DNA of 64,000 bases from Defluviitaleaceae bacterium (GTDB taxonomy: Bacteria; Bacillota; Clostridia; Lachnospirales; WRAX01): NCBI GenBank assembly GCA_009784615.1, contig WRBJ01000001.1, positions 1-64,000 of the forward strand. Direction: 5' to 3'. Below, one piece after another: positions 1-64,000 of this stretch (positions within the stretch are counted from its first letter, which is position 1; every line of letters starts with the position of its first letter). A program made the position numbers and the translations under genes. The notes under the pieces are model-generated. The model searched no databases, was not told the origin of the DNA, and saw only the letters and a program-made list of their open reading frames with translations.

Positions 1-117
1 CTACCCATCTTATCGTAGGAACGTCCCTCGCAATGACGGTAACCCTTCTATGCTTCCGTCATTGCGAGGGCTACTAAATACATAAAGCAGTGCATACCAA
101 GCCCGAAGCAATCCAGT
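1..117 (+). repeat. Dispersed palindromic repeat, copy A (cut by window edge)
   Basis: This intergenic element matches the reverse complement of 59461-59576 closely, with scattered substitutions, and its right half matches 29607-29670. Its core is a hairpin with a 14-base stem (CCTCGCAATGACGG and its complement), followed by AAGCCCGAAGCAATCCAGT, the inverted terminal repeat of the copy near 59.5 kb. No ORF is present. The matching left terminus would lie before base 1. It looks like a MITE- or REP-like non-coding repeat. I recall CATTGCGAGG/GAAGCAATCC-type repeats in many unrelated bacteria. Confidence 0.8.
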
Positions 118-197
118 AAAGGGTTATCAACGACCTAATTCTTTCCGCAAAATAAAAAATGGATAACTCTAAAACAGAGCTATCCATAGATACATAC

Positions 198-464
198 TTA
201 CACCGTTTTCCAGCGTTTAAGATTAGGTATTCCTTCGTTGCACTGCTCTTTTGCATCCTTTGGCGAAAAACCAAAGTCTTTAACCATAATAGCGGCAACA
301 GAATCAATCATTTCTTCAAGCGTGGCATCTGGGTTTGTAAATGCTCCGTTGTCATAGCAAAATTTGCAATAATCCGCACTTTTGCTACCGCTTGCTTCTG
401 TTCCATACATTTCGTCGGTTTCGCCCATAGGCATACCGCAACTTTCGCAAAACTTCTCTTGCAT
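198..464 (-). CDS. Small zinc-ribbon domain protein
   Basis: An 88-residue protein beginning MQEKFCESCGMPM, with a second cysteine pair (YCKFC) about 25 residues later. The CxxC...CxxC pattern fits the putative zinc-ribbon family whose members start with C-x-x-C-G-M-P. The N-terminal third binds the presumed zinc; the rest is acidic and helical. A GGAGG ribosome site precedes the ATG. It is a single gene downstream of the WYL regulator on the same strand, with about 65 bases between them. Its biochemical role is unknown; these small proteins are often annotated only by the domain. Confidence 0.8.
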   Translation of the reverse strand: MQEKFCESCGMPMGETDEMYGTEASGSKSADYCKFCYDNGAFTNPDATLEEMIDSVAAIMVKDFGFSPKDAKEQCNEGIPNLKRWKTV

Positions 465-528
465 AATATCGCCTCCATTTAATTTATACTAAACAACAGC
501 ATAACATACATAAGGTGACAACAGTACG

Positions 529-1440
529 TCATATTTTGGGAAGGTATTTAAATTTTATTTTTTCAATACGAGCCAATATTTCATCACGGATATGTTGCGG
601 CTCTAATACTTCAACCGCAGTGCCGTATGAAAGGATATAATCGCATATCCATTGCCCTTGTGCCATACGCAATGTCAATGACCCGTCCTTGTTGACTGTT
701 ATATCGCTTTCGGCAAATTCGTCATAAATGCGAAATTTTGCTTGTGGTGAAATAAGAAGTTTAACAGCTACAAAGCAAACAGATGAAGTGTCCTCTGGCG
801 GTTCAATTTTTGGAATTTCATAATTATTACTATCAAAAGACTTATCTAAAGCAACCATATTGTTTATACGGGTAAACTTAAATACTCTATAATCATTTTC
901 GGTTAAACAGAATGATTGTAAATACCACGCCTTTGATTTAAATGATAGTTTAAGGGGGTATACTTCACGCCCTTTGGTTTCGCCGTAGGCATTTAAATAA
1001 TCAAAAGACACAGCAAACTCGTTAATTATGGCATTTTTAAGAATTTCAAATTTTATATTGTCTTTTGCACTATGCCCCCAGCGTGAAAAATCGACCTCAA
1101 TCCATTCTTTGCTTGGATTATCAAAAAGACTTCGCAATCTTCCAAGCACCTTGTCGGCTTCAATCAGCCCCGTTGCAGACATACTTTGCAAAGAAAATAA
1201 AATCTGATTTTGCTCTTTTTCTGAGATAAATGTTTTATTTAGCACAAAGTTATCTTGAATAAAAATTCCGCCGCCTTTGCCTTGCGTCGTATATATTGGT
1301 ATTCCTGATGTTGCAAGCGTATCTATATCACGCAAAATAGTTCTTTTAGAAACCTCAAAATGGTTAGCAAGTTCATTTGCGGTTACTTGCTTTTTGTTAA
1401 TTAGAATATATACTATCTCGAAAAGTCGGTTAATTTGCAT
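529..1440 (-). CDS. YafY/WYL-family transcriptional regulator
   Basis: A 303-residue DNA-binding regulator. Residues 1-60 form a DeoR-type winged helix (HTH_11 class: TANELANHFEVSKRTILRDI). Residues about 140-300 contain a WYL domain; the usual W-Y-L motif is visible as AWYLQSF, followed by the WCX-like C-terminal extension. WYL domains sense ligands, in some cases nucleic acids or nucleotides. The start overlaps the end of the acetyltransferase gene by 11 bases, so the two are co-transcribed. The ligand and target cannot be read from the sequence. Confidence 0.88.
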   Translation of the reverse strand: MQINRLFEIVYILINKKQVTANELANHFEVSKRTILRDIDTLATSGIPIYTTQGKGGGIFIQDNFVLNKTFISEKEQNQILFSLQSMSATGLIEADKVLGRLRSLFDNPSKEWIEVDFSRWGHSAKDNIKFEILKNAIINEFAVSFDYLNAYGETKGREVYPLKLSFKSKAWYLQSFCLTENDYRVFKFTRINNMVALDKSFDSNNYEIPKIEPPEDTSSVCFVAVKLLISPQAKFRIYDEFAESDITVNKDGSLTLRMAQGQWICDYILSYGTAVEVLEPQHIRDEILARIEKIKFKYLPKI

Positions 1441-1975
1441 AATTTAAAATGCCATAAAGAACCAAATCGTGAAATTCGCCGTCTTTAATTATATGCTCTA
1501 CTTGTACGCCTTCTTTAACCATACCTACTTTTTGCATAACTTTTCCAGATGATGGGTTAGAAGCAAAAAACCTGCCCCATACCCTGTGATAACCTTTTTC
1601 TAAAAAAGCAAAGTCAATTAAGGCTTTAAGAGCCTCGGTTGCGTAGCCATTGCCCCAATATTCTTCGCCAATCCAATAGGCTATTTCGCCATTTTTATAT
1701 CTTTGATTGTTGGTAAGGCTTATTGCACCAAAAAGCTCGCCTGTAGCTTTGTCGGTTACTGCAAGTTCGTATAATCTATCATTTACAAAGTTTTCATAAT
1801 GGGTTGGAATCCAAGCCAAGGCGGATTCTATTGGATATGGATAAGGCAATGTTAGCGTGCTTTTATAGATGTTATAATTGTTGCAAAGCTCGCAAACACG
1901 TTGCGCGTCTGATATTTTGTATAGGCGCAAAATTAGCCTTTCGGTAGTTATTGTTTTTGTTTCAGGACTATACAT
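1430..1975 (-). CDS. GNAT family N-acetyltransferase (RimJ/RimL type)
   Basis: A 181-residue acetyl-CoA-dependent acetyltransferase of the Acetyltransf_3 class. It opens with ITTERLILRLYKISDAQ, typical of RimJ/RimL-like enzymes. The acetyl-CoA binding region is at residues about 95-115 (YWIGEEYWGNGYATEAL), and NPSSGKVMQKVGM is the conserved C-terminal motif. The length is normal for the family. A GGAG site lies 7-8 bases before the ATG. It shares an operon with the WYL regulator. The substrate could be a protein N-terminus, an antibiotic or a small amine; the sequence does not decide. Confidence 0.88.
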   Translation of the reverse strand: MYSPETKTITTERLILRLYKISDAQRVCELCNNYNIYKSTLTLPYPYPIESALAWIPTHYENFVNDRLYELAVTDKATGELFGAISLTNNQRYKNGEIAYWIGEEYWGNGYATEALKALIDFAFLEKGYHRVWGRFFASNPSSGKVMQKVGMVKEGVQVEHIIKDGEFHDLVLYGILNYAN

Positions 1976-2000
1976 TAAAACACTCCAATCTTATTTATAT

Positions 2001-2918
2001 TTATGGCACAATCGGCGGTTTCTTCTTTATTGACTTGTTTAATTGCGATAACACAATGCCTATAAAGATTATGCCGCCGCCAAGATATTTTTGTGGGGTC
2101 ATTACCGCACCCAAAAAGATTGCTTCGCTAATAGCGGCAAATAGGGCTTCTAACGAAAATATTATTGCCGCAAGCGTGGCTTCTAGGCTTTTTTGACCTA
2201 ATATTTGGAAGGTGTAAGCAACGCCCGACGCTACAATACCACCGAAAAGTATTGGCATAAGCCCGCCTTGCAAGCCTTCCAGCGTAATATCTTCAAAAAT
2301 AACGGCGGCTATTATGGATAATATTGCCGCCACAAAAAACTGCGCAGATGCAAAGCGTATCGGGCTTATTTTATGCACATACTTGTCTATAATTAGTATA
2401 TGTATAGCCCAAAAGACGGCACAAATTACAAGCAAAATATCACTAAACTGTATGCCAGATATACCCGCAGGACCTATGCTGATAAGTGCCAAGCCGCCAA
2501 AGGCAAGAACGGCAGACAACCATATAATAGGACGAACCTTACGCCTTAAAAACAAACCCAAAAGCGGCACAAAAATTATGTATAAGCCTGTGATAAAACC
2601 CGCTTCGGACGCAGATGTTGGCGAATTACTAAGAACTATACCAAACTGTTGTAAATTAGCGGCAAAAAATATTGCGACACCACCTGCAATACCAACCAGC
2701 CAAGTGAGTTTTAGTTTAACTTTATCGGGCTTTTCTTTTTCAAAAAACCAAACCACGGGCAAAAGTGATAATGCACCAAGCAAAAAACGGGCGGCGTTAT
2801 ATGTAAACGACCCCATATGATAGCCCGCAAGCCTTTGGGTTACAAAAGACGCACCCCATATAGCGGCGGCGGCAAAAACAAATATTAACGCAATTGTGCG
2901 TGCGGATGGTTTTTTCAT
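2001..2918 (-). CDS. EamA/DMT-family transporter
   Basis: A 305-residue membrane protein with about ten hydrophobic segments arranged as two EamA repeats (residues about 10-145 and 155-295). The signatures are AAIWGASFVTQR near the N-terminus and SLEALFAAISEAIFLGAVMTPQKYLGG in the second repeat. Such drug/metabolite exporters move amino acids, nucleosides or other metabolites across the cytoplasmic membrane. The ATG overlaps the stop of the upstream M23 gene by four bases, so translation is probably coupled. The substrate is unknown. Confidence 0.9.
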   Translation of the reverse strand: MKKPSARTIALIFVFAAAAIWGASFVTQRLAGYHMGSFTYNAARFLLGALSLLPVVWFFEKEKPDKVKLKLTWLVGIAGGVAIFFAANLQQFGIVLSNSPTSASEAGFITGLYIIFVPLLGLFLRRKVRPIIWLSAVLAFGGLALISIGPAGISGIQFSDILLVICAVFWAIHILIIDKYVHKISPIRFASAQFFVAAILSIIAAVIFEDITLEGLQGGLMPILFGGIVASGVAYTFQILGQKSLEATLAAIIFSLEALFAAISEAIFLGAVMTPQKYLGGGIIFIGIVLSQLNKSIKKKPPIVP

Positions 2919-3802
2919 ATATTTTCAACCTCTAGCCCACGACCTATGTATACACGATTATCAATATCTGTCTGTATTAGTGTCTTTTGTGTGGGATGTG
3001 TGTTTGTTGTATCGTAATTTGCTTTTTCTTGTGCATTGATGCTTACAAAGGAAATGGGCAGACCCGCCGAAGTGAAAAACGATTTACCTGTTTGTAATTG
3101 AAAATGCAAATGCGGCTCAGATGTATTGCCAGAATTGCCGCATTTTGCTATTATTTGCCCCTGCGTTACTTTTTCGCCTTTTTGTACTGTAATGCTATGG
3201 GGGACAAGATGGGCACAAAGGCTATATTCACCTTCGGCGTGTTTGATGACAATAAAATTACCTCTAATATCCCAAGTATCGCAAAAAACCTTTGTGCCGT
3301 TTGCCCTGCTATCCTTGTGTTTGTTGCTTACTTTTACAACAATACCGTCTGCTGGTGCCACCACATTTTTGCCATAACAAAAATAGCTTTGCAGGCTGGT
3401 GTTATCATCGTTAAAAGATTTGCCCTCATCATCCATTATTATAAAATCATAAGCATATCTTTGTGAGATTATATCCCAAGAATGGGATAAATCTTTTGTA
3501 ACGCCGCCGTTAAAAACTGTCCATTTGCCTTCAAAAGGCAGGATATAATCCACCTTGCAATTATAATTTTCAACAGAAGGCATATTTGCCCTATGCTTTA
3601 CATTTGCAATAAGTCCGCCGAAAAACTGCGCCATACCCATCCAAAAACCAATATCTAAAAACACAAACAAGCAAAGTAAAAAAAGCAGGCTAAAAATTGG
3701 GTGGTTAAAAGCAACGCCAAAAAGACCGCCCAAAGCCCAAACAAGCAACCAAGCGAAACCTATTTTCCATATAGCATTAATAATGCGCACAAAAAACATC
3801 AT
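2915..3802 (-). CDS. Membrane-anchored M23 family metallopeptidase
   Basis: A 295-residue protein with two N-terminal membrane segments (residues about 8-65) and a C-terminal LytM/M23 domain (residues about 145-250). The zinc-site motifs are visible: an NGTKVF...NFIVIKHAEGEYSLCAHL stretch and the HLHFQ motif near residue 235. The enzyme probably cuts peptidoglycan cross-bridges outside the membrane. It overlaps the receiver gene upstream (ATGA) and the EamA gene downstream, so the three form a tight operon. The combination with an exporter and a receiver protein is unusual, and no joint function can be inferred. Confidence 0.88.
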   Translation of the reverse strand: MMFFVRIINAIWKIGFAWLLVWALGGLFGVAFNHPIFSLLFLLCLFVFLDIGFWMGMAQFFGGLIANVKHRANMPSVENYNCKVDYILPFEGKWTVFNGGVTKDLSHSWDIISQRYAYDFIIMDDEGKSFNDDNTSLQSYFCYGKNVVAPADGIVVKVSNKHKDSRANGTKVFCDTWDIRGNFIVIKHAEGEYSLCAHLVPHSITVQKGEKVTQGQIIAKCGNSGNTSEPHLHFQLQTGKSFFTSAGLPISFVSINAQEKANYDTTNTHPTQKTLIQTDIDNRVYIGRGLEVENI

Positions 3803-4326
3803 ACGTCTAACACACTAATTTCTTTAGACTCTTGCGGGTTTTCGTTATTTTTAGCAAGCTCTTCCTCTAGTTGGTTTTTTAACATATCTAATTCGCCAAT
3901 TTTTATATCAATTTGGTCGTTTAAATACTCGATTTTATCTTTGTCGGAGCTATCAAAATTTGCTGTAAGCGCTTCTTCGACGACTTTTTTAACTGCCGAC
4001 GGCAAAGGTGGTTTTACGATATAACCAACTGCACCAGCTTCAATAGATTTTCTAATATCTTCTCGGTCTGATGAACCTGTACACATAACAATCCTTGCAT
4101 TTGGGTCAATCTTTAAAATTGATTTTGTGATAGCTATGCCATCTGCACCAGGCATATTAATATCTAAAAACACCAAATCGGGTTTTAGTTTTGTGTATTT
4201 TTCAATCGCTCCGTGTCCATCGGCGGCTTGAAAAATACTTGACCTATTAGCTTTGCAGTGGTTAGCTAAAATATCTTTTATAGATTCTCTCATAAGTGCA
4301 ATATCATCTACAACCAAAAATCTCAT
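3799..4326 (-). CDS. Stand-alone response regulator (CheY-like) with coiled-coil tail
   Basis: A 175-residue cytoplasmic protein. Residues 1-120 form a receiver domain: acidic pair in VVDDIALM, phospho-acceptor Asp in DLVFLDINMPG, Thr in VMCTGSS and Lys in GYIVKPP. Residues about 125-175 are charged and predicted coiled coil, with no DNA-binding domain. I chose the ATG at 4326, about 8 bases after a GGAGGTG site, rather than the in-frame GTG at 4335, which lies within that site's spacer. No histidine kinase is present nearby. The output may be protein-protein interaction. Confidence 0.88.
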   Translation of the reverse strand: MRFLVVDDIALMRESIKDILANHCKANRSSIFQAADGHGAIEKYTKLKPDLVFLDINMPGADGIAITKSILKIDPNARIVMCTGSSDREDIRKSIEAGAVGYIVKPPLPSAVKKVVEEALTANFDSSDKDKIEYLNDQIDIKIGELDMLKNQLEEELAKNNENPQESKEISVLDV

Positions 4327-4370
4327 ATAGTGCACACCTCCCTGTAATATATAATATCATTATATCATAA

Positions 4371-5093
4371 TTACAATATACTTGTCAAAAACTTTTGTGT
4401 GCGTTCGTTTTGCGGGTTTGTAAAGATGTCTTGCGGTTTGCCTTGTTCTGCAATAATGCCGCCGCACATAAACAGCACACGGTCGCCAACATCTTTTGCA
4501 AAATGCATTTCGTGCGTAACAACAACCATTGTCATACCTTCGTTAGCCAGCCCACGCATAACATCTAACACCTCGCCGACCATTTCGGGGTCTAGGGCGG
4601 ATGTTGGCTCGTCAAACAGCATTATTTTTGGGCGCATAGCAAGCGAGCGGGCAATTGCAACACGCTGTTTTTGCCCGCCAGAAAGCTGGGCAGGATATGC
4701 GTCTGCCTTATCTTCAAGCCCAACACGCTTTAGCAATTGCATACCAAAATCTTTTGCTTCGTCTTTTTTCATCATTTTGGTTTGCACGGGCGCAAGTGTT
4801 AAATTGCCCAAAACCGTCTTATGCGGAAAAAGATTAAAATGTTGAAATACCATACCCATTTTGCGGCGCACGTCGTTGATGTTGTTGTTTTTGCAGGTAA
4901 TTTCTTGCTCGTCTATCCAAATTTGCCCCTGGGTAGGCGTTTCTAGCAAATTTAAGCAACGCAAAAAAGTAGATTTGCCGCCGCCTGACGGACCAATAAT
5001 AACAACCTTTTCGCCTTCTTTAATATCTTCATCTACTGAATTTAGCACGACGAGTTCGCCAAAAACCTTGCTTAATTTCCGTATGCGAATCAC
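4371..5093 (-). CDS. Polar amino acid ABC transporter, ATP-binding subunit
   Basis: A 240-residue ABC ATPase of the GlnQ/HisP class. Walker A is GPSGGGKST near residue 34, the Q-loop is [11 protein letters not shown], the signature is LSGGQKQR, Walker B is [14 protein letters not shown] and the switch His is in VVTHEMHFA. The start is a GTG at 5093, eight bases after an unusually strong GAAAGGAGGT site. That puts the first 65 bases of this gene inside the 3' end of the permease gene. It energises uptake with the permease and binding protein upstream. Confidence 0.93.
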
Positions 5094-5805
5094 CTTTACG
5101 CAACCTCCTTTCTAACTTGCCTAAAAGCCACGTCAACAACATCACTATTGACAGATACATAAGAGCAATTGTGATGAAAGGCACAAAAGCGTCAAAAGTG
5201 CGTGAAACAATTAGGGTTGCCGCACGTGTTAGGTCTGTCATTGCTATCATACCTAAAACTGATGTTTCCTTAAAAACAGTAATAAATTCGTTTGATAAAG
5301 ACGGTAGAGCATTTTTAAAGGCTTGCGGCAAAACAATCAAACGCATATTATTAAATTTTGATAAACCAACAGACCGCCCTGCTTCTGTTTGACCTTTGTC
5401 TACCGACAAAATACCGCCACGCATTATCTCGCAAACATATGCGCTGGAATTTACTGCATAGGCAAGCACACCGACCAAAAGCAACGGAATTTCACGTCCT
5501 GGCAAAATAACTTGCCGCCAAATTAAAAGCTGCACCAACAGAGGTGTACCACGGATGACGGTGATGTATGCCGAAGAAAACCATCTGGCTGGTGCAAATT
5601 TTGATATACGCATAAGCGCAAGAATAAAACCAAGCATAACCCCAAGAAGTGTTGCTAAAATGGTTACTTGCAAGGTAATGCTTAAACCATCAATTAATTG
5701 ATGCCATCTGTTGGCGTGTAGCAAATTTTGGTAAATTCTAAATAATAAACCCTCCTCCCAGCCGGGAGGGGGGTTTAAATTTGCAGTTGAGCTCAATATA
5801 AACAT
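5029..5805 (-). CDS. Polar amino acid ABC transporter, permease subunit
   Basis: A 258-residue membrane permease of the HisM/GlnP type, with membrane segments from residue about 40 onward and the EAA loop [22 protein letters not shown] at residues about 140-165. The start ATG overlaps the stop of the binding-protein gene. The C-terminal 20 residues, after the last membrane segment, lie in the 65-base overlap with the ATPase gene and look less conserved. It would form a homodimer in the membrane with two ATPase subunits. The transported amino acid cannot be told from the sequence. Confidence 0.93.
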
Positions 5806-6560
5806 TATTGGTCACCACCAAAGAACATATTGTATATTCTGTCTAATTCGCCATTATCTTTTAATTGTTGCAAAGCGTTGTTAATTTGCTCAAGAAGCTC
5901 TGGGTTGTTTCTGTAAACGCCAATTGCATACTCTTCAATACCCAATGCTTCGTCTACAATTCTTAAACTAGGATTATCAGCAATAAACTGATTGGCCACA
6001 CCAGCATCAACAACAATAGCGTCAACACGGCTTGCATTAAGCTCTAAAACAGTCATTGGCGCACTAACGTGGCGCATAATTTCTACATTATCCAAATACC
6101 AAGTAGCCATTGTGTCGCTTGTTGTACCCATTTGTACCGCAACAACATTGCCTTCTACGTCAAGGTCTTCGACTGAATTAATTAGGCTGTCTTGCTGGAC
6201 GATAATAACAAGAGTGGTTTCAAAATATGGTATAGAAAAATTAACTTGTTGTCGTCTATCTTCTGTAACAGACAATGCCGCAACAGTAATATCTGTATTG
6301 CCAAGTTCTGTAGAAGCAATAGAAGGAATAAATTCCATATTATGTATTACCAAATCCATATCCAAAATATCCGCAATAGCCCTTGCCATATGTACGTCAA
6401 AACCATCATACTCGCTATTGTCGTTTACAAATTCAAACGGTGGAAAATCAGCTGATGTTGCCATATGAAGCTCTTGCCTGTCGCTGTTATTTCCGCTGCA
6501 AGCCGCAAACGCAAACAACGCCACCAAAAGCCCAAAAACCGTAAACATCAATTTCTTCAT
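5805..6560 (-). CDS. Amino acid ABC transporter substrate-binding lipoprotein
   Basis: A 251-residue type 3 extracellular solute-binding protein. An N-terminal signal ends in the lipobox FAFAACSG (Cys near residue 21), so the mature protein is lipid-anchored on the outer face of the membrane. ATSADFPPFEFVNDNSEYDGFDVH is the usual SBP_bac_3 opening, and MGTTSDTMA lies in the hinge/ligand region. It is the first gene of the importer operon. A TTGACA-18-TATAAT promoter overlaps the end of the upstream ftsW-like gene. Confidence 0.93.
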   Translation of the reverse strand: MKKLMFTVFGLLVALFAFAACSGNNSDRQELHMATSADFPPFEFVNDNSEYDGFDVHMARAIADILDMDLVIHNMEFIPSIASTELGNTDITVAALSVTEDRRQQVNFSIPYFETTLVIIVQQDSLINSVEDLDVEGNVVAVQMGTTSDTMATWYLDNVEIMRHVSAPMTVLELNASRVDAIVVDAGVANQFIADNPSLRIVDEALGIEEYAIGVYRNNPELLEQINNALQQLKDNGELDRIYNMFFGGDQ

Positions 6561-6591
6561 TACACATCACTCCTAAAGGTTAAATTATCGT

Positions 6592-6621
6592 ATTATACTA
6601 TAAGCTCATCATCATTGTCAA
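6592..6621 (-). promoter_or_regulatory. Sigma-A promoter of the amino acid importer operon
   Basis: On the minus strand, TTGACA (6616-6621) and TATAAT (6592-6597) are separated by 18 bases. The promoter lies inside the last codons of the ftsW-like gene and drives the binding-protein gene, whose ATG is at 6560. Confidence 0.7.
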
Positions 6622-8029
6622 GCCCTAAATTTTCATTTTCATCAAAAAATTCTTCTGCATTATCTTCATAGTCATCAGGCGGGGCAGATTGGGCGTTTAA
6701 CCAATTCAACACCCCTATAATTAATATGCACAAAACAACGGAAGAGCCGCCGTAGCTGATAAAGGGCAGTGTTACGCCCGTCATAGGAATAAAGCGTATA
6801 TTGCCGCCAATAGATACAAAGGCTTGAAAGGCTATAAAGGTAGTAAAAGCAAGTGACATAAGGGCGTGAAGGGGACGCACTGCACGGCGGGCAAGCTGTA
6901 AGCCACGCACCAAAAGCAAGCCGTAAAGGGCTATCAAAGCCAAGCCAAAAAGCCAGCCAAATTCCTCGGTGATAGCGGCGAAAATTATATCACGCTCTAC
7001 AACGGGAATACGTTCGGGAATACCCCGTCCTAACCCCGCCCCAAATGCGCCGAAGGTAGATATGGCAAAAAGCGATTGGGCGATTTGAAAGCTGTTATTT
7101 GCAATATCGCCCCAAGGGTCTGTAAAGGCAGATACACGTACACGTATATGTGGAAATATTTGGTATGCAACAATAGAAGCACCGCTCATTGCGCCAAAAC
7201 CAGACAAAAACAGCTTCCACGAACATGTAGAGGCGTACATAACGCACATAAACACAACAAAAAACAACAAAGCCGCACCAAGATTGCGTTGAAGCACAAG
7301 CACAAGAATAATTAAAGCCGTCGCAATGCCCGTAAAAATTAGCTTTGGTGCGGCGGGTTTTATTCTAAAAGCTGTTGCAAGGTATAGTAAAAACGGCAAA
7401 ACGGCAAATTCTGACGGTTGAAATTGTATGCCCGCAATGCTTATCCAGCGTGTTGCACCAAATTGGTCTATTGCAACCAATGGCAAATTTGTAAGGCTAG
7501 CCAAAACCCCAGCAATAGGTACTAATCCCAATAACAACAAACAAGCGGCGGCATAAAATTTTTCATATTTTTCAAAATTATGAAAAATGCGCAATAACAT
7601 AGGTATAAACATAGACAGCGCAAAACCGCCCATCGCTATAAAAAATTGACGCATTGCAAGCTCGTCATCAAGCCTATGTAACATTACAAAACCAAGCACC
7701 AACATAAAAATTGCAATATTTGTGATAAGAGAGCAGGCATTGCGGTAAAATATGCGTATAATAAATGGTGCAGATATAGCAAATGCAAGCACCATACCCG
7801 CAAAAACAAGCGTTGTTGGTTGCGCTATACCGCCCAAATTTGCATCAAAGGCAAGTATCACAAAAGCAAATACAGCAAACAAAACAGTAACGGCACGCTG
7901 CCCACGCAAAGGCAGTTTTACCCCTGCAAATTTGCCCCGCAAAAAAGATAAGCCTAAAAGAACAAAGCAGACCAATAAAAATATGAAATAATAACGGCTT
8001 AAAACCGATAGTAGTGCAAGCATAGACAA
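6593..8029 (-). CDS. FtsW/RodA/SpoVE family peptidoglycan polymerase
   Basis: A 478-residue polytopic membrane protein with about 12 hydrophobic segments of the SEDS family, the lipid II polymerases for division, elongation or spore cortex. Family signatures include GGAPFS-type blocks visible as GATRWISIAGIQFQPSEFAVLP (residues about 190-210), AITEEFGWLFG (about 340) and PMTGVTLPFISYGGSS near the C-terminus. About 30 acidic residues follow the last membrane segment, which is unusual. It sits nine bases after the vanW gene in one operon. Whether it acts as FtsW, RodA or SpoVE is not clear. Confidence 0.92.
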   Translation of the reverse strand: MSMLALLSVLSRYYFIFLLVCFVLLGLSFLRGKFAGVKLPLRGQRAVTVLFAVFAFVILAFDANLGGIAQPTTLVFAGMVLAFAISAPFIIRIFYRNACSLITNIAIFMLVLGFVMLHRLDDELAMRQFFIAMGGFALSMFIPMLLRIFHNFEKYEKFYAAACLLLLGLVPIAGVLASLTNLPLVAIDQFGATRWISIAGIQFQPSEFAVLPFLLYLATAFRIKPAAPKLIFTGIATALIILVLVLQRNLGAALLFFVVFMCVMYASTCSWKLFLSGFGAMSGASIVAYQIFPHIRVRVSAFTDPWGDIANNSFQIAQSLFAISTFGAFGAGLGRGIPERIPVVERDIIFAAITEEFGWLFGLALIALYGLLLVRGLQLARRAVRPLHALMSLAFTTFIAFQAFVSIGGNIRFIPMTGVTLPFISYGGSSVVLCILIIGVLNWLNAQSAPPDDYEDNAEEFFDENENLGLDNDDELIV

Positions 8030-8037
8030 TGCGCCCC

Positions 8038-8823
8038 TTACATCACAATTGCGTGATTTTCTGAAATAAATTCGTCATTAATTTGTACACCGTTTTGGTC
8101 AAAAGTTTTTCTGTATACACGATTATGTCGGGTCGTCGCCCCCCAATCTTCCACGTGAAAACAACCCGCCTTTTCGTAAATCTCATAACTAACATTAGGC
8201 GGAATATCCGATTTCCATACAGCCACCAATTCGTCATCCGTTATTTCTATCTGCAATTGAAAAGCCTGCCCAGTGTTATTTTTTATCATCAAATCTTTAT
8301 AATTATAAAAACAAGTAGCATCGTGACCAAAAAACTTTTGTGGGGTTGTGTCATAACCGTGCCTATGACGCTCTATAACATCAAGCGGCGTATGCAATGT
8401 AGCCCAATAAATAACACCAGATAGATGGCACAATCCACCGCCTAGCCCGCCTGAAAATGAACCATCTGTTAAAATCACACCATCAACATAACCCTTGTGC
8501 CGTGTTGGTTTGCCTATCATCTTCCAAAACGAAAAAACTTCATTGGGTTGCAACACTACACCATTAATTTTAGACAACGCAATACGCAAATTAACAATCT
8601 TATTTTGTTCCAAAACAGGGTCAATTCCTGCCAAATTGCGCAATAGCGGCGACGCATTGTTAAAATATTCGTAAGGTAGATTTGACGAATTTTGCCGCCC
8701 AAACTTAATATTGCCAAAAGCCCATTGCAATCTCTTTTTTAACCGAAAATACGCCACACCTAATTTTTGCCGCAACGCATTACGCCTTACGGGTTGCGCA
8801 ATGGGTCTATACACTTCATTCAT
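8038..8823 (-). CDS. VanW family protein
   Basis: A 261-residue protein with the VanW domain. Recognisable stretches are NLRIALSKINGVVLQPNEVFSFW, GGLGGGLCHLSGVIYWATLHTPLDVIERHRHG and the region with NNTGQAFQLQIEI. The N-terminal 60 residues are basic and carry no clear signal peptide. VanW proteins occur in some glycopeptide-resistance clusters and widely elsewhere in Clostridia, but their biochemical role is not settled. No other van gene is present, so resistance should not be inferred. It precedes the SEDS polymerase gene in an operon, which suggests a cell-envelope role. Confidence 0.9.
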   Translation of the reverse strand: MNEVYRPIAQPVRRNALRQKLGVAYFRLKKRLQWAFGNIKFGRQNSSNLPYEYFNNASPLLRNLAGIDPVLEQNKIVNLRIALSKINGVVLQPNEVFSFWKMIGKPTRHKGYVDGVILTDGSFSGGLGGGLCHLSGVIYWATLHTPLDVIERHRHGYDTTPQKFFGHDATCFYNYKDLMIKNNTGQAFQLQIEITDDELVAVWKSDIPPNVSYEIYEKAGCFHVEDWGATTRHNRVYRKTFDQNGVQINDEFISENHAIVM

Positions 8824-8866
8824 TAAAACACCCCCAACAAAATATTATATCACTAAATAAAACAAG

Positions 8867-8895
8867 TTGCAAATATTCATTTTTTGTAGTATAAT
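8867..8895 (+). promoter_or_regulatory. Sigma-A promoter of rel
   Basis: TTGCAA (8867-8872) and TATAAT (8890-8895) are separated by 17 bases and lie about 45 bases before the rel ATG at 8940. Confidence 0.7.
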
Positions 8896-8939
8896 GATAG
8901 TTTAAGGAAAATAATTATTTGAAACAAGGAGGATGCCCT

Positions 8940-11285
8940 ATGTTGTGGTTTAAAAATTTAAAGACTGATGATATACACGCAGGGGCTAATCCTGCCCCGA
9001 TAGAAACTAAAGATGTAGCAAATGCCAATTACGAAGCTATTTTTGACGAGCTTATGATAAAAATGGCTGGATATCACCCTGCGTCAGATTTTGAAATGGT
9101 AAAAACCGCATACGAGCTTGCAAAAAATGCCCACGAGGGACAGTTGCGCAAATCTGGCGAACCATACATCATTCACCCAATTTCAACGGCACTTATTTTA
9201 GCAGAGCTAGAGCTTGACCGTGAAACCATTACGGCGGGCATATTGCACGATATTATAGAAGATACAGATTATACCTATGACGATTTAAAGCGTATTTTTG
9301 GTGAAGAAGTAGCCAATTTGGTTGATGGCGTTACCAAGCTAAAAAAATTTAAATTAGAAGAAAGAAAACGGCAAGAAGTAGAAAAAAACCGCAGAAAAAT
9401 ACGTGCAAACCGTGTGCACGTAAGCCGTGAAGAAGAACAAGCCGAAAATTACCGCAAACTATTTATGTCTATGGCTAACGATATTAGGGTTATACTAATT
9501 AAAATAGCCGACCGTGTGCATAATTTGCGTACATTAAGTGCTATGTCTGAAGAGGCAAAAGCACGTATTGCAAAAGAGTCTTTAGAAATTTATGCCCCAA
9601 TTGCTGGTCGCCTTGGTATTTCCGCAATGCGGCGTGAAATGGAAGATTTAGCATTTAAATATTACGATAACAAATCATATTTAGAAATAAAAGAAAAAGT
9701 AAAAATGAAAGTGGATGAACGGCAAAAATATATGGACGAAATTGTTCTGACGCTTTCTATGCTTATGCATTCTCACGGTATTCCCGCCGAGGTTAAAGGG
9801 CGTGCAAAGCACTTTTTTTCCATACACAAAAAAATGAAGGCGCAAAACAAACCCATTGAAGAAATTATGGATGTTTTTGCAGTACGCATTATTGTAGATA
9901 CTGTAGAGCAATGCTGGCAGGCTTTGGGGCTTGCGCACCAAACCTTTACACCTATTATGGAAAGACTAAAGAACTATATCTCGGCCCCAAAAAGCAATGG
10001 TTATCAATCGCTTCATGATGCTCTAATGGGGCCAGACGGCGAGCCTTTCGAGATTCAAATACGCACCCGTGATATGCACCGTGCAGCAGAAAGCGGCATT
10101 GCTGCCCACTGGAAGTACAAAGAGGGCATAACAGGCACAGACGCTAGTGATGAAAAAATATCGTGGTTACGCTCTATATTAGATATGCAAAGAGAAAACC
10201 CCGATAATGACGACTATTTGGCACAATTAAAAGGCGACCTTGACATATATGCGGAATGGGTTCACGTCTATACGCCACAAGGACAGGTTAAGGCTCTTAA
10301 AAAAGGCTCTAACCCAATAGATTTTGCCTATGCCATCCATTCTGCTGTTGGCAATCGTATGACTGGTGCTACGGTAAACGGTAGGATTGTGAAGATAGAC
10401 CACGAACTGCAAAACGGCGACCGTGTTGAAATAATAACAAACAAAGCCGCAAAAGGACCAACTGGGGAATGGCTAAAGCTGGCAAAAACCAACCAAGCCC
10501 GTAGCAAAATACGCCAATGGCTTAAAAAAGAAACCCACGAAGAAAGCGTAATAAAAGGCAAAGAAATACTTGAAAAAGTCGCAAAGGCAAAGGGCTATAC
10601 TTTTAAGAAAATATTTACGCCCGAAGGCGAAAAATTGGTACTAAACCGTTATGCAATGAACGACTTCGACACATTAGCCGCCGCAATAGGGCGTGGCACA
10701 ATAAGCGAAAACAGCGTGTTTAACCGCCTTTATGAAGAATATCAACGCCTTAACCCAGAACCAACCGACACAAAATCTATTATAGATGAAATAAACAAAA
10801 CCGCCGATATGAAAGCGATGAAAGAGGTTGCGCAAACAGGCGACGTAATAATCCGTGGCGAGGGTAATTTGGCGATAATATATGCAAAATGTTGTGCGCC
10901 TGTGCCGGGTGACGATATTATAGGTTTTGTAACCCAAGGACGGGGTGTAGCCATACACCGCAAAGACTGCAAAAATGTATGCAATTTTACCGCACAGCAA
11001 GCCGAAAGGTTGGTAGAAGCCTATTGGAACGAAAACAAAAAAGCCGACAACCGCTTTACGGTGGCAATGAACATTATCTGCGACAATATGGCTTGCATAC
11101 AACCCGTAACAGATGTGTTGGGCAAGCTAAATATTGAAATAGCGTCGCTTTACGCCGTCCAAGCAGGTTCGGAAGCTAATTTTAAAACATCCCTGCTAGT
11201 ACACAGCCGTGATGATATAGAAAAAGTAAGCCATCGTCTGCTATCTTTAAAAGGTGTACATCAGGTAGACAGAATAATGAGTTAG
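8940..11285 (+). CDS. rel: Bifunctional (p)ppGpp synthetase/hydrolase (RelA/SpoT family)
   Basis: A 781-residue stringent-response enzyme that makes and degrades (p)ppGpp. An N-terminal HD hydrolase domain is intact (GILHDIIEDT near residue 105). The synthetase domain follows (SAPKSNGYQSLHDALMGP and FEIQIRTRDMH, residues about 345-385), then a TGS domain (VYTPQGQVKALKKGSNPIDFAY), a Cys/His region and a C-terminal ACT domain. The start is the ATG at 8940 after AAGGAGG; an upstream in-frame TTG lies ahead of that site. The motif usually read RxKD in bifunctional enzymes appears here as RLKN. Confidence 0.95.
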   Translation: MLWFKNLKTDDIHAGANPAPIETKDVANANYEAIFDELMIKMAGYHPASDFEMVKTAYELAKNAHEGQLRKSGEPYIIHPISTALILAELELDRETITAGILHDIIEDTDYTYDDLKRIFGEEVANLVDGVTKLKKFKLEERKRQEVEKNRRKIRANRVHVSREEEQAENYRKLFMSMANDIRVILIKIADRVHNLRTLSAMSEEAKARIAKESLEIYAPIAGRLGISAMRREMEDLAFKYYDNKSYLEIKEKVKMKVDERQKYMDEIVLTLSMLMHSHGIPAEVKGRAKHFFSIHKKMKAQNKPIEEIMDVFAVRIIVDTVEQCWQALGLAHQTFTPIMERLKNYISAPKSNGYQSLHDALMGPDGEPFEIQIRTRDMHRAAESGIAAHWKYKEGITGTDASDEKISWLRSILDMQRENPDNDDYLAQLKGDLDIYAEWVHVYTPQGQVKALKKGSNPIDFAYAIHSAVGNRMTGATVNGRIVKIDHELQNGDRVEIITNKAAKGPTGEWLKLAKTNQARSKIRQWLKKETHEESVIKGKEILEKVAKAKGYTFKKIFTPEGEKLVLNRYAMNDFDTLAAAIGRGTISENSVFNRLYEEYQRLNPEPTDTKSIIDEINKTADMKAMKEVAQTGDVIIRGEGNLAIIYAKCCAPVPGDDIIGFVTQGRGVAIHRKDCKNVCNFTAQQAERLVEAYWNENKKADNRFTVAMNIICDNMACIQPVTDVLGKLNIEIASLYAVQAGSEANFKTSLLVHSRDDIEKVSHRLLSLKGVHQVDRIMS

Positions 11286-11293
11286 GAGTGATT

Positions 11294-11920
11294 ATGATAA
11301 TTACTACAATGCCCGTTGGCTCGTTTAATACAAATTGTTACATTTTATACCACGACGATACAAAGCGTGGTATTATTATAGACCCTGGCGGCGATGCCGA
11401 CCTTGTTTTGGCACGGGTTAAAGCATATGATTTAAAGATTCACGCAATATTGCTTACACATGGACATTTTGACCATATTGCTGCCGCTAACGAGGTAGCA
11501 ACACAGCTTGATGTAAAAATATATGCATCAAAACAAGATGCCGCCCTTGCCGCCGACCCACAGCTTAATGGTAGCCGCCTTTTAATGCACAAAGATGTAA
11601 TTTGCAATGTAGATAAATTTCTTGATGATAGGGAATATGCCGATTTTGGCTGGATAAAATTACGGGCATTACTAACGCCGGGGCATACAGCAGGGCATAT
11701 TTGCTATTATGCAAAACAGCTAAATTTACTATTTTCAGGCGATTTGCTTTTTAAAGGAAGCTACGGACGCTATGACCTGCCAACATCAAATTTTGATGAC
11801 CTTAAAAACAGCTTGCAACGCCTTTTTGCTCTACCGCCAGAAACCGAAGTATACCCTGGTCATGGCAATCCAACCGCTATAGGCTATGAAAAAGAATATA
11901 ATCCAATCAACAGGGGGTAA
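11294..11920 (+). CDS. MBL-fold metallo-hydrolase (glyoxalase II-like)
   Basis: A 208-residue metallo-beta-lactamase-fold enzyme. The metal motif is THGHFDHI near residue 56, with further ligands in LTPGHTAGHICYY, FSGDLLFKGSYGR and VYPGHG. The length and arrangement match the small YcbL/glyoxalase-II-like hydrolases of thioesters. The ATG at 11294 lies seven bases after TAGGAG and is preferred over the GTG at 11288. The gene starts 8 bases after rel and is followed closely by msrA, so the three are probably co-transcribed. The substrate is uncertain. Confidence 0.9.
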   Translation: MIITTMPVGSFNTNCYILYHDDTKRGIIIDPGGDADLVLARVKAYDLKIHAILLTHGHFDHIAAANEVATQLDVKIYASKQDAALAADPQLNGSRLLMHKDVICNVDKFLDDREYADFGWIKLRALLTPGHTAGHICYYAKQLNLLFSGDLLFKGSYGRYDLPTSNFDDLKNSLQRLFALPPETEVYPGHGNPTAIGYEKEYNPINRG

Positions 11921-11925
11921 TAATT

Positions 11926-12426
11926 ATGCAAAAAACAATACATCTTGCGGGTGGCTGTTTTTGGGGTGTCGAAAAATATTTTTCAATGGTTAATGGTGTC
12001 GTGTCAACCGAGGTAGGCTATGCAAACGGCAATTTTGAAAACCCCGTATACGAACAAGTCTACACAGGCACAACAGGCTTTGCAGAAGCAATTAAAATTG
12101 AGTATGATGACAGTATAATAGATTTGGACGGAATTTTAACACATCTGTATAATATAATCGACCCTACATCGCTAAATGCCCAAGGCGGCGATGTAGGTAG
12201 CCATTACCGCACGGGTATTTATTACGAAAATGCCGAAGATAAGGCAATAATCACCGCTTCCCTTGTAGAACTGCAAGCACAGCACCAAGACAACCTTATA
12301 GTGGTAGAAAACTTACCACTAAAAAACTACTACACCGCCGAAGAACGGCATCAAAAGTACCTAGACAAAAACCCAGACGGCTATTGCCATATACCGCAAT
12401 ACAAATACAATGAAATTAAGCATTAG
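11926..12426 (+). CDS. msrA: Peptide methionine (S)-S-oxide reductase
   Basis: A 166-residue MsrA that repairs methionine-S-sulfoxide in proteins. The catalytic motif GGCFWGVEKYF is at residues 9-19, with supporting family stretches EVGYANG, DPTSLNAQGGDVGSHYRTGIYY and HQKYLDKNPDGYCHI. The C-terminal Cys in GYCHI could serve as a resolving cysteine. The gene starts four bases after the metallo-hydrolase stop. No msrB domain is fused. Confidence 0.94.
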   Translation: MQKTIHLAGGCFWGVEKYFSMVNGVVSTEVGYANGNFENPVYEQVYTGTTGFAEAIKIEYDDSIIDLDGILTHLYNIIDPTSLNAQGGDVGSHYRTGIYYENAEDKAIITASLVELQAQHQDNLIVVENLPLKNYYTAEERHQKYLDKNPDGYCHIPQYKYNEIKH

Positions 12427-12633
12427 TAATGTAGTGCCGCAAACTATTATATTGCAAATAATTACAGATGGCAACATAATGCACAATCAATATATCTCTG
12501 AAAACAACCGCAATTGCAAATATCGCTCATCATACAAAACGCCAATATTCTGGAAATACACTTTTATGGCACGGGGCGGCAAACGCATATACTATGCTGC
12601 AATCTTTTCGTAGAATAGGCGAGGTGAGAATTA
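12427..12633 (+). other. Intergenic region before the LuxR-type regulator
   Basis: A 207-base stretch without a convincing gene. A 67-codon open frame overlaps the end of msrA and continues here, but it has no ribosome site and no recognisable protein features. No clear terminator or promoter was found. Confidence 0.5.
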
Positions 12634-15129
12634 ATGAACACGACAAGTAATGTTATGCTAGAAAGAAAGGCAGTAATACGCCGTCTAAATGAGCTTAAAC
12701 AAAGCCGCATCATATTTGTGTGTGCACCAGCAGGTTGCGGCAAGACTGTTGCCGTGTCGCAATGGCTAGACAAAGATATACGTGCAAAGGCAGTGCTTGC
12801 TTTGGACGAATATGACAACAACATAGCAGGCTTTTGCGCCCGTTTTTGTACCACGCTAACCGCCTGCCAACCTCAAAATAAAACTTTAGGTGACATTGTG
12901 TCGCACACATTGTTCCAAAGCGCGCCAGAAGAATTTACTTTGCGTGCTGTTTCTGCACTTTCTGTAAGAAAACAAACAGTTTTGGTTTTAGACGATTTGC
13001 ACCATATATACGACGATAATGTTTTGCGGCTCTTGGATGTGCTTATAAAGCGTTTGCCAAAAAATTTTCAAATTGTAATAATTAGCCGCAGAAGTTTGCC
13101 GCCTAGGTTTTCAGAACTTAAGCTAAAAGGCGTTATTGCTCGTATTGGTATGGAGTCATTGCTTTTTGATGCAGATGATATAAAAGTTTTGTGCAGTAAG
13201 CGAGGCAACGAAATTTCTGCAGAGCAAGCTGATTATATAATACAAAAAACCGAAGGTTGGGCAATGGGTGTAGATGTCTTTTTGTTGTTGGGCGAAAAAA
13301 TATTTGACCCTGTTGGCGAATATTTTGACGATTTTATCGAAACAAATATTTGGGATAAATGGGATGATGAAATCCGCAATTTTATGCTACATACTGCCGC
13401 ATTGCGTAAATTAACACCAGATATTTGCACAACAATGACGGGCATTAGTCAAAGCGATAAAATGCTTAAAGCATTAATGCAAAAAGGTGTTTTTATAACA
13501 CAATCGCAAGACGGCAGTTTTTATCGTTACCACGATTTGTTTCAGCATTTTTTGCTACGTATGGCAAAGCAAAAATGCGATAATTTCCTTGAAACTTTGT
13601 TGCAAAAAGAAGGCAATTGGCATTTGGCTAACAAAGATTTTTACAATGCTATAGAATGTTTTATGCGATGTGATGACGATGACGGCATTGCAAGATGCTT
13701 TGAATTTATGGCGGATTCTGGGATAATAAATTTTTCTATCAGTCGGTTTTTGCCCATTATGAACCATCCTGCCATAAAACAAGCCGCCAAAAAATACCCA
13801 AATCTGCTATATTTTACTGCATATGGCTCTATTGCACAAGGCAATGCGGCAGATGCAATTTATTTTATGGACGAATATTATAAGAGGTATCCAGAATTTA
13901 CAAAAAATCATCCACGGCTTACCCGCAGTGCGATATATATGTTGCTTTTGGATTTTAGAATACCAGTGATGCAAGTTGTTGAAAGACTAGAAGCCTATGG
14001 CGAGAACCATATAAAAAATACAACATCGCCGCAATTGATTTTTACAATGCATATGCCGCTTTTTCACCGTGGCGTAATTGACTATTCTATAGAAAACAAA
14101 TACGATATTGTTGATTATTTTGAAAATGAATTTTTTTCAAAAACGAATTGGTCGTATGGTGATAGGTCGCCGCTTTTTATAGACCTTATGATAACAGGCA
14201 TATTATACGAACGTGGCGAGCTACAAAAAGCACATTTTTACGCCATAAGGTCAAATTCTAAAATAAACGATAACACCCTTATAGATACAAAGCTATGCGC
14301 AATGTACATTTTGGTTTCTGTACTTGACGCACAGGGGCTTACAAACGAAGCTACAGAGGTTATGCGGACAATATCTGATACAATAGAAAGCACAAAGTCA
14401 TATCATTTAAACCCCAATTTTAATGCATTTGTAACCCGCCGACAGCTATCGCAAGGCAATATAAAAGCCGCCGAGCATTGGATAGAGCAAAACCACGAGC
14501 CACCGACGTTTTGGACAATGTATATAGGTCTTACCACCTGCAAAGCATTAATTGTCGCCAAAAAATATGATGCCGCTATGATTTTAATACAAAATGTTAT
14601 GACTATTATTACAGATTTTAACAGAATACAAGACCTAGTATATGCGAAAATTTTAATGGCGATAGCTTGCAATAAAATGAAGCGCTGTTTTAACGAAAAA
14701 GCATTGGAATATCTTGAAAACGCTGTTATTATTGCAGAACAATATGGCTATACCCAAATGTTTGTAAACGAAGCCGCCGATTTGTACCCTATGCTATACA
14801 AGTTGTTAAAAAGTGTGGAACAAAGAAAAGGCGACGGCAAAAAACACCGCAATTTTATTAAAATTTTATGTAGCGAAACCGCTAAAGCACAAAATAGCAT
14901 AGAAATATACCCAAAGAGAAAAACGGAGATAAAACTAACGGAAAAGCAAAAGAAAATATTGCAGATATTGCAAGAAGGCAAAGTACAAAGGGAAATTTCC
15001 GAAGAAATGGGCATAAAGCAATCTACATTGCGTACGCATTTAACGGCTATATATCAAAAATTGGAAGCAGCAAACGCTGCCGATGCCGTTAGAAAAACAT
15101 CAGAAATAGAAGGGATTTGGTCTAAATAA
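12634..15129 (+). CDS. MalT-like LuxR family transcriptional regulator
   Basis: An 831-residue signal-transduction ATPase (STAND/MalT class). Residues about 25-40 carry Walker A (APAGCGKTVAVSQW), and TVLVLDDLHHIYDD is Walker B. A winged-helix region and a long helical-repeat (TPR-like) sensor part run to about residue 750. The C-terminal 60 residues form a LuxR helix-turn-helix (LTEKQKKILQILQEGK...REISEEMGIKQSTLRTHLTAIYQKL). It is preceded by GAGGTGAG and stands alone. It probably activates transcription after binding ATP and an inducer; neither target nor inducer is evident. Confidence 0.9.
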   Translation: MNTTSNVMLERKAVIRRLNELKQSRIIFVCAPAGCGKTVAVSQWLDKDIRAKAVLALDEYDNNIAGFCARFCTTLTACQPQNKTLGDIVSHTLFQSAPEEFTLRAVSALSVRKQTVLVLDDLHHIYDDNVLRLLDVLIKRLPKNFQIVIISRRSLPPRFSELKLKGVIARIGMESLLFDADDIKVLCSKRGNEISAEQADYIIQKTEGWAMGVDVFLLLGEKIFDPVGEYFDDFIETNIWDKWDDEIRNFMLHTAALRKLTPDICTTMTGISQSDKMLKALMQKGVFITQSQDGSFYRYHDLFQHFLLRMAKQKCDNFLETLLQKEGNWHLANKDFYNAIECFMRCDDDDGIARCFEFMADSGIINFSISRFLPIMNHPAIKQAAKKYPNLLYFTAYGSIAQGNAADAIYFMDEYYKRYPEFTKNHPRLTRSAIYMLLLDFRIPVMQVVERLEAYGENHIKNTTSPQLIFTMHMPLFHRGVIDYSIENKYDIVDYFENEFFSKTNWSYGDRSPLFIDLMITGILYERGELQKAHFYAIRSNSKINDNTLIDTKLCAMYILVSVLDAQGLTNEATEVMRTISDTIESTKSYHLNPNFNAFVTRRQLSQGNIKAAEHWIEQNHEPPTFWTMYIGLTTCKALIVAKKYDAAMILIQNVMTIITDFNRIQDLVYAKILMAIACNKMKRCFNEKALEYLENAVIIAEQYGYTQMFVNEAADLYPMLYKLLKSVEQRKGDGKKHRNFIKILCSETAKAQNSIEIYPKRKTEIKLTEKQKKILQILQEGKVQREISEEMGIKQSTLRTHLTAIYQKLEAANAADAVRKTSEIEGIWSK

Positions 15130-15163
15130 AAAAAGGAATGCCCAAAATGACATTCCTTTTTTT
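15128..15163. terminator. Bidirectional terminator
   Basis: A 13-base stem (AAAAAAAGGAATG pairing with CATTCCTTTTTTT) with a ten-base loop lies between the convergent LuxR-type gene and the His/Pro-rich gene. It has a T-run in both directions. Confidence 0.85.
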
Positions 15164-15164
15164 A

Positions 15165-16028
15165 TTATTCTTCGATAATTTCTTCTGCTGGTATATTAAC
15201 ACTGATGCCTGCGGCAAATTCCCTTTTTTGCGGCGGAGAAAAAGCGTCAAGCGGGAAATCCAACTTCGAGAAGAAGTCGCAAGGGTTTGGCGGCATAATA
15301 TGCTTGCAAGGCGGTGGGATAACAAACCCACGGGATTCTACCATCAACGATACCATACGATATAGCTTCACAATAGAGAAAAGACCTATCGTTGGGAAAA
15401 TGTGGCGGTGATGTTCGCCAAAGCCTTCTGACGGTGGGTTATCACCGTGATGGCGATGTCTGTGGCGACGAATTTCTGCCGATAATGGTATTGCTTTGGC
15501 TTCAACCATAATAAATGGAGCGCCGCCACCAAGCATAGTGTGGCTATTGCCCATTAAATCGGTGAAAAGTGCCACCTCTTGCGCTACCGAGCCAAACAAG
15601 CTGCAACGACTGGTGTATGTGCTCATTGCTGGTATTTCGCCAAGTGGCATACCGTCACGCCCAACAAAGCGCAAGTTGTAGCAAAGCACAAACTGAATTT
15701 CCATATCCCAATACCCTTCTCTAAACGGGCTGGGCTCTTTGCGCATTACATTAATGCTGTGTACCCGCAAATCTTCCATAATGGCAGATTGAGCACCTTC
15801 GGGTGCTACAATTATGCGCCCGTCAAGCTCACGAGCGGCTCCGATTTCTGGCTGTGCAAGACAGTCCCTGCTTCTGCAGCTATCATAAATCTTCATTGCC
15901 AAAATTGGCTCAGATATGGTAGGTGCTGGCAAATGGGGTGCTTCTGGCGGGTCAATATGCGGCGGTTTGCCGTGGTGTCCGTGCCTAGCTGTTGGCGTTG
16001 GATAATTGCCAAATTCAAAAGCTGACAT
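15165..16028 (-). CDS. Uncharacterised His/Pro-rich protein, possibly spore-coat related
   Basis: A 287-residue protein with no signal peptide. The N-terminus is rich in His and Pro (residues 10-35), followed by KIYDSCRSRDCL. The middle has alternating beta-like segments (PFREGYWDMEIQFVLCYNLRFV), and a His cluster HRHRHH occurs near residue 190. The Cys-containing opening and beta-rich body resemble proteins of sporulating Clostridia that carry SPOCS/DUF3794-like folds, but this is a weak resemblance from memory. A GGAGG site precedes the ATG. It is monocistronic, between dnaJ and a bidirectional terminator. Confidence 0.6.
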   Translation of the reverse strand: MSAFEFGNYPTPTARHGHHGKPPHIDPPEAPHLPAPTISEPILAMKIYDSCRSRDCLAQPEIGAARELDGRIIVAPEGAQSAIMEDLRVHSINVMRKEPSPFREGYWDMEIQFVLCYNLRFVGRDGMPLGEIPAMSTYTSRCSLFGSVAQEVALFTDLMGNSHTMLGGGAPFIMVEAKAIPLSAEIRRHRHRHHGDNPPSEGFGEHHRHIFPTIGLFSIVKLYRMVSLMVESRGFVIPPPCKHIMPPNPCDFFSKLDFPLDAFSPPQKREFAAGISVNIPAEEIIEE

Positions 16029-16121
16029 AATACAACCTCCTATAAGAGTTCTACATCATACTATGCAAAAGCCTATTTAAGAGTGATAGTAATATCCGAC
16101 GCTGTGGTCGGTGGCATAAAT

Positions 16122-16153
16122 AAAAACAGAAGGTCGTTTAACCTTCTGTTTTT
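16122..16153 (-). terminator. Terminator of the heat-shock operon
   Basis: A 13-base perfect stem (AAAAACAGAAGGT and its complement) with a six-base loop, ending in T-run on the minus strand, lies just after the dnaJ stop. Confidence 0.88.
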
Positions 16154-16169
16154 AAGGAGGGATTTTGGT

Positions 16170-17294
16170 TTATTTTTTGCGCTTAAAAAATCCCTTTTTG
16201 TTTTCTAGGTTGTCCATATTGTCGCCATCTTCTTCCGCAAATTGACGTAATAATTCTTTTTGCTTGTCATTTAAATTTTTTGGCACTACTATATTAAGAG
16301 TTACGGTTAAATCGCCTGTGCGGTTGGGTTGGTTGATGTACGGTACGCCTTTGCCTCGCAGATTCATAGATGTGCCTGTTTGTGTGCCGGCTACTATATT
16401 ATGGCGTTCTGTGCCGTATGGTGTTTCTATTTCTATTTGTGCGCCAAGTGCGGCTTGGGCAAAAGTGATGTTTTTTTCAAGATATAGGTTTTGCCCACGG
16501 CGTTTAAAATCTTTATGCGGTGCAACATTTATGCGTACATAAAGGTCTCCTTTTGGTGCGCCAATGTCGCCAGCTTCGCCTTGACCGCTAAAGCGTATGG
16601 ATTGCCCGCTTTCTATACCCTTTGGTACTTTAACGACTATTGTGCGTCTTTTAGGGCTTTTACCTGCGCCGTTACAGGTTGCGCATTTATCCCTAATAAT
16701 CTTACCTGCACCACGGCAAACTTTACAGGCGGTTGTGGTTTCCATATATCCCAAAAGGGTTTGCATAGCTTGGCGTACCGTGCCAGAGCCATTGCAGGCA
16801 CGGCAAGATTCTGGCACGGTGCCGGGTTTTGCACCACTGCCTTTGCAGGTATCGCAGGTGTCTTTTATAGATACCTCTATATCACGGGTTGCACCGTTTA
16901 TGGAATCCATAAAATCTACCGTAATGTTGGCTTCGACGTGATTGCCGGGGGATGGACCACGCCGTCTTTGCCCGCCGCCAAAACCGCCCATCATACCACG
17001 TACAAGGTCGCTAAAATCAAAATCGTTAAAACCGCCGTAGCCGCCTGCACTACCGCCACCGCTTTGGTTATATGCACTATGACCTATTTGGTCATAGCGT
17101 GCCTTTTTTTCGGGGTCGCTTAGCACGGTGTTGGCTTCGTTTATTTCTTTAAATTTTTCTTCGGCGGCCTTGTCGTCTGGGTTGTTGTCGGGGTGGTATT
17201 TTTTCACCGCCGTCCTATATGCTTTTTTTATCTCCTCGGGGGTTGCGCTTCTACTTATCCCCAACAATTCATAGTAATCTTGTTTTGTCGCCAT
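16170..17294 (-). CDS. dnaJ: Chaperone protein DnaJ
   Basis: A 374-residue type I Hsp40 co-chaperone that stimulates the DnaK ATPase and binds unfolded clients. The J domain is at residues 1-70 with the HPD motif (KKYHPDNNPDD), followed by a Gly/Phe-rich linker (GGGSAGGYGGFNDFDF). Four zinc-finger repeats follow (CDTCKGSG, CRACNGSG, CKVCRGAG, CATCNGAG), then the C-terminal client-binding domains. It is the last gene of the hrcA-led cluster, 65 bases after dnaK; the gap contains a strong hairpin. Confidence 0.97.
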   Translation of the reverse strand: MATKQDYYELLGISRSATPEEIKKAYRTAVKKYHPDNNPDDKAAEEKFKEINEANTVLSDPEKKARYDQIGHSAYNQSGGGSAGGYGGFNDFDFSDLVRGMMGGFGGGQRRRGPSPGNHVEANITVDFMDSINGATRDIEVSIKDTCDTCKGSGAKPGTVPESCRACNGSGTVRQAMQTLLGYMETTTACKVCRGAGKIIRDKCATCNGAGKSPKRRTIVVKVPKGIESGQSIRFSGQGEAGDIGAPKGDLYVRINVAPHKDFKRRGQNLYLEKNITFAQAALGAQIEIETPYGTERHNIVAGTQTGTSMNLRGKGVPYINQPNRTGDLTVTLNIVVPKNLNDKQKELLRQFAEEDGDNMDNLENKKGFFKRKK

Positions 17295-17314
17295 TTTAAT
17301 CCCCTGTCATTACA

Positions 17315-17356
17315 CAATCGTAAGGGCGAGCAATGCTCGCCCGTTCCCACGATTTG
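17315..17356 (-). promoter_or_regulatory. Intra-operon hairpin between dnaK and dnaJ
   Basis: The inner stem GGGCGAGC/GCTCGCCC (17324-17342, three-base loop) is enclosed by a weaker outer pairing of ACAATCGT-type arms. There is no T-run, so it is more likely an mRNA processing or stability element, or a small dispersed repeat, than a terminator. Confidence 0.6.
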
Positions 17357-17359
17357 TTA

Positions 17360-19219
17360 TTAGTTTTTGTTTTCGTCATCTTTTTCTTCATATTGACCTT
17401 CAAAACTGCCGTCCTCGTTCATTTGTCCCGCTTGTTGCTCTGCTTGGGCTTTTTCAGCGGCGGCCTGGTATACCTTGCCTGCCACTTCCTGCATTATGGT
17501 GTTAAGGGCTTCTATGTCTGCGGTTAATTTGTCTGCATCGTCTTTTGTCATTTGCTCTATAACCATACCATCAGATGTTTCTTTTAGTTTGGTCAACGCT
17601 TCTTCAACACGGGTTTTGTCTTCATCCACAATAACTTCTGCGTGGTCTTTAAGCAGTTTTTCGGTTTGGAAGACAAGGGCATCCGCTTCATTTTTGGTAT
17701 CAACTATTTCTTTGCGAAGTTTATCGGCTTCTTCAAATTGTTTTGCTTCGTCAACTGCTTTTTGAATGTCAGCATCAGACATTTTAGAGCTGGCTGTGAT
17801 GGTAATTTTTTGCTCTTTGCCTGTGCCTAAGTCTTTTGCAGATACGTTTACAATGCCGTTTGCGTCAATGTCAAATTTAACTTCAATTTGTGGTATGCCA
17901 CGTGGCGCAGGCAAAATACCGTCTAGGCGGAAAGAGCCTAATATCTTGTTATCACGTGCAAACTGGCGTTCGCCTTGGTTGATAACAATGTCAACCGCCG
18001 TTTGATTATCCGCTGCTGTAGAAAACACTTGCGATTTGTTAGCAGGTATTGCCGTGTTACGCTCTATAAGCGGCGTTGCAACGCCGCCTAGCGTTTCAAT
18101 GCATAATGTAAGCGGGGTAACGTCAACCAAAATCAAATCTTTAAGAGATTCGTCGCCGCTTAATTTACCGCCTTGTATTGCCGCACCAATGGCTACACAT
18201 TCGTCTGGATTAATGCCTTTAAAAGGCTCGTGTCCTGTTATTTTTTGCACGGCATCCTGTATGGCAGGTATACGTGTAGAACCACCTACAAGTAGCACAC
18301 GGGTTAAACCGCTGGCAGATATACCCGCATCTTTTAACGCTTGATGCACGGGTTCTATAGTTTTTTCTACCAAATCCGCAGTAAGTTCGTTAAATTTGGC
18401 ACGTGTCAATTTTACATCCAAATGCTTTGGACCATCTTGGTTTGCGGTTATAAATGGTATGTTAATGTCGGTTTGTGTAACGGTGCTAAGTTCTTTTTTA
18501 GCTTTTTCTGCCTCAACTTTAATACGTTGCATTGCCGCTTTGTCTTTTGAAAGGTCAATGCCTTCGGTGTTTTTAAATTCTTTCACTAAAAAGTCTATAA
18601 TACGCTCGTCAAAGTCGTCGCCGCCCAAATGATTTACACCATTTGTAGACATAACCTCTATCGTACCATCACCAATTTCTATAACACTAACGTCAAATGT
18701 ACCGCCGCCTAGGTCGTATACAAGTATTTTTTGGTCTTGCTCGTTCTCCAAACCATAGCCCAAAGCGGCAGATGTTGGCTCGTTAATAATACGCTTTACA
18801 TCAAAGCCTGCAATGCGACCAGCGTCGACGGTTGCTTGTCTTTCATCATCGCCAAAATATGCGGGTACGGTGATAACGGCTTCGGTAACAGTACCGCCCA
18901 AATAGCTTTCTGCGTCTGCTTTTAATTTTTGTAGTATCATAGCAGAAATTTCCTGCGGGGTGTACTGCTTGCCGTCAATTGTCAATTTTTCCTTTGTACC
19001 CATCAAACGCTTGATGGACATAACGGTGTTTTCTGGATTAGTAATAGCTTGACGCTTCGCCGCTTCGCCTACCAAACGCTCGCCGTTTTTTGCAAAGCCA
19101 ACGATAGATGGTGTAGTACGACCGCCTTCGCTATTAGGGATAACAACAGGCTTGCCGCCTTCCATAACGCTAACACAGCTATTTGTAGTTCCTAAATCAA
19201 TACCAATAATTTTGCCCAT
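17360..19219 (-). CDS. dnaK: Chaperone protein DnaK
   Basis: A 619-residue Hsp70 chaperone. The N-terminal ATPase domain starts [19 protein letters not shown]. The phosphate loops are [13 protein letters not shown] and [12 protein letters not shown], and the interdomain linker follows [15 protein letters not shown]. The substrate-binding domain and a helical lid end in an acidic tail (EEKDDENKN). GGAGG precedes the ATG. It works with GrpE and DnaJ, encoded on either side. No CIRCE element is seen directly upstream, so it is probably read from the hrcA promoter. Confidence 0.97.
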
Positions 19220-19278
19220 AATATTTTTTCCTCCTAAATTTTGTAATTGTTTTCTATCTAAATTTGTATAATTTAGAT

Positions 19279-19875
19279 TTATAGTAAGTTTTGCAACTCA
19301 TTTATGTGTAAAACTAATGCAGACACTGTAGCTAAATTTGCCATTGGCTCAAGTATGGTAGTTATTCTTTTTATTGCCCTTTGAAATTTTCCTTTATTAG
19401 GGTTTGAATTTTTAATCTCTTGTTCAATTTGCTCAACATTGTCAATAATTTCGTTTTCCATATCAGTATTATTTAAGCTCGGAATTAAATTTCTTATTTT
19501 ACTAATAATTTCTAAAGCATTTTCTGTGCTGACTGTCAAGGATTGATTTATGTTTCCATTTGACATTGCTAAATTGGAGTGGCTTACACTGCCATTAACC
19601 GTCAAGCTCATAGGTGTACTGCTTTTCAAGTGGTCTTCTTCCATAGCAAAATAATTTTTGCATAGTGTCAAAATTCTTACTATTCCTATTCCACCAGATA
19701 AATCAGAAATAAAACTTACATACCCATTATCTTTAAGATATTTTAATTCTGTATATAAACTATTTTGGGATACATAATCATTCAAAATTTGCTCAGCTTC
19801 TGCGTCGGTTTTATCGTGAATAAGTTTAACAATCTCTAACTCTTTGCCATATAACTTTTTAAATGTATTTCCCAT
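19279..19875 (-). CDS. Hypothetical protein inserted between grpE and dnaK
   Basis: A 198-residue protein I do not recognise. The ATG at 19875 follows an AAGGAG site; longer in-frame starts upstream lack one. Residues about 15-75 look like a winged helix ([15 protein letters not shown]... then a LTLCKNYF-like end). A polar Asn/Ser stretch follows ([19 protein letters not shown]), then a helical C-terminus with a hydrophobic segment ([15 protein letters not shown]). It has more A/T and a different texture from its neighbours, as expected of recently acquired or mobile-element-linked genes. Its position in a chaperone operon is unusual. Confidence 0.65.
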
Positions 19876-19989
19876 TATTTTCTCCTTTGCTTTAAAATAA
19901 TTTCTAAAATTAATCACATTTTTTACAAAAAGATTTCTATCAGCTTTGTAGTGTTCTCAAGACAACCACGACTGCCTTGCGATTATTTA

Positions 19990-20292
19990 TTACTCGTAAT
20001 AATCCATACAAGCCCTATCGGTCGTCATACTTGCCACATACTCTGCCACCTTAACGTGTGCAGGATGAACCTGATACGCCGCAAGTGCTTCTTCGCTTAC
20101 ATACAAGCTATCAAGCACTATATCCCTATTGCTTTTTGGCGGCACCATTTCTGTATACACTTTTAAAGAGATAATGCCATCAATAACGCCCACCAAAGCC
20201 TCCAAATCGGCTTTAATTTTCTGCCCAACCGTAATTCTTTCATCTTGAGTAATTTCTTCTTTAAAATTCCAAGCTACTATATGTCTTACCAT
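19990..20292 (-). CDS. Dabb-family (stress-responsive alpha/beta barrel) protein
   Basis: A 100-residue protein beginning MVRHIVAWNFKEE, the hallmark opening of the Dabb/stress-responsive A-B barrel family, with DIVLDSLYVSEEALAAYQVHPAHVKV as the second conserved block. Members form dimeric ferredoxin-like barrels; few have known activities. The ATG at 20292 lies eight bases after AAAGGAGG. It follows grpE by 14 bases, which places it inside the heat-shock operon. Confidence 0.88.
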   Translation of the reverse strand: MVRHIVAWNFKEEITQDERITVGQKIKADLEALVGVIDGIISLKVYTEMVPPKSNRDIVLDSLYVSEEALAAYQVHPAHVKVAEYVASMTTDRACMDYYE

Positions 20293-20306
20293 TTTCAATT
20301 CCTCCT

Positions 20307-20828
20307 TTAATTTGCAACAACCACGGCGGCGTGGCGTATTATTTGTCCTTTATAGGTATAGCCGGCTTGCATTTCTTCTGTGATAATTTTTTCGCCTACT
20401 GCATCATCTTCAATATGGCTAATGGCAGAATGTAGGTTGGTGTCGAAGGCTTCGCCGACTGTTGCAATGCGCTTTATGCCCATATCATCAAACATATGGT
20501 CAAGCTGGTTTTTTATCATTAACACGCCTTTGATAAAAACGTCAGCAGGGTCTGCGTTTTTCATTGCCAAATTAAAATTGTCCATTACAGGTAGCAATCC
20601 TTCAGCAAAAGCCATTATGCCGCGGTCGTACATATGTGCTTTTTCTTTTTCGCTACGGTTTCTAAAATTTTCATAATCCGCCGTAACCTGTTGCAGTTTG
20701 TTAATTAATGCATTGTTTAGAGCTTGCATTTTTTCAAGCTCTGCTGGTTCTTGTTGTTTTATTTGTTCATCGGGTGTTTCATTTTCTTCAACCAATTCAC
20801 CCTCAAGCACTTCTTTGTTTTTTTTCAT
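20307..20828 (-). CDS. grpE: Nucleotide exchange factor GrpE
   Basis: A 173-residue protein that releases ADP from DnaK. It has an acidic N-terminus, a long coiled coil (residues about 35-95, with LQQVTADYENFRNRSEKEK as the family signature) and a C-terminal beta domain ending HAAVVVAN. I place the start at the ATG at 20828, which follows the GGAGG after the hrcA stop; the two ATGs upstream overlap hrcA and precede the ribosome site. It is second in the hrcA-led operon. Confidence 0.95.
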   Translation of the reverse strand: MKKNKEVLEGELVEENETPDEQIKQQEPAELEKMQALNNALINKLQQVTADYENFRNRSEKEKAHMYDRGIMAFAEGLLPVMDNFNLAMKNADPADVFIKGVLMIKNQLDHMFDDMGIKRIATVGEAFDTNLHSAISHIEDDAVGEKIITEEMQAGYTYKGQIIRHAAVVVAN

Positions 20829-20839
20829 ATTTTCCTCCA

Positions 20840-21865
20840 TCATTGTACGCCTAATGTAGATAAAACCATCTGCAATACAGACATTACCTGTGCATAATTC
20901 ATACGGGTTGGGCCAATTATTGCTAGTTGTCCATAATATTGCCCATCAATGTCAATTTTTGCCTTAATAACAGAACATTCTTTAAGGTCTGGCGTTTCGT
21001 TTTCTTCGCCAATAATCACTTGAATTTCGCCTGCTAATTGTCCACTGACAATTGCGTGAAGATTTTCCTTTTCCTCCAGCAAGCCCATTATTGCACGGGC
21101 TTTTTCAAGGTTAGCAAATTCGGGAAAATCAAGGATATTTTTAATGCCCACTGCGTGGACTTGGGTGTTGTTTAGCGACAGCAAAATTTCACGTATAGCC
21201 GACAAAATAATGTCAACAGGCACATCTTCCAACCCTTTTTCCCTAAAATGATGGCGAAGCATAGCCGCATATAAATGCGTAAAATCTTCCGCAACAGAAT
21301 CCGCAAGCATAGCGGTAAGTGCATCCGACACCTTTTTAATAAGGCTTTGCGGCAACACTGCTGGCAACACCAAAACCTTATTTTGCACGGCGTTTTGGTC
21401 GGTTATAACAATCAGTGCAACAATAGGGCCTTCTACCAAAATAAGCTGTATTTGCTTAACTTTGTGCCGTTTTGACAGCGTTTCAGTGGCGATTATTGTG
21501 TAATTTGTGATAAAAGCGACGGCATTTGCCATTTCGCGCATTATATTTTGCACTGCCACCTCTTGCCTTTGCAAAGCCTGTATCAACAATTCTTTTTCGG
21601 CGGCTTCTAGGCGGCGTTTTTTCATCACATTATCCACATACAGTCTATAACCTTTATCGGACGGAATACGCCCCGAAGATGTATGAGGAGCGATAACATA
21701 ACCCATTTCTTCCAAATCGCTCATTTCATTACGAATGGTGGCAGAACTAAGCCCAAAATCATACTTTCTAGCAATAGTGCGCGAACCTATAGGCTCTGCC
21801 GTTAAAATATAATCATTAATTATCGCTTCAAGTATCTTCATTTTGCGCTCGTTCATTTTTGGCAT
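20840..21865 (-). CDS. hrcA: Heat-inducible transcription repressor HrcA
   Basis: A 341-residue repressor of class I heat-shock genes. An N-terminal winged helix (ILEAIINDYILTAEPIGSRTIARKYDFGLSSATIRNEM) binds the CIRCE operator, and a GAF-like dimerisation domain follows. GGAGGTGA precedes the ATG. A perfect CIRCE element lies about 37 bases upstream, so the gene is autoregulated, together with grpE, dnaK and dnaJ downstream. Confidence 0.97.
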   Translation of the reverse strand: MPKMNERKMKILEAIINDYILTAEPIGSRTIARKYDFGLSSATIRNEMSDLEEMGYVIAPHTSSGRIPSDKGYRLYVDNVMKKRRLEAAEKELLIQALQRQEVAVQNIMREMANAVAFITNYTIIATETLSKRHKVKQIQLILVEGPIVALIVITDQNAVQNKVLVLPAVLPQSLIKKVSDALTAMLADSVAEDFTHLYAAMLRHHFREKGLEDVPVDIILSAIREILLSLNNTQVHAVGIKNILDFPEFANLEKARAIMGLLEEKENLHAIVSGQLAGEIQVIIGEENETPDLKECSVIKAKIDIDGQYYGQLAIIGPTRMNYAQVMSVLQMVLSTLGVQ

Positions 21866-21901
21866 ATTATGTCACCTCCCGTCGGTTCATCTTTCTTTTT
21901 G

Positions 21902-21928
21902 TTAGCACTCACAATAAACGAGTGCTAA
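21902..21928. promoter_or_regulatory. CIRCE operator
   Basis: A perfect inverted repeat, TTAGCACTC-N9-GAGTGCTAA, the binding site of HrcA. It lies between the promoter and the hrcA ATG. Confidence 0.97.
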
Positions 21929-21936
21929 CAATCACT

Positions 21937-21965
21937 AATATACCACACCCATTTTTATCTGTCAA
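21937..21965 (-). promoter_or_regulatory. Sigma-A promoter of the hrcA operon
   Basis: On the minus strand, TTGACA (21960-21965) and TATATT (21937-21942) are separated by 17 bases. CIRCE lies just downstream, so bound HrcA would block transcription. Confidence 0.88.
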
Positions 21966-22001
21966 CACCTTTTTTAAAAAAATTTAAAATTTTTTACAAT
22001 T

Positions 22002-22032
22002 AAAAATGCCATCATCTGCAAAAGATGATGGC
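22002..22032 (-). terminator. Terminator after the membrane-anchored hypothetical gene
   Basis: A nine-base stem (GCCATCATC and its complement, seven-base loop) is followed by TTTTTA on the minus strand. Confidence 0.85.
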
Positions 22033-22052
22033 GGATTTATTAAAATACTTGA

Positions 22053-22694
22053 TTAATCATCAAAATCAGGAACTATAAACCCATCTCTGCGCATTCGCTC
22101 TATAAACGCCTCTACATCATCGGGATAACTCTCACGTATCCAATTAAGTGTAGCTTCTACTTGTTCCTGCGTTAAATGTGTAAGACTATCACCAATGCGA
22201 AAAGTAAAACGCAAACTATGACCCACGTCAGGGTTTACAGCAGACCTTATCCGGTATATAAATGTATCGCCAATTAGGTCTGTAGACCTTTCGTCAAAGT
22301 CTATTTCCATCATATTTTCGTATTCGTCAATAACATCTTGTGAATTTATAAATAAATGACTCCACGTTACCTCTTCCCAATTAATACGGGGGTCATTTAT
22401 ATTGGTTGCATCTGACATTTCTTGCTTCCTCTTTGCAACATATGCTATTAAGGCGGTCGGTATTCTTTCTTCTGCTAAGGCTAAAAGAGCGTTTGTTTCA
22501 TCTTCGATGGTTTCATATGTGATTTGATAAAAAGCGTCAAGCATATTATCGAAGTCAAGCATATATGACGTTAAGTCGTCATCTTCGCTAGCCAAAGCAA
22601 TGAAACCTACAATAATGAATGCCGAAATCAACACGATGGCTAAAACGGTTGCGCTTATATAGTGCTTCTTTTTTAGTACGGTTTCTGTATTCAC
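22053..22694 (-). CDS. Membrane-anchored hypothetical protein
   Basis: A 213-residue protein with one N-terminal membrane segment (ISATVLAIVLISAFIIVGFIA, about residues 12-32), then an acidic extracellular domain that ends in DDDVEAF...VPDFDD-type acidic residues. I do not recognise the domain. I prefer the GTG at 22694, which has AAGGGTG at good spacing, to the GTG at 22703, which overlaps that site. Its N-terminal layout (short cytoplasmic tail, membrane anchor, DDD) resembles the protease gene next door, and both share a duplicated promoter region, suggesting common regulation. Confidence 0.7.
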   Translation of the reverse strand: MNTETVLKKKHYISATVLAIVLISAFIIVGFIALASEDDDLTSYMLDFDNMLDAFYQITYETIEDETNALLALAEERIPTALIAYVAKRKQEMSDATNINDPRINWEEVTWSHLFINSQDVIDEYENMMEIDFDERSTDLIGDTFIYRIRSAVNPDVGHSLRFTFRIGDSLTHLTQEQVEATLNWIRESYPDDVEAFIERMRRDGFIVPDFDD

Positions 22695-22735
22695 ATCAAT
22701 CACCCTTCTTATTAATAAATATGATAAATTCTATT

Positions 22736-22823
22736 ATGAATAACACACTAATCTACATATTATATGTTATCAAAATCGTATAATATATTTAGGTTGTTGC
22801 CAATAAGAAATTTGATAAAATTG
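22736..22823 (-). promoter_or_regulatory. Duplicated promoter module, copy 1
   Basis: TTGGCA (22798-22803) and TACGAT (22775-22780) are separated by 17 bases on the minus strand. About 85 bases around them match 24256-24343, including about 30 bases downstream of the -10, where an operator could sit. Confidence 0.75.
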
Positions 22824-22856
22824 CAATTTTGTTTCGCAAAAGTCAAATAATTTCGT

Positions 22857-22887
22857 AAAAAGCTACCATCTGTTGTAGATGGTAGCT
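22857..22887 (-). terminator. Terminator of the protease gene
   Basis: An 11-base perfect stem (AGCTACCATCT and its complement, five-base loop) is followed by TTTT on the minus strand. Confidence 0.85.
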
Positions 22888-22927
22888 TGAAGTCTAATAC
22901 TATGTATCAATATCAAATGTCAAAAAA

Positions 22928-24118
22928 TCAATTATAGTTAATAGCACGTGAAAAAGCTATAAAATCTCGTGCAAATCCATCAACTAAAGCAACAGACCGA
23001 AAAGAAAGTGTCCCATAAGCGATTCCATTATGCCAAAGAACAGCACCGCTATCTCCGCCGCCCCCTCTTGCACCAAAATCAACCAAGGTCATTTGGTTCA
23101 AATTCATACCTTGAATAGTTATGGGGTTTATTGCCAAAAAAGCCGTACCTGTCATAAACCTTGATACTGCTCCTATTGTATGCACATTTGAACCAAACGG
23201 CAGGCTACCTCCTCTGAAATTTGTAAGCGTTTCAAAGGTTGACGCAATATGCGCTGACATAGTTACATCTGGCAATAGCTCAACATACGACACGTCAATA
23301 CCATTTCTAGGCTCAAATCTTGGATTGGTCGTGATTGCGCCTATTGCTTGACCATTTGCCAATGTTACAACATCATCCCGCCTTGTTGAGCCGTGGCTGG
23401 CGGTAAAAAACCCACGCCCACGTGAATCGGCGGGATGACCAGCCGTCAATTGCACCCTTGTTAAACTGCCATCACCATTAACCCTAGAAGCAAAAATAGA
23501 TGCACCCATACTAATTATTCTTGAAGATGTAGGTTCAAAATCTATATTATGACTAGAATCATCCCTCTCTCTTTCAATGACACCAGATTCATAAATCAAA
23601 TTTAGATGTTCTTCAACAACTTTCAAAGACTCCCAATCTTCTATGCTTCGGAAGTATTCAGCCAGCCCATTTAATGTTTGATAAGCTCCCAACGGGTCAG
23701 TTTTAATTACATCTGTCATCAATCTTTCTTGGGGACCTTCAAAGCTGTCTGGGTCAATCCATATAAAAGAAATTAAATTTATAGGAATACCAGTAGCCGC
23801 AGATAGATTGCTTCTCAGTTCTTCGCTAGTAGTAAGCTCAGACGAGGTAACCTCTATCAAAAACACATCTTCATATCCAATAAATCCACCGGGTTCTAAA
23901 GGTGTACTCCATATAGAGCCAGTAAATTCACCAACTGCATTATTCCTAGCGTATTGCTGCGAAGTTTCCAAAAAATGTTCAAGCGCTACAAGATGATTTC
24001 GATACATAGTTAAATTATCGGCAGTAACGTCGTCATCTGAAGAAAACATAATAAAACCAGCTAGTAGTGCAAATACTACCGCTACTGCGATAAAATATCT
24101 CTTTGTTTTGCTTGTCAT
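22928..24118 (-). CDS. Membrane-anchored chymotrypsin-fold serine protease
   Basis: A 396-residue protein with an N-terminal membrane anchor (residues about 8-25) and a long helical linker. The C-terminal domain (residues about 205-396) looks like an S1-family protease. The catalytic triad can be proposed as His in GFFTASHG, Asp in GIDVSYVEL and Ser in GGGGDSGAVLW. The pattern is closest to secreted bacterial alpha-lytic or glutamyl-endopeptidase-like enzymes. It would act outside the membrane. It is divergently arranged with the DUF3048 gene, and a terminator follows. Confident for the fold, not for the substrate. Confidence 0.82.
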   Translation of the reverse strand: MTSKTKRYFIAVAVVFALLAGFIMFSSDDDVTADNLTMYRNHLVALEHFLETSQQYARNNAVGEFTGSIWSTPLEPGGFIGYEDVFLIEVTSSELTTSEELRSNLSAATGIPINLISFIWIDPDSFEGPQERLMTDVIKTDPLGAYQTLNGLAEYFRSIEDWESLKVVEEHLNLIYESGVIERERDDSSHNIDFEPTSSRIISMGASIFASRVNGDGSLTRVQLTAGHPADSRGRGFFTASHGSTRRDDVVTLANGQAIGAITTNPRFEPRNGIDVSYVELLPDVTMSAHIASTFETLTNFRGGSLPFGSNVHTIGAVSRFMTGTAFLAINPITIQGMNLNQMTLVDFGARGGGGDSGAVLWHNGIAYGTLSFRSVALVDGFARDFIAFSRAINYN

Positions 24119-24255
24119 AGCAATCTCCTCACTTTCAATAAAATAAGTTTGCCTTGCAATATATGCAAGTTGAATAAGAAACGCAACCCATTATTATAGC
24201 ACATTTCAGTGCAAAGAACTATCCTCCTTTTTTATTAATATTTAAAATTTTATAA

Positions 24256-24343
24256 TGTATAGAACATTAATCTACAATATTATGTATTATCCAAATCGTA
24301 CCATATATTTGGGCTGTTGTCAATAAAAAAATTATAAAATTTT
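24256..24343 (-). promoter_or_regulatory. Duplicated promoter module, copy 2
   Basis: TTGACA (24318-24323) and TACGAT (24295-24300) are separated by 17 bases on the minus strand, upstream of the protease gene with a leader of about 170 bases. It matches the copy at 22736-22823 on both sides of the boxes. Confidence 0.78.
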
Positions 24344-24345
24344 TT

Positions 24346-24374
24346 TTGACTTTAGGTTACTAATCGTGTATAAT
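24346..24374 (+). promoter_or_regulatory. Sigma-A promoter of the DUF3048 gene
   Basis: TTGACT (24346-24351) and TATAAT (24369-24374) are separated by 17 bases. It lies back to back with the protease promoter, with about 22 bases between the two -35 boxes. Confidence 0.8.
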
Positions 24375-24406
24375 TGTAGGTAAATTTTTGGCAAAAGAGG
24401 TGCGAT

Positions 24407-25540
24407 ATGAGCTTTTTAAATAGAATCAATAAAAAAATTCTAATCCCTATTATCGTTGCGGTACTTATTGCAATTGCGGGTGTGATTATCTTTGTTTTAA
24501 CACGTGATGATTATGTACCAGAAGAACCGCAAGAAATATATGAACCTGAAATAGAAATACCAACCGAGCCAGAGGACGAAGAAGATGAGGAAGAACCCGA
24601 AGATATTCGACCCCTAGGCAGACTAACGGGCTTGCCTATTGATGAAGAATATCTAAACCGCCGCCCAATTGCGGTTACGGTAAACAACGCAGGCCCTGCT
24701 TGGCCGCATAGCGGGCTGCTTGACGCAGATATTATTTATGAAATATTAATAGAGCTACCCGCAACACGCCTTGTAGCCGTATTTCAATCAGAAATGCCAG
24801 AGCGTGTCGGACCAATTCGCTCTACACGTGATTTTTTCTCGGGTATGGTGCTTAACCACGACGCAATATTGGTACACCACGGCGGCACAGACAGCGGGTA
24901 CATAAGCGTGCGGGATTTGCCTATTGTTAATATAGACGGCATGCAATACGACGGCACGATTTTTTGGCGTGATAGAAGCTATCCGCAATGGACAGGACGT
25001 ACAGGGCAAAGAGCTTTTGAACATAGCTCTTTCTCTAGCTGGGAGAATTTATCAAGACATATAGAAGCACGCAATATTCGTGATTATATAAATGAAGAAG
25101 GAGATTTTGGTCTTAATTTCGGCGAAATTCCAGAGCATATCGCACCAATATCAAACGCAGAGCGCGTAACAGTACCGTTTACGGCTTCGTACACCCGCCA
25201 TTTTATTTTTGATGATGAAAACGGGCATTATATGGTAGAAAACCGTGACGGCGCACATCGTGATGCAGAAACACAAGAGCAGCTTTTTGTAAACAATGTG
25301 CTAATAATGATTACACCACGCCACGGCGTAGATATGAATGGTTTTGCAAGCGGAACAATCGTTGGCGAAGGCATAGGATATTTAGCCACAAACGGCGAGC
25401 TTTTTGCAGTACAATGGGAAAAAGCCAACCATATATCTCCAACACAATGGTTTTTTGAAGATGGCACACCGCTTGCACTAACGTCAGGCAAAACGTGGAT
25501 TTGCGTGTTCCAAAACACGGGAACTTTAAACATAGAATAA
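24407..25540 (+). CDS. DUF3048 domain-containing protein (YerB-like)
   Basis: A 377-residue protein with an N-terminal membrane segment (residues about 10-30) and an acidic Pro/Glu linker (residues about 38-68). The DUF3048 pair of domains starts at RLTGLPIDEEYLNRRPIAVTVNN, with VGPIRSTRDFF and ILVHHGGTDSGY inside. The C-terminal stretch GKTWICVFQNTG is typical of the family. DUF3048 proteins are cell-surface proteins of Firmicutes without a proven activity. AAGAGGTG precedes the ATG. A polysaccharide deacetylase follows in the same transcript. Confidence 0.9.
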   Translation: MSFLNRINKKILIPIIVAVLIAIAGVIIFVLTRDDYVPEEPQEIYEPEIEIPTEPEDEEDEEEPEDIRPLGRLTGLPIDEEYLNRRPIAVTVNNAGPAWPHSGLLDADIIYEILIELPATRLVAVFQSEMPERVGPIRSTRDFFSGMVLNHDAILVHHGGTDSGYISVRDLPIVNIDGMQYDGTIFWRDRSYPQWTGRTGQRAFEHSSFSSWENLSRHIEARNIRDYINEEGDFGLNFGEIPEHIAPISNAERVTVPFTASYTRHFIFDDENGHYMVENRDGAHRDAETQEQLFVNNVLIMITPRHGVDMNGFASGTIVGEGIGYLATNGELFAVQWEKANHISPTQWFFEDGTPLALTSGKTWICVFQNTGTLNIE

Positions 25541-25563
25541 AAATTAGGAATGAGGAGCAAGGA

Positions 25564-26415
25564 ATGAGGAATTTTTTACGGTTGATAATTATTGCAGTTA
25601 TTGCAGTTTTTGTTTTTGTTGCTTGCGCTACGGATGAAGCTGACTATTATGCTGTATTACCGACTGTTGCTGAGTCATCAACACAACCACCAACACAACC
25701 CGAAACTGAGCCGCCAACAGAACCTGTAACCGAAACTGCAACAGAAGCAATTCCTTTTAAGCACGTGGATATTCCCATACTGATGTACCACACGTCATCA
25801 GAAAACAATCCCGGCGCACTAGCCGAGCTTTATGTACGCCCTTCCGAGTTCGAGCGTCAAATTGTATGGCTTATAGAAAACGGATTTACCTTCGTAACCT
25901 TTGACGATTGGGATTATTTGCATACGATAGAACGCCCAATAATGCTTACTTTCGATGACGGCTATATCGAAAATTATACAGAAATTTTTCCCATATTACA
26001 ACGCCACAACGCCACAATCGTACTATTTCTAACGTGGAACTCTATAGTAAATCACGGTTTTACAGAAGATATGATAATGACAATGCACAATTCGGGATTG
26101 GCTTCTTTTGAATCTCACAGTATGACCCACCCAAATTTAGCAAATATATCAAGCAACACCGACCGCCTTAACTTTGAACTTTCGCAATCAAAAAACAATA
26201 TTGCAGAGCTTACAGGCAGAGCGCCTATTGCAATCGCATACCCCGCAGGCGGTTTTAACGACATAGTAAAACAACATACAGCAGAACATTATCGTTTTGG
26301 TCTAACAGTTATACCAGGTATACACAACACCGCTTGGGACGATTTTGAAATGCGGCGTGTACGCATAAATCGCAGTACAACGCTTGATACATTCATCAAT
26401 CTAGTATCGCAATAA
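25564..26415 (+). CDS. Polysaccharide deacetylase family lipoprotein
   Basis: A 283-residue secreted enzyme. The signal peptide ends in a lipobox-like VFVACATD (Cys near residue 21), followed by a Thr/Pro/Glu-rich spacer (residues about 35-65). The NodB homology domain shows LTFDDGYIENY (catalytic Asp pair), SHSMTHPNL (metal-binding His residues) and IAYPAGGFND. The start is the ATG at 25564 after GAGGAGCAAGG, not the upstream in-frame codon inside the DUF3048 gene. It may deacetylate peptidoglycan or another surface glycan. Confidence 0.9.
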   Translation: MRNFLRLIIIAVIAVFVFVACATDEADYYAVLPTVAESSTQPPTQPETEPPTEPVTETATEAIPFKHVDIPILMYHTSSENNPGALAELYVRPSEFERQIVWLIENGFTFVTFDDWDYLHTIERPIMLTFDDGYIENYTEIFPILQRHNATIVLFLTWNSIVNHGFTEDMIMTMHNSGLASFESHSMTHPNLANISSNTDRLNFELSQSKNNIAELTGRAPIAIAYPAGGFNDIVKQHTAEHYRFGLTVIPGIHNTAWDDFEMRRVRINRSTTLDTFINLVSQ

Positions 26416-26435
26416 ATTACAAATATATAGCCTTT

Positions 26436-26481
26436 CAACTTAAGCTTGCCACAGGGCTTCGCTCTGCGCAATCTTAAGTTG
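26436..26481. repeat. Palindromic intergenic element
   Basis: Outer arms CAACTTAAG and CTTAAGTTG enclose a partly paired centre with a TTCG turn. There is no T-run on either strand. It lies between the convergent deacetylase and tsaD genes. It may be a REP-like element or a weak terminator. Confidence 0.6.
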
Positions 26482-26486
26482 GCTCG

Positions 26487-27497
26487 CTATAATGACAAAC
26501 TGGATTGCCCGTTTAAACCCATACCTGCAAAACTACCCTTTTTATAATGATAAAACCCAGCGGCGGCTACCATCGCCGCATTATCAGTACAAAATATAGG
26601 TTTTGGAATGTGTAAAGCAATATCTTGCTGAGCACATTTTTTTGTTAATGTTTCACGTAAGCGGCTATTACAAGCCACACCGCCAACCACCGCCAATTTA
26701 TCAACACCTGTCATCAAACAAGCATTTAATGCATTTTTAACCAAAACATCCACCACAGCGTCCTGAAAAGATGCCGCAATATCAGCGTGGTTAGTTTTAT
26801 CGCCCTTCATCTTTGCACTATTAATATAGTTAAGTACGGCAGATTTTAAACCGCTAAAACTAAAATCCAAAGCATTATCAAGTTTGGCACGGGGAAAAGG
26901 TATTGCCGCAGGGTCGCCTTCCTTAGCAAGGCTGTCTATCTGCACCCCACCAGGATATGGCAAACCTAAAGAACGAGCCACCTTATCAAAGGCTTCCCCG
27001 GCGGCATCATCAACTGTGCGACCCAAAATTTCATATTCGCCATAATTTTCCACATACACAAGATGATTATGCCCGCCGGAAGCTATAAGTGCAACAAAAG
27101 GGGGAGCAAAACCACTGTTTTCAAGATAAGCAGACGAAATATGACCTTCCAAATGGTTAATGCCAATAAGCGGTGTATCTGCCGCAAAAGAAAGACTTTT
27201 TGCAAAATTAAGCCCAACAAGCACTGCACCAATCAAACCTGGTCCATATGTTGCGGCAATTGCATCAATATCCATAAGCGTGCAACCTGCGTCATCTAGG
27301 GCTTTTTTAACCACGGTATCAATTTTGTCTATATGGTTGCGTGCGGCAATCTCTGGCACAACACCGCCGTGCGGCTTATGAATATCTATTTGCGAAAAAA
27401 TAACATTAGACAGCACAACATCGCCGTTTAAAATAACGGCGGCGGCTGTTTCGTCACAAGATGTTTCTATGCCCAAAATCTTTATATTTTCTTCCAT
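26487..27497 (-). CDS. tsaD: tRNA N6-adenosine threonylcarbamoyltransferase TsaD
   Basis: A 336-residue Kae1/Qri7 family enzyme that makes t6A37 in ANN-decoding tRNAs together with TsaB and TsaE (not in this window). It opens ILGIETSCDETAAAVI. The metal-binding HxxxH is in NHLEGHISSAY, GGVACNSRLRE binds nucleotide, and CTDNAAMVAAAG carries the conserved Asp. Length is typical. It is the last gene of a minus-strand run and follows the small membrane protein gene by one base. Confidence 0.96.
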   Translation of the reverse strand: MEENIKILGIETSCDETAAAVILNGDVVLSNVIFSQIDIHKPHGGVVPEIAARNHIDKIDTVVKKALDDAGCTLMDIDAIAATYGPGLIGAVLVGLNFAKSLSFAADTPLIGINHLEGHISSAYLENSGFAPPFVALIASGGHNHLVYVENYGEYEILGRTVDDAAGEAFDKVARSLGLPYPGGVQIDSLAKEGDPAAIPFPRAKLDNALDFSFSGLKSAVLNYINSAKMKGDKTNHADIAASFQDAVVDVLVKNALNACLMTGVDKLAVVGGVACNSRLRETLTKKCAQQDIALHIPKPIFCTDNAAMVAAAGFYHYKKGSFAGMGLNGQSSLSL

Positions 27498-27498
27498 T

Positions 27499-27888
27499 TT
27501 AACCTCTCGTGTTTGGTCTACCTGGTCGGGTAGGGTTTTGGCGTATCCAAATGGCTACGCTGTATATAATTACAATAGCCTCAATAGATGCGGCTATATA
27601 GAAAAATATATCGTTCATTGTAATAAAAAACGGCACAAGCATAAAAAGCCCAACGCCAAAGCCCATATGACCCCATTTTGTTGTCCACCATTTAGATTTT
27701 TCGCCGCTTTTGGATGCCATACTGCCCATAATACGCAAATGCGTTGCTTGCGGCACATCGGCTTCTATAACCTGCTCTCGGCTATTGGTCAATTTTTTAA
27801 CTTCGCCCTTTCCTTCTTGATGTTGAAAAAAAGCAAGCAAAAACGCCATAGCACCCATTATGCCAAAAAATACTGCAAAGCCCACCAT
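27499..27888 (-). CDS. Small membrane protein (paralogue 1)
   Basis: A 129-residue protein with one N-terminal membrane segment, a charged central part (residues about 25-70) and two C-terminal membrane segments. The block GFGVGLFMLVPFFIT...FFYIAASIEAIVIIYSVAIW aligns by eye with the neighbouring 142-residue protein, so the two arose by duplication. GGGGGTGATG precedes the ATG. I do not recognise the family. The position downstream of an ECF sigma/anti-sigma pair suggests an envelope role. Confidence 0.75.
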   Translation of the reverse strand: MVGFAVFFGIMGAMAFLLAFFQHQEGKGEVKKLTNSREQVIEADVPQATHLRIMGSMASKSGEKSKWWTTKWGHMGFGVGLFMLVPFFITMNDIFFYIAASIEAIVIIYSVAIWIRQNPTRPGRPNTRG

Positions 27889-27917
27889 AACATCACCCCC
27901 TTTTTCTAAAAACCTTC

Positions 27918-28346
27918 TTAAATAACATTGTCATAAAGCCACTTCGATAGGATATAAATGACCGTTACACCTAATATACCTGCGGCAATATATAAAAACA
28001 ATACTATTTGGGTAAGAAAAAACGGCACAGCAACCAAAAGCCCAACGCCAATGCCAGCATAGCCCAATTTGTCAATTATACCCTCGCTGCGCATACCGCT
28101 TGACAAACCGCCAAAGTCTGCTTTGAAATGCATAGATTGAGAGTGCTGTTTGCGCTCGCCGCTATCTACAACCTTAATTTCTTCTGGCTTTTCTTGCATT
28201 TTAATTTCATCGTTGGGTTTGGTAGGGATACTTAGCTTTGGCGCAAAAGTTTGTTGCAGATATTTTTGCTCTTGACGATGAAGATAATATGCAAAATACA
28301 GCACCGCCAAACCCATTAACCCAAAAGGTATTGCTACAGCCCACAC
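27918..28346 (-). CDS. Small membrane protein (paralogue 2)
   Basis: A 142-residue protein with the same plan as its neighbour: an N-terminal membrane segment with a short tail (YYLHRQEQKYLQQ), a soluble middle and two C-terminal membrane segments (GIGVGLLVAVPFFLTQIVLFLYIAAGI). GGGGG-type ribosome site precedes the ATG. It begins 11 bases after the anti-sigma stop, so it is in the sigma/anti-sigma operon. Function unknown. Confidence 0.75.
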   Translation of the reverse strand: MWAVAIPFGLMGLAVLYFAYYLHRQEQKYLQQTFAPKLSIPTKPNDEIKMQEKPEEIKVVDSGERKQHSQSMHFKADFGGLSSGMRSEGIIDKLGYAGIGVGLLVAVPFFLTQIVLFLYIAAGILGVTVIYILSKWLYDNVI

Positions 28347-28357
28347 ATTACAACCCC

Positions 28358-28951
28358 CTATTCAGAAACTCTATTACGCTCTACAGCCGCCTTTTGCCTA
28401 GGTATTATATAAACCTGCAATAACAACAAAGCGGCAAAAAGTGCAAAAAACGCAATGCTATAAACCACCATAGACGATTCGGACCAATTGCCTATGCTTG
28501 CCAAAAAGCTGCCAATAGCGGCAATTATGCTTTGCGAAGCAACTGTTATAGCTTCAAAAATATTCGATAATGTGTAGAAGCCCTGTATTTGGGCAAAATG
28601 CACAGCCCCATTGCCAAAAATTGCAAAACCTATACCGCCGAACAAAACAGTAGCAACGGACACCCAAGCCGCAAAAATAGCGCCGTCAACAAGCCTTTCT
28701 TTTACACTTGCCTTTTTTGGGGCGTAAAGATTAAGTTCATAAATTTTTGCCATTACGGAGGCTGCAAAATCTTCAGGAGCTTCTATTATTTCAAGTTCGT
28801 TAAAACCCTGCAAAATCTCGCTATATGCGGCAAAATCTTCATTGCAGGCGTTACATTCTTCCATATGTTGCTTTAGTTCGTTTTGCTCAACATCCGACAA
28901 ATTGCCGTCCATATAATCCATCATCATATCAGTGTATTTTTCACACGCCAT
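28358..28951 (-). CDS. Zinc-binding anti-sigma factor
   Basis: A 197-residue membrane protein. The N-terminal 45 residues form a zf-HC2/ZAS domain with the zinc ligands in KQHMEECNACNEDF. A linker follows, then three hydrophobic stretches (residues about 85-115, 130-150 and 165-185). It would hold the ECF sigma factor encoded just upstream at the membrane until a signal arrives. Its start overlaps the sigma gene by 11 bases, typical of co-translated sigma/anti-sigma pairs. Confidence 0.88.
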   Translation of the reverse strand: MACEKYTDMMMDYMDGNLSDVEQNELKQHMEECNACNEDFAAYSEILQGFNELEIIEAPEDFAASVMAKIYELNLYAPKKASVKERLVDGAIFAAWVSVATVLFGGIGFAIFGNGAVHFAQIQGFYTLSNIFEAITVASQSIIAAIGSFLASIGNWSESSMVVYSIAFFALFAALLLLQVYIIPRQKAAVERNRVSE

Positions 28952-29519
28952 AGCTCGCCTCTCCTTTCATCGTCAAATTTTCTTTTAACAGCTTTCTTGC
29001 TCTAAAAATACGGTTTTTCACTTTGCTCATTGGTTCGTTTACAATTTCAGATATTTCTTGATAACTTAACCCTTGTTGGTGATATAACACAATAGGTATG
29101 CGGTACATCTCAGGCAATTCTTGAAGCATTTCTGCAAGCTGGCGGGTCTGCTCTTTTGCTATATAGGCTTCTTCGGGCGATGGTGCAAATTCGCTCTGCT
29201 CGTGGTCTGTGTCTTCTAGATGTGATACTAAAACCTCGTTTTTAGTACGCCGTCTAAAATCTATAACGTGGTTTGTAGCAATCTTTATTACCCAAGTAGA
29301 AAATTTATAATCGGGTCTATATTTTTCCAAATTTTTGTATAGTTTAATGAAAATCTCCTGTGCTTGGTCGTTTGCGTCCTCACGGTCATTAACCATACGC
29401 AAAACAACCGAATATACAAGATTTTTATATCGTTGCAAAAGCTCGTCAAAAGCGTGTTGCTGTCCGTCAACAACCGCCATAACAAGCTCATAATCGCTTT
29501 TATCGGTAAACGCTATCAT
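28941..29519 (-). CDS. ECF-type RNA polymerase sigma factor
   Basis: A 192-residue group 4 sigma-70 protein. Region 2 contains DEREDANDQAQEIFIKLYKNLEKY and FSTWVIKIATNHVIDFRRR (residues about 50-90). Region 4 contains LPEMYRIPIVLYHQQGLSYQEISEIVNEPMSKVKNRIFRARKLL (residues about 135-180). A GAGGTGAG site precedes the ATG. The regulon probably includes its own operon and envelope functions, as is usual for sigma-W/RpoE-like factors, but the sequence does not show an obvious self-recognised promoter. Confidence 0.92.
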   Translation of the reverse strand: MIAFTDKSDYELVMAVVDGQQHAFDELLQRYKNLVYSVVLRMVNDREDANDQAQEIFIKLYKNLEKYRPDYKFSTWVIKIATNHVIDFRRRTKNEVLVSHLEDTDHEQSEFAPSPEEAYIAKEQTRQLAEMLQELPEMYRIPIVLYHQQGLSYQEISEIVNEPMSKVKNRIFRARKLLKENLTMKGEASYGV

Positions 29520-29606
29520 TTTCTCACCTCTTATACATACATACGCAAGGCTTCAAAAAAAGTCTGCCAATTCTAAAAAATTTAAAATAATACTCATACC
29601 AACACA

Positions 29607-29670
29607 CCCCGTCATTGTGAGGGCTACCGCCACCATAAAGCAATACACACCAAGCCCGAAGCAATCCAGT
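29607..29670 (+). repeat. Dispersed palindromic repeat, copy B (half element)
   Basis: This matches the right half of the element at 1-117 in the same orientation: CCGTCATTGTGAGGGCTACC at its left, then a spacer and AAGCCCGAAGCAATCCAGT at its right. The left hairpin arm is missing, so the copy is truncated. It lies in the 230-base gap before the ECF sigma gene. Confidence 0.8.
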
Positions 29671-29749
29671 GAAAGAAACTACGACAACGTAAGGGTATAC
29701 TACAAACAACTTAAATATCCAAAACCTACCTTCAATTTAGCAAGTAAAC

Positions 29750-30661
29750 CTAAATCCTACGCAATTTCGCAACCAACCCCTCAAAATACAACGGCGGCTG
29801 GACACAAAACTCCATATACTCCCCATTGGGATGCACAAAACCCAATAATCTCGCGTGCAAGGCTTGCCCTTCTGCTCCAAAGTTTTGTTTAGATTTACCA
29901 TATACAACATCACCCAAAATAGGATGGTTTATATGTGCCATATGTACACGTATTTGGTGGGTTCTTCCAGTTTCTAAGCGGCATTTTATTAGTGTAAATT
30001 TACCAATATTTTCTAAAACATAATAATGCGTAACTGCTCTTTTTCCATTAGGGTCAATAGCCATCTTTTTACGGTCTACTTTATGGCGAGCAAGAGCTAA
30101 GTTGACGGTGCCATCTTGACCAATTCGGTTATGGACAATGGCAACATATTTCCGATTTATACTGTGGTTTGCGAATTGTTCGGCAAGCATATTATGCGCC
30201 CTATCATTTTTAGCAACTACCAAAAGCCCCGATGTATCCTTGTCTATACGATGCACAATACCGGGGCGCAAAACCCCGTTAATCCCCGAAAGACTGCCCC
30301 CGCAATGGTGCATTACAGCATTTACCAGCGTACCCTGATAATGCCCTGCGGCTGGATGCACAACCATACCTTTTGGCTTGTTTATTACTATTAGGTCATC
30401 ATCTTCGTGTATTATGTCAAGGGGGATGTTTTGCGGCAATATTTCCAAGGCAATAGGCGGCGTAATGTGAAGTTCGATCAAATCACCGTGACGCAGGCGG
30501 TAGTTGGATTTTTGCGTCTTGTTGTTTACAAGTACATCGCCGCCGTCAATTAGTTTTTGGGCATTATTGCGGGTTATGTCGCCCATATTTTGTACAAAAA
30601 CATCAAGCCTTGCGCCTATATCGCCATTTTCTGCGGTTTTTGTTAAAATATCATTATCCAT
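29750..30661 (-). CDS. RluA-family 23S rRNA pseudouridine synthase
   Basis: A 303-residue enzyme. The N-terminal S4 RNA-binding domain covers residues about 15-75 (ARLDVFVQNMGDITRNNAQKLI), and the catalytic domain contains GIVHRIDKDTSGLLVVAK with the catalytic Asp. IVINKPKGMVVHPAAGHYQGTLVNA is typical of the RluD/RluA group. It probably converts uridines in helix 69 of 23S rRNA, as RluD does. The end overlaps the start region of nothing downstream; upstream it overlaps lspA by eight bases, the usual lspA-rluD arrangement in Firmicutes. Confidence 0.94.
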   Translation of the reverse strand: MDNDILTKTAENGDIGARLDVFVQNMGDITRNNAQKLIDGGDVLVNNKTQKSNYRLRHGDLIELHITPPIALEILPQNIPLDIIHEDDDLIVINKPKGMVVHPAAGHYQGTLVNAVMHHCGGSLSGINGVLRPGIVHRIDKDTSGLLVVAKNDRAHNMLAEQFANHSINRKYVAIVHNRIGQDGTVNLALARHKVDRKKMAIDPNGKRAVTHYYVLENIGKFTLIKCRLETGRTHQIRVHMAHINHPILGDVVYGKSKQNFGAEGQALHARLLGFVHPNGEYMEFCVQPPLYFEGLVAKLRRI

Positions 30662-31184
30662 TTTTGCTAAACCTCAATTTTTTAGAAGGTCTATCATCTT
30701 TAACAAAGAAAGTAAGCACAGCAAGGGCTATAACCGACACAACAATAAAAACATCCGCCATATTAAATACAGGGAAGTTTATAAAACGTACAGCAAACAT
30801 ATCTACTACAACACCGACTGTGTCGTTAATTAGGCTTTCTCTAAACAAGCGGTCGTAAAAATTGCCTAACGCACCGCCGAAAAGAATTAGCAAAAACACT
30901 CGCAAAATATTGGCGATGCGGGTTTTTGGCAATGTGGTGTAATACCATATCATAGCCGTCAAAAGTATTGGGGTTATGATGATAAAAAACCATCGTCCAC
31001 CCTGCAACATACCCCAAGCCATACCGCTGTTTTCGTGGTATACAAGCGAAAGTACACCGTCTATCACAACACGTTCGGGTTGTCCGAAAAGATGTTGTAT
31101 TGTAAGCCATTTTGTTATTTGGTCTATTGCAAAAATTATGCCAACAAACGCTATGGGTAATACCCATTTTTTTATCATATGCAT
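30654..31184 (-). CDS. lspA: Lipoprotein signal peptidase (SPase II)
   Basis: A 176-residue integral membrane aspartic protease that cleaves prolipoproteins. Four membrane segments are visible. The catalytic Asp residues are in GALGNFYDRLF and FNMADVFIV, both intact, and VYHENSGMAWGML is the NxGxAwg motif. The loop between the two Asp motifs is somewhat long. The gene overlaps aroB by ten bases and rluD by eight. It would process the lipoproteins encoded in this window (the importer binding protein, deacetylase and cyclophilin). Confidence 0.95.
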   Translation of the reverse strand: MHMIKKWVLPIAFVGIIFAIDQITKWLTIQHLFGQPERVVIDGVLSLVYHENSGMAWGMLQGGRWFFIIITPILLTAMIWYYTTLPKTRIANILRVFLLILFGGALGNFYDRLFRESLINDTVGVVVDMFAVRFINFPVFNMADVFIVVSVIALAVLTFFVKDDRPSKKLRFSKNG

Positions 31185-32212
31185 TGTATTACTCCTTTTT
31201 CATCAGGATTTTTTACTATTTGTGCCGTACCTAATTTTGATGTGGCGATTATTGTTAGCTTACCGCTTTGTGCCTTTTTATCACGCTTCATTTGTTGATA
31301 AATTTGTTGGGGCGACAAATTAGACGATATTGGCAAGCCGTATTTTCTAATTATGTCAATCACAAAATCTGCGTCATCTTGCGGCAAGTTTAGCTTTGCG
31401 ACAGAATAGCGCAAGGCGCAAACCATACCTATTGACACACAATGTCCGTGGGGCAGTTTAAAATCCATTAATGTTTCAATGGCGTGTCCAAAAGTATGCC
31501 CAAAATTAAGTATTTGCCGTAAGTCATTGTCCTTTTCATCTTGCGTTACAATTTCTGTTTTAATATCGCAACTGCTTTTAATAATATGCAAAAGTGTCGC
31601 TTCATCACAGATAAGCACCTTGCTTATATTCTCGTTTAAAAACTCAAGCAAAGCTACATCTTTTATTATGCCATATTTTATTACTTCTGCCAAGCCCGAA
31701 ATATAATCATTTTTTGGTAATGAAGATAAAACGGCTATATTACTGTAAATTAGACGGGGTTGATGAAATGCGCCTATAAGGTTTTTTTCGCCTAAAAAGT
31801 CAATGCCTGTTTTGCCGCCTATTGCGGAGTCTGTCATTGCTAAAAGGGTTGTTGGAATGTTGATATAATCAATACCCCGCATAAATGTGGCGGCGGCAAA
31901 ACCTGCCACATCCGACACAATGCCGCCGCCAAGTGCGACAACAACCGACGACCTATCCAAACCCGCATTATACATAGCTTGCAGGACATTTGTATAGGTG
32001 TTAAAATTTTTCGCCGTCTCGCCTGATGGGATAATGCAATGCTGTATATGCCATATGGTGCTGTTTGCAAGGACAGTATGCACATCCGCAAGATAAAGCG
32101 GTGCGATATTTTCGTCGGTAATTACCATCGCCGTCTTCGGCACAGATAAATCCCAAATTTTTGATAATGATGAAGCCAAGCCGTCCCAATTATTTTTTAT
32201 TGAATAGCTCAT
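31175..32212 (-). CDS. aroB: 3-dehydroquinate synthase
   Basis: A 345-residue NAD- and metal-dependent shikimate-pathway enzyme that converts DAHP to 3-dehydroquinate. Motifs include GGGIVSDVAGFAAATFMRGI (NAD-binding), NIPTTLLAMTDSAIGGKTGID, SGLAEVIKYG and the metal-binding NFGHTFGHAIE. Length and domain order are normal. The gene overlaps lspA, so aromatic biosynthesis and lipoprotein processing are co-transcribed here. Confidence 0.95.
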   Translation of the reverse strand: MSYSIKNNWDGLASSLSKIWDLSVPKTAMVITDENIAPLYLADVHTVLANSTIWHIQHCIIPSGETAKNFNTYTNVLQAMYNAGLDRSSVVVALGGGIVSDVAGFAAATFMRGIDYINIPTTLLAMTDSAIGGKTGIDFLGEKNLIGAFHQPRLIYSNIAVLSSLPKNDYISGLAEVIKYGIIKDVALLEFLNENISKVLICDEATLLHIIKSSCDIKTEIVTQDEKDNDLRQILNFGHTFGHAIETLMDFKLPHGHCVSIGMVCALRYSVAKLNLPQDDADFVIDIIRKYGLPISSNLSPQQIYQQMKRDKKAQSGKLTIIATSKLGTAQIVKNPDEKGVIQCI

Positions 32213-32234
32213 ATTCGCTCCTTTTTAAACATTA

Positions 32235-32265
32235 TACAAAATGCCCCAAAAAGGGGCATTTTGTA
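32235..32265 (-). terminator. Terminator after the copper-amine-oxidase-like gene
   Basis: A perfect 13-base stem (TACAAAATGCCCC and its complement) with a five-base A/T loop lies between the secreted-protein gene and aroB. The following minus-strand bases are A/T rich. Confidence 0.7.
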
Positions 32266-32312
32266 TAGGAGATTAAGTTATGAAAAGATTATAAGAAAAT
32301 CGTCAAGTCTAG

Positions 32313-33440
32313 TTATTCTGGTGTATTGGTATCCCTGCCTGTGTTTGTGCTTTCTTGCTCATTTGCGTTACCGAATGGTGTTGTAAAATTGGATATTATT
32401 ATACCGTCGGGCGTTGTGGTGGTAGACATACCTAAAACATCACGCAAAAATGAAATTGGTACAAGCAAACGTTGCGGCGAGCCGCCGTCAAGACGCGGCG
32501 CAAGCTCTAAAGTTCGCACATCATCGGCATCGCCGTAGAAATATGAATTAACGCCAGTGGTTAATGTTGATACTACATTACCATTACGCATAATTGTCAA
32601 TGTATTTGTTGCCCCATCCCAAGAAGTTGTATATCCTGCAAATTCGTCAATTGCGGGGGTAATTTGCACCATAACTACATTGTATTGTTCTGGCGGTAAA
32701 GTGATGAAATGGTTTGGTGTGAGCGTACGAAATTCAAAACCATCCCTTGGAAAAGATGATGGAAAAACTGTTCTATGTGCCAGCATAAATGTACCTGACG
32801 TATGCGGCACAATAAGAATATCGCCATCTAAATAAAATGGGCTTGTGTTGGTAAAAGTAATATTGGTAGCGAAAAGTCGTGGGTTTAATGATATGCGGCT
32901 GTTAAGTTCGTTACGTACAAGGCGTACGCCGCCAGGAATGATTTCGTTTAACTGCATAATTTCTAATGTAGATACGTTGATAACTGTGGTTGCGGCGGTT
33001 TCTACGGTGTTTACACCTATGGCACGCATTGTTGTAACCACAGACAAATATTGTTCGCAATGACTTACAAATGTTTCCATAGATACATCAATTGCCGTCG
33101 CTCTTGTTCTATGTGTATTTAAAAAATCGTCAAATTGGGTGATGAAGCGTTCATTTAACGCCGCTGTTTGTTGTGCAAAGCCCACACGGGGCACACTAAT
33201 ATGTGGCAGATGACCTGTGAAGGTAATGCCGACTGTACCAGCACGTAGCGGTATATTGCGTGTTGTTATGCGTCCACGCAAATCACGCATATCGGCATTT
33301 GTTGTGCTTTGTGTGTTACTGTTTGCGGTAGATGTGTTTGCGAAAATATCTTGCACCAAAGGCGCAGACAATGCAAAAACAGCGGTTACGCCAACCACCA
33401 CACCAAGTTTTGTTATATTTGAAAGTTTAGATTTTTTCAT
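32313..33440 (-). CDS. Secreted protein with copper-amine-oxidase-like (stalk) domain
   Basis: A 375-residue protein with a signal peptide (hydrophobic residues about 12-32, LGVVVGVTAVFALSAPLV). The central part (residues 50-215) is unrecognised and Thr/Asn rich. The C-terminal region (about 215-350) resembles the copper amine oxidase N-terminal-like domain found on Firmicutes surface proteins: SWDGATNTLTIMRNG followed by RLLVPISFLRDVLGM. No metal or oxidase function should be inferred; these domains are structural. It has its own promoter and terminator. Confidence 0.78.
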   Translation of the reverse strand: MKKSKLSNITKLGVVVGVTAVFALSAPLVQDIFANTSTANSNTQSTTNADMRDLRGRITTRNIPLRAGTVGITFTGHLPHISVPRVGFAQQTAALNERFITQFDDFLNTHRTRATAIDVSMETFVSHCEQYLSVVTTMRAIGVNTVETAATTVINVSTLEIMQLNEIIPGGVRLVRNELNSRISLNPRLFATNITFTNTSPFYLDGDILIVPHTSGTFMLAHRTVFPSSFPRDGFEFRTLTPNHFITLPPEQYNVVMVQITPAIDEFAGYTTSWDGATNTLTIMRNGNVVSTLTTGVNSYFYGDADDVRTLELAPRLDGGSPQRLLVPISFLRDVLGMSTTTTPDGIIISNFTTPFGNANEQESTNTGRDTNTPE

Positions 33441-33510
33441 AATTTAGTTGCTCCATTCTATTTTGCGGGGCAAATATTTGCCCGCTTGCACACAATTATT
33501 TCATATTCGC

Positions 33511-33539
33511 ATTATAGGTCAATATGTATATACCGTCAA
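33511..33539 (-). promoter_or_regulatory. Promoter of the secreted stalk-domain gene
   Basis: On the minus strand, TTGACG (33534-33539) and TATAAT (33511-33516) are separated by 17 bases. A short palindrome (GCAAATATTTGC) lies in the leader at about 33465-33485. Confidence 0.78.
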
Positions 33540-33602
33540 CCGCTTACATCGTTTTGATAAAAAATTGTAATCAAAACGAAATATATTTAATTTATTTTTA
33601 AC

Positions 33603-33631
33603 TTGAACAGTTGCGATAAATGATGTATAAT
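33603..33631 (+). promoter_or_regulatory. Promoter of the cyclophilin gene
   Basis: TTGAAC (33603-33608) and TATAAT (33626-33631) are separated by 17 bases, about 45 bases before the ATG at 33677. Confidence 0.75.
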
Positions 33632-33676
33632 GTATATTTGTATAAGTATTTTTCGGTAAATAAGGAGCGTACATTT

Positions 33677-34378
33677 ATGAAAAAAATATGGAAAGCTACA
33701 ATATTATGTTTTGCTTTAGGGATGGCGGCTATTGCTTTTGCTGGTTGCGAGGCGGAATCTTTAGAGCGTTTTTTAGGACGTGAACCAAATGATATTGTTG
33801 GGTTTAGCGATTTTTCTGCCGCAAGACCCAATGCTCTTGCAAATCAGCTTGCGCAGCCTAAATCGGGCGAATATATTGCCGTGATGTATACCAACCACGG
33901 CGAGGTTCATATAAGGCTTTTTCCGCAATATGCTCCGCTTGCTGTTCGTAATTTTGTAACACACGCACAAAATGGTTATTATGATGGGGTTACATTCCAT
34001 CGTGTGATACAAGATTTTATGATACAAGGCGGTGACCCGATAGGCGATGGTGGTGTAAGCATTTGGGGAGAGCCTTTTGGCAACGAGGTTTCCCGTAATC
34101 TTGTACATGCGCGTGGTGCGTTGTCTATGGCTAACCGTGATAATGCGCAATGGGGCATTACACAAACAAATACAAGCCAGTTTTTTATTGTAGATGCGCA
34201 AGCCGGCACACATTGGCTTAATGGCGCACACACTGTTTTTGGGCAGGTTTTTTATGGTATGGATGTGGTAGATGCTATTGCGGCTGTGGAGGTTATAGAC
34301 CCAACGCCAGCTGTACAAAATTACCGCCCTGTCGAGGATGTAATTATCGAAAGAATTGAGATTAGAGCTTTTGAATAG
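33677..34378 (+). CDS. Lipoprotein cyclophilin-type peptidyl-prolyl isomerase
   Basis: A 233-residue protein. The signal peptide ends in the lipobox AIAFAGCEAE (Cys near residue 22), and the cyclophilin domain covers residues about 65-230. The active-site Arg is in VTFHRVIQDFMIQGGDP, and NTSQFFIVDA and HTVFGQVFYGMDVVDAI are further signatures. It would speed folding of exported proteins outside the membrane. I place the start at the ATG at 33677 after TAAGGAG; the extra N-terminal residues of the open frame overlap the promoter. Confidence 0.93.
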   Translation: MKKIWKATILCFALGMAAIAFAGCEAESLERFLGREPNDIVGFSDFSAARPNALANQLAQPKSGEYIAVMYTNHGEVHIRLFPQYAPLAVRNFVTHAQNGYYDGVTFHRVIQDFMIQGGDPIGDGGVSIWGEPFGNEVSRNLVHARGALSMANRDNAQWGITQTNTSQFFIVDAQAGTHWLNGAHTVFGQVFYGMDVVDAIAAVEVIDPTPAVQNYRPVEDVIIERIEIRAFE

Positions 34379-34403
34379 ATTTTGCAAATTAACAAAGATG
34401 AGA

Positions 34404-34432
34404 TTGTTTGTTAGCTGCAAATGTGGTATAAT
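34404..34432 (+). promoter_or_regulatory. Extended -10 promoter of the SLH protein gene
   Basis: TTGTTT (34404-34409) and TGG-TATAAT (-10 at 34427-34432) are separated by 17 bases. The ATG at 34421 lies inside this promoter, which supports the TTG start at 34463. Confidence 0.8.
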
Positions 34433-34462
34433 AGTAATGTAAATTTGAATTGGGGTGGTTTT

Positions 34463-37378
34463 TTGCGTAATTTGCGTAATAGATTATTAACGGCAGTTAT
34501 GGCGGCAGTTATGGTGTTGCCGTCTATTTCTGCGTTTGGCGATATATTTATATTGACGGACGAAGTGCGGGCTACATTTGCAGGGCGTACTAATGCAAAT
34601 CAGCTTATACGCAATGCAACATTTGATGATTTATCATTTGCTTGGCCTGCCGAGGCTGTTGTGCGTGGTGTTGCCCTTGGTGCTATCCACGGCGAGGATA
34701 ATAGCTTTCGTCCCAATGACAACGTAACACGTCAAGAAGCCCTTAATACTGTTATGCGTGCAATGGGGCAAAGCGGTGCGGCGGCAGAGCGTGGTGCGGC
34801 GGTTTCTGGTGCTTTTGATAGTGCACAAACTATGCTAAACAACGGATATTCTGCACTTGCGATAGAGCAAGAGGTTATACCTGCTGACTTTAACTTGTTT
34901 GGTCAGGCGACCCGTCAAGAGGTTGCGTTTATTGTGTATAATGCTGTTATTGCACACAGCGATGGGCATTTTAGACCCGATGCTGCTTTAACATATATAC
35001 ATCGTTTTAATGATTGGCGCGATATTTCTTCAGATTATTTGATGGCTGTTGAAAATGTTGTTGCCGCCAGCATTATGAATGGTAGCGATATGAACTTTAT
35101 GCCACGTGATAATGTTACACGTGGGCAGATGGCACAGATACTTTCTAATTTAGATACAATTTTTATGAATATACACGGTTTGGAACGTAGGCTTGGCACC
35201 GTTGTGGGCATTAGGGATGCCGAGGTGGCGCAAACGGCGCAGGTTAGTTCTTGGCAAAATATTTATGTGCGTGTTGGTGATGGCACGGTGGATATATTGC
35301 GGCGTGAGGCGGTAATAAGCCCAGCGGCGCAGGTTAACAATTTGGATGCGGTTGTTTTTCGTGCGGGAAATGTTGGCGGGCTTAACAGCCTTGTAGATGG
35401 TGATACGATAGAGTATTTTGTGCATACGGAAGATGGAACGGTTTGGTATGTTAATGTATTACATTCTGCTATAAATGATACTACTGACGGGCGGCTTTTT
35501 TCGCTTGATGTTAGTGATATGACAATTTCGCTGTTGTATGGCGAACGTGGTGATGGTCATCGTGTTTTTACTATGGTTGATGGTTTGATTTCTATTATAG
35601 ATGGCACGCCGCATTTGTTGATGGATGGCGTGCGTTATCCTGTTGCCAATTTGCCTTATGGGCAGACTGTACGCCTGTATTTGCGCAACAATGTTGTTGT
35701 TGGCGTGGCTTTTGTTGGCTCGGAGGTATTGACAGAGGAGTTTAGAGGGCTTGTTGTTGAAAACAACCCTGCTTTTGGGTATATGGTTATTATTGACCAA
35801 GCGGGCAACCGCCGTGTAATGCGTTATTTTCAAAATGAAATGATGGTGCAACGTATATCGCATTGGGATAGGCAAATGCAGGTTTCTTATATAAACCAAT
35901 TGTTCCCTTCTTTTGCTTTTAACCCGCTTGCGACGACCATTGCGGCTATAGAGCCAGGTGATATTGTTTTTGTTCGTCCTGATGTGGATGATGCGAGCAT
36001 TATCGCACAGATTTCCGCTGTGTCTAACTATATAATGCGTTATGGGCGTGTTGTAAATATTGTTCATCACGAGAACCATATATCGCTTTTGTTCGAGCAG
36101 GAAAATGGGCAGACGGCTTGGTTTGAGATGGCTAACAATGCATTTATTACACGTGAGGGACGACGCATTTCTCCGCTTAGTATACAAGTGGGTGATTGGG
36201 CTAGGCTTTTGGTTAATGAAGCGATATTGGCGCCGGGGCACACTATGTCATCTATCATAGAAATGGCGATAGAGGGCGATGCAAGACATATTACAAATAT
36301 TGTACGGGGTAATTTGACGGGTATTAATATTATACAAAATACAATGTCTATTGAACATGCACAGCAATTATCGCAGGTTGGATGGGTTAATTTTAATTAT
36401 GTTGGTCAGCTTAATTTGGCAAGCAACAATATAACTTATTATTACAACAACCGTCGTATAACAAGGGATGAGGCTTTGCGCCAGTTTGGTCGTGGCGGTG
36501 CTATGGTTTATATTGCGATGGAAAACCATTTTGCCGGCGAGCGTGTTGCTATGGTTAGCTTCCGCAGTCAGCGTGAGGAGCGTTTGCCATCTGATACTGT
36601 TGTAGCTTCGGCTAATGGTGAGTTTTGGCTTGCACAGAATATGGCGCAGTCTATTGCGACCGACAGCGGGACTATTGTACGTAGAAACGGGCGTTTGGTT
36701 AGTGGGTTAGAGATAATGCCGGGTGATTTTGCTTCGGTTGTATTAAGCGGTGCAGGTATGGCGGCTGTGGTGGATATTACAAGTGCACCTGATACATCTG
36801 CATTACAGATTATGCGTGTAAGGGTAACGCAGGTTTGGGACGGCAGTAGTTTTAGGGTGTCGTCTATGTCGCAGTTGTTTGGCAACAATTGGGTATTTAC
36901 ACCCATTGAGCGAGAGTTTACAATAGATACACGTACAATATTTATGCCTATTGGCGGCGAGCGTAGTATTGATAATTTTATCACTTATACGGAAGATTCT
37001 GTATTTGACCAAGTTTTCACTGTTGTAACGGATGGCGCAAGGGCGGCTTATGTTGTTGAACAGCCTTTTGCTAACCGTGCTATACGTGGTACATTGGTTA
37101 GCAATGTGGTTGACGGGCAGGAAACATTTATGCTAAGGAATGTTTTGGTGCAGAACCCTGTTACAAACCAATGGAATCCACTATCAAATATTAACAACAC
37201 AATTATGGTAACCATTGATGATACGACGCTTATTGGACGTAATAACGCTATTGTGCAACCACGTGATTTGCAAGCGGGCGATGATGTGCTTATTATGATG
37301 GAAGCGGCGGCTTTGTCTACTGTGCCTGCTGATGGTGCGGCAGGGACGGCTACGGCACGGATTATTTTGGTAGACTAG
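34463..37378 (+). CDS. Large S-layer-homology surface protein
   Basis: A 971-residue secreted protein. The signal peptide is basic then hydrophobic (RNLRNRLLTAVMAAVMVLPSISAFG). Three SLH repeats occupy residues about 35-220 (blocks such as AEAVVRGVALGAIHGEDNSF, FRPNDNVTRQEAL and FMPRDNVTRGQMAQIL), anchoring the protein to pyruvylated wall polymer. The remaining 750 residues are repetitive beta-strand-rich sequence without a recognised catalytic domain. The TTG start follows GGGGTGG and is preferred to the ATG at 34421, which sits in the promoter. A second SLH protein gene follows in the same operon. Confidence 0.85.
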   Translation: MRNLRNRLLTAVMAAVMVLPSISAFGDIFILTDEVRATFAGRTNANQLIRNATFDDLSFAWPAEAVVRGVALGAIHGEDNSFRPNDNVTRQEALNTVMRAMGQSGAAAERGAAVSGAFDSAQTMLNNGYSALAIEQEVIPADFNLFGQATRQEVAFIVYNAVIAHSDGHFRPDAALTYIHRFNDWRDISSDYLMAVENVVAASIMNGSDMNFMPRDNVTRGQMAQILSNLDTIFMNIHGLERRLGTVVGIRDAEVAQTAQVSSWQNIYVRVGDGTVDILRREAVISPAAQVNNLDAVVFRAGNVGGLNSLVDGDTIEYFVHTEDGTVWYVNVLHSAINDTTDGRLFSLDVSDMTISLLYGERGDGHRVFTMVDGLISIIDGTPHLLMDGVRYPVANLPYGQTVRLYLRNNVVVGVAFVGSEVLTEEFRGLVVENNPAFGYMVIIDQAGNRRVMRYFQNEMMVQRISHWDRQMQVSYINQLFPSFAFNPLATTIAAIEPGDIVFVRPDVDDASIIAQISAVSNYIMRYGRVVNIVHHENHISLLFEQENGQTAWFEMANNAFITREGRRISPLSIQVGDWARLLVNEAILAPGHTMSSIIEMAIEGDARHITNIVRGNLTGINIIQNTMSIEHAQQLSQVGWVNFNYVGQLNLASNNITYYYNNRRITRDEALRQFGRGGAMVYIAMENHFAGERVAMVSFRSQREERLPSDTVVASANGEFWLAQNMAQSIATDSGTIVRRNGRLVSGLEIMPGDFASVVLSGAGMAAVVDITSAPDTSALQIMRVRVTQVWDGSSFRVSSMSQLFGNNWVFTPIEREFTIDTRTIFMPIGGERSIDNFITYTEDSVFDQVFTVVTDGARAAYVVEQPFANRAIRGTLVSNVVDGQETFMLRNVLVQNPVTNQWNPLSNINNTIMVTIDDTTLIGRNNAIVQPRDLQAGDDVLIMMEAAALSTVPADGAAGTATARIILVD

Positions 37379-37399
37379 CAGAGCAGGAGGTATTGTTTG

Positions 37400-38956
37400 A
37401 TGAGAAAAATTAAGTTAGGAATATTCTTTGCCATAACTGTGTTGATGGTTTTGGGGCTATCTAGCGTTGCATATGCTCGGGTTGGGCAGATTGGTTTTTT
37501 TGGCGGGATTACTGAAGGGGTGGCGTTGCCGCTTACTACTGAAACGCTGTTGACGCAACCTAATACAGGTAATGCGGGTAATTTTACTGCTCGTGATTTG
37601 GTTTATAAAGAAATGTTGTGGTTGGCGGGTGGTATGCCTGTTGAATTTGAAGGCTTGATTGATATTATTGTTGCTAATGGACGTGGACGTGGTGCTTCTG
37701 AAGATGCAGGCACACGTCAGGTGCGGTATATTGTACGCCCGTCTGCTATGACGGCGGATGGTGTTTCGCTTACACGTAATGTGTTGTTTGATGTAAATTG
37801 GCGCAGGGTTGGCGGGCAAATTATTGAAACATATAATGTGGCTAGCTGGGTTGAAACGCAGGTTATTAACGGACAGACTTTTACGCTTGATTTTAGCCGT
37901 AGCAGCCATCAAATAAGCGTTATACGTGATATTACGCCAGGTGTTACTTATTATCGTGGTGATGTGTCTATGCAGGCTATTTTTGCAAATGTAGACGGAC
38001 CTGTTACGCATTATGTTATAGGTGAAATTTATGGTTTTGAATCTGCTTGGGCGGCAACGGAAACCCATCGGTTGAATGGTATTGTGGCGGCTGGAGATTG
38101 GCAAATGCAGTATCAGGTTGTGCCTAGTGTGGCTGTTAGCAAAGAGTTGCAATATAGCGAAAACGAACCTACTTTAATTAGTTTTTTCGGAAACTATCGT
38201 GAAATTACTCACAATCAAAGCGGGCTTAATTTTGTGATAAATGTTATGCCTAATATATTTTATGGTCAACCTACAATGGGACGTGTTACAATAAGCAATT
38301 TTAACCGTTTTGAGCAACTGATTGCTCCTAATCTAACCGTATTTATGGGACATCCGGCGTTTCAAGATGTACGCAGATTATATGCGATGGAAATTATAAC
38401 TACGCCTCCGTCGCATTTTCCGCTTAACCAAGCCATACATCGTGCGGAGTTTATGAAAATGCTTGCGCTTGCTATAAAATTGCCAGTTGACGATGCGTTG
38501 TTAAACCCGCCTGCGCCGCGCGGCAACCGTCCTGTGCAGGTTAATTTAGTTTTTCCTGACCTTTGGCCTAACCGTGGAGATTATGCATATTTGCGGGCGA
38601 TAAATGATGCGGGCATTGCCATTGGGCGTGGTGATGGGCTTTTTCATCCAGATTTACCTATAACCCGTGAGGAGGCTTATGTTATTACGCTTCGTTCGCT
38701 TGGGTTATCTAATTTAGGGCTTGATATTCCTATAACCCCTTTTGTTGATAATTATGCCATTAATGCGTGGGCTGTAAATGATATAAATGCGGCAACGCGT
38801 ATTGGGTTGATTGCACCTGATGAAAATGGTAATTTGTACCCGCAAGAGTTTTTGACAAGGGCGCAGGCGGCGGCACTTATTAACCGTTTGTTGGAATATA
38901 TGCGCCACGAGTTGTTGCGGGATTACACTGAGAATATTGTTAATTTTATGAATTGA
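37400..38956 (+). CDS. Secreted protein with C-terminal SLH domains
   Basis: A 518-residue protein with a signal peptide (FFAITVLMVLGLSSVAYA). A beta-rich region of about 300 residues is unrecognised, and SLH repeats occupy residues about 325-510 (ALAIKLPVD, AINDAGIAIGRGDGLFHPDLPITREEAYVITLRSLG, AATRIGLIAPDENGNLYPQEFLTRAQAAALINRLL). Here the anchor is C-terminal, opposite to its N-terminal placement in the upstream gene. AGGAGG precedes the start. The two proteins probably form part of the cell-surface layer. Confidence 0.86.
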   Translation: MRKIKLGIFFAITVLMVLGLSSVAYARVGQIGFFGGITEGVALPLTTETLLTQPNTGNAGNFTARDLVYKEMLWLAGGMPVEFEGLIDIIVANGRGRGASEDAGTRQVRYIVRPSAMTADGVSLTRNVLFDVNWRRVGGQIIETYNVASWVETQVINGQTFTLDFSRSSHQISVIRDITPGVTYYRGDVSMQAIFANVDGPVTHYVIGEIYGFESAWAATETHRLNGIVAAGDWQMQYQVVPSVAVSKELQYSENEPTLISFFGNYREITHNQSGLNFVINVMPNIFYGQPTMGRVTISNFNRFEQLIAPNLTVFMGHPAFQDVRRLYAMEIITTPPSHFPLNQAIHRAEFMKMLALAIKLPVDDALLNPPAPRGNRPVQVNLVFPDLWPNRGDYAYLRAINDAGIAIGRGDGLFHPDLPITREEAYVITLRSLGLSNLGLDIPITPFVDNYAINAWAVNDINAATRIGLIAPDENGNLYPQEFLTRAQAAALINRLLEYMRHELLRDYTENIVNFMN

Positions 38957-38966
38957 TAAAGCATAT

Positions 38967-38990
38967 CAGGCGACCGATGACGGTCGCCTG
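38967..38990. repeat. Strong palindrome after the SLH genes
   Basis: A perfect ten-base stem (CAGGCGACCG and its complement) with the loop ATGA. No T-run follows. It may end or stabilise the SLH transcript; it also marks the left edge of the restriction-modification island. Confidence 0.7.
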
Positions 38991-39031
38991 TGTGGGTATT
39001 ATATGACACTCTAGGAAGGCGGTGGAAATAT

Positions 39032-39916
39032 ATGTCTTGTTTTAATAAAACGAAAACAGAGTTGATTTCAAAATTAGGAAGCCCTTATTATGAAACAGAT
39101 TCTTGTCTTCTATTTTGCGGAGATACATTACAATTGCAAAAAGAATTAAGTTATCAATATTTTGATGCAATTATTACGAGTCCACCTTACAATATTGGAA
39201 AAGAGTATGAGGATATAAAACCTTTATCTGATTATATAGAATGGTCTACAGAATGGATAAATGGTTCAAGCAGGCTACTTAAATCCGAAGGATCCCTGTT
39301 ACTTAATCTTGGATATGTTTCTGTGGACGAGAAGGGTCGGGCTGTACCTTTGTCTTATTTGCTTTGGGACAAAGTTCCTTTGTTTTTAAACCAAGAAATA
39401 GTTTGGAACTATTCAGCTGGTGTAGCTTGCAAAAATTATCTTAGCCCTAGGAACGAAAAAATATTATGGTATGTCAAGGACGAGAAAAACTATGTTTTTA
39501 ATTTGGATTCAATACGTGATAAAAATGTCAAGTATCCAAATTCAAAACGAAATGGGAGATTGCGAGTAAATACTTTAGGTAAAAATCCCTCAGATGTTTG
39601 GGAGATTGCAAAGGTTACTACAGGTCAAAATCGTTCATCTAAAGAGCGCACTGCTCATCCTAGCCAATTTCCAACCGATTTGGTTGATAGGTTAATTTTG
39701 GGGTTTACAAACGAAAATGCTATTGTACTTGACCCATTTGTAGGGTCAGGAACAGTATTTGTTTCTAGCTTAAATCATAACCGCTTTTGTGTTGGTTTTG
39801 AAATATCGAGAGATTATTGCGAAATTGCCAAACAACGAATTATAACAGCGAAAGAGGAAATGAAGAATTTAGATATGCAAATAGAATTGGAGGCTTCTTA
39901 TCGTGAATCCGTATGA
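39032..39916 (+). CDS. Type II DNA methyltransferase (beta-class, ScaI-like system)
   Basis: A 294-residue amino-methyltransferase. The catalytic motif IV is ITSPPYNIGKEYE near residue 45, and the AdoMet-binding motif I comes late (LDPFVGSGTVF near residue 230), the beta-class order. TSPPY occurs in m4C enzymes and also in some m6A enzymes, so the methylated base is uncertain. The ATG at 39032 follows AGGCGGTGG. Its stop overlaps the endonuclease start by 14 bases. The pair is richer in A/T than flanking genes, which suggests transfer. Confidence 0.9.
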   Translation: MSCFNKTKTELISKLGSPYYETDSCLLFCGDTLQLQKELSYQYFDAIITSPPYNIGKEYEDIKPLSDYIEWSTEWINGSSRLLKSEGSLLLNLGYVSVDEKGRAVPLSYLLWDKVPLFLNQEIVWNYSAGVACKNYLSPRNEKILWYVKDEKNYVFNLDSIRDKNVKYPNSKRNGRLRVNTLGKNPSDVWEIAKVTTGQNRSSKERTAHPSQFPTDLVDRLILGFTNENAIVLDPFVGSGTVFVSSLNHNRFCVGFEISRDYCEIAKQRIITAKEEMKNLDMQIELEASYRESV

Positions 39917-40472
39917 AGGTAAAGACGTTGAAAATTGGCTATCGGTTACTCAAGATTTAATTGAAACCCATCCGCTCAGACCCTATATAGTTGATTTTTG
40001 TCTAAAATCTTGGGAAAGTATAATAAATGGAAAAATAAACACATATCTGAACTTGAAGATAAGTCAAATGAATATATCTCCACAAGCTACAGGTGCATTA
40101 TTGCACGACATAATTCCGGAATATATCGAAAGAAATGTAGAAGGTTTTAGAAAAGGGATTGGAAAAGAAAAAGATATTGTTTGTGAATATGATGAATCTT
40201 TTTCATTAGAGCTAAAGACATCATCACAAAAATCAATTTATGGAAATAGGAGCTATGCAAAATCTGCCACTGGCAAGAGTAAATCTGGATTTTATCTTGC
40301 TGTTAATTTTGAAAAGCTATCTGAGAAAGAACCAAAAATTCTGCTTATCAAAATGGGTTGGCTTGACCATACAGATTGGCAAGCGCAGAAAAGCGAAACA
40401 GGACAACAGGCGTCTTTATCAAAGACAGCAAAAAACGGCAAGTTGATTACTCTATATGAACACGAAAATTAG
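39903..40472 (+). CDS. Probable ScaI-family type II restriction endonuclease
   Basis: A 189-residue protein that I assign to the ScaI restriction endonuclease family from its overall pattern: an opening with ENWLSVTQDLIETHPL, ALLHDIIPEYIERN, and the block SLELKTSSQKSIYGNRSYAKS. The E-x-K (ELK) with the upstream Asp of the KDIVCEYD segment would be the catalytic PD-(D/E)xK core. The GTG start at 39903 follows GGAGG and overlaps the methyltransferase gene. If the assignment is right, the site would be AGTACT, as for ScaI; this is inference. Confidence 0.75.
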   Translation: MNPYEGKDVENWLSVTQDLIETHPLRPYIVDFCLKSWESIINGKINTYLNLKISQMNISPQATGALLHDIIPEYIERNVEGFRKGIGKEKDIVCEYDESFSLELKTSSQKSIYGNRSYAKSATGKSKSGFYLAVNFEKLSEKEPKILLIKMGWLDHTDWQAQKSETGQQASLSKTAKNGKLITLYEHEN

Positions 40473-40507
40473 AATGTGATAAGTATTATTTTGAGAGGAG
40501 AATGCGA

Positions 40508-42088
40508 ATGGACAAGCAAACAAAGTATATTTTTGTTACAGGTGGCGTTGCGTCTGGGCTTGGTAAGGGTATAACGGCGGCATCTATGGGGAGATTGTTA
40601 AAGGCGAGAGGTTATAAGGTAGCCAACCAAAAATTTGACCCTTATATTAACATTGACCCTAGTTTGATGAGTCCTATACAGCACGGCGAGATTTTTGTTA
40701 CAGATGATGGGGCGGAATGTGATGCGGATGTTGGGCATTATGAGCGTTTTACTGATGAAAGTTTGACGGCTAATTCTAACATAACATCCGGCAAAATTTA
40801 TCAGATGGTTATGCAACGTGAACGTGATGGGTATTATGGCGGAAAGACTGTGCAGGTTGTGCCGCATATTACTGATTATATTAAAACTTTGACAAAGAAT
40901 GTGGCAAAAGAGCGTACGCCGCAACCTGATGTTGTTATAACCGAGATTGGCGGTACGGCTGGGGATATTGAATCTTTGCCTTTTATGGAGGCTATACGCC
41001 AAATGGCTTTTGATGTTGGTCGTGAAAATGTGCTTTACATACATGTTACGTTATTGCCGTATCTTGAAAAAGGCGGCGAGATTAAGACGAAACCAACGCA
41101 ACATAGCGTTAAAACATTGCTCTCGCTTGGCATACAACCCGATATTATTGTTTGCCGTACTTCGCTTTCGCTTGATAATGATATTAGGGATAAATTGTCG
41201 TTGTTTTGCAATGTGGCACGTGAAGCTATTATTCAAAATATAGACTGTGATACGATTTATGAAGTGCCGCTTTTGTTAGAAGAAGAAAACTTTGCTAAAG
41301 TGGCTTTAACGAAGTTGGGATTAGCTGACAAAACACCTGATTTGACGGATTGGAAAGCTATGGTTGAAGCAGGCAAAAACGCTAATGAGGCTGTAAAAAT
41401 TTCTATTGTTGGTAAGTATACGATTTTGCCTGACGCTTATTTGTCTTTGATTGAGGCTTTGAAGGCGGCTAGTTTTGCGGCTTCTTCTAAAGTGGATATT
41501 AATTGGGTTGCGGCAGAGCAGATTGAAAAAGGAGAATTTGATTTGTTGAAGGATTCGCAAGGGATTATTATTGCGAATGGTTTTGGCGAACGCGGCAGTG
41601 AAGGCAAGATTTTGACGGCGAAGTTTGCCCGTGAAAACAATATACCTTGCCTTGGCATTGGTATGGGTATGCAGGCGATGGCTATTGATTTTGCACGGCA
41701 CGTTATGGGGCTTGGCGACGCTAATTCGGCAGAATTTAACGAAACTACGGCTCATCCTATATTTTTTAATCCTGGTACGGGTTTGCGCAAAGGTGCCTAT
41801 GATTGTACTGTAGCAGAGGGTAGCCTTGCGCATAAAATTTATGGCAAAGCCGAAATTAGCGAACGTCACCGCCATCGTTATGAACTTGATACGGATTTTG
41901 TAGATAAATTTGAAGCGGCTGGTATGAAGATAAGCGGCAGAGGTGCGTCGGGGCAGGCTGAGATGTTGGAGGTTGCTAGACATCCGTTTTATTTGGGTGT
42001 GTTGTTTGCGCCGCAGTTTAAATCTCGTCCTAACCGCCCGCATCCGATTTTTGCGGAGTTTTTGGCGGCGGCTAAAGATAGGTTGTAA
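40508..42088 (+). CDS. pyrG: CTP synthase with a degenerate glutaminase domain
   Basis: A 526-residue enzyme that converts UTP to CTP. The synthetase half (residues 1-265) is normal: GGVASGLGKGITAAS, KFDPYINIDPSLMSPIQHGE, and CDADVGHYERF with the Mg-binding acidic residues. The C-terminal class I glutaminase half has lost its catalytic triad. The nucleophile site reads GIGMGMQ (Gly at residue 385, where GICLGMQ is usual), and the HPEF motif reads APQF (Ala501, Gln503). PGGFG reads ANGFG. The enzyme should therefore depend on free ammonia. The ATG at 40508 has better ribosome-site spacing than the one at 40502. Confidence 0.93.
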   Translation: MDKQTKYIFVTGGVASGLGKGITAASMGRLLKARGYKVANQKFDPYINIDPSLMSPIQHGEIFVTDDGAECDADVGHYERFTDESLTANSNITSGKIYQMVMQRERDGYYGGKTVQVVPHITDYIKTLTKNVAKERTPQPDVVITEIGGTAGDIESLPFMEAIRQMAFDVGRENVLYIHVTLLPYLEKGGEIKTKPTQHSVKTLLSLGIQPDIIVCRTSLSLDNDIRDKLSLFCNVAREAIIQNIDCDTIYEVPLLLEEENFAKVALTKLGLADKTPDLTDWKAMVEAGKNANEAVKISIVGKYTILPDAYLSLIEALKAASFAASSKVDINWVAAEQIEKGEFDLLKDSQGIIIANGFGERGSEGKILTAKFARENNIPCLGIGMGMQAMAIDFARHVMGLGDANSAEFNETTAHPIFFNPGTGLRKGAYDCTVAEGSLAHKIYGKAEISERHRHRYELDTDFVDKFEAAGMKISGRGASGQAEMLEVARHPFYLGVLFAPQFKSRPNRPHPIFAEFLAAAKDRL

Positions 42089-42109
42089 TATGATTATATA
42101 ATTATTTTA

Positions 42110-42131
42110 AAAAGGGCGGAAGCCCTTTTAT
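42110..42131 (+). terminator. Terminator of pyrG
   Basis: An eight-base stem (AAAAGGGC/GCCCTTTT) with loop GGAA, followed by ATTTT. Confidence 0.85.
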
Positions 42132-42204
42132 TTTGCTGTATTTGGGCGGTGTGATAATTGAATTTTCAAATCATCCTACAAAAAGCAAAAAAATCATTTA
42201 AAAA

Positions 42205-42233
42205 TAGCTTGACGGGTTAGTTTGTGTATGATA
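42205..42233 (+). promoter_or_regulatory. Probable promoter of the leader-ORF transcript
   Basis: A TTGACG box and a TAAAAT box separated by 17 bases lie in the 380-base gap after pyrG. A second possible -10 (TATAAT) lies near 42260. The positions are approximate to a few bases. Confidence 0.55.
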
Positions 42234-42294
42234 AAATTATATTATTCAAAATAAATGGTATATAATGGTTGCCGCAAGAGAAAGGGGGGCAATT

Positions 42295-42360
42295 ATGCAA
42301 AAGCGGCACAAAAGGTGTAATTGTATGTATATAGCTAACGTCCTCTCAATCAGTGAATGA
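42295..42360 (+). CDS. Putative 21-residue leader peptide
   Basis: A short ORF, MQKRHKRCNCMYIANVLSIS plus a final Glu, with a strong AAAGGGGGG ribosome site six to seven bases before its ATG. It is basic at first and contains two Cys. Its last codons and stop form the 5' arm of the hairpin at 42351-42412, the usual layout of ribosome-controlled attenuators. A Cys-rich secreted protein follows. No homology is claimed. Confidence 0.45.
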   Translation: MQKRHKRCNCMYIANVLSISE

Positions 42361-42412
42361 CTGCACCCCAAAACTCGGTGAAGCATCGAGCTTTTGTGGC
42401 TTGCATTCACTG
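42351..42412 (+). promoter_or_regulatory. Hairpin overlapping the leader-ORF stop
   Basis: The outer arms CAGTGAATG (42351-42359) and CATTCACTG (42404-42412) pair perfectly. An inner stem pairs CCAAAACTCG with CGAGCTTTTGTGG, allowing one bulge. There is no T-run, so it is not a plain terminator. It lies 55 bases before the Cys-rich gene and may control its translation or mRNA stability. Confidence 0.65.
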
Positions 42413-42467
42413 TTTCGAGTTTCGTTCGCTATAGGCAGAAGTTTTTATGTAAGAAAGGAGAATTGTT

Positions 42468-43007
42468 ATGTTGAGATTTGTAAGAGCGATGACGGCGGGC
42501 GTGCTGTCTGTTATGCTGGTGATATCGATGATTATGCCGATGTCGGCAGATGCGATTTTGGCATTTGACCACATTAAGGAAGATTGTCGCCTTTTGTCCT
42601 GTTGCGGGGATTTTTTGCCTGAAAATATGACGGTATCCCGCTTTTATATCGACGGGCGAAACGCAACAGATAATGATGTTCTTAATGGGCTTTTGGCAAG
42701 GATGGGAACGTATGTTGATGTTGCAGATTTTTATTTCGGCAGAACATTGGTAAGAGAGTTTTGGGACACCAATGGAGAAATAAGTGCTTTTAACGTAAGT
42801 GCTTTTAATGGATGCCGGTTTGGTAACCACAGCGGACCTTTCTTTAACTTCCCGAATGTTTCATACGTTTTGCATACAGGTGGAGGCAATGACTCTATGA
42901 GTGGTGTCGTTTGTGTCGATGTTGCTGTGATAAGTGCAAGTTGTCTTTCTTGTGGGACGCATATACAAGAAACAGTGACGATGCCATTTACTTGCCGTGA
43001 TTGCTAA
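42468..43007 (+). CDS. Secreted cysteine-rich hypothetical protein
   Basis: A 179-residue protein with a signal peptide (TAGVLSVMLVISMIMPMSADA, cleavage likely after residue 28). The mature part contains CRLLSCCGDF near the start, and its end has CLSCGTHIQETVTMPFTCRDC, a CxxC...CxxC pattern that could bind a metal or form disulfides. The middle has no recognised domain. AAAGGAG precedes the ATG. It lies behind a leader with a small ORF and hairpin, and a strong bidirectional terminator follows. Confidence 0.75.
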   Translation: MLRFVRAMTAGVLSVMLVISMIMPMSADAILAFDHIKEDCRLLSCCGDFLPENMTVSRFYIDGRNATDNDVLNGLLARMGTYVDVADFYFGRTLVREFWDTNGEISAFNVSAFNGCRFGNHSGPFFNFPNVSYVLHTGGGNDSMSGVVCVDVAVISASCLSCGTHIQETVTMPFTCRDC

Positions 43008-43038
43008 GGGATGTATAGTTTGGTAATTAAATAAAGAT

Positions 43039-43070
43039 AAAGGAACGGTTCATTAAGAGCCGTTCCTTTT
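43039..43070. terminator. Bidirectional terminator
   Basis: A 13-base stem (AAAGGAACGGTTC pairing with GAGCCGTTCCTTT, one G-T pair), five-base loop, with T-rich flanks for both convergent genes. Confidence 0.88.
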
Positions 43071-43083
43071 ACATAATAAATTA

Positions 43084-45372
43084 TTATTTTTCTAAAAATG
43101 ATAGTTCGTCCAATAGCTCTTGCGGTGCTGGTTTATTTTGTTGTTGTTTTATGCGTTGGATTAGGTTTTCTAGTTTTTTGCGGTTTTGGCTATTTTTTAG
43201 GTCGAATTGTTTTACGGGGTCGGTGTATTGCGGGTTTGTGCCTATTTTTTGGCGAAGGTCTGAGGGGAAAGGGCAATACATCATCATAATGCGGCGGGCG
43301 ACCTTGTTAAGGCGTTGGCTACCTGCGCTTTCGTATAATAGCCAGTCTATATAGTTATTTACAAACACGGCACGGTATACGTTTCTTGCCCGCATTAGCT
43401 CGGTTTTTACGCTTGCTTTTGCGTCAACCGATAAATCACGGTTGCCACGGTAAAATTGCAGGTATGTGAAGTATTCGCTGGTAAGCGATGGGTAAGAAGC
43501 ATCCGACCATCTTGCACCTTGCGAGCGTTTTACAATCTCCCATCTAAATTCGCCTGTTAGGCGCAACATTGCTGTTTTTAGGTCTTCAATCATAAAGACG
43601 GGCAAAAACATCCTTGATTTTGTGTTGCGGTTACGTCCTTCGTTTTCTTGCCACATTGCACCCCTTGTGCCGACGTTTGGCATTAGGATGAAGTTTGGCA
43701 AATGCTCGATATTTGTTGATGTTGCGCTTATTTGTAAATCGTGGTTGGCGTACATAATTTCACGATAGAACGCCGAAAAATCAATATTTTTAATGTCTAC
43801 AAGCATTTCTTGCACTTTTTGTGCTGTTACTAATGAGGTGGGTAGATTACGTTGTACGTTATGGTCACCGAAAACAGGGCAGTAACTGCTTATGCGTCCA
43901 AAGGTTATTTTGTTGCCTATTGGGAATACGTTTTCAAGCTCGTAACGCAGTTTTTCGGTGTTATCTGCCATCATACGGCGTTCTTCTTTTGCTAGTTCGT
44001 CGCCGTGCAGGCGGCGGGATTGCAAAGTTTCTTTTACATAAAGGGTAAAGTCCATATCAAGGTCGCCTTGGCTTGGTTCTTTTTCACCTTTATAAATTGC
44101 CGTTAGCCATTCGCAAACGGTATAAACGCCGTTTTGCGGGTCGCCTTTGTAGCCGTCAGCTATGGAATATAGATAATCTGCATTTTCTGCACCTGCAAGC
44201 TCTGCGTCAACATAGCCAAAGTTAAGGAACATTTTAACAACGGTGGGTATTTGTTTGTCTTTTAGGCTTTTGATGAAAGTGTCGGTGTATATTTTATAAA
44301 AATCGTTTGTTAAATCACGGCGAAGGCGGTAGACATCGTTTTCGCTTGATGTTCTGTCACGTGTGTTTGTAAATTCGTGGATATTGCGGGCAAATTTGTT
44401 TATTTCTTCTTCGCCAATCCCTGCGTATTCTAAAATTTCGTACATCGAATTTTTTAGGTCTTGTTTTATGCCGCCTGTGTTTTCTGGCACATCTTCTAAA
44501 TTTTCGGTATTTTCTTGTGCTTGTCCAAAATCTTTGCCAAAGCCTGCTATGCGGGTTGATAATAGGTTTTGGTCAATGCCGCTTGTTGCACGGCAAAGCT
44601 CGACAATTTGCATAGCAACAGCACCTACGGTTTCACTTGCTCCACGCATATTATAAGATTTTTCGTAAAGCTCTATCACAAGCCCCAACAAATCGTGTGC
44701 ATCATCATTAAGGAAGAGTTTTGCAATTTCTTTTAGATATTTGTCATAAATTTCTGTTGATTGCAAAATTAGCTCTAAATGCGTTACACCTGTTTGCAAA
44801 AACCCCCAAGATACACCAGCATTTGCGAAAAAATCACGTTGTACTGCCGCATCTAGCTTTAAAATTTCTGGGTAATATTCTTGCTTCCAATCGGGGATAA
44901 TATCAATATCTGCGGGGTTTTGCACGTTGCCTACACCTGATAATTGTTTTGCGGAAAAAGAATAAAGCCCGCAAAGCCGCTGATATTCGGGGTAAATTGT
45001 ATTTAGTCGTGTATATGCTTTTTCGGCTTCTGCTTTTAGTTTTTTGCGCAAAGACAAAATTGCTGTTGTTTGACGTGATAGGCTGTTGACTGTCTTCCAC
45101 ATCAAATCTGCGCTGGTTTTTAGCGGTTTTTCGGCATCGCTAAGTTCTGTACAGGGGTATGGAAAAACCGTACAATCGCTTGCCGCTGTGTATGTCATAC
45201 CATAAGCACGACTGTTTAAAGCGCAAAGACCAATAGCGTCGCCCTGTCCAAAATTAAATTTGCGCCCCAAAAAACTGCCGCTAACACTGCCTTTTATTAC
45301 AAAATACAGCGTTTTAGAATCATTACCAGCCCTTGCCATCACATCACCTTGCTTATAATCTACCAAAGCCAT
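43084..45372 (-). CDS. Large protein with N-terminal cyclic-nucleotide-binding-like domain
   Basis: A 762-residue cytoplasmic protein. Residues about 1-95 resemble a CAP-family effector domain (YKQGDVMARAGNDSKTLYFVIKGSVSG... FNFGQGDAIGLCALNSRAYGMTY). The phosphate-binding cassette is degenerate, so nucleotide binding is uncertain. The rest (residues 100-762) is mostly helical with no domain I recognise. There is no DNA-binding helix-turn-helix. The start is the ATG at 45372, eight bases after GGAG. It is monocistronic and convergent with the Cys-rich gene. Confidence 0.72.
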   Translation of the reverse strand: MALVDYKQGDVMARAGNDSKTLYFVIKGSVSGSFLGRKFNFGQGDAIGLCALNSRAYGMTYTAASDCTVFPYPCTELSDAEKPLKTSADLMWKTVNSLSRQTTAILSLRKKLKAEAEKAYTRLNTIYPEYQRLCGLYSFSAKQLSGVGNVQNPADIDIIPDWKQEYYPEILKLDAAVQRDFFANAGVSWGFLQTGVTHLELILQSTEIYDKYLKEIAKLFLNDDAHDLLGLVIELYEKSYNMRGASETVGAVAMQIVELCRATSGIDQNLLSTRIAGFGKDFGQAQENTENLEDVPENTGGIKQDLKNSMYEILEYAGIGEEEINKFARNIHEFTNTRDRTSSENDVYRLRRDLTNDFYKIYTDTFIKSLKDKQIPTVVKMFLNFGYVDAELAGAENADYLYSIADGYKGDPQNGVYTVCEWLTAIYKGEKEPSQGDLDMDFTLYVKETLQSRRLHGDELAKEERRMMADNTEKLRYELENVFPIGNKITFGRISSYCPVFGDHNVQRNLPTSLVTAQKVQEMLVDIKNIDFSAFYREIMYANHDLQISATSTNIEHLPNFILMPNVGTRGAMWQENEGRNRNTKSRMFLPVFMIEDLKTAMLRLTGEFRWEIVKRSQGARWSDASYPSLTSEYFTYLQFYRGNRDLSVDAKASVKTELMRARNVYRAVFVNNYIDWLLYESAGSQRLNKVARRIMMMYCPFPSDLRQKIGTNPQYTDPVKQFDLKNSQNRKKLENLIQRIKQQQNKPAPQELLDELSFLEK

Positions 45373-45676
45373 ACGACACTCTCCTGTCACCATTTTTTTC
45401 TATTATAATGCTTTTTTCTTCACAGGTCAATAAAAAAATTTCCATTTCCCCCTTGTTTTTCCTCTTATAATAACACAAAATCTGCAAAACCTATCTTTGC
45501 AAGCAATACACAGTGTACCACGACAAATCAAAAGGATTTTGTTAAACTTTTATTACAAAACACACGACACACTTGCGAAGACACATCACTTTATGTTATC
45601 CTACAACCATCATTAGATGCGGGGATTTGAAATATGTCAAAAATATTACAAATAGGTTACACTACATTTGTTATTG

Positions 45677-45706
45677 TTGACATACCTATAACCCCCCTGC
45701 TAAAAT
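45677..45706 (+). promoter_or_regulatory. Probable promoter of the S-layer gene
   Basis: TTGACA (45677-45682) and TAAAAT (45701-45706) with an 18-base spacer. It gives a leader of about 190 bases. Confidence 0.7.
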
Positions 45707-45732
45707 GGTAAAGTAAACTTAAAAATGGAAGG

Positions 45733-45836
45733 TCATTCCAACACTTTATGTTGGAATGAATAATTAATAATTAGCACGTCATCCCTTCCCACGGATTTTG
45801 TGCAAATGTTACACAATTAATTATTAATTATTCATT
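45733..45836 (+). promoter_or_regulatory. Two mutually exclusive hairpins in the S-layer leader
   Basis: Hairpin 1 pairs TCATTCCAACA (45733-45743) with TGTTGGAATGA (45749-45759). Hairpin 2 pairs 19 bases at 45755-45773 with 45818-45836, starting AATGAATAATT. The two share bases 45755-45759, so only one can be complete at a time. Both lie upstream of the ribosome site. Confidence 0.7.
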
Positions 45837-45904
45837 GAACACAGGGTGTTTTGTGCCTTTCTACAAAATCCAATTTTCTTTATTTAAAAGGAGGAATTTA
45901 CGCA

Positions 45905-48900
45905 ATGAATTTAAGAAGAAAAATTGCGGCTCTACTTGCTTTTGTAATGGCATTTAGCTCCGTAGCGGTCTTCAGCGTTGCGGCTGACAGCCCAGCACCA
46001 CGGAATGCTTTTGCGCCGTTATCTGACGCAATCTTTGCTAGTGCAAACGCAGTTCGTGACCACATCAATAGCTTGACTATTACTGGTGCTGCTGGACACG
46101 CTGGTTTTGCTAACCAAGGTGCTTTAGACGCTTGGGTTTTAGCTTTACCACGTACTGCAACACCTGATACCCCAGCTGTTGCTGGTTTTGCTAACCAAGG
46201 TGCTTTAGACGCATTTATTACAGGTTTAGCTAGAGTAGAAGTGAGTGGATTGTGGGTTCCTGTGGAAGTTACATCTGCTACGGCTGGACTTCCATCTGGT
46301 ATGACTTCTGGACAAATTGCTGTTTTAAATGGCTTGATTGCTGGCGCAAACCCAAGATGGGCTTCTGACGTTGCTGTTGGTGCACCAGATCTTGGAACTT
46401 TGCCAACAATTACTACTGGTATCACTACTGTAGCTTTGGTTCCAGGTGTTGGCTTCCAAACCAATGCCGTTGTAGCTGCTACTACTGGTATGCCTGCTAA
46501 TATGACTGCTACACAAGTGAGCCTAATCAACACTTTAGTTCAGGCTATAGTTTGGGACGCTGCTACAGGCGATGCTTTAGAAGCAGGCGGCACTTGGTCA
46601 ACATTGGGAGCACAACCTACTTTGATTGTAGCGGCTGGCTCGTTTGTTGTTCCGACAACATTGCCTTCTGAAGTTACTTTGAACGGCGGTCAAACTGCGC
46701 TTTATGGTGCATTTATTGCCTATGTTGAAGGCATTTTAAATGCCAACCCTGCTTTGGTAACTGGTTCTGGTGCGACTATGCGTGCCAACATCACTACAGA
46801 CCACGTTAATGGCTTTGTAGTTTTAGCTGCTGATGCGGCTAACATCTTCTTCACTGGTCAACGCGTTGTTGGTGCTATCACTAATCCTGATTTTGACAAC
46901 AACAGACCTTGGAGAACAAACAACACACTTCGTGTTGAAAACCCTATTACTAACGTAGAGCGTAGTTGGGTGTTGGTTGACCGTGCTTTGACAACTGCAT
47001 TGGGCGGCTCTATAGACACTACAGGTACTTCTATCAACAGAACTGCTCCTGAGCTTGTTATTCCTATTGGTCATTTGAACGCCAACGGCGGTACTATAGA
47101 AGTTGCTTTGACTGGATGGGCCAACGGAACTTGGGGTGGCTTCTTGAACCGTGTTCCTGCTGGTGCAAGAGCGCAAGATCTTAACAACTGGGAAAGTAAT
47201 TCTATTAACACTGGCGACTTGCCAACTGCAACCGATTCTGGTTTCTTTGCTGGTTCTGGTAGCGCAACATATTCTGGTTTTGCTGTGGACCCAGTGAATC
47301 CTTTTGGCTTGCAAAACGAATTACCTTTCTTGGTAACTTTCCACAACACAGTAGCACGTATTCACTATCCTGCACACGGCAATATGCCAGCTAACACAGT
47401 GCTTAGATTCCCGATTGCTGCTATAAATGCAAATGGTACATTTGACCATCAAGAACCTACATTCAGCATCACTGCTGGTGTAACTGGCACTCCTCGTGAA
47501 TTGCCAATTCTTATTGGTACAGCTGGTGTAACTGCTTCTTTAACAGCTGTTACTTCACGCGATGTTTTAAGATTAAACAGATTAACTATTACTGAACCTA
47601 TTAATAACCGCGGTGCAATCCGTGACAATGGACAAATTGTATTATCATTGCCATTTGGTTATGTTTGGGATCATAATGCTACAGGTACTGGTATTACTGG
47701 TGTAGCTGGTTCTTTAGCACAAGGCGCAACATTTGCTGTGCCACAATTAGATGAAGTAGGCATACCTCGTGATGGTATGATGTCACAAAGCGTTTTGGTT
47801 ATTGATTTGCCATCGACATTACATCGTCCTATTGGTGGTGCTGTAACTGGTAGCGTACAAATTGACGGTTTAAGAATCCGTCCAGCTGGTTTTGGCTTAC
47901 AAAACATTCTTTTTGGCGAAGTTCGTATTGACATTGAAACTGGTGCTGGTACAGCTTGGACTCGTAGTGGCTCTACTGCTAACGAAAATGGTGATGTAAG
48001 AAGTGCGTTTTCTTCTGTAACCCCATCGACCATTCTTGCTGGTACTTTTGCAGACTTTGAAGTAATTGTTGATTCTGCTAACGGTTTCTTTGGCGGTAAT
48101 ACTGCGGTTGGCGGCACTGGCAATGTTTCTACAATTGTTGCTGGTTGGTTGGCAGGAGAAGAGCGTCAAACAGGTCGTAACAATGCTAACTGGACAGCTA
48201 CACAAGCTGCAGACCGCGGTAACGTATCTACTGTTACTGTACGTGAAGTTGTTGCTAACTCTGGTTGGTTTGCACACGGTATGACATTTAGTCTTACTGA
48301 TGCACAAGGCAACATTTTAGACAGTGCAAAAATTGAAAGTGTAAACTTCCAAACATTTGCGAACCCACACGACACTTTTGCTAACAGAACTTCAACTGCG
48401 AATGTTGATAGCGGTGTTTATGGCACTTTCCATAATAGCATTGGCACAAGCAACGTAAACAACTGGTCTAACACTCACGCTCACGCTAGCGGTGCAAATG
48501 GTGAAAATGCTGTATTGCGTGGTAATGCCCGCGTTTGGTTCTCTGAAGATGGTCATTCTGTAAGCGTTGCAAACATCCGTTTAACTGATGCTGCCGCTTT
48601 AAGAGCTGACACAATCAGTGTGCAAGCTGCTTTCACAATCACTACTGATGTAGCATTTGAAGGCGAAGTTTATATTACTGTAGAAGGCAACATCCTTGGC
48701 TCTGCTGTTATTGTTGGTGGTTTAACTAACCCAATACAACATGTTGCTAATGTAAGAAGCGGTATCACTGTTGAAACAAGCGTTACTACTGTAGACGTTG
48801 GTTTCCAACAAATTGACATTGCTAACATCACTATTTCTGAAACCGAAATTGGTGATTTCCGTACTGGTCGCAATATTCAAGTTGGTATCCGTGAATTTGG

Positions 48901-49873
48901 TCTTGCTTCAACTGCTGCTGCAGAAGCACCTATCACTTTTGTTCCAATTGGTGCTGCCGCTATTAACCGTGGCGACCATATGACAATTACTGGTGATGCT
49001 ACACCTGCTCGCAGAGCACAAGTTGCTTTGTTGCCGTTTAATAACTTAACTACTGATACTCTTACACTTAATATTACTAGAGCTACACAAGCTAATGCAA
49101 CTGAACCTACTACAATCGAGTTGCATAACTTGCAAATTAGAACTGTAAGAAACGTTCCGTTTGGTACGTATGAGCTTGCTGTATTTGGTAATTCTGTGTT
49201 GAACAACGCAGACTACACTGATGTTCCTGCACAATGGGGTTCTGGCGCAATGTTTAATATGACTGCTGCTGGTCCACAACCAGGTAATCGTCCGTTGTTG
49301 TCTAACGAGCAAGGTTTCAGACGCTATGGTTTTGGTCCAATGATTCTTGATTATCTTCAAGTAATCACTCCTGGTTCAGGCACTCCTGAACGCGCTGCTG
49401 ACAGTGCTTCTGTAAGCTGGGATATTGGCGGAACATTTACTGTAGACGGCGAAGTTAAATCGTTTGCAAACGAAGCTGGTGCTTCTTTGACATCTATTAA
49501 CTTCCCACCTGGACATTTGTTTGTACCACTTCGTGCTATCATTGAAGGTCTTGGCGGTGAAATTTTAGCTGCTGGCGGTTCTTTAGCAGAAGGTACTTTC
49601 AGAATAGTTACTCACCTTCCAGGTGCAAGATTTGAAACTGTAACTTGGACTGTTGGTGAATCAACTGTTCTTGCAAACTTCAATGGTCAAACAATTGAAG
49701 TATCATTGACTAACGCTCCAATTATCGCTTTAGAAGGCAATGTACCTGCTGGTACTCCAGCTGCGAACTTCGGTTCTACGTTCTTGCCACTTCGTGGTAT
49801 TGCGGAAGCTCATGGTCTTGAAATTAATCCAGGTACTGAAGCTAACCGTACTGCTACAATCTCTTTCCGTTAA
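45905..49873 (+). CDS. Probable major S-layer protein with copper-amine-oxidase-like domain
   Basis: A 1322-residue secreted protein. The signal peptide is RRKIAALLAFVMAFSSVAVFS (cleavage likely near residue 27). The mature protein is Ala/Thr/Gly/Asn rich with few Cys. It contains an internal repeat (AGFANQGALDA, twice, near residues 75-125). The last 165 residues form a copper-amine-oxidase N-terminal-like (stalk) domain: SVSWDIGGTFTVDG, LFVPLRAIIEGLGGEI and FLPLRGIAEAHGL. Codon use is strongly biased to GCT, GGT, ACT and AAC, unlike neighbours, which indicates very high expression. A strong ribosome site, folded leader and terminator support this. No SLH repeats are present in it. Confidence 0.83.
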   Translation: MNLRRKIAALLAFVMAFSSVAVFSVAADSPAPRNAFAPLSDAIFASANAVRDHINSLTITGAAGHAGFANQGALDAWVLALPRTATPDTPAVAGFANQGALDAFITGLARVEVSGLWVPVEVTSATAGLPSGMTSGQIAVLNGLIAGANPRWASDVAVGAPDLGTLPTITTGITTVALVPGVGFQTNAVVAATTGMPANMTATQVSLINTLVQAIVWDAATGDALEAGGTWSTLGAQPTLIVAAGSFVVPTTLPSEVTLNGGQTALYGAFIAYVEGILNANPALVTGSGATMRANITTDHVNGFVVLAADAANIFFTGQRVVGAITNPDFDNNRPWRTNNTLRVENPITNVERSWVLVDRALTTALGGSIDTTGTSINRTAPELVIPIGHLNANGGTIEVALTGWANGTWGGFLNRVPAGARAQDLNNWESNSINTGDLPTATDSGFFAGSGSATYSGFAVDPVNPFGLQNELPFLVTFHNTVARIHYPAHGNMPANTVLRFPIAAINANGTFDHQEPTFSITAGVTGTPRELPILIGTAGVTASLTAVTSRDVLRLNRLTITEPINNRGAIRDNGQIVLSLPFGYVWDHNATGTGITGVAGSLAQGATFAVPQLDEVGIPRDGMMSQSVLVIDLPSTLHRPIGGAVTGSVQIDGLRIRPAGFGLQNILFGEVRIDIETGAGTAWTRSGSTANENGDVRSAFSSVTPSTILAGTFADFEVIVDSANGFFGGNTAVGGTGNVSTIVAGWLAGEERQTGRNNANWTATQAADRGNVSTVTVREVVANSGWFAHGMTFSLTDAQGNILDSAKIESVNFQTFANPHDTFANRTSTANVDSGVYGTFHNSIGTSNVNNWSNTHAHASGANGENAVLRGNARVWFSEDGHSVSVANIRLTDAAALRADTISVQAAFTITTDVAFEGEVYITVEGNILGSAVIVGGLTNPIQHVANVRSGITVETSVTTVDVGFQQIDIANITISETEIGDFRTGRNIQVGIREFGLASTAAAEAPITFVPIGAAAINRGDHMTITGDATPARRAQVALLPFNNLTTDTLTLNITRATQANATEPTTIELHNLQIRTVRNVPFGTYELAVFGNSVLNNADYTDVPAQWGSGAMFNMTAAGPQPGNRPLLSNEQGFRRYGFGPMILDYLQVITPGSGTPERAADSASVSWDIGGTFTVDGEVKSFANEAGASLTSINFPPGHLFVPLRAIIEGLGGEILAAGGSLAEGTFRIVTHLPGARFETVTWTVGESTVLANFNGQTIEVSLTNAPIIALEGNVPAGTPAANFGSTFLPLRGIAEAHGLEINPGTEANRTATISFR

Positions 49874-49897
49874 TTCGATTTGAGATAAAAGAAAATT

Positions 49898-49917
49898 GAC
49901 CCTTCGGGGTCTTTTTT
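49898..49917 (+). terminator. Terminator of the S-layer gene
   Basis: A five-base GC stem GACCC/GGGTC closed by a TTCG tetraloop, followed by six T. Confidence 0.92.
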
Positions 49918-49923
49918 CTTTGC

Positions 49924-49952
49924 TTGCAAAGTAGATTACGCTGTGGTATAAT
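49924..49952 (+). promoter_or_regulatory. Promoter of the small protein and M29 aminopeptidase
   Basis: TTGCAA and TGG-TATAAT separated by 17 bases, beginning just after the S-layer terminator (within a few bases of 49924). The small ORF starts about 22 bases after the -10. Confidence 0.78.
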
Positions 49953-49973
49953 AATAAGAAAGGAGATGAGGAT

Positions 49974-50147
49974 ATGGCTCTGGAAACAAAGGTTATTTTG
50001 CAGATGATTTTACATCAGATTGCTATGGCGGAAAATTTGAAACAAGCGTATGATATGGTGGCGGCGGCGGCTAGTGTGGAAGGTATGGAAGTGTTGTCGT
50101 ACGAAGAACTTTTGAAAAAGATGGGCAAAGAGATAAAAAGTGAATAA
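49974..50147 (+). CDS. 57-residue small protein
   Basis: A short acidic helical protein beginning MALETKVILQMILHQIAM and ending LKKMGKEIKSE. It has a good ribosome site (AAGGAG, about eight bases upstream), its own promoter and ends 21 bases before the aminopeptidase start. I do not recognise it. The amphipathic pattern suggests a small helical bundle or a subunit-like protein. The promoter, the ribosome site and the spacing to the aminopeptidase gene support that it is real. Confidence 0.7.
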   Translation: MALETKVILQMILHQIAMAENLKQAYDMVAAAASVEGMEVLSYEELLKKMGKEIKSE

Positions 50148-50168
50148 TTTTTTTAGGAGGAAATAGAT

Positions 50169-51398
50169 ATGGACAAGTTGCAAAAGTATGTGAAGTTGAT
50201 TGTTAATGTGGGTGTCAATGTACAGCTAGGGCAGAAGTTGCTTATTAACTGCCCTGTTGATTTGGCTTATTTTGGGCGTTTGGCTATGCAGGAGGCTTAT
50301 GATGCAGGGGCGGCAGATGTTTTGATTTTATGGAACGACGAGATTAGTGGCCGCATACATTACCTTAGCGCACCTGACGAGGCTTTTGGCAAAGAAGTTG
50401 AATGGATTAAGGCACGTGTTAAACATTTGGTTGACGAGGGATATTGCCTTTTGAATGTTTATGCTACTGACCCTGAGATTTTGAAGGGTGTTGACCCAGT
50501 GCGTATTCAAAAGCAACAAAAGGTTGGTCAGATGATGAGCAAACCTTTAAGCGACCAAGTTACGGCTTCGGCTATTCAGTGGAATTTGGCAAGTGTGCCT
50601 ACACCAAGTTGGGCGAGAAAGGTTTTCCCAAATGCGGCTAATGATGAGGAAGCTATTGGTTTGATGTGGGATGCTATTTATGCGGCTTGCCGTGTGGATG
50701 ATAACAGCGACCCTGTTGAAAATTGGACTAAGCACGTTAATTATTTGCAAGAAAAGGCGAACAAGCTGATGGAGTTAAATTTTAAATCGTTGCATTTTAC
50801 AAACAGCCTTGGCACGGATTTGGTTACAGAGCTTCCAGAAGGGCATATTTGGATGGCTTGTGGCGAAAAAGCTAAGACTGGCAACAATTATATTGCTAAC
50901 ATCCCAACGGAAGAAGTGTTTACTGCGCCGCATCGTGAAGGCGTAAATGGTATTGTTTACAGTACAAAACCGCTTGTTTATATGGGTGATGTTATTGACG
51001 AGTTTTGGGTAAAGTTTGAAAAAGGCAAGGTTGTGGATTATGGTGCAAAGAAAAATCCGCACTTGTTAAAATCTTTATTAGAACTACATAAAAACGCTGA
51101 TTATTTGGGTGAGGTTGCGCTTGTGCCTTATAATTCTCCAATTTCGCAATCTGGTATTTTGTGGTATAACACATTATATGATGAAAATGCGTCTTGTCAT
51201 TTGGCGTTTGGGCGTGGGTATAGCTATACCTTGGGCGGAACTGACGGCAAGACAGAGGACGAAATGGAAGCGATGGGATTGAACCAATCGTTGACGCATG
51301 AAGATTTTATGGTGGGTTCTAAATGTCTATCTATCGTGGGAACTACAAACGATGGCAAAGAAGTGTCTGTATTTGTTAATGGCGACTGGGCAATTTAA
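50169..51398 (+). CDS. Aminopeptidase, M29 family
   Basis: A 409-residue cytoplasmic metallopeptidase of the AmpS/AmpT/PepS family. It opens LQKYVKLIVNVGVNVQLGQKLLINCPVDLAYFGRLAMQEAYDAGA. Metal ligands can be proposed in PTEEVFTAPH (Glu), LGEVALV (Glu), NASCHLAFG (His) and THEDFMVGS (His, Asp). Length is typical. TTAGGAGG precedes the ATG. It releases N-terminal residues from peptides. A terminator that overlaps the dapF promoter follows. Confidence 0.94.
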   Translation: MDKLQKYVKLIVNVGVNVQLGQKLLINCPVDLAYFGRLAMQEAYDAGAADVLILWNDEISGRIHYLSAPDEAFGKEVEWIKARVKHLVDEGYCLLNVYATDPEILKGVDPVRIQKQQKVGQMMSKPLSDQVTASAIQWNLASVPTPSWARKVFPNAANDEEAIGLMWDAIYAACRVDDNSDPVENWTKHVNYLQEKANKLMELNFKSLHFTNSLGTDLVTELPEGHIWMACGEKAKTGNNYIANIPTEEVFTAPHREGVNGIVYSTKPLVYMGDVIDEFWVKFEKGKVVDYGAKKNPHLLKSLLELHKNADYLGEVALVPYNSPISQSGILWYNTLYDENASCHLAFGRGYSYTLGGTDGKTEDEMEAMGLNQSLTHEDFMVGSKCLSIVGTTNDGKEVSVFVNGDWAI

Positions 51399-51407
51399 TA
51401 CAAAAAT

Positions 51408-51434
51408 AAAGGGCAGAAAAATTTCTGCCCTTTT
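51408..51434 (+). terminator. Terminator after the aminopeptidase gene
   Basis: A 12-base palindromic stem (AAAGGGCAGAAA and its complement) with a very tight A/T loop, followed by TTTT. Its end touches the -35 box of the dapF promoter. Confidence 0.88.
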
Positions 51435-51461
51435 GACATTTTTGTGATAGTGTGGTATAAT
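51433..51461 (+). promoter_or_regulatory. Consensus sigma-A promoter of dapF-guaA
   Basis: TTGACA (51433-51438) and TGG-TATAAT (51456-51461) with a 17-base spacer: a full consensus promoter with extended -10. Confidence 0.9.
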
Positions 51462-51491
51462 AGTCAGACCAATTTTGGTGGAGGCGATTTT

Positions 51492-52286
51492 TTGGAATTT
51501 ATCAAAATGCACGGCTGTGGTAATGATTATATTTATTTTGACTGTATGGATGGAAAAACAATTGACCCGCACGAACCGGATTTGTTTTGGCTCTGCAACC
51601 GCAACAAGGGTATTGGTGGTGATGGGCTTGTGTTTATTTTGCCATCAAGAGTTGCAGATGGGCGAATGGTTATGTATAATGCTGATGGCAGTGAAGGGAT
51701 GATGTGCGGTAATGCAATACGTTGTGTGGCGCAATATATGCACCAAAAGGGTATTGCGCCTGACAATATGGCGATAGAAACTGCAAGCGGTATAAAATAC
51801 CTACAAAATGCGGGATTTGGACAATGGATTGTTGATATGGGTGTGGCTAAATTTTCGTCTGATGAAATTTTTGTACCGCTAGATGTTGACGGCGTAGATT
51901 ATCGCATCACCTGTGTAAATATGGGTAATCCGCATACAGTTTTATTTGTGGATGAAATTGATAATCTTGACCTTGTTAAAATTGGACATCTTTTTGAACA
52001 TCACGAAGCATTTGCGCCAGACCGTACGAATACAGAATTTGTTAAGACACTTTCACGAAATCATCTAAAAATGCGTGTTTGGGAACGTGGTAGTGGCGAA
52101 ACCCAAGCCTGCGGCACGGGAGCCTGTGCGGCGGTGGTAGCGGCGGTTTTAAATGGGCATTGCGATAAAAATACAGATATAACAGTTAGTCTGTTAGGCG
52201 GCGATTTGACAATTAAATACACTGATGACACTGTATATATGACAGGCGAGGCTGTTAAAGTATATAAAGGAGAGATTTATTTATGA
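51492..52286 (+). CDS. dapF: Diaminopimelate epimerase
   Basis: A 264-residue enzyme that converts LL- to meso-diaminopimelate for lysine and peptidoglycan. The two active-site Cys are in MMCGNAIRC and TQACGTGACAAVVAA. KMHGCGNDYIYFDC is the usual N-terminus. I place the start at the TTG at 51492, after GGTGGAGG; it gives MEFIKMHGCG, matching the family. The in-frame codon at 51444 overlaps the promoter. It overlaps guaA by four bases. Confidence 0.94.
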   Translation: MEFIKMHGCGNDYIYFDCMDGKTIDPHEPDLFWLCNRNKGIGGDGLVFILPSRVADGRMVMYNADGSEGMMCGNAIRCVAQYMHQKGIAPDNMAIETASGIKYLQNAGFGQWIVDMGVAKFSSDEIFVPLDVDGVDYRITCVNMGNPHTVLFVDEIDNLDLVKIGHLFEHHEAFAPDRTNTEFVKTLSRNHLKMRVWERGSGETQACGTGACAAVVAAVLNGHCDKNTDITVSLLGGDLTIKYTDDTVYMTGEAVKVYKGEIYL

Positions 52287-53806
52287 AGCACGAGATGATT
52301 TTGGTTATGGATTTTGGTGGGCAGTATAAAGAGCTTATTGCACGTGGTGTTCGTACAAATGGTGTATATTCTGAAATACGACCGGGAAGTTTTACGGCAG
52401 AAAAGATTAAGGAATTAGCACCAATAGGGATAATTTTGACGGGTGGTCCAAAAAGCGTTTATTTGGAGGATAGCTACCTTTGCGACCCCGAAATTTTTAC
52501 ACTAGGCATACCTGTTTTGGGGATTTGCTATGGCATGCAGATGATGGTGCATATGCTTGGCGGCAAGGTTTCGTCGGGCGATGTTGGCGAATATGGGCAG
52601 GTTGATGTGTTGTCAATTGGTGTGTCAAAGTTATTACCGCAAGGCAATTTTAAAGCTCTAATGAGCCACCGTGATAGTGTTGCGGAATTGCCGCAAGGCT
52701 TCATAACGACAGCCAAAACCGACCATTGCATAGCCGCAATTGAAAATGATGCGAAAAAATTATACGGGCTGCAATTTCATCCCGAAACAGATTTAACAGC
52801 GGGCGGCAAGGAGGTTTTGCGGCGTTTTTTAATGGATATATGCGGAGCAAGCGGCGATTACGAGCTAAAAGGCTATGAAGAAGAAAAGATTGATGAAATA
52901 CGTGCCGCTGTAGGTGATGGTGAGCGTGTGTTGCTTGCGCTTTCGGGTGGTGTGGATAGTTCTGTTTGTGCGGCTTTATTATCCCGTGCTATACCTGGCA
53001 GGCTTGATTGCATTTTTGTTGACCACGGCTTTATGCGACACGGTGAGCCAGACGCTATAGAAGCCGCTTTTGCAAATGATAATATAAATTTTGTACGTAT
53101 TGATGCTTCGGCACGTTTTCTTGAGAAGTTAGTGGGCGTAGAAGACCCCGAAGCCAAACGAAAAATTATTGGACACGAGTTTATTGCCGTTTTTGAAGAA
53201 GAAGCGAAAAAACTAGGTGATGTGCAATATTTTGCACAAGGCACAATTTATCCCGATATTGTGGAAAGCGGTGGCGAATACGGTGCTGTCATCAAAAGTC
53301 ATCACAATGTGGGTGGCTTGCCTGAAAAACTGGGCTTTAAACAGGTTATAGAGCCGCTTGCGGGTTTGTTTAAGGACGAAGTGCGTGCTTTGGGCGCACA
53401 GCTCGGTCTGCCTGAAAACATCGTATACCGTCAGCCATTCCCAGGTCCTGGTCTTGCCATACGCTGTATAGGTGAGCTAACCCGTGAAAAACTTGACATT
53501 TTGCGTACCGCAGATTATATCACGACGCAAGAAATTGAAGCAAACCTTGACCCAAAACCCGCCCAATATTTTTGCGTGTTAACCAACACCAAAAGCGTGG
53601 GCGTAAAAGGTGATGCCCGCACATATGACCCCGTAATAGCCGTGCGTGCCGTAACCACCCAAGACTTTATGACTGCCGAATATTTCCATATCCCCCACGA
53701 CATATTAATGCGAATTTCACAACGCATTACCCGTGAAATAAAAGGAGTATCCCGGGTTGTTTATGACATTACATCAAAGCCACCGGGTACTGTGGAGTGG
53801 GAATGA
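52283..53806 (+). CDS. guaA: GMP synthase (glutamine-hydrolysing)
   Basis: A 507-residue enzyme that converts XMP to GMP. The N-terminal class I glutaminase (residues 1-190) has an intact triad: GICYGMQMM and FHPETD. The ATP pyrophosphatase domain starts at VLLALSGGVDSSVCAALL, and the dimerisation domain ends RVVYDITSKPPGTVEWE. Length is normal. It makes a useful contrast to pyrG, whose homologous glutaminase is inactive. The start overlaps dapF (ATGA). Confidence 0.96.
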   Translation: MKHEMILVMDFGGQYKELIARGVRTNGVYSEIRPGSFTAEKIKELAPIGIILTGGPKSVYLEDSYLCDPEIFTLGIPVLGICYGMQMMVHMLGGKVSSGDVGEYGQVDVLSIGVSKLLPQGNFKALMSHRDSVAELPQGFITTAKTDHCIAAIENDAKKLYGLQFHPETDLTAGGKEVLRRFLMDICGASGDYELKGYEEEKIDEIRAAVGDGERVLLALSGGVDSSVCAALLSRAIPGRLDCIFVDHGFMRHGEPDAIEAAFANDNINFVRIDASARFLEKLVGVEDPEAKRKIIGHEFIAVFEEEAKKLGDVQYFAQGTIYPDIVESGGEYGAVIKSHHNVGGLPEKLGFKQVIEPLAGLFKDEVRALGAQLGLPENIVYRQPFPGPGLAIRCIGELTREKLDILRTADYITTQEIEANLDPKPAQYFCVLTNTKSVGVKGDARTYDPVIAVRAVTTQDFMTAEYFHIPHDILMRISQRITREIKGVSRVVYDITSKPPGTVEWE

Positions 53807-53819
53807 TGGAGGAAAATAT

Positions 53820-53876
53820 ATGACGAAAAATGAGATATTGTAGGTCTTTGACATTGCGATTGAAAAGGCTTTCAAT
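53820..53876 (+). other. In-frame extension with an amber codon before the TIR-like gene
   Basis: An ATG at 53820 has an ideal GGAGG ribosome site, but codon 8 is TAG (53841-53843). Past it the frame continues without interruption into the TIR-like gene, encoding VFDIAIEKAFN, which reads like real helical sequence. A CAG-to-TAG change of a former Gln codon is one simple origin. Confidence 0.7.
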
Positions 53877-54527
53877 GTGACGGAAGAAACATATAAGGAT
53901 GCTGTATGTGCAGTTGAAAATGTCAAATTAGTCGTGCAAAAATATGTTCCTCAGTATAATGGTTATCTCATAAAGCTAGTTAATAAGTATGTATCCGAAA
54001 ACGATTATAAATCTTTGCCTAGACTTACTTCAGTATTGTCAGAAATTAGAGAAGGAATTAATAAATATATGTCCCAAGAAATATCCAAAAGTGATAAAGT
54101 ATTTATTGTGCATGGTCATAATGAAGCGATGAAGTTGGCTGTTAGTGGTATTGTATCAAAACTAGGTTTAACACCTATAATTTTGCACGAGCAAACCGAC
54201 AAAGGACAAACAATAATTGAGAAATTTGAAAAACATTCCGAAGATGTAAGTTTTGCGATTGTACTTTTATCTGCAGATGACAAAATGGAAAGCGGAGATA
54301 AAAGGGCAAGACAAAATGTCATTTTAGAATTAGGATATTTTTTCGGAAAACTTGGACGGCAGAACGTAGTAGCTCTGAAAGATACTTCAGAAACAGTCGA
54401 GCTTCCTTCCGACACAATAGGCATACTTTATAAACAATATGATTGTGCAAATGGTGCTTGGCGGTTTGAATTAGCCAAAGAACTAAAAGCGGCTGGATTT
54501 GATGTTGACGCAAATAAACTTATTTAG
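53877..54527 (+). CDS. TIR-like nucleotide-binding domain protein
   Basis: A 216-residue protein (from the GTG at 53877). A helical N-terminal part (residues 1-75) is followed by a TIR-like domain of the PF10137/Cap12 type: KVFIVHGHNEAMKLAVSGIV, LHEQTDKGQTIIEKFE, FAIVLLSADD and the putative catalytic Glu in RQNVILELGYFFGKLGR. Related domains hydrolyse NAD or act as immune effectors; here no partner gene is seen. It lies just after guaA. An amber codon in the upstream extension makes the N-terminus uncertain, and the gene may be decaying. Confidence 0.82.
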   Translation: MTEETYKDAVCAVENVKLVVQKYVPQYNGYLIKLVNKYVSENDYKSLPRLTSVLSEIREGINKYMSQEISKSDKVFIVHGHNEAMKLAVSGIVSKLGLTPIILHEQTDKGQTIIEKFEKHSEDVSFAIVLLSADDKMESGDKRARQNVILELGYFFGKLGRQNVVALKDTSETVELPSDTIGILYKQYDCANGAWRFELAKELKAAGFDVDANKLI

Positions 54528-54585
54528 AAACATAAATCCAAAAGCCTAAAATCGGATAAAGTGAGGAAGTAGGATTTTACAATTA

Positions 54586-54612
54586 CAGGGCGACAATATG
54601 TTGTCCTTTTTT
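54586..54612 (+). terminator. Terminator after the TIR-like gene
   Basis: A seven-pair stem (GGGCGAC with GTTGTCC, two G-T pairs) followed by a run of T. Confidence 0.75.
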
Positions 54613-54620
54613 GTTTTTGG

Positions 54621-54648
54621 TTGATTTTGAGGTAAAGTGTGGTATACT
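54621..54648 (+). promoter_or_regulatory. Promoter of the M16C peptidase gene
   Basis: TTGATT (54621-54626) and TGG-TATACT (54643-54648) with a 16-base spacer. Confidence 0.65.
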
Positions 54649-54668
54649 ATAAATGAGGAGCTGATTGT

Positions 54669-57545
54669 TTGGAAAATTATAGATTGATAGAGCAGGTGGA
54701 TTTGGCACATATTGGTTGTGTTGGGTGGCTGTACGAGCATTTATCGGGTGCACAGGTTTTGCATTTGGCAAGCGATGATGATAATAAGGTGTTTAGTGTG
54801 GCTTTTAAAACGCCGCCTGTGGATGATACAGGCATTGCGCATATAATGGAGCATTGCGTGCTTGCGGGTAGTCGCAAATATCCTTTAAAAGACCCATTTA
54901 TGCAGCTTGCTAACAGTTCGTTGTATACTTTTTTAAATGCACTTACCTATCCTGACAAAACCGTTTATCCAATTGCGTCGGCAAATGATGCGGATTTTAT
55001 GAATTTGATGGATGTTTATTTGGATGCAGTGTTTTTTCCTATGGTATATGAGCGTGAGTTTTCGCTATGGCAAGAGGGGTGGCATTATAGGCTAGAAGAT
55101 GACGAGCTAAAGTATAATGGAGTTGTTTATAACGAGATGAAGGGAGCTTTTAGCGACCCTTATCGTGTGCTGTTTTCGGCTTTGGATAAAGAATTATTCG
55201 CCGATAGCATATATTGTTTTGAATCGGGCGGCGACCCAAAAGCTATACCGCAAATTGACTATAAGTATTTTATTGATTTTCATAAAGAACATTATCGTCC
55301 CGAAAATGCATTTATTTATTTTTATGGTGATATGGATATTGAGGATTGCTTTAGAAAGTTAGACGAGGGCTATTTATCAAAATTTGATAAAATAGGCATT
55401 ACTATTGATATTAAGCCGCAACCTGTGCTTGATACGCCAATTTTTGTAGAATGTGAATATTCTGTAGCAGATGAAGATGCACTTGAAGATAATTACATGG
55501 CGGTTAGCTTTGTTTTTTCTCCTGATATGCCTGCACTTGATGTGTCGGCATTTAAGGTTTTGAATTATATTTTGATGAATACTGCCGCTTCACCATTATA
55601 TAAAGCAATGGTAGAAGCCGAAATTGGTGAAGATATTGCTGGGCAGTTTTCGCAGGATACAATGCACGCCAGCTGGGGTATTTCTATGTGCAACGCCACC
55701 ATCACAACGGCTGAATTTAAAGAGTTTTTGGAAAATGCTCTTGCTAAAATTGCCGCAGATGGTTTAAGCTCAGATTTTGTGGGTGCTTGTCTTAATTTTC
55801 TTGAATTTCAAGCCAAAGAAGAAGATTATGGTGCAAGCAATCCAAAAGGACTTGTATATAATATGCGCTCGCTTGGCAGTTGGTTATACAAAAAAACGCC
55901 TTGGGAGAGGCTTAACGGCATTTTACATTTAGAACAAATTCGTGAAAATGCAAAAACATCAGGATATTTTGAGAGGCTTATTCAAAAATATTTGCTAGAT
56001 AATACACATTGTGGATATGGCATTATAAAGCCTGTTTTGCATTTGGATGATAAAAAAGAAGAAATTATCGCAGAAAAATTATCGCAAATTAAGGCGCAAA
56101 TGACGGATAATGATTTGTCGCAAATAGAGCGTAATATGGCAGAATTAAAGGCTTTTCAAGAAACGCCCGATACACCGGAAGTTTTGGCGATGATGCCATC
56201 TTTATGCGTTTCTGACATCAAGCCGCAAATCGAAGTTGTGTCGTTGGAGGCTAAAGAAGTAGGCGGGACAAAGCTACTGTATTCGCCATTAGAAACCAAT
56301 GATATAATCTATACAACAATGCTATTTGATATGTCGGCATTGCCGCAAAACTTATTGCCTGTAGCAAATATTTTGCAATATATGCTGGCAAATGTAGCAA
56401 CAAAAAATTATGACACTGTTGGCATTACGCAAGAAATTAAGAGCAATCTAGGCGGTCTTGGCTTTTCCACAGATGTAAGTAATAAATCAGCAAATGATTT
56501 TTCGCCTCAGGCAATTGTTTCTGCAAAATTTTTAAGTCAAAATACCAATAAAATGTTTTACATTATTGATGAAATTTTGCATAACTCATTGTTTAACGAT
56601 AAAAGCCAAGTGCGTAATTACTTGCTTGAAATGAAGGCGGCGATGGACGATAATATTTTAACAAGCGGTACAACAGTTGCAATAATGCGTGCTGGTACTT
56701 ATTTTTCGGCGGCAGCGGCTTATCAAGATGCTGTCAGCGGCTTGGGTTCTTACGATTATTTAAAGGAATTGCTAGATAATTTTGACACACGCTTTGAAGG
56801 TTTGCAAACGGATTTGCAACAAACCGCAAAATACATTTACAACAAAAACAATGCCCAATATAGCATAGTAGCCAATGAAAAACTGTATGAAAAATTTGCA
56901 AAAGGCCTTTGTGATTTTAACAATGGGCTTCTTGGTGATACGGTTGCAAAATCAGAATTTCCTTTAATTGTCACGCCGAAAAATGAAGGCTTTATTACCG
57001 CTTCAAAAGTACAGTATGTGGCACTAGCGGCAGATTATTTTGCCGATGGTTTTGCATATGAAGGCGGATTGAGGGTGCTTGGCAAAATTTTAGATAATTA
57101 TTTGTATGAAGAAATACGTGCAAAAGGCGGCGCATATGGCTGTGGTTGCGCTTTTGGCGTACGTGGCGGTATGTTTATGTACAGCTACCGCGACCCGCAA
57201 ATGGAAGGCACGCTTGATGTGTTTAGAGCCACCGCAAACTATATCCGCAATCTTGAGCTTGCCGATAACGAGATTGAGAATTATATAATTGGAACAATTA
57301 GGGGGTTCGACCGCCCTGCAACCAATGCGCAAAAGGGCTTTATGGCGGCAAGCAACTATATTTTGGGGTGGACGGACGAAATGCGTCAAAAAGAACGTGA
57401 TGAAATATTAGGAACAAACCTTGCGAAAATACGCTCTTTTGCCGACCTATTAGATAAAGCGGTGGCACAAAACAACATATGCGCCGTTGGCTCTGCTGCC
57501 GCAATTGACGGTAAGTCGATTTTTGGAAATATTAGAAGAATATAA
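54669..57545 (+). CDS. Insulinase-like peptidase, M16C (presequence-protease type)
   Basis: A 958-residue zinc metallopeptidase. The inverted HxxEH motif is in AHIMEHCVLAGSRKYPLKDPF near residue 57, with the distal Glu region in YNGVVYNEMKGAF near residue 150. Four M16 domains are expected; the last contains GGAYGCGCAFG and YRDPQMEGTLDVFRAT. Such enzymes degrade oligopeptides inside a closed chamber. The TTG start follows GAGGAG. It is monocistronic or leads the operon with the GyrI-like and pdp genes. Confidence 0.93.
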   Translation: MENYRLIEQVDLAHIGCVGWLYEHLSGAQVLHLASDDDNKVFSVAFKTPPVDDTGIAHIMEHCVLAGSRKYPLKDPFMQLANSSLYTFLNALTYPDKTVYPIASANDADFMNLMDVYLDAVFFPMVYEREFSLWQEGWHYRLEDDELKYNGVVYNEMKGAFSDPYRVLFSALDKELFADSIYCFESGGDPKAIPQIDYKYFIDFHKEHYRPENAFIYFYGDMDIEDCFRKLDEGYLSKFDKIGITIDIKPQPVLDTPIFVECEYSVADEDALEDNYMAVSFVFSPDMPALDVSAFKVLNYILMNTAASPLYKAMVEAEIGEDIAGQFSQDTMHASWGISMCNATITTAEFKEFLENALAKIAADGLSSDFVGACLNFLEFQAKEEDYGASNPKGLVYNMRSLGSWLYKKTPWERLNGILHLEQIRENAKTSGYFERLIQKYLLDNTHCGYGIIKPVLHLDDKKEEIIAEKLSQIKAQMTDNDLSQIERNMAELKAFQETPDTPEVLAMMPSLCVSDIKPQIEVVSLEAKEVGGTKLLYSPLETNDIIYTTMLFDMSALPQNLLPVANILQYMLANVATKNYDTVGITQEIKSNLGGLGFSTDVSNKSANDFSPQAIVSAKFLSQNTNKMFYIIDEILHNSLFNDKSQVRNYLLEMKAAMDDNILTSGTTVAIMRAGTYFSAAAAYQDAVSGLGSYDYLKELLDNFDTRFEGLQTDLQQTAKYIYNKNNAQYSIVANEKLYEKFAKGLCDFNNGLLGDTVAKSEFPLIVTPKNEGFITASKVQYVALAADYFADGFAYEGGLRVLGKILDNYLYEEIRAKGGAYGCGCAFGVRGGMFMYSYRDPQMEGTLDVFRATANYIRNLELADNEIENYIIGTIRGFDRPATNAQKGFMAASNYILGWTDEMRQKERDEILGTNLAKIRSFADLLDKAVAQNNICAVGSAAAIDGKSIFGNIRRI

Positions 57546-57564
57546 ATTTTAAAAAGAGGGATTT

Positions 57565-58188
57565 ATGTTGGACTTTAAAAAAACACAAAAGGAGCTATAC
57601 CAACCAAAGACCACACCGTCTATTGTTGATGTACCGACAATGAAATTCATCACAATAGACGGTTATGGCGACCCCAACACATCACCGCAATATGCCGATG
57701 CTGTGCAAATTTTGTATGGAATTGCGTACTCTATTAAGATGAACAATAAACATATTTTGGAATATGTCGTGCCGCCTTTGGAAGGCTTTTGGAGCGTTGC
57801 AGACGCAAGTTTTAAAAGCGGCACACCAATTTTAGATAAATCCAAATTTATATGGACAATGGCTATACGTCAACCCGATTTTGTAAACGAAGAAATTTTT
57901 GAAGGGGCAAAAATCTCACTCGCCAAAAAGAAACCTAATTTAGACACTTCGGCAGTACGTTTGCAGGAAATAACCGAAGGTTTGTGTGTGCAAATAATGC
58001 ATTTAGGCTCGTATGATGACGAACCTAAAACAATAACTGTTATGGACGATTACGCCACTGCACAGGGTTATTTAATTGATATGACAAACGGGCGCAGACA
58101 TCACGAAATATACATATCAGACCCACGAAAAACCGCGCCGCAAAAATTAAAAACAATACTACGACATCCAATTAAAAAAGGAGAGTAA
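57565..58188 (+). CDS. GyrI-like small-molecule-binding domain protein
   Basis: A 207-residue protein of the GyrI/SOUL-like class: MLDFKKTQKELYQPKTTPSIVDVP then MKFITIDGYGDPN, and a C-terminal part with VQIMHLGSYDDEPKTI and RRHHEIYISDPRKT. The domain binds or hydrolyses small ligands in relatives. No helix-turn-helix is fused, so it is not itself a regulator. It follows the M16C gene by about 20 bases and precedes pdp by four. Confidence 0.88.
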   Translation: MLDFKKTQKELYQPKTTPSIVDVPTMKFITIDGYGDPNTSPQYADAVQILYGIAYSIKMNNKHILEYVVPPLEGFWSVADASFKSGTPILDKSKFIWTMAIRQPDFVNEEIFEGAKISLAKKKPNLDTSAVRLQEITEGLCVQIMHLGSYDDEPKTITVMDDYATAQGYLIDMTNGRRHHEIYISDPRKTAPQKLKTILRHPIKKGE

Positions 58189-58191
58189 AAT

Positions 58192-59433
58192 ATGCGTATT
58201 TTCGATATTTTGGACAAAAAGAAAAATGGCGTAACATTAAGCGAAGCAGAAATTCGTTTTGCAGTAAACGGTTTCAGCTCTGGCGAGGTTAGTGAAGGAC
58301 AAATGGCGGCACTTTTAATGGCGGTCTGCATAAACGGGCTAAACCGTGAAGAAACTGCATATTTAACAATGGCAATGGCAGATAGCGGCGATGTGCTGGA
58401 TGTATCGGGCATAACACGCCCTGTTGCAGATAAACATTCAACAGGCGGTGTTGGCGACAAATTAACCCTAACCGTAGGGCCAATGGTTGCCGCCTGCGGT
58501 GTTGCAATGGCTAAAATGAGCGGACGTGCATTAGGACACACAGGCGGCACAATAGACAAACTAGAAACCATACCGGGCTTTGTTTGCGACCTAACAAATA
58601 CTGATTTTATGCGTATTTTAGAGGATGTTGGCATAGTGATTGCCTCACAAACTGCCAACCTGGCTCCTGCTGACAAAATTATCTATGCCTTGCGGGATAA
58701 AACCGCCACGGTGGACAGTATTCCGTTAATTGCCGCAAGCGTGATGAGCAAAAAAATAGCCGCAGGCGCAAACACAATAGTGCTTGATGTTAAGGTAGGC
58801 AATGGTGCTTTTATGAAAACCCACGAAGAAGCCCGTCAATTAGCGCAGGTTATGGTAGATATTGGGCGTGATTGTGGCCGCAATATGTCCGCCGTCATCA
58901 CAGCAATGGACGCACCGCTTGGCTATGCCGTGGGCAACGCAAGCGAGGTTGCAGAAGCCGTTGATGTGTTGCGTGGCGAAGGCCCCGAGGATATTCGCAT
59001 ACTTTCCATAGAACTTACCGCACAAATTTTGGTGCAAGCCTTAAAAATAGATGAGGAAACCGCCCGCAAAAAAGCTCAAGACTGCATTGACGATGGGTCT
59101 GCTTTTGATAGGCTTTTGCGTATGGTGATAGCACAAGACGGCGATTTATCAGCGATATCTGATTGGTATGCAGACAAGCCGATGATGGAGGTAAAATCGC
59201 CTAAAACAGGCTATATATCAGCAATGGACGGGCAAATATGCGGTCACGCTTCTCGTATGGTAGACGACATATTATTTATTAAAAAAACAGGCGATTATGT
59301 AGAAAAAGGCGAAGCTATAGCGCAGATATATGGCGAAAACTTGCAACCTAGCATAGACCTGATAACCACCGCCTATACCTTTGCTGACGCAAAACCTACC
59401 CAAACCTCGCTGATATATGAGATTATACGATAA
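58192..59433 (+). CDS. pdp: Pyrimidine-nucleoside phosphorylase
   Basis: A 413-residue enzyme that cleaves thymidine, uridine and deoxyuridine to base plus (deoxy)ribose-1-phosphate. Signatures are DKHSTGGVGDKLTLTVGPMVAA, KMSGRALGHTGGTIDKLE (phosphate binding) and AASVMSKKIAAGANTIVLDVKVGNGAFM. Length and order match the Firmicutes Pdp. The closely related thymidine phosphorylase DeoA is an alternative name. GGAG precedes the ATG. Confidence 0.94.
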   Translation: MRIFDILDKKKNGVTLSEAEIRFAVNGFSSGEVSEGQMAALLMAVCINGLNREETAYLTMAMADSGDVLDVSGITRPVADKHSTGGVGDKLTLTVGPMVAACGVAMAKMSGRALGHTGGTIDKLETIPGFVCDLTNTDFMRILEDVGIVIASQTANLAPADKIIYALRDKTATVDSIPLIAASVMSKKIAAGANTIVLDVKVGNGAFMKTHEEARQLAQVMVDIGRDCGRNMSAVITAMDAPLGYAVGNASEVAEAVDVLRGEGPEDIRILSIELTAQILVQALKIDEETARKKAQDCIDDGSAFDRLLRMVIAQDGDLSAISDWYADKPMMEVKSPKTGYISAMDGQICGHASRMVDDILFIKKTGDYVEKGEAIAQIYGENLQPSIDLITTAYTFADAKPTQTSLIYEIIR

Positions 59434-59436
59434 AAT

Positions 59437-59597
59437 CATCAAGCCCGAAGTATTATTCCGACTGGATTGCTTCGGGCTTGATGTGTATTGGTTTAGGTAT
59501 GTGGTAGCCCTCGCAATGACGGAGTATAGAAGGGTAACCGTCATTGCGAGGGACGTTCCTACGATAAGATGGGTAGTGAACCCCGAAGCAATCCAGT
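59437..59597 (-). repeat. Dispersed palindromic repeat, copy C (complete, with terminal inverted repeats)
   Basis: The core 59461-59576 is the reverse complement of copy A. It is bounded by inverted ends ACTGGATTGCTTCGGG (59461-59476) and CCCGAAGCAATCCAGT (to 59597). Its centre holds the CCTCGCAATGACGG hairpin. A further 14-base stem, CATCAAGCCCGAAG (59437-59450) with CTTCGGGCTTGATG (59470-59483), overlaps the left end right after the pdp stop. It encodes no protein. The ends suggest a MITE-like element. Confidence 0.85.
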
Positions 59598-59659
59598 TAG
59601 CTCGTTATCAATAACTTGAAGTATATTCGACAAGATTAAACAATAAATAAAAAAAGACC

Positions 59660-59688
59660 TTGACAAAGTTAGGTAAATGGTATATGAT
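59660..59688 (+). promoter_or_regulatory. Promoter of the structured RNA
   Basis: TTGACA (59660-59665) and TATGAT (59683-59688) with a 17-base spacer. Transcription would start near 59695. Confidence 0.8.
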
Positions 59689-59694
59689 GGTATT

Positions 59695-59888
59695 GCCACT
59701 CGCTCCGAAGAAACGGACGGGAATAAGAAAACGCTTGTCGGGTGGGGTTTCCCTAACAAAGTCAACCCACCACGACAAGCACCATTCCCAGTCCAAAGAC
59801 CTAAGTGTAGATTAACACACTTCAGGTCTATTTGTCAAGCACATCTTAAAATATTTAAAAACAATACCCCAATAGGAGGTATTTTTTT
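59695..59888 (+). ncRNA. Putative structured non-coding RNA of about 190 bases
   Basis: No gene lies between a strong promoter and a terminator here. The transcript would fold as follows: GGAC (59715-59718) with GTCC (59791-59794), GGGAAT (59719-59724) with ATTCCC (59784-59789), GCTTGTCG (59733-59740) with CGACAAGC (59773-59780), and GGTGGG (59741-59746) with CCCACC (59766-59771). A second hairpin pairs 59797-59808 with 59817-59829 (one bulge). It ends in the terminator at 59863-59888. It has a 6S-like rod shape, but I do not recognise the family. Confidence 0.65.
59863..59888 (+). terminator. Terminator of the structured RNA
   Basis: AATACCCC and GGAGGTATT form a stem with one bulged A and an AATA loop, followed by a run of T. 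Confidence 0.8.
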
Positions 59889-60003
59889 ATTCAAAGAAAA
59901 ATAAATGGTAAAAAAGTTTTTTGCACTTCCTCAAACTTTCGTAAATTAATTGCGTATATGTTATCAAAGCAAGAAATTTTTACGAAAAAAAGGAGTGTTT
60001 GTT

Positions 60004-60570
60004 ATGAATCACGACCCAAATAGCGGTATTGATAAGAGCGATTATACACGTGATAATCGAGCAGAAGCACCAACACCTGCCGCGCCGCCTGTTCCACCGC
60101 CACCGCCTTATTATGGCGGATACCACGGTTACCCTGTAATTAAAAAACCAAGCCGTTTTATATTGTTTATATTGGCTTGTATCCCTGGTTTGGGACATAT
60201 GTATATGGGACTAATACGTCGTGGGCTGTTTTATCTTTCCGCCACTGCATTTACAATATTTATGACGGTGGTTGCGGGGATGAACTTTTGGATTTTAACG
60301 CCGCTTACATCATTTGCAATTTTGGCTGTTTATGCCGTGGCGTTTTTTGAATCATTATCCATACGCCGTGATTTTGTTATGGGTAAAGAGGTTGTAGACC
60401 GTTTGCCTGCGTTTGTTGCAGGTAAAGGCTTTGTGCCGATAATTGCTCTTGCGGCTCTTGCTGTATTTGCAATTGGCTTTTTGGCATCGCTTACTTGGCA
60501 GGGTTGGATAATTATCATTTTGATAGCTGTTTTATGCGCCGTGCTGTTTTCACGCAAAAAAACAAAATAG
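60004..60570 (+). CDS. Small proline-rich membrane protein
   Basis: A 188-residue protein. A soluble N-terminus rich in Ala and Pro (residues 20-45, ending in a YYGGYHGYP stretch) is followed by about four to five membrane segments from residue 55 on. The first membrane pair, FILACIPGLGHMYMGLIRRGLFYLSA, resembles the G-x-G-x-x-Y-x-G pattern of TM2-like domains. AAAGGAG precedes the ATG at 60004; earlier in-frame starts lack one. Function unknown. Confidence 0.78.
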   Translation: MNHDPNSGIDKSDYTRDNRAEAPTPAAPPVPPPPPYYGGYHGYPVIKKPSRFILFILACIPGLGHMYMGLIRRGLFYLSATAFTIFMTVVAGMNFWILTPLTSFAILAVYAVAFFESLSIRRDFVMGKEVVDRLPAFVAGKGFVPIIALAALAVFAIGFLASLTWQGWIIIILIAVLCAVLFSRKKTK

Positions 60571-60587
60571 TCTTTAATAGACTCGGA

Positions 60588-60618
60588 CAAATCTTGCCAT
60601 TGCAAGATTTGTTTTTTT
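60588..60618 (+). terminator. Terminator of the small membrane protein gene
   Basis: A perfect ten-base stem (CAAATCTTGC and its complement) with loop CATT, followed by seven T. Confidence 0.92.
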
Positions 60619-60670
60619 ATGTTATAATATCTGTTTGATAGGATAGAAGCAATCAAAAGGCGGTAATTAA

Positions 60671-61444
60671 ATGGGAAGAATTATTTCAATTGCAAATCAA
60701 AAAGGCGGTGTTGGCAAAACAACCACGGCTATTAATTTGTCTGCGGCTTTGGCAGAAGCAGGCAAAAAGGTGCTTGTGATAGATTTTGACCCACAAGCCA
60801 ATACCACAAGCGGGCTTGGATTAGATAAACGCAACGTGGATGCGTCCATATACGAGCTGTTGTTAGGAGAAAAACGCACGGACGAAGCAATACATAAAAC
60901 TTTAGTTAAAAATTTATATATAATGCCAGCGAAAGTAGAGCTTGCAGGGGCAGAAATAGAGCTTATTGACTTTGCCGACCGCGAGCATATATTAAAGCGT
61001 ATTTTGGTTGATTTAAAATATGTTTACGACTTTATTTTTATTGACTGCCCGCCGTCTTTAAACATATTGACGGTTAATGCCCTAACGGCTTCTGATACGG
61101 TTTTGGTGCCTATACAATGCGAATATTTTGCTCTTGAAGGGCTTAGTCAATTGATGTACACCATCAATTTAATACAAGGCAGGCTTAACAAGCGTTTGGC
61201 TATAGAAGGTGTTGTTTTTACGATGTATGACCCCCGCACAAATTTGTCGTCAGAAGTTGTAGAAGAAGTTAAAAAACACTTGCCAGATAATATTTATAAG
61301 ACGATTATACCACGTAGTGTTCGATTAAGCGAGGCACCGAGCCACGGTTTGCCAATTACTATGTATGACGCAAAATCGAAAGGTGCGACGGCGTATAAAG
61401 CATTGGCACAGGAAGTTATTAACAAGAAAGTGATTGGGGGATGA
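60671..61444 (+). CDS. parA: ParA/Soj chromosome-partitioning ATPase
   Basis: A 257-residue deviant-Walker ATPase. Residues 9-20 hold [29 protein letters not shown] is Walker A' associated, and [12 protein letters not shown] is Walker B. It binds DNA nonspecifically and works with ParB to separate origins; in sporulating Firmicutes it is called Soj. It is followed immediately by parB. The pair usually lies close to the chromosomal origin, but dnaA and dnaN are not in this window. Confidence 0.95.
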
Positions 61445-61451
61445 TACTACA

Positions 61452-62342
61452 ATGAAAAAAGGATTATCAAGGGGACTAGGCAAGGGATTGGATGCCCTAA
61501 TTACATATAATAGCAACGAGCCATTAGAAGCAAGTGCAGAGATTGTTAACGCCGATATTAATGCGGTTGTGCCTAACGCCGACCAACCCAGAAAGGTTTT
61601 TAAACCACAAGAAATTGAAGAATTAGCAGAATCTATAAAAGAATTTGGTATAATACAACCGCTGATTGTAAAACAAAATGGTGACACATATACTATCATA
61701 GCAGGCGAGCGACGTTGGCGAGCGGCAAATGCGGCTGGACTTTCTGTTGTACCTGTCATTGTGCGGGATTATACCGAGCTTGAAATTTTAGGCATTGCAT
61801 TGATTGAAAATATACAGCGTGAAGATTTAAACCCCGTCGAAGAAGCTATGTGCTATAAACGTCTTAATGAAGATTTTGGAATAACACAAGACGAGATTGC
61901 GAAAAAAATAGGCAAAAGTCGTAGCCATATCAGCAATTGCATACGCATATTAAAACTGCAAGATAGCGTGCTTGAAATGGTTTCGCAGGAAGAACTTACA
62001 ATGGGGCACGCAAAGGCTTTATTGGCTGTTGAAGATGTACAAAAGCAGGTGGAGCTTGCCAAGAAAATATTTAACGAGCAAATGAACGTGCGCAAAACAG
62101 AGGAGCTTGTACGCAATGTTTTAGAAGAAGAGAAAGATTTAGATAATAGTCCGAAAAAATTGCCTTCAAAATCTATTAACAAAACCTATGTAAGCTATCA
62201 ATCTGATTTAAATAATTTTTTAAAAACACGTGTTAATATAAAAGATAATAAAAAAGAAGGTAGCGGCGGCAAGATTGAAATTGCGTATTTTTCACCAGAA
62301 GATTTAGAGCGCATTATTGGGGTTATAAAAAGCCGCATTTAA
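61452..62342 (+). CDS. parB: ParB/Spo0J chromosome-partitioning protein
   Basis: A 296-residue CTP-dependent DNA clamp. It opens KKGLSRGLGKGLDALI. The ParB/Srx domain holds the CTP-binding motif IAGERRWRAANAAG and ALIENIQREDLNPVEEA. The helix-turn-helix (TQDEIAKKIGKSRSHISNCIRIL) would recognise parS. I choose the ATG at 61452, since the earlier in-frame TTG overlaps parA. I found no perfect parS site (TGTTTCACGTGAAACA) in the window. Confidence 0.95.
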   Translation: MKKGLSRGLGKGLDALITYNSNEPLEASAEIVNADINAVVPNADQPRKVFKPQEIEELAESIKEFGIIQPLIVKQNGDTYTIIAGERRWRAANAAGLSVVPVIVRDYTELEILGIALIENIQREDLNPVEEAMCYKRLNEDFGITQDEIAKKIGKSRSHISNCIRILKLQDSVLEMVSQEELTMGHAKALLAVEDVQKQVELAKKIFNEQMNVRKTEELVRNVLEEEKDLDNSPKKLPSKSINKTYVSYQSDLNNFLKTRVNIKDNKKEGSGGKIEIAYFSPEDLERIIGVIKSRI

Positions 62343-62351
62343 GCGGCTTTT
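62328..62351. terminator. Shared terminator of parB and thiT
   Basis: A nine-base stem (AAAAGCCGC/GCGGCTTTT) with a six-base loop, overlapping the 3' ends of both convergent genes, with A and T runs on either side. Confidence 0.8.
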
Positions 62352-62908
62352 GTGCTACGTACCAATTTTTTAATGCGATTTAATCCGTCTTGTACAGGCG
62401 GCAAAGAAATGACTACTATTGTCGCAATGGCTTCTATATACATATATGGGGCGTTGTAAACCATAGATGCCCATAATGAACCCGGTGCTGCATCAAACCA
62501 ATATAGCCATCCCGCTAAGGTTGACATAACAAACCGACCCGTTACAGCAACAGCAAAGCCTACTTGCATATTAAATCTACCTTTCATTTTCCAAAAAAAT
62601 CCTGATAATCCCAACATACCAAATGCCAAGGGATAGTCCAGTATAAATTGCATAGGATGTATAACGCTTGCACGTTGCACCAATTGCAAAAGTCCATACG
62701 CAACACCTGAAACCACCCCGACAACAGGTCCAAAAAACATACCAATCGCCGACACAAAAAACATAGAAAATGGTGTAATAGACCCACTGTTTGGCATAGA
62801 AAACACACGTATGTATGACAGTGCAAAGGCTATGCCCAGCAACAACCCACAAAAAACCAGCGTGCGCAAACTAAACTTCGTTTGCCAATAACTTTGAAAT
62901 TTCTGCAT
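62339..62908 (-). CDS. thiT: Thiamine ECF transporter substrate-binding subunit ThiT
   Basis: A 189-residue membrane protein with six membrane segments. Family stretches are ALSYIRVFSMPNSGSITPFSMFF (the loop that contacts thiamine), GVVSGVAYGLLQL and HPMQFILDYPLAFGMLG. ThiT captures thiamine and needs the shared EcfAA'T module, not encoded here. A TPP riboswitch lies upstream, which confirms the substrate. GGAGG precedes the ATG. Confidence 0.95.
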   Translation of the reverse strand: MQKFQSYWQTKFSLRTLVFCGLLLGIAFALSYIRVFSMPNSGSITPFSMFFVSAIGMFFGPVVGVVSGVAYGLLQLVQRASVIHPMQFILDYPLAFGMLGLSGFFWKMKGRFNMQVGFAVAVTGRFVMSTLAGWLYWFDAAPGSLWASMVYNAPYMYIEAIATIVVISLPPVQDGLNRIKKLVRSTKAA

Positions 62909-62949
62909 AAAAAAATCCTCCTTTTATGGGAAGGAAGCAATACAAAAAA

Positions 62950-63034
62950 ATATGCTTCCCTTCGACGGCGTTACACCGCATCAGGTTATAAGGGTATTAT
63001 CTCAGCCACATATTTGATGTAGCACCCCTAGCCA
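62950..63034 (-). promoter_or_regulatory. TPP riboswitch (THI element)
   Basis: On the minus strand the conserved parts appear in order: GGGGTGCT, GGCTGAGATAATACCC, ACCTGATG and GCCGTCGAAGGGAAGC. It binds thiamine pyrophosphate. The aptamer end GGAAGCA can pair with TGCTTCC at 62933-62939 near the thiT ribosome site, which suggests translational or termination control. Confidence 0.95.
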
Positions 63035-63104
63035 ATTATGATATTAAGTTAATTATACATTACAAAATATGTGTATGTCAAGAATTTTATGAAGGTTGTG
63101 AAAA

Positions 63105-63929
63105 ATGTATAAGCTAATAGCAAGTGATGTGGACGGCACATTGCTTTCACTCGACTATAGAATGAACCCTGCAAACAAAACCGCCATTGCTAAAGCTGTG
63201 CAAAACGGCATTTTTTTCGTGCTTTGCTCTGGGCGGTCTTATAAAAGTTTAAAAAATATTTATAAAGAATTACAACTGCCGCAAGATGGCTATATCATCA
63301 GCTTTAACGGTGGGTTTATTTATGATGTTAAAAATGATGATGTTATTTATGAAGAATTTTTGGGTTTGCCGCTTGGGCTGGAAGCTATTAAAATATACCA
63401 AAACCGCAAGCAAAAAGATATAGAAATGCTTATATATACTGACTATGAAACCGTTATTGCCGAAGAAATAACCAATATAACCGATGCATACACCAGCGTG
63501 TCTGAAATTTCTGTTTTAAAATCTGATGATATTATTGCGGATGCTAAACAAGCCTGCAATGTTATCAAAATAATCTTTATGGCGCACAATCACGTTTTGC
63601 AAGATTTTCGCAAGGACATAGAACTCGTGCTGGGCGGCAAAACAGACATAACCTTTTCAACCGAATTTATGCTTGAAATTGGTTCAATTAACTGTAGCAA
63701 AGGCATTGCGCTGGCTTGGCTTTGCGATAGGCTTAATATCGACCTTGCACAAACAATTGCAATAGGCGATAATTATAACGACCTGCCAATGATAAATGTT
63801 GCAGGGCTCGGCGTGGCTGTAGCCAATGCCGTGGATGATTTAAAACAGGCGGCGGGATATATAACCGAAAAAACCTCGGCACAAGGTGCTATTGCTGAGG
63901 TTATAGAAAGATTATGTCTCTCATTTTAG
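63105..63929 (+). CDS. HAD-superfamily Cof-type hydrolase
   Basis: A 274-residue phosphatase of HAD subclass IIB. Motif I is IASDVDGTLLS at residues 4-14, motif II is CSGRSYKS (Ser), motif III is the Lys in CSKGIALAWL, and motif IV is GDNYNDLPMI. A Cof cap domain lies between. It probably dephosphorylates sugar phosphates or a cofactor intermediate. It is divergent from thiT. The substrate is unknown. Confidence 0.92.
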   Translation: MYKLIASDVDGTLLSLDYRMNPANKTAIAKAVQNGIFFVLCSGRSYKSLKNIYKELQLPQDGYIISFNGGFIYDVKNDDVIYEEFLGLPLGLEAIKIYQNRKQKDIEMLIYTDYETVIAEEITNITDAYTSVSEISVLKSDDIIADAKQACNVIKIIFMAHNHVLQDFRKDIELVLGGKTDITFSTEFMLEIGSINCSKGIALAWLCDRLNIDLAQTIAIGDNYNDLPMINVAGLGVAVANAVDDLKQAAGYITEKTSAQGAIAEVIERLCLSF

Positions 63930-63991
63930 TGCATAAAAAGAGAGGATTGGTTGCGCAAAATCCATTAATATACCTATATGGAGGTGAGCAA

Positions 63992-64000
63992 ATGGAATGG
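63992..64000 (+). CDS. Start of a gene cut by the window edge
   Basis: An ATG follows GGAGGTG by seven bases; only three codons (Met-Glu-Trp) are visible. The product cannot be told. Confidence 0.6.

Follow-up and report, generated by a model that had tools for sequence, protein, structure and literature searches.

A candidate family of structured leader RNAs with self-terminated, gene-less copies in Defluviitaleaceae of the termite gut

What is the compact transcription unit that lies between the genes of a Defluviitaleaceae bacterium, and does it belong to any known class of RNA? The window, i.e., the whole stretch of DNA analysed, comprises 64,000 nucleotides (GCA_009784615.1, contig WRBJ01000001.1, positions 1 to 64,000), and a preliminary description had placed in it, at 59660-59888, a structured orphan RNA with its own consensus promoter and terminator. 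The layout was borne out. The sigma-70 promoter TTGACA-17-TATGAT (59660-59688, + strand) matches the consensus at 11 of 12 positions, and the predicted transcript of about 194 nt (59695-59888, +), inferred from promoter and terminator with its start assumed to lie 7 nt after the -10 box, ends in an intrinsic terminator detected by a terminator scan (AATACCCCAATAGGAGGTATT followed by a T run, 8-pair stem; 59863-59888, +). The terminator hairpin is palindromic, and one scan reported the same hairpin on the opposite strand. The segment 59660-59888 folds with an energy of -71.9 kcal/mol, compared with -46.0 ± 4.2 kcal/mol for shuffled sequences (z = -6.15), and none of 200 shuffles reached the native value. 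The stem TTGACAAA/TTTGTCAA, which closes the naive fold, overlaps the -35 box; it was discarded as part of the transcript and is absent from the predicted RNA because of that location. The switch proposed earlier between GGTATT and the AATACC of the terminator did not hold up either, the GGUAUU/AAUACC pairing being confined to the window copy, while locus L009 has the same 5' end followed by an unrelated terminator.

The element proved not to be an orphan but one member of a large family. The query 59660-59888 retrieved many copies from the window's own genome (G000; 1.58 Mb in 43 contigs), most of the alignable ones being 70-92% identical, and several of them interrupted by contig ends. Promoter and core are conserved in 21 aligned copies, with the 5' spacer and the 3' end variable, and a covariance model built from 19 copies recovered about 23 sense copies in G000. 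Weak antisense matches in the search lists overlap genuine sense copies, since the element is internally symmetric. A promoter with 11-12 of 12 consensus matches precedes 54 of 63 RNA copies, and its spacing is 17 in 51 of these 54; in reversed controls of the promoter scan, the best score never exceeded 9.

By covariance search, nine of the 16 genomes examined from the same taxonomic family carry the RNA; these nine are draft MAGs, mostly incomplete, with 1 to about 50 copies per genome (about 50 in G013 and 7-10 each in G004, G011, G014 and G015). A second covariance model (59 matches), run against 392 genomes of the order under stricter filters and with few candidates scored per genome, yielded none in the 376 genomes of other families. 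When 84,980 species genomes were scanned for the pattern, matches came only from 'Defluviitaleaceae' termite-gut MAGs, apart from two (L117 and L127) dismissed as chance because the covariance model finds nothing at either locus. The matching MAGs are bins from Labiotermes and Embiratermes hindguts (PMC7024585). As judged from these genome searches, the new family is confined, within their reach, to a single termite-gut family of Clostridia. A sub-family with the tail UUUGCAA in place of UUGUCAA occurs in G013 (L149:657-775 and 3363-3481, L170, L174 and L175), two of its copies lying among phage-like genes.

The architecture of the RNA consists of a helix, P1, which encloses the long hairpin P2 and is followed by the hairpin P3 and an unpaired UUGUCAA tail. 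In the window, all on the + strand, the 5' strand of P1 (GGACGGGAAT, 59715-59724) lies 5' of a junction, J12 (59725-59732), that is A-rich across the aligned copies, and pairs with the bases 3' of P2 (ATTCCCAGTCC, 59784-59794, with A59790 bulged). The fold and the alignment of copies place the 5' strand of P2 at 59733-59746 (GCTTGTCGGGTGGG) and its 3' strand at 59766-59780 (CCCACCACGACAAGC, with A59772 bulged). P3 spans 59797-59829, as defined by fold and conservation, and the tail AUUUGUCAAGCA occupies 59830-59841.

Compensatory changes, which the preliminary description had suggested looking for in relatives, were found among the copies in all three helices, so that the RNA has the conserved and compensated secondary structure expected of structured leaders in general. 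P1 varies widely in sequence with its complementarity kept, as in GGACGGGAAU/AUUCCCAGUCC, GGGUUGAG/CUCAGCCC, GACUUGUA/UACAAGUC and UAAGGGC/GCCCUUA. Over 63 copies, the energies of the matched P1 duplexes sum to -731 kcal/mol, compared with -421 ± 21 kcal/mol for permuted partners, and none of 20,000 permutations was as good as the copy-specific pairing. For P2 and P3, both sides change in 13 of 15 modelled pairs, and 126 double-change cells were counted against 32 in shuffles, a signal that was lost when the partner was slid; these exact figures lean towards structure, because the alignment had been fitted to the model and also contains a few antisense rows.

Among the unpaired positions, the best conserved lie in the P3 loop and the tail. 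In 79 copies, the A and then the U-A of the P3 loop (motif AUUNUA) reach 99-100% and the GUCAA of the UUGUCAA tail 96-100%, with the loops of P2 and the 5' spacer variable. Within the limits of sequence comparison, this pattern shows selection acting on the predicted RNA fold and on two unpaired motifs, upstream of small genes. In ten gene-less copies, including that of the window, the 3' arm of P2 (59766-59780) is invariant, compared with five variable positions in the 5' arm, a hint that the 3' arm may also be read by itself. A candidate antisense target for this arm was rejected, all perfect 13-mer matches in the genome lying within RNA copies. A fourth hairpin, P4, formed from the tail and lying before the ribosome site, scored better than shuffled segments; within genomes, copy-specific pairing was not found for it (p = 0.23).

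The copies fall into two classes. Most are 5' leaders, in which promoter and RNA are followed, as expected of a 5' UTR, by a ribosome site, a start codon and a small gene, usually AbrB-like. The others are gene-less. A terminator follows the tail in 16 of 20 gene-less copies and precedes the start codon in none of 32 gene-bearing ones, compared with 6% in shuffled sequence. The window copy belongs to the gene-less class and carries its own promoter and its own terminator, as an independent sRNA gene would. In its 3' end it shows homology to gene-bearing copies: alignment reveals a relic of a translation start (59874-59891, +), with AGGAGG at 59874-59879, now within the terminator, and ATT at 59889-59891, in place of the AGGTGG and ATG of gene-bearing copies. 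The earlier statement that the unit contains no ORF with a ribosome site stands, none being translated inside 59660-59888, but this relic remains. The terminators of ten G000 copies agree in position and type (e.g., AUCAGUC...GGCUGAU-U), and this agreement suggests that an sRNA form already established was amplified; from these ten, the window copy differs in its 3' end. The suggestion that the locus encodes a new small RNA is thereby strengthened, given the multiple copies, covariation, conserved promoter and terminators of the gene-less class.

The AbrB-like proteins encoded behind the RNA have two AbrB domains in G000 and G011; in G013, some have two, and others have one AbrB domain with CxxCGR. 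These proteins match AbrB-family models, and the tandem ones also match the solved structures of AbrB, Abh and SpoVT. In G000, all seven tandem-AbrB genes with an intact N terminus stand directly behind an RNA copy, leader and gene having duplicated together. The tandem-AbrB family is present in six genomes of the taxonomic family, five of which have several RNA copies; in the sixth, G010, there is one borderline AbrB match and the RNA was not found. Behind the RNA in G015 and G003, and behind some of the copies in G011 and G014, lie genes for other small or secreted proteins. AbrB is not a universal partner, because the G015 copies stand before unrelated genes and tandem AbrB was not found in that genome. 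At L149 (IMGVR_UViG_2820537337), L057, L075, L079 and L088, the RNA leaders are followed by AbrB-like proteins of about 60 aa that have a single domain and end in CxxCG.

The explanation that we prefer, and to which we give about an even chance, is a new family of structured leader RNAs that has been co-amplified with small regulator genes and has given rise to self-terminated sRNA derivatives. The leader form probably came first. In its ancestral state, the RNA would have been the 5' leader of a small gene, usually one for a tandem AbrB/MazE-fold protein; it would have had a strong sigma-70 promoter to itself and preceded the ribosome site of that gene. Leader and gene would have been duplicated repeatedly, often beside palindromic repeats. 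Some copies, including that of the window, would then have lost the start codon and had their 3' part turned into an intrinsic terminator, and the unit would therefore yield a free transcript of about 195 nt. The P3 loop and the UUGUCAA tail may bind a factor common to the regulon, which would control expression of the downstream genes, and free copies may act in trans by competing for this leader-binding factor. A bolder version, which we consider doubtful, is a regulon-wide element in which each genome has dozens of small genes, AbrB-type and other, behind a common leader read by one factor, and free copies titrate that factor in trans; it would amount to a family-wide layer of control at the RNA level that spreads with mobile repeats.

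The most serious rival, though an improbable one, is a dispersed mobile repeat of MITE or REP type, whose structure and promoter would serve its own spread without benefit to the cell and whose gene-less copies would be relics. The copies are indeed interspersed and amplified, and contigs break within them. A palindromic REP/MITE-like repeat at 59437-59597 flanks the window copy. Of the roughly 25 loci that this repeat has in the genome, about 12 are no more than about 250 bp away from an RNA copy or its gene, far above chance, and about half of the G000 RNA copies are that close to the repeat; in G013, most inspected RNA copies adjoin a different palindromic repeat. One phage-like contig holds one gene-bearing and two gene-less copies. 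These associations suggest, at the level of sequence context, that the RNA units may spread together with small mobile repeats. The inverted ends TTGACAA...TTGTCAA also exist, as a mobile element might have them; in many copies, however, the promoter end varies on its own, the tail remaining constant as the -35 extension changes. A reading of TTGACAA/TTGTCAA as terminal inverted repeats is doubtful: a correlation was seen at one position of the extension (32 of 50, compared with 20 expected, the relatedness of copies being uncontrolled) and at none of the others. Neither target duplications nor sharp common ends were established, and a terminator stands directly behind the tail in most gene-less copies. 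Three helices compensate, and loop and tail are 96-100% conserved, across genus-level divergence, which argues for selection on an RNA.

A ligand-binding riboswitch class, of which the window copy would have lost its gene and the gene-less copies would be functionless, is likewise an unlikely reading. It would account for the leader position, the unpaired conserved core and the downstream genes that differ among genera. Against it, these genes have no evident pathway in common, and the gene-less copies retain promoter, fold and terminator. Riboswitches in up to about 50 copies per genome would be unusual, and this is the number that the present family attains. Moreover, no consistent switching element was found in the leaders: with ribosome-site access and P4 examined, no consistent alternative pairing of the riboswitch type was found, and the ribosome site of gene-bearing leaders is not consistently sequestered (mean unpaired probability about 0.41).

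That the RNA is a riboswitch or leader of the membrane protein gene at 60004-60570, as had been proposed, is refuted by synteny and scarcely credible. This gene is on the same strand as the RNA, 115 bp further downstream, but the terminator intervenes, and the idea was rejected because the orthologues of the gene in relatives are not preceded by the RNA and retain a conserved ECF-like promoter of their own. An ECF-sigma-like promoter (AAACTT ... CGTA, about 59930-59970) lies upstream of 60004-60570 in the window and is conserved in orthologues across the family. The genome G001 is without the RNA, and its gene order differs from that of the window. Finally, 6S RNA or any other catalogued RNA, suggested by the size and the one long hairpin, is refuted and has next to no probability left, as Rfam 15 gave no credible match at gathering score and E ≤ 10 for the window element, 6S (RF00013) included, nor any match for seven related loci, and the 6S RNA of G000 is a separate gene (G000:C16:7524-7728, 78.6 bits). 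The only Rfam match of the window above the gathering score is a TPP riboswitch (RF00059, 62940-63039, - strand, 63.7 bits); the gene downstream of it (62339-62908, -) encodes a small membrane protein resembling the S component of a thiamine ECF transporter. A literature search found no description of the RNA family. By the measure of Rfam, a library of RNAs already described, the family is previously uncatalogued; predicted RNA sets of the human microbiome (e.g., PMC8040213) lay outside this comparison.

The family ties AbrB-fold regulators, which form a large set of paralogues, to one common RNA leader. Three covarying helices in up to about 50 copies per genome without an Rfam entry are unusual in themselves. 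Copies with and without a gene form numerous natural pairs that offer a test bed for the role of a dispersed RNA, and the covariance model can be used for annotating termite-gut genomes.

Among known systems, bcr1 of Bacillus cereus and BOX of pneumococcus are dispersed structured repeats that are short, multi-copy and foldable as RNA. The new RNA is likewise short, interspersed, multi-copy and foldable, but unlike them it has its own sigma-70 promoter, its helices show deep compensatory variation between genera, and many of its copies lead through a ribosome site into a dedicated small gene. The downstream proteins resemble AbrB/SpoVT/MazE-fold transcription factors in the models and structures that they match, and differ from the known ones in having two AbrB domains in about 100-120 aa, several paralogues per genome and an RNA leader upstream. 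Termite-flg (RF01729) and Termite-leu (RF01730) are structured motifs of mRNA leaders from the termite gut, discovered by comparative genomics (PMC2864571). Like these, the new family is a structured termite-gut RNA recognised by covariation and located partly upstream of genes; unlike these, and with no Rfam match to either, it precedes AbrB-fold and other small genes, attains a very high copy number and includes self-terminated gene-less forms.
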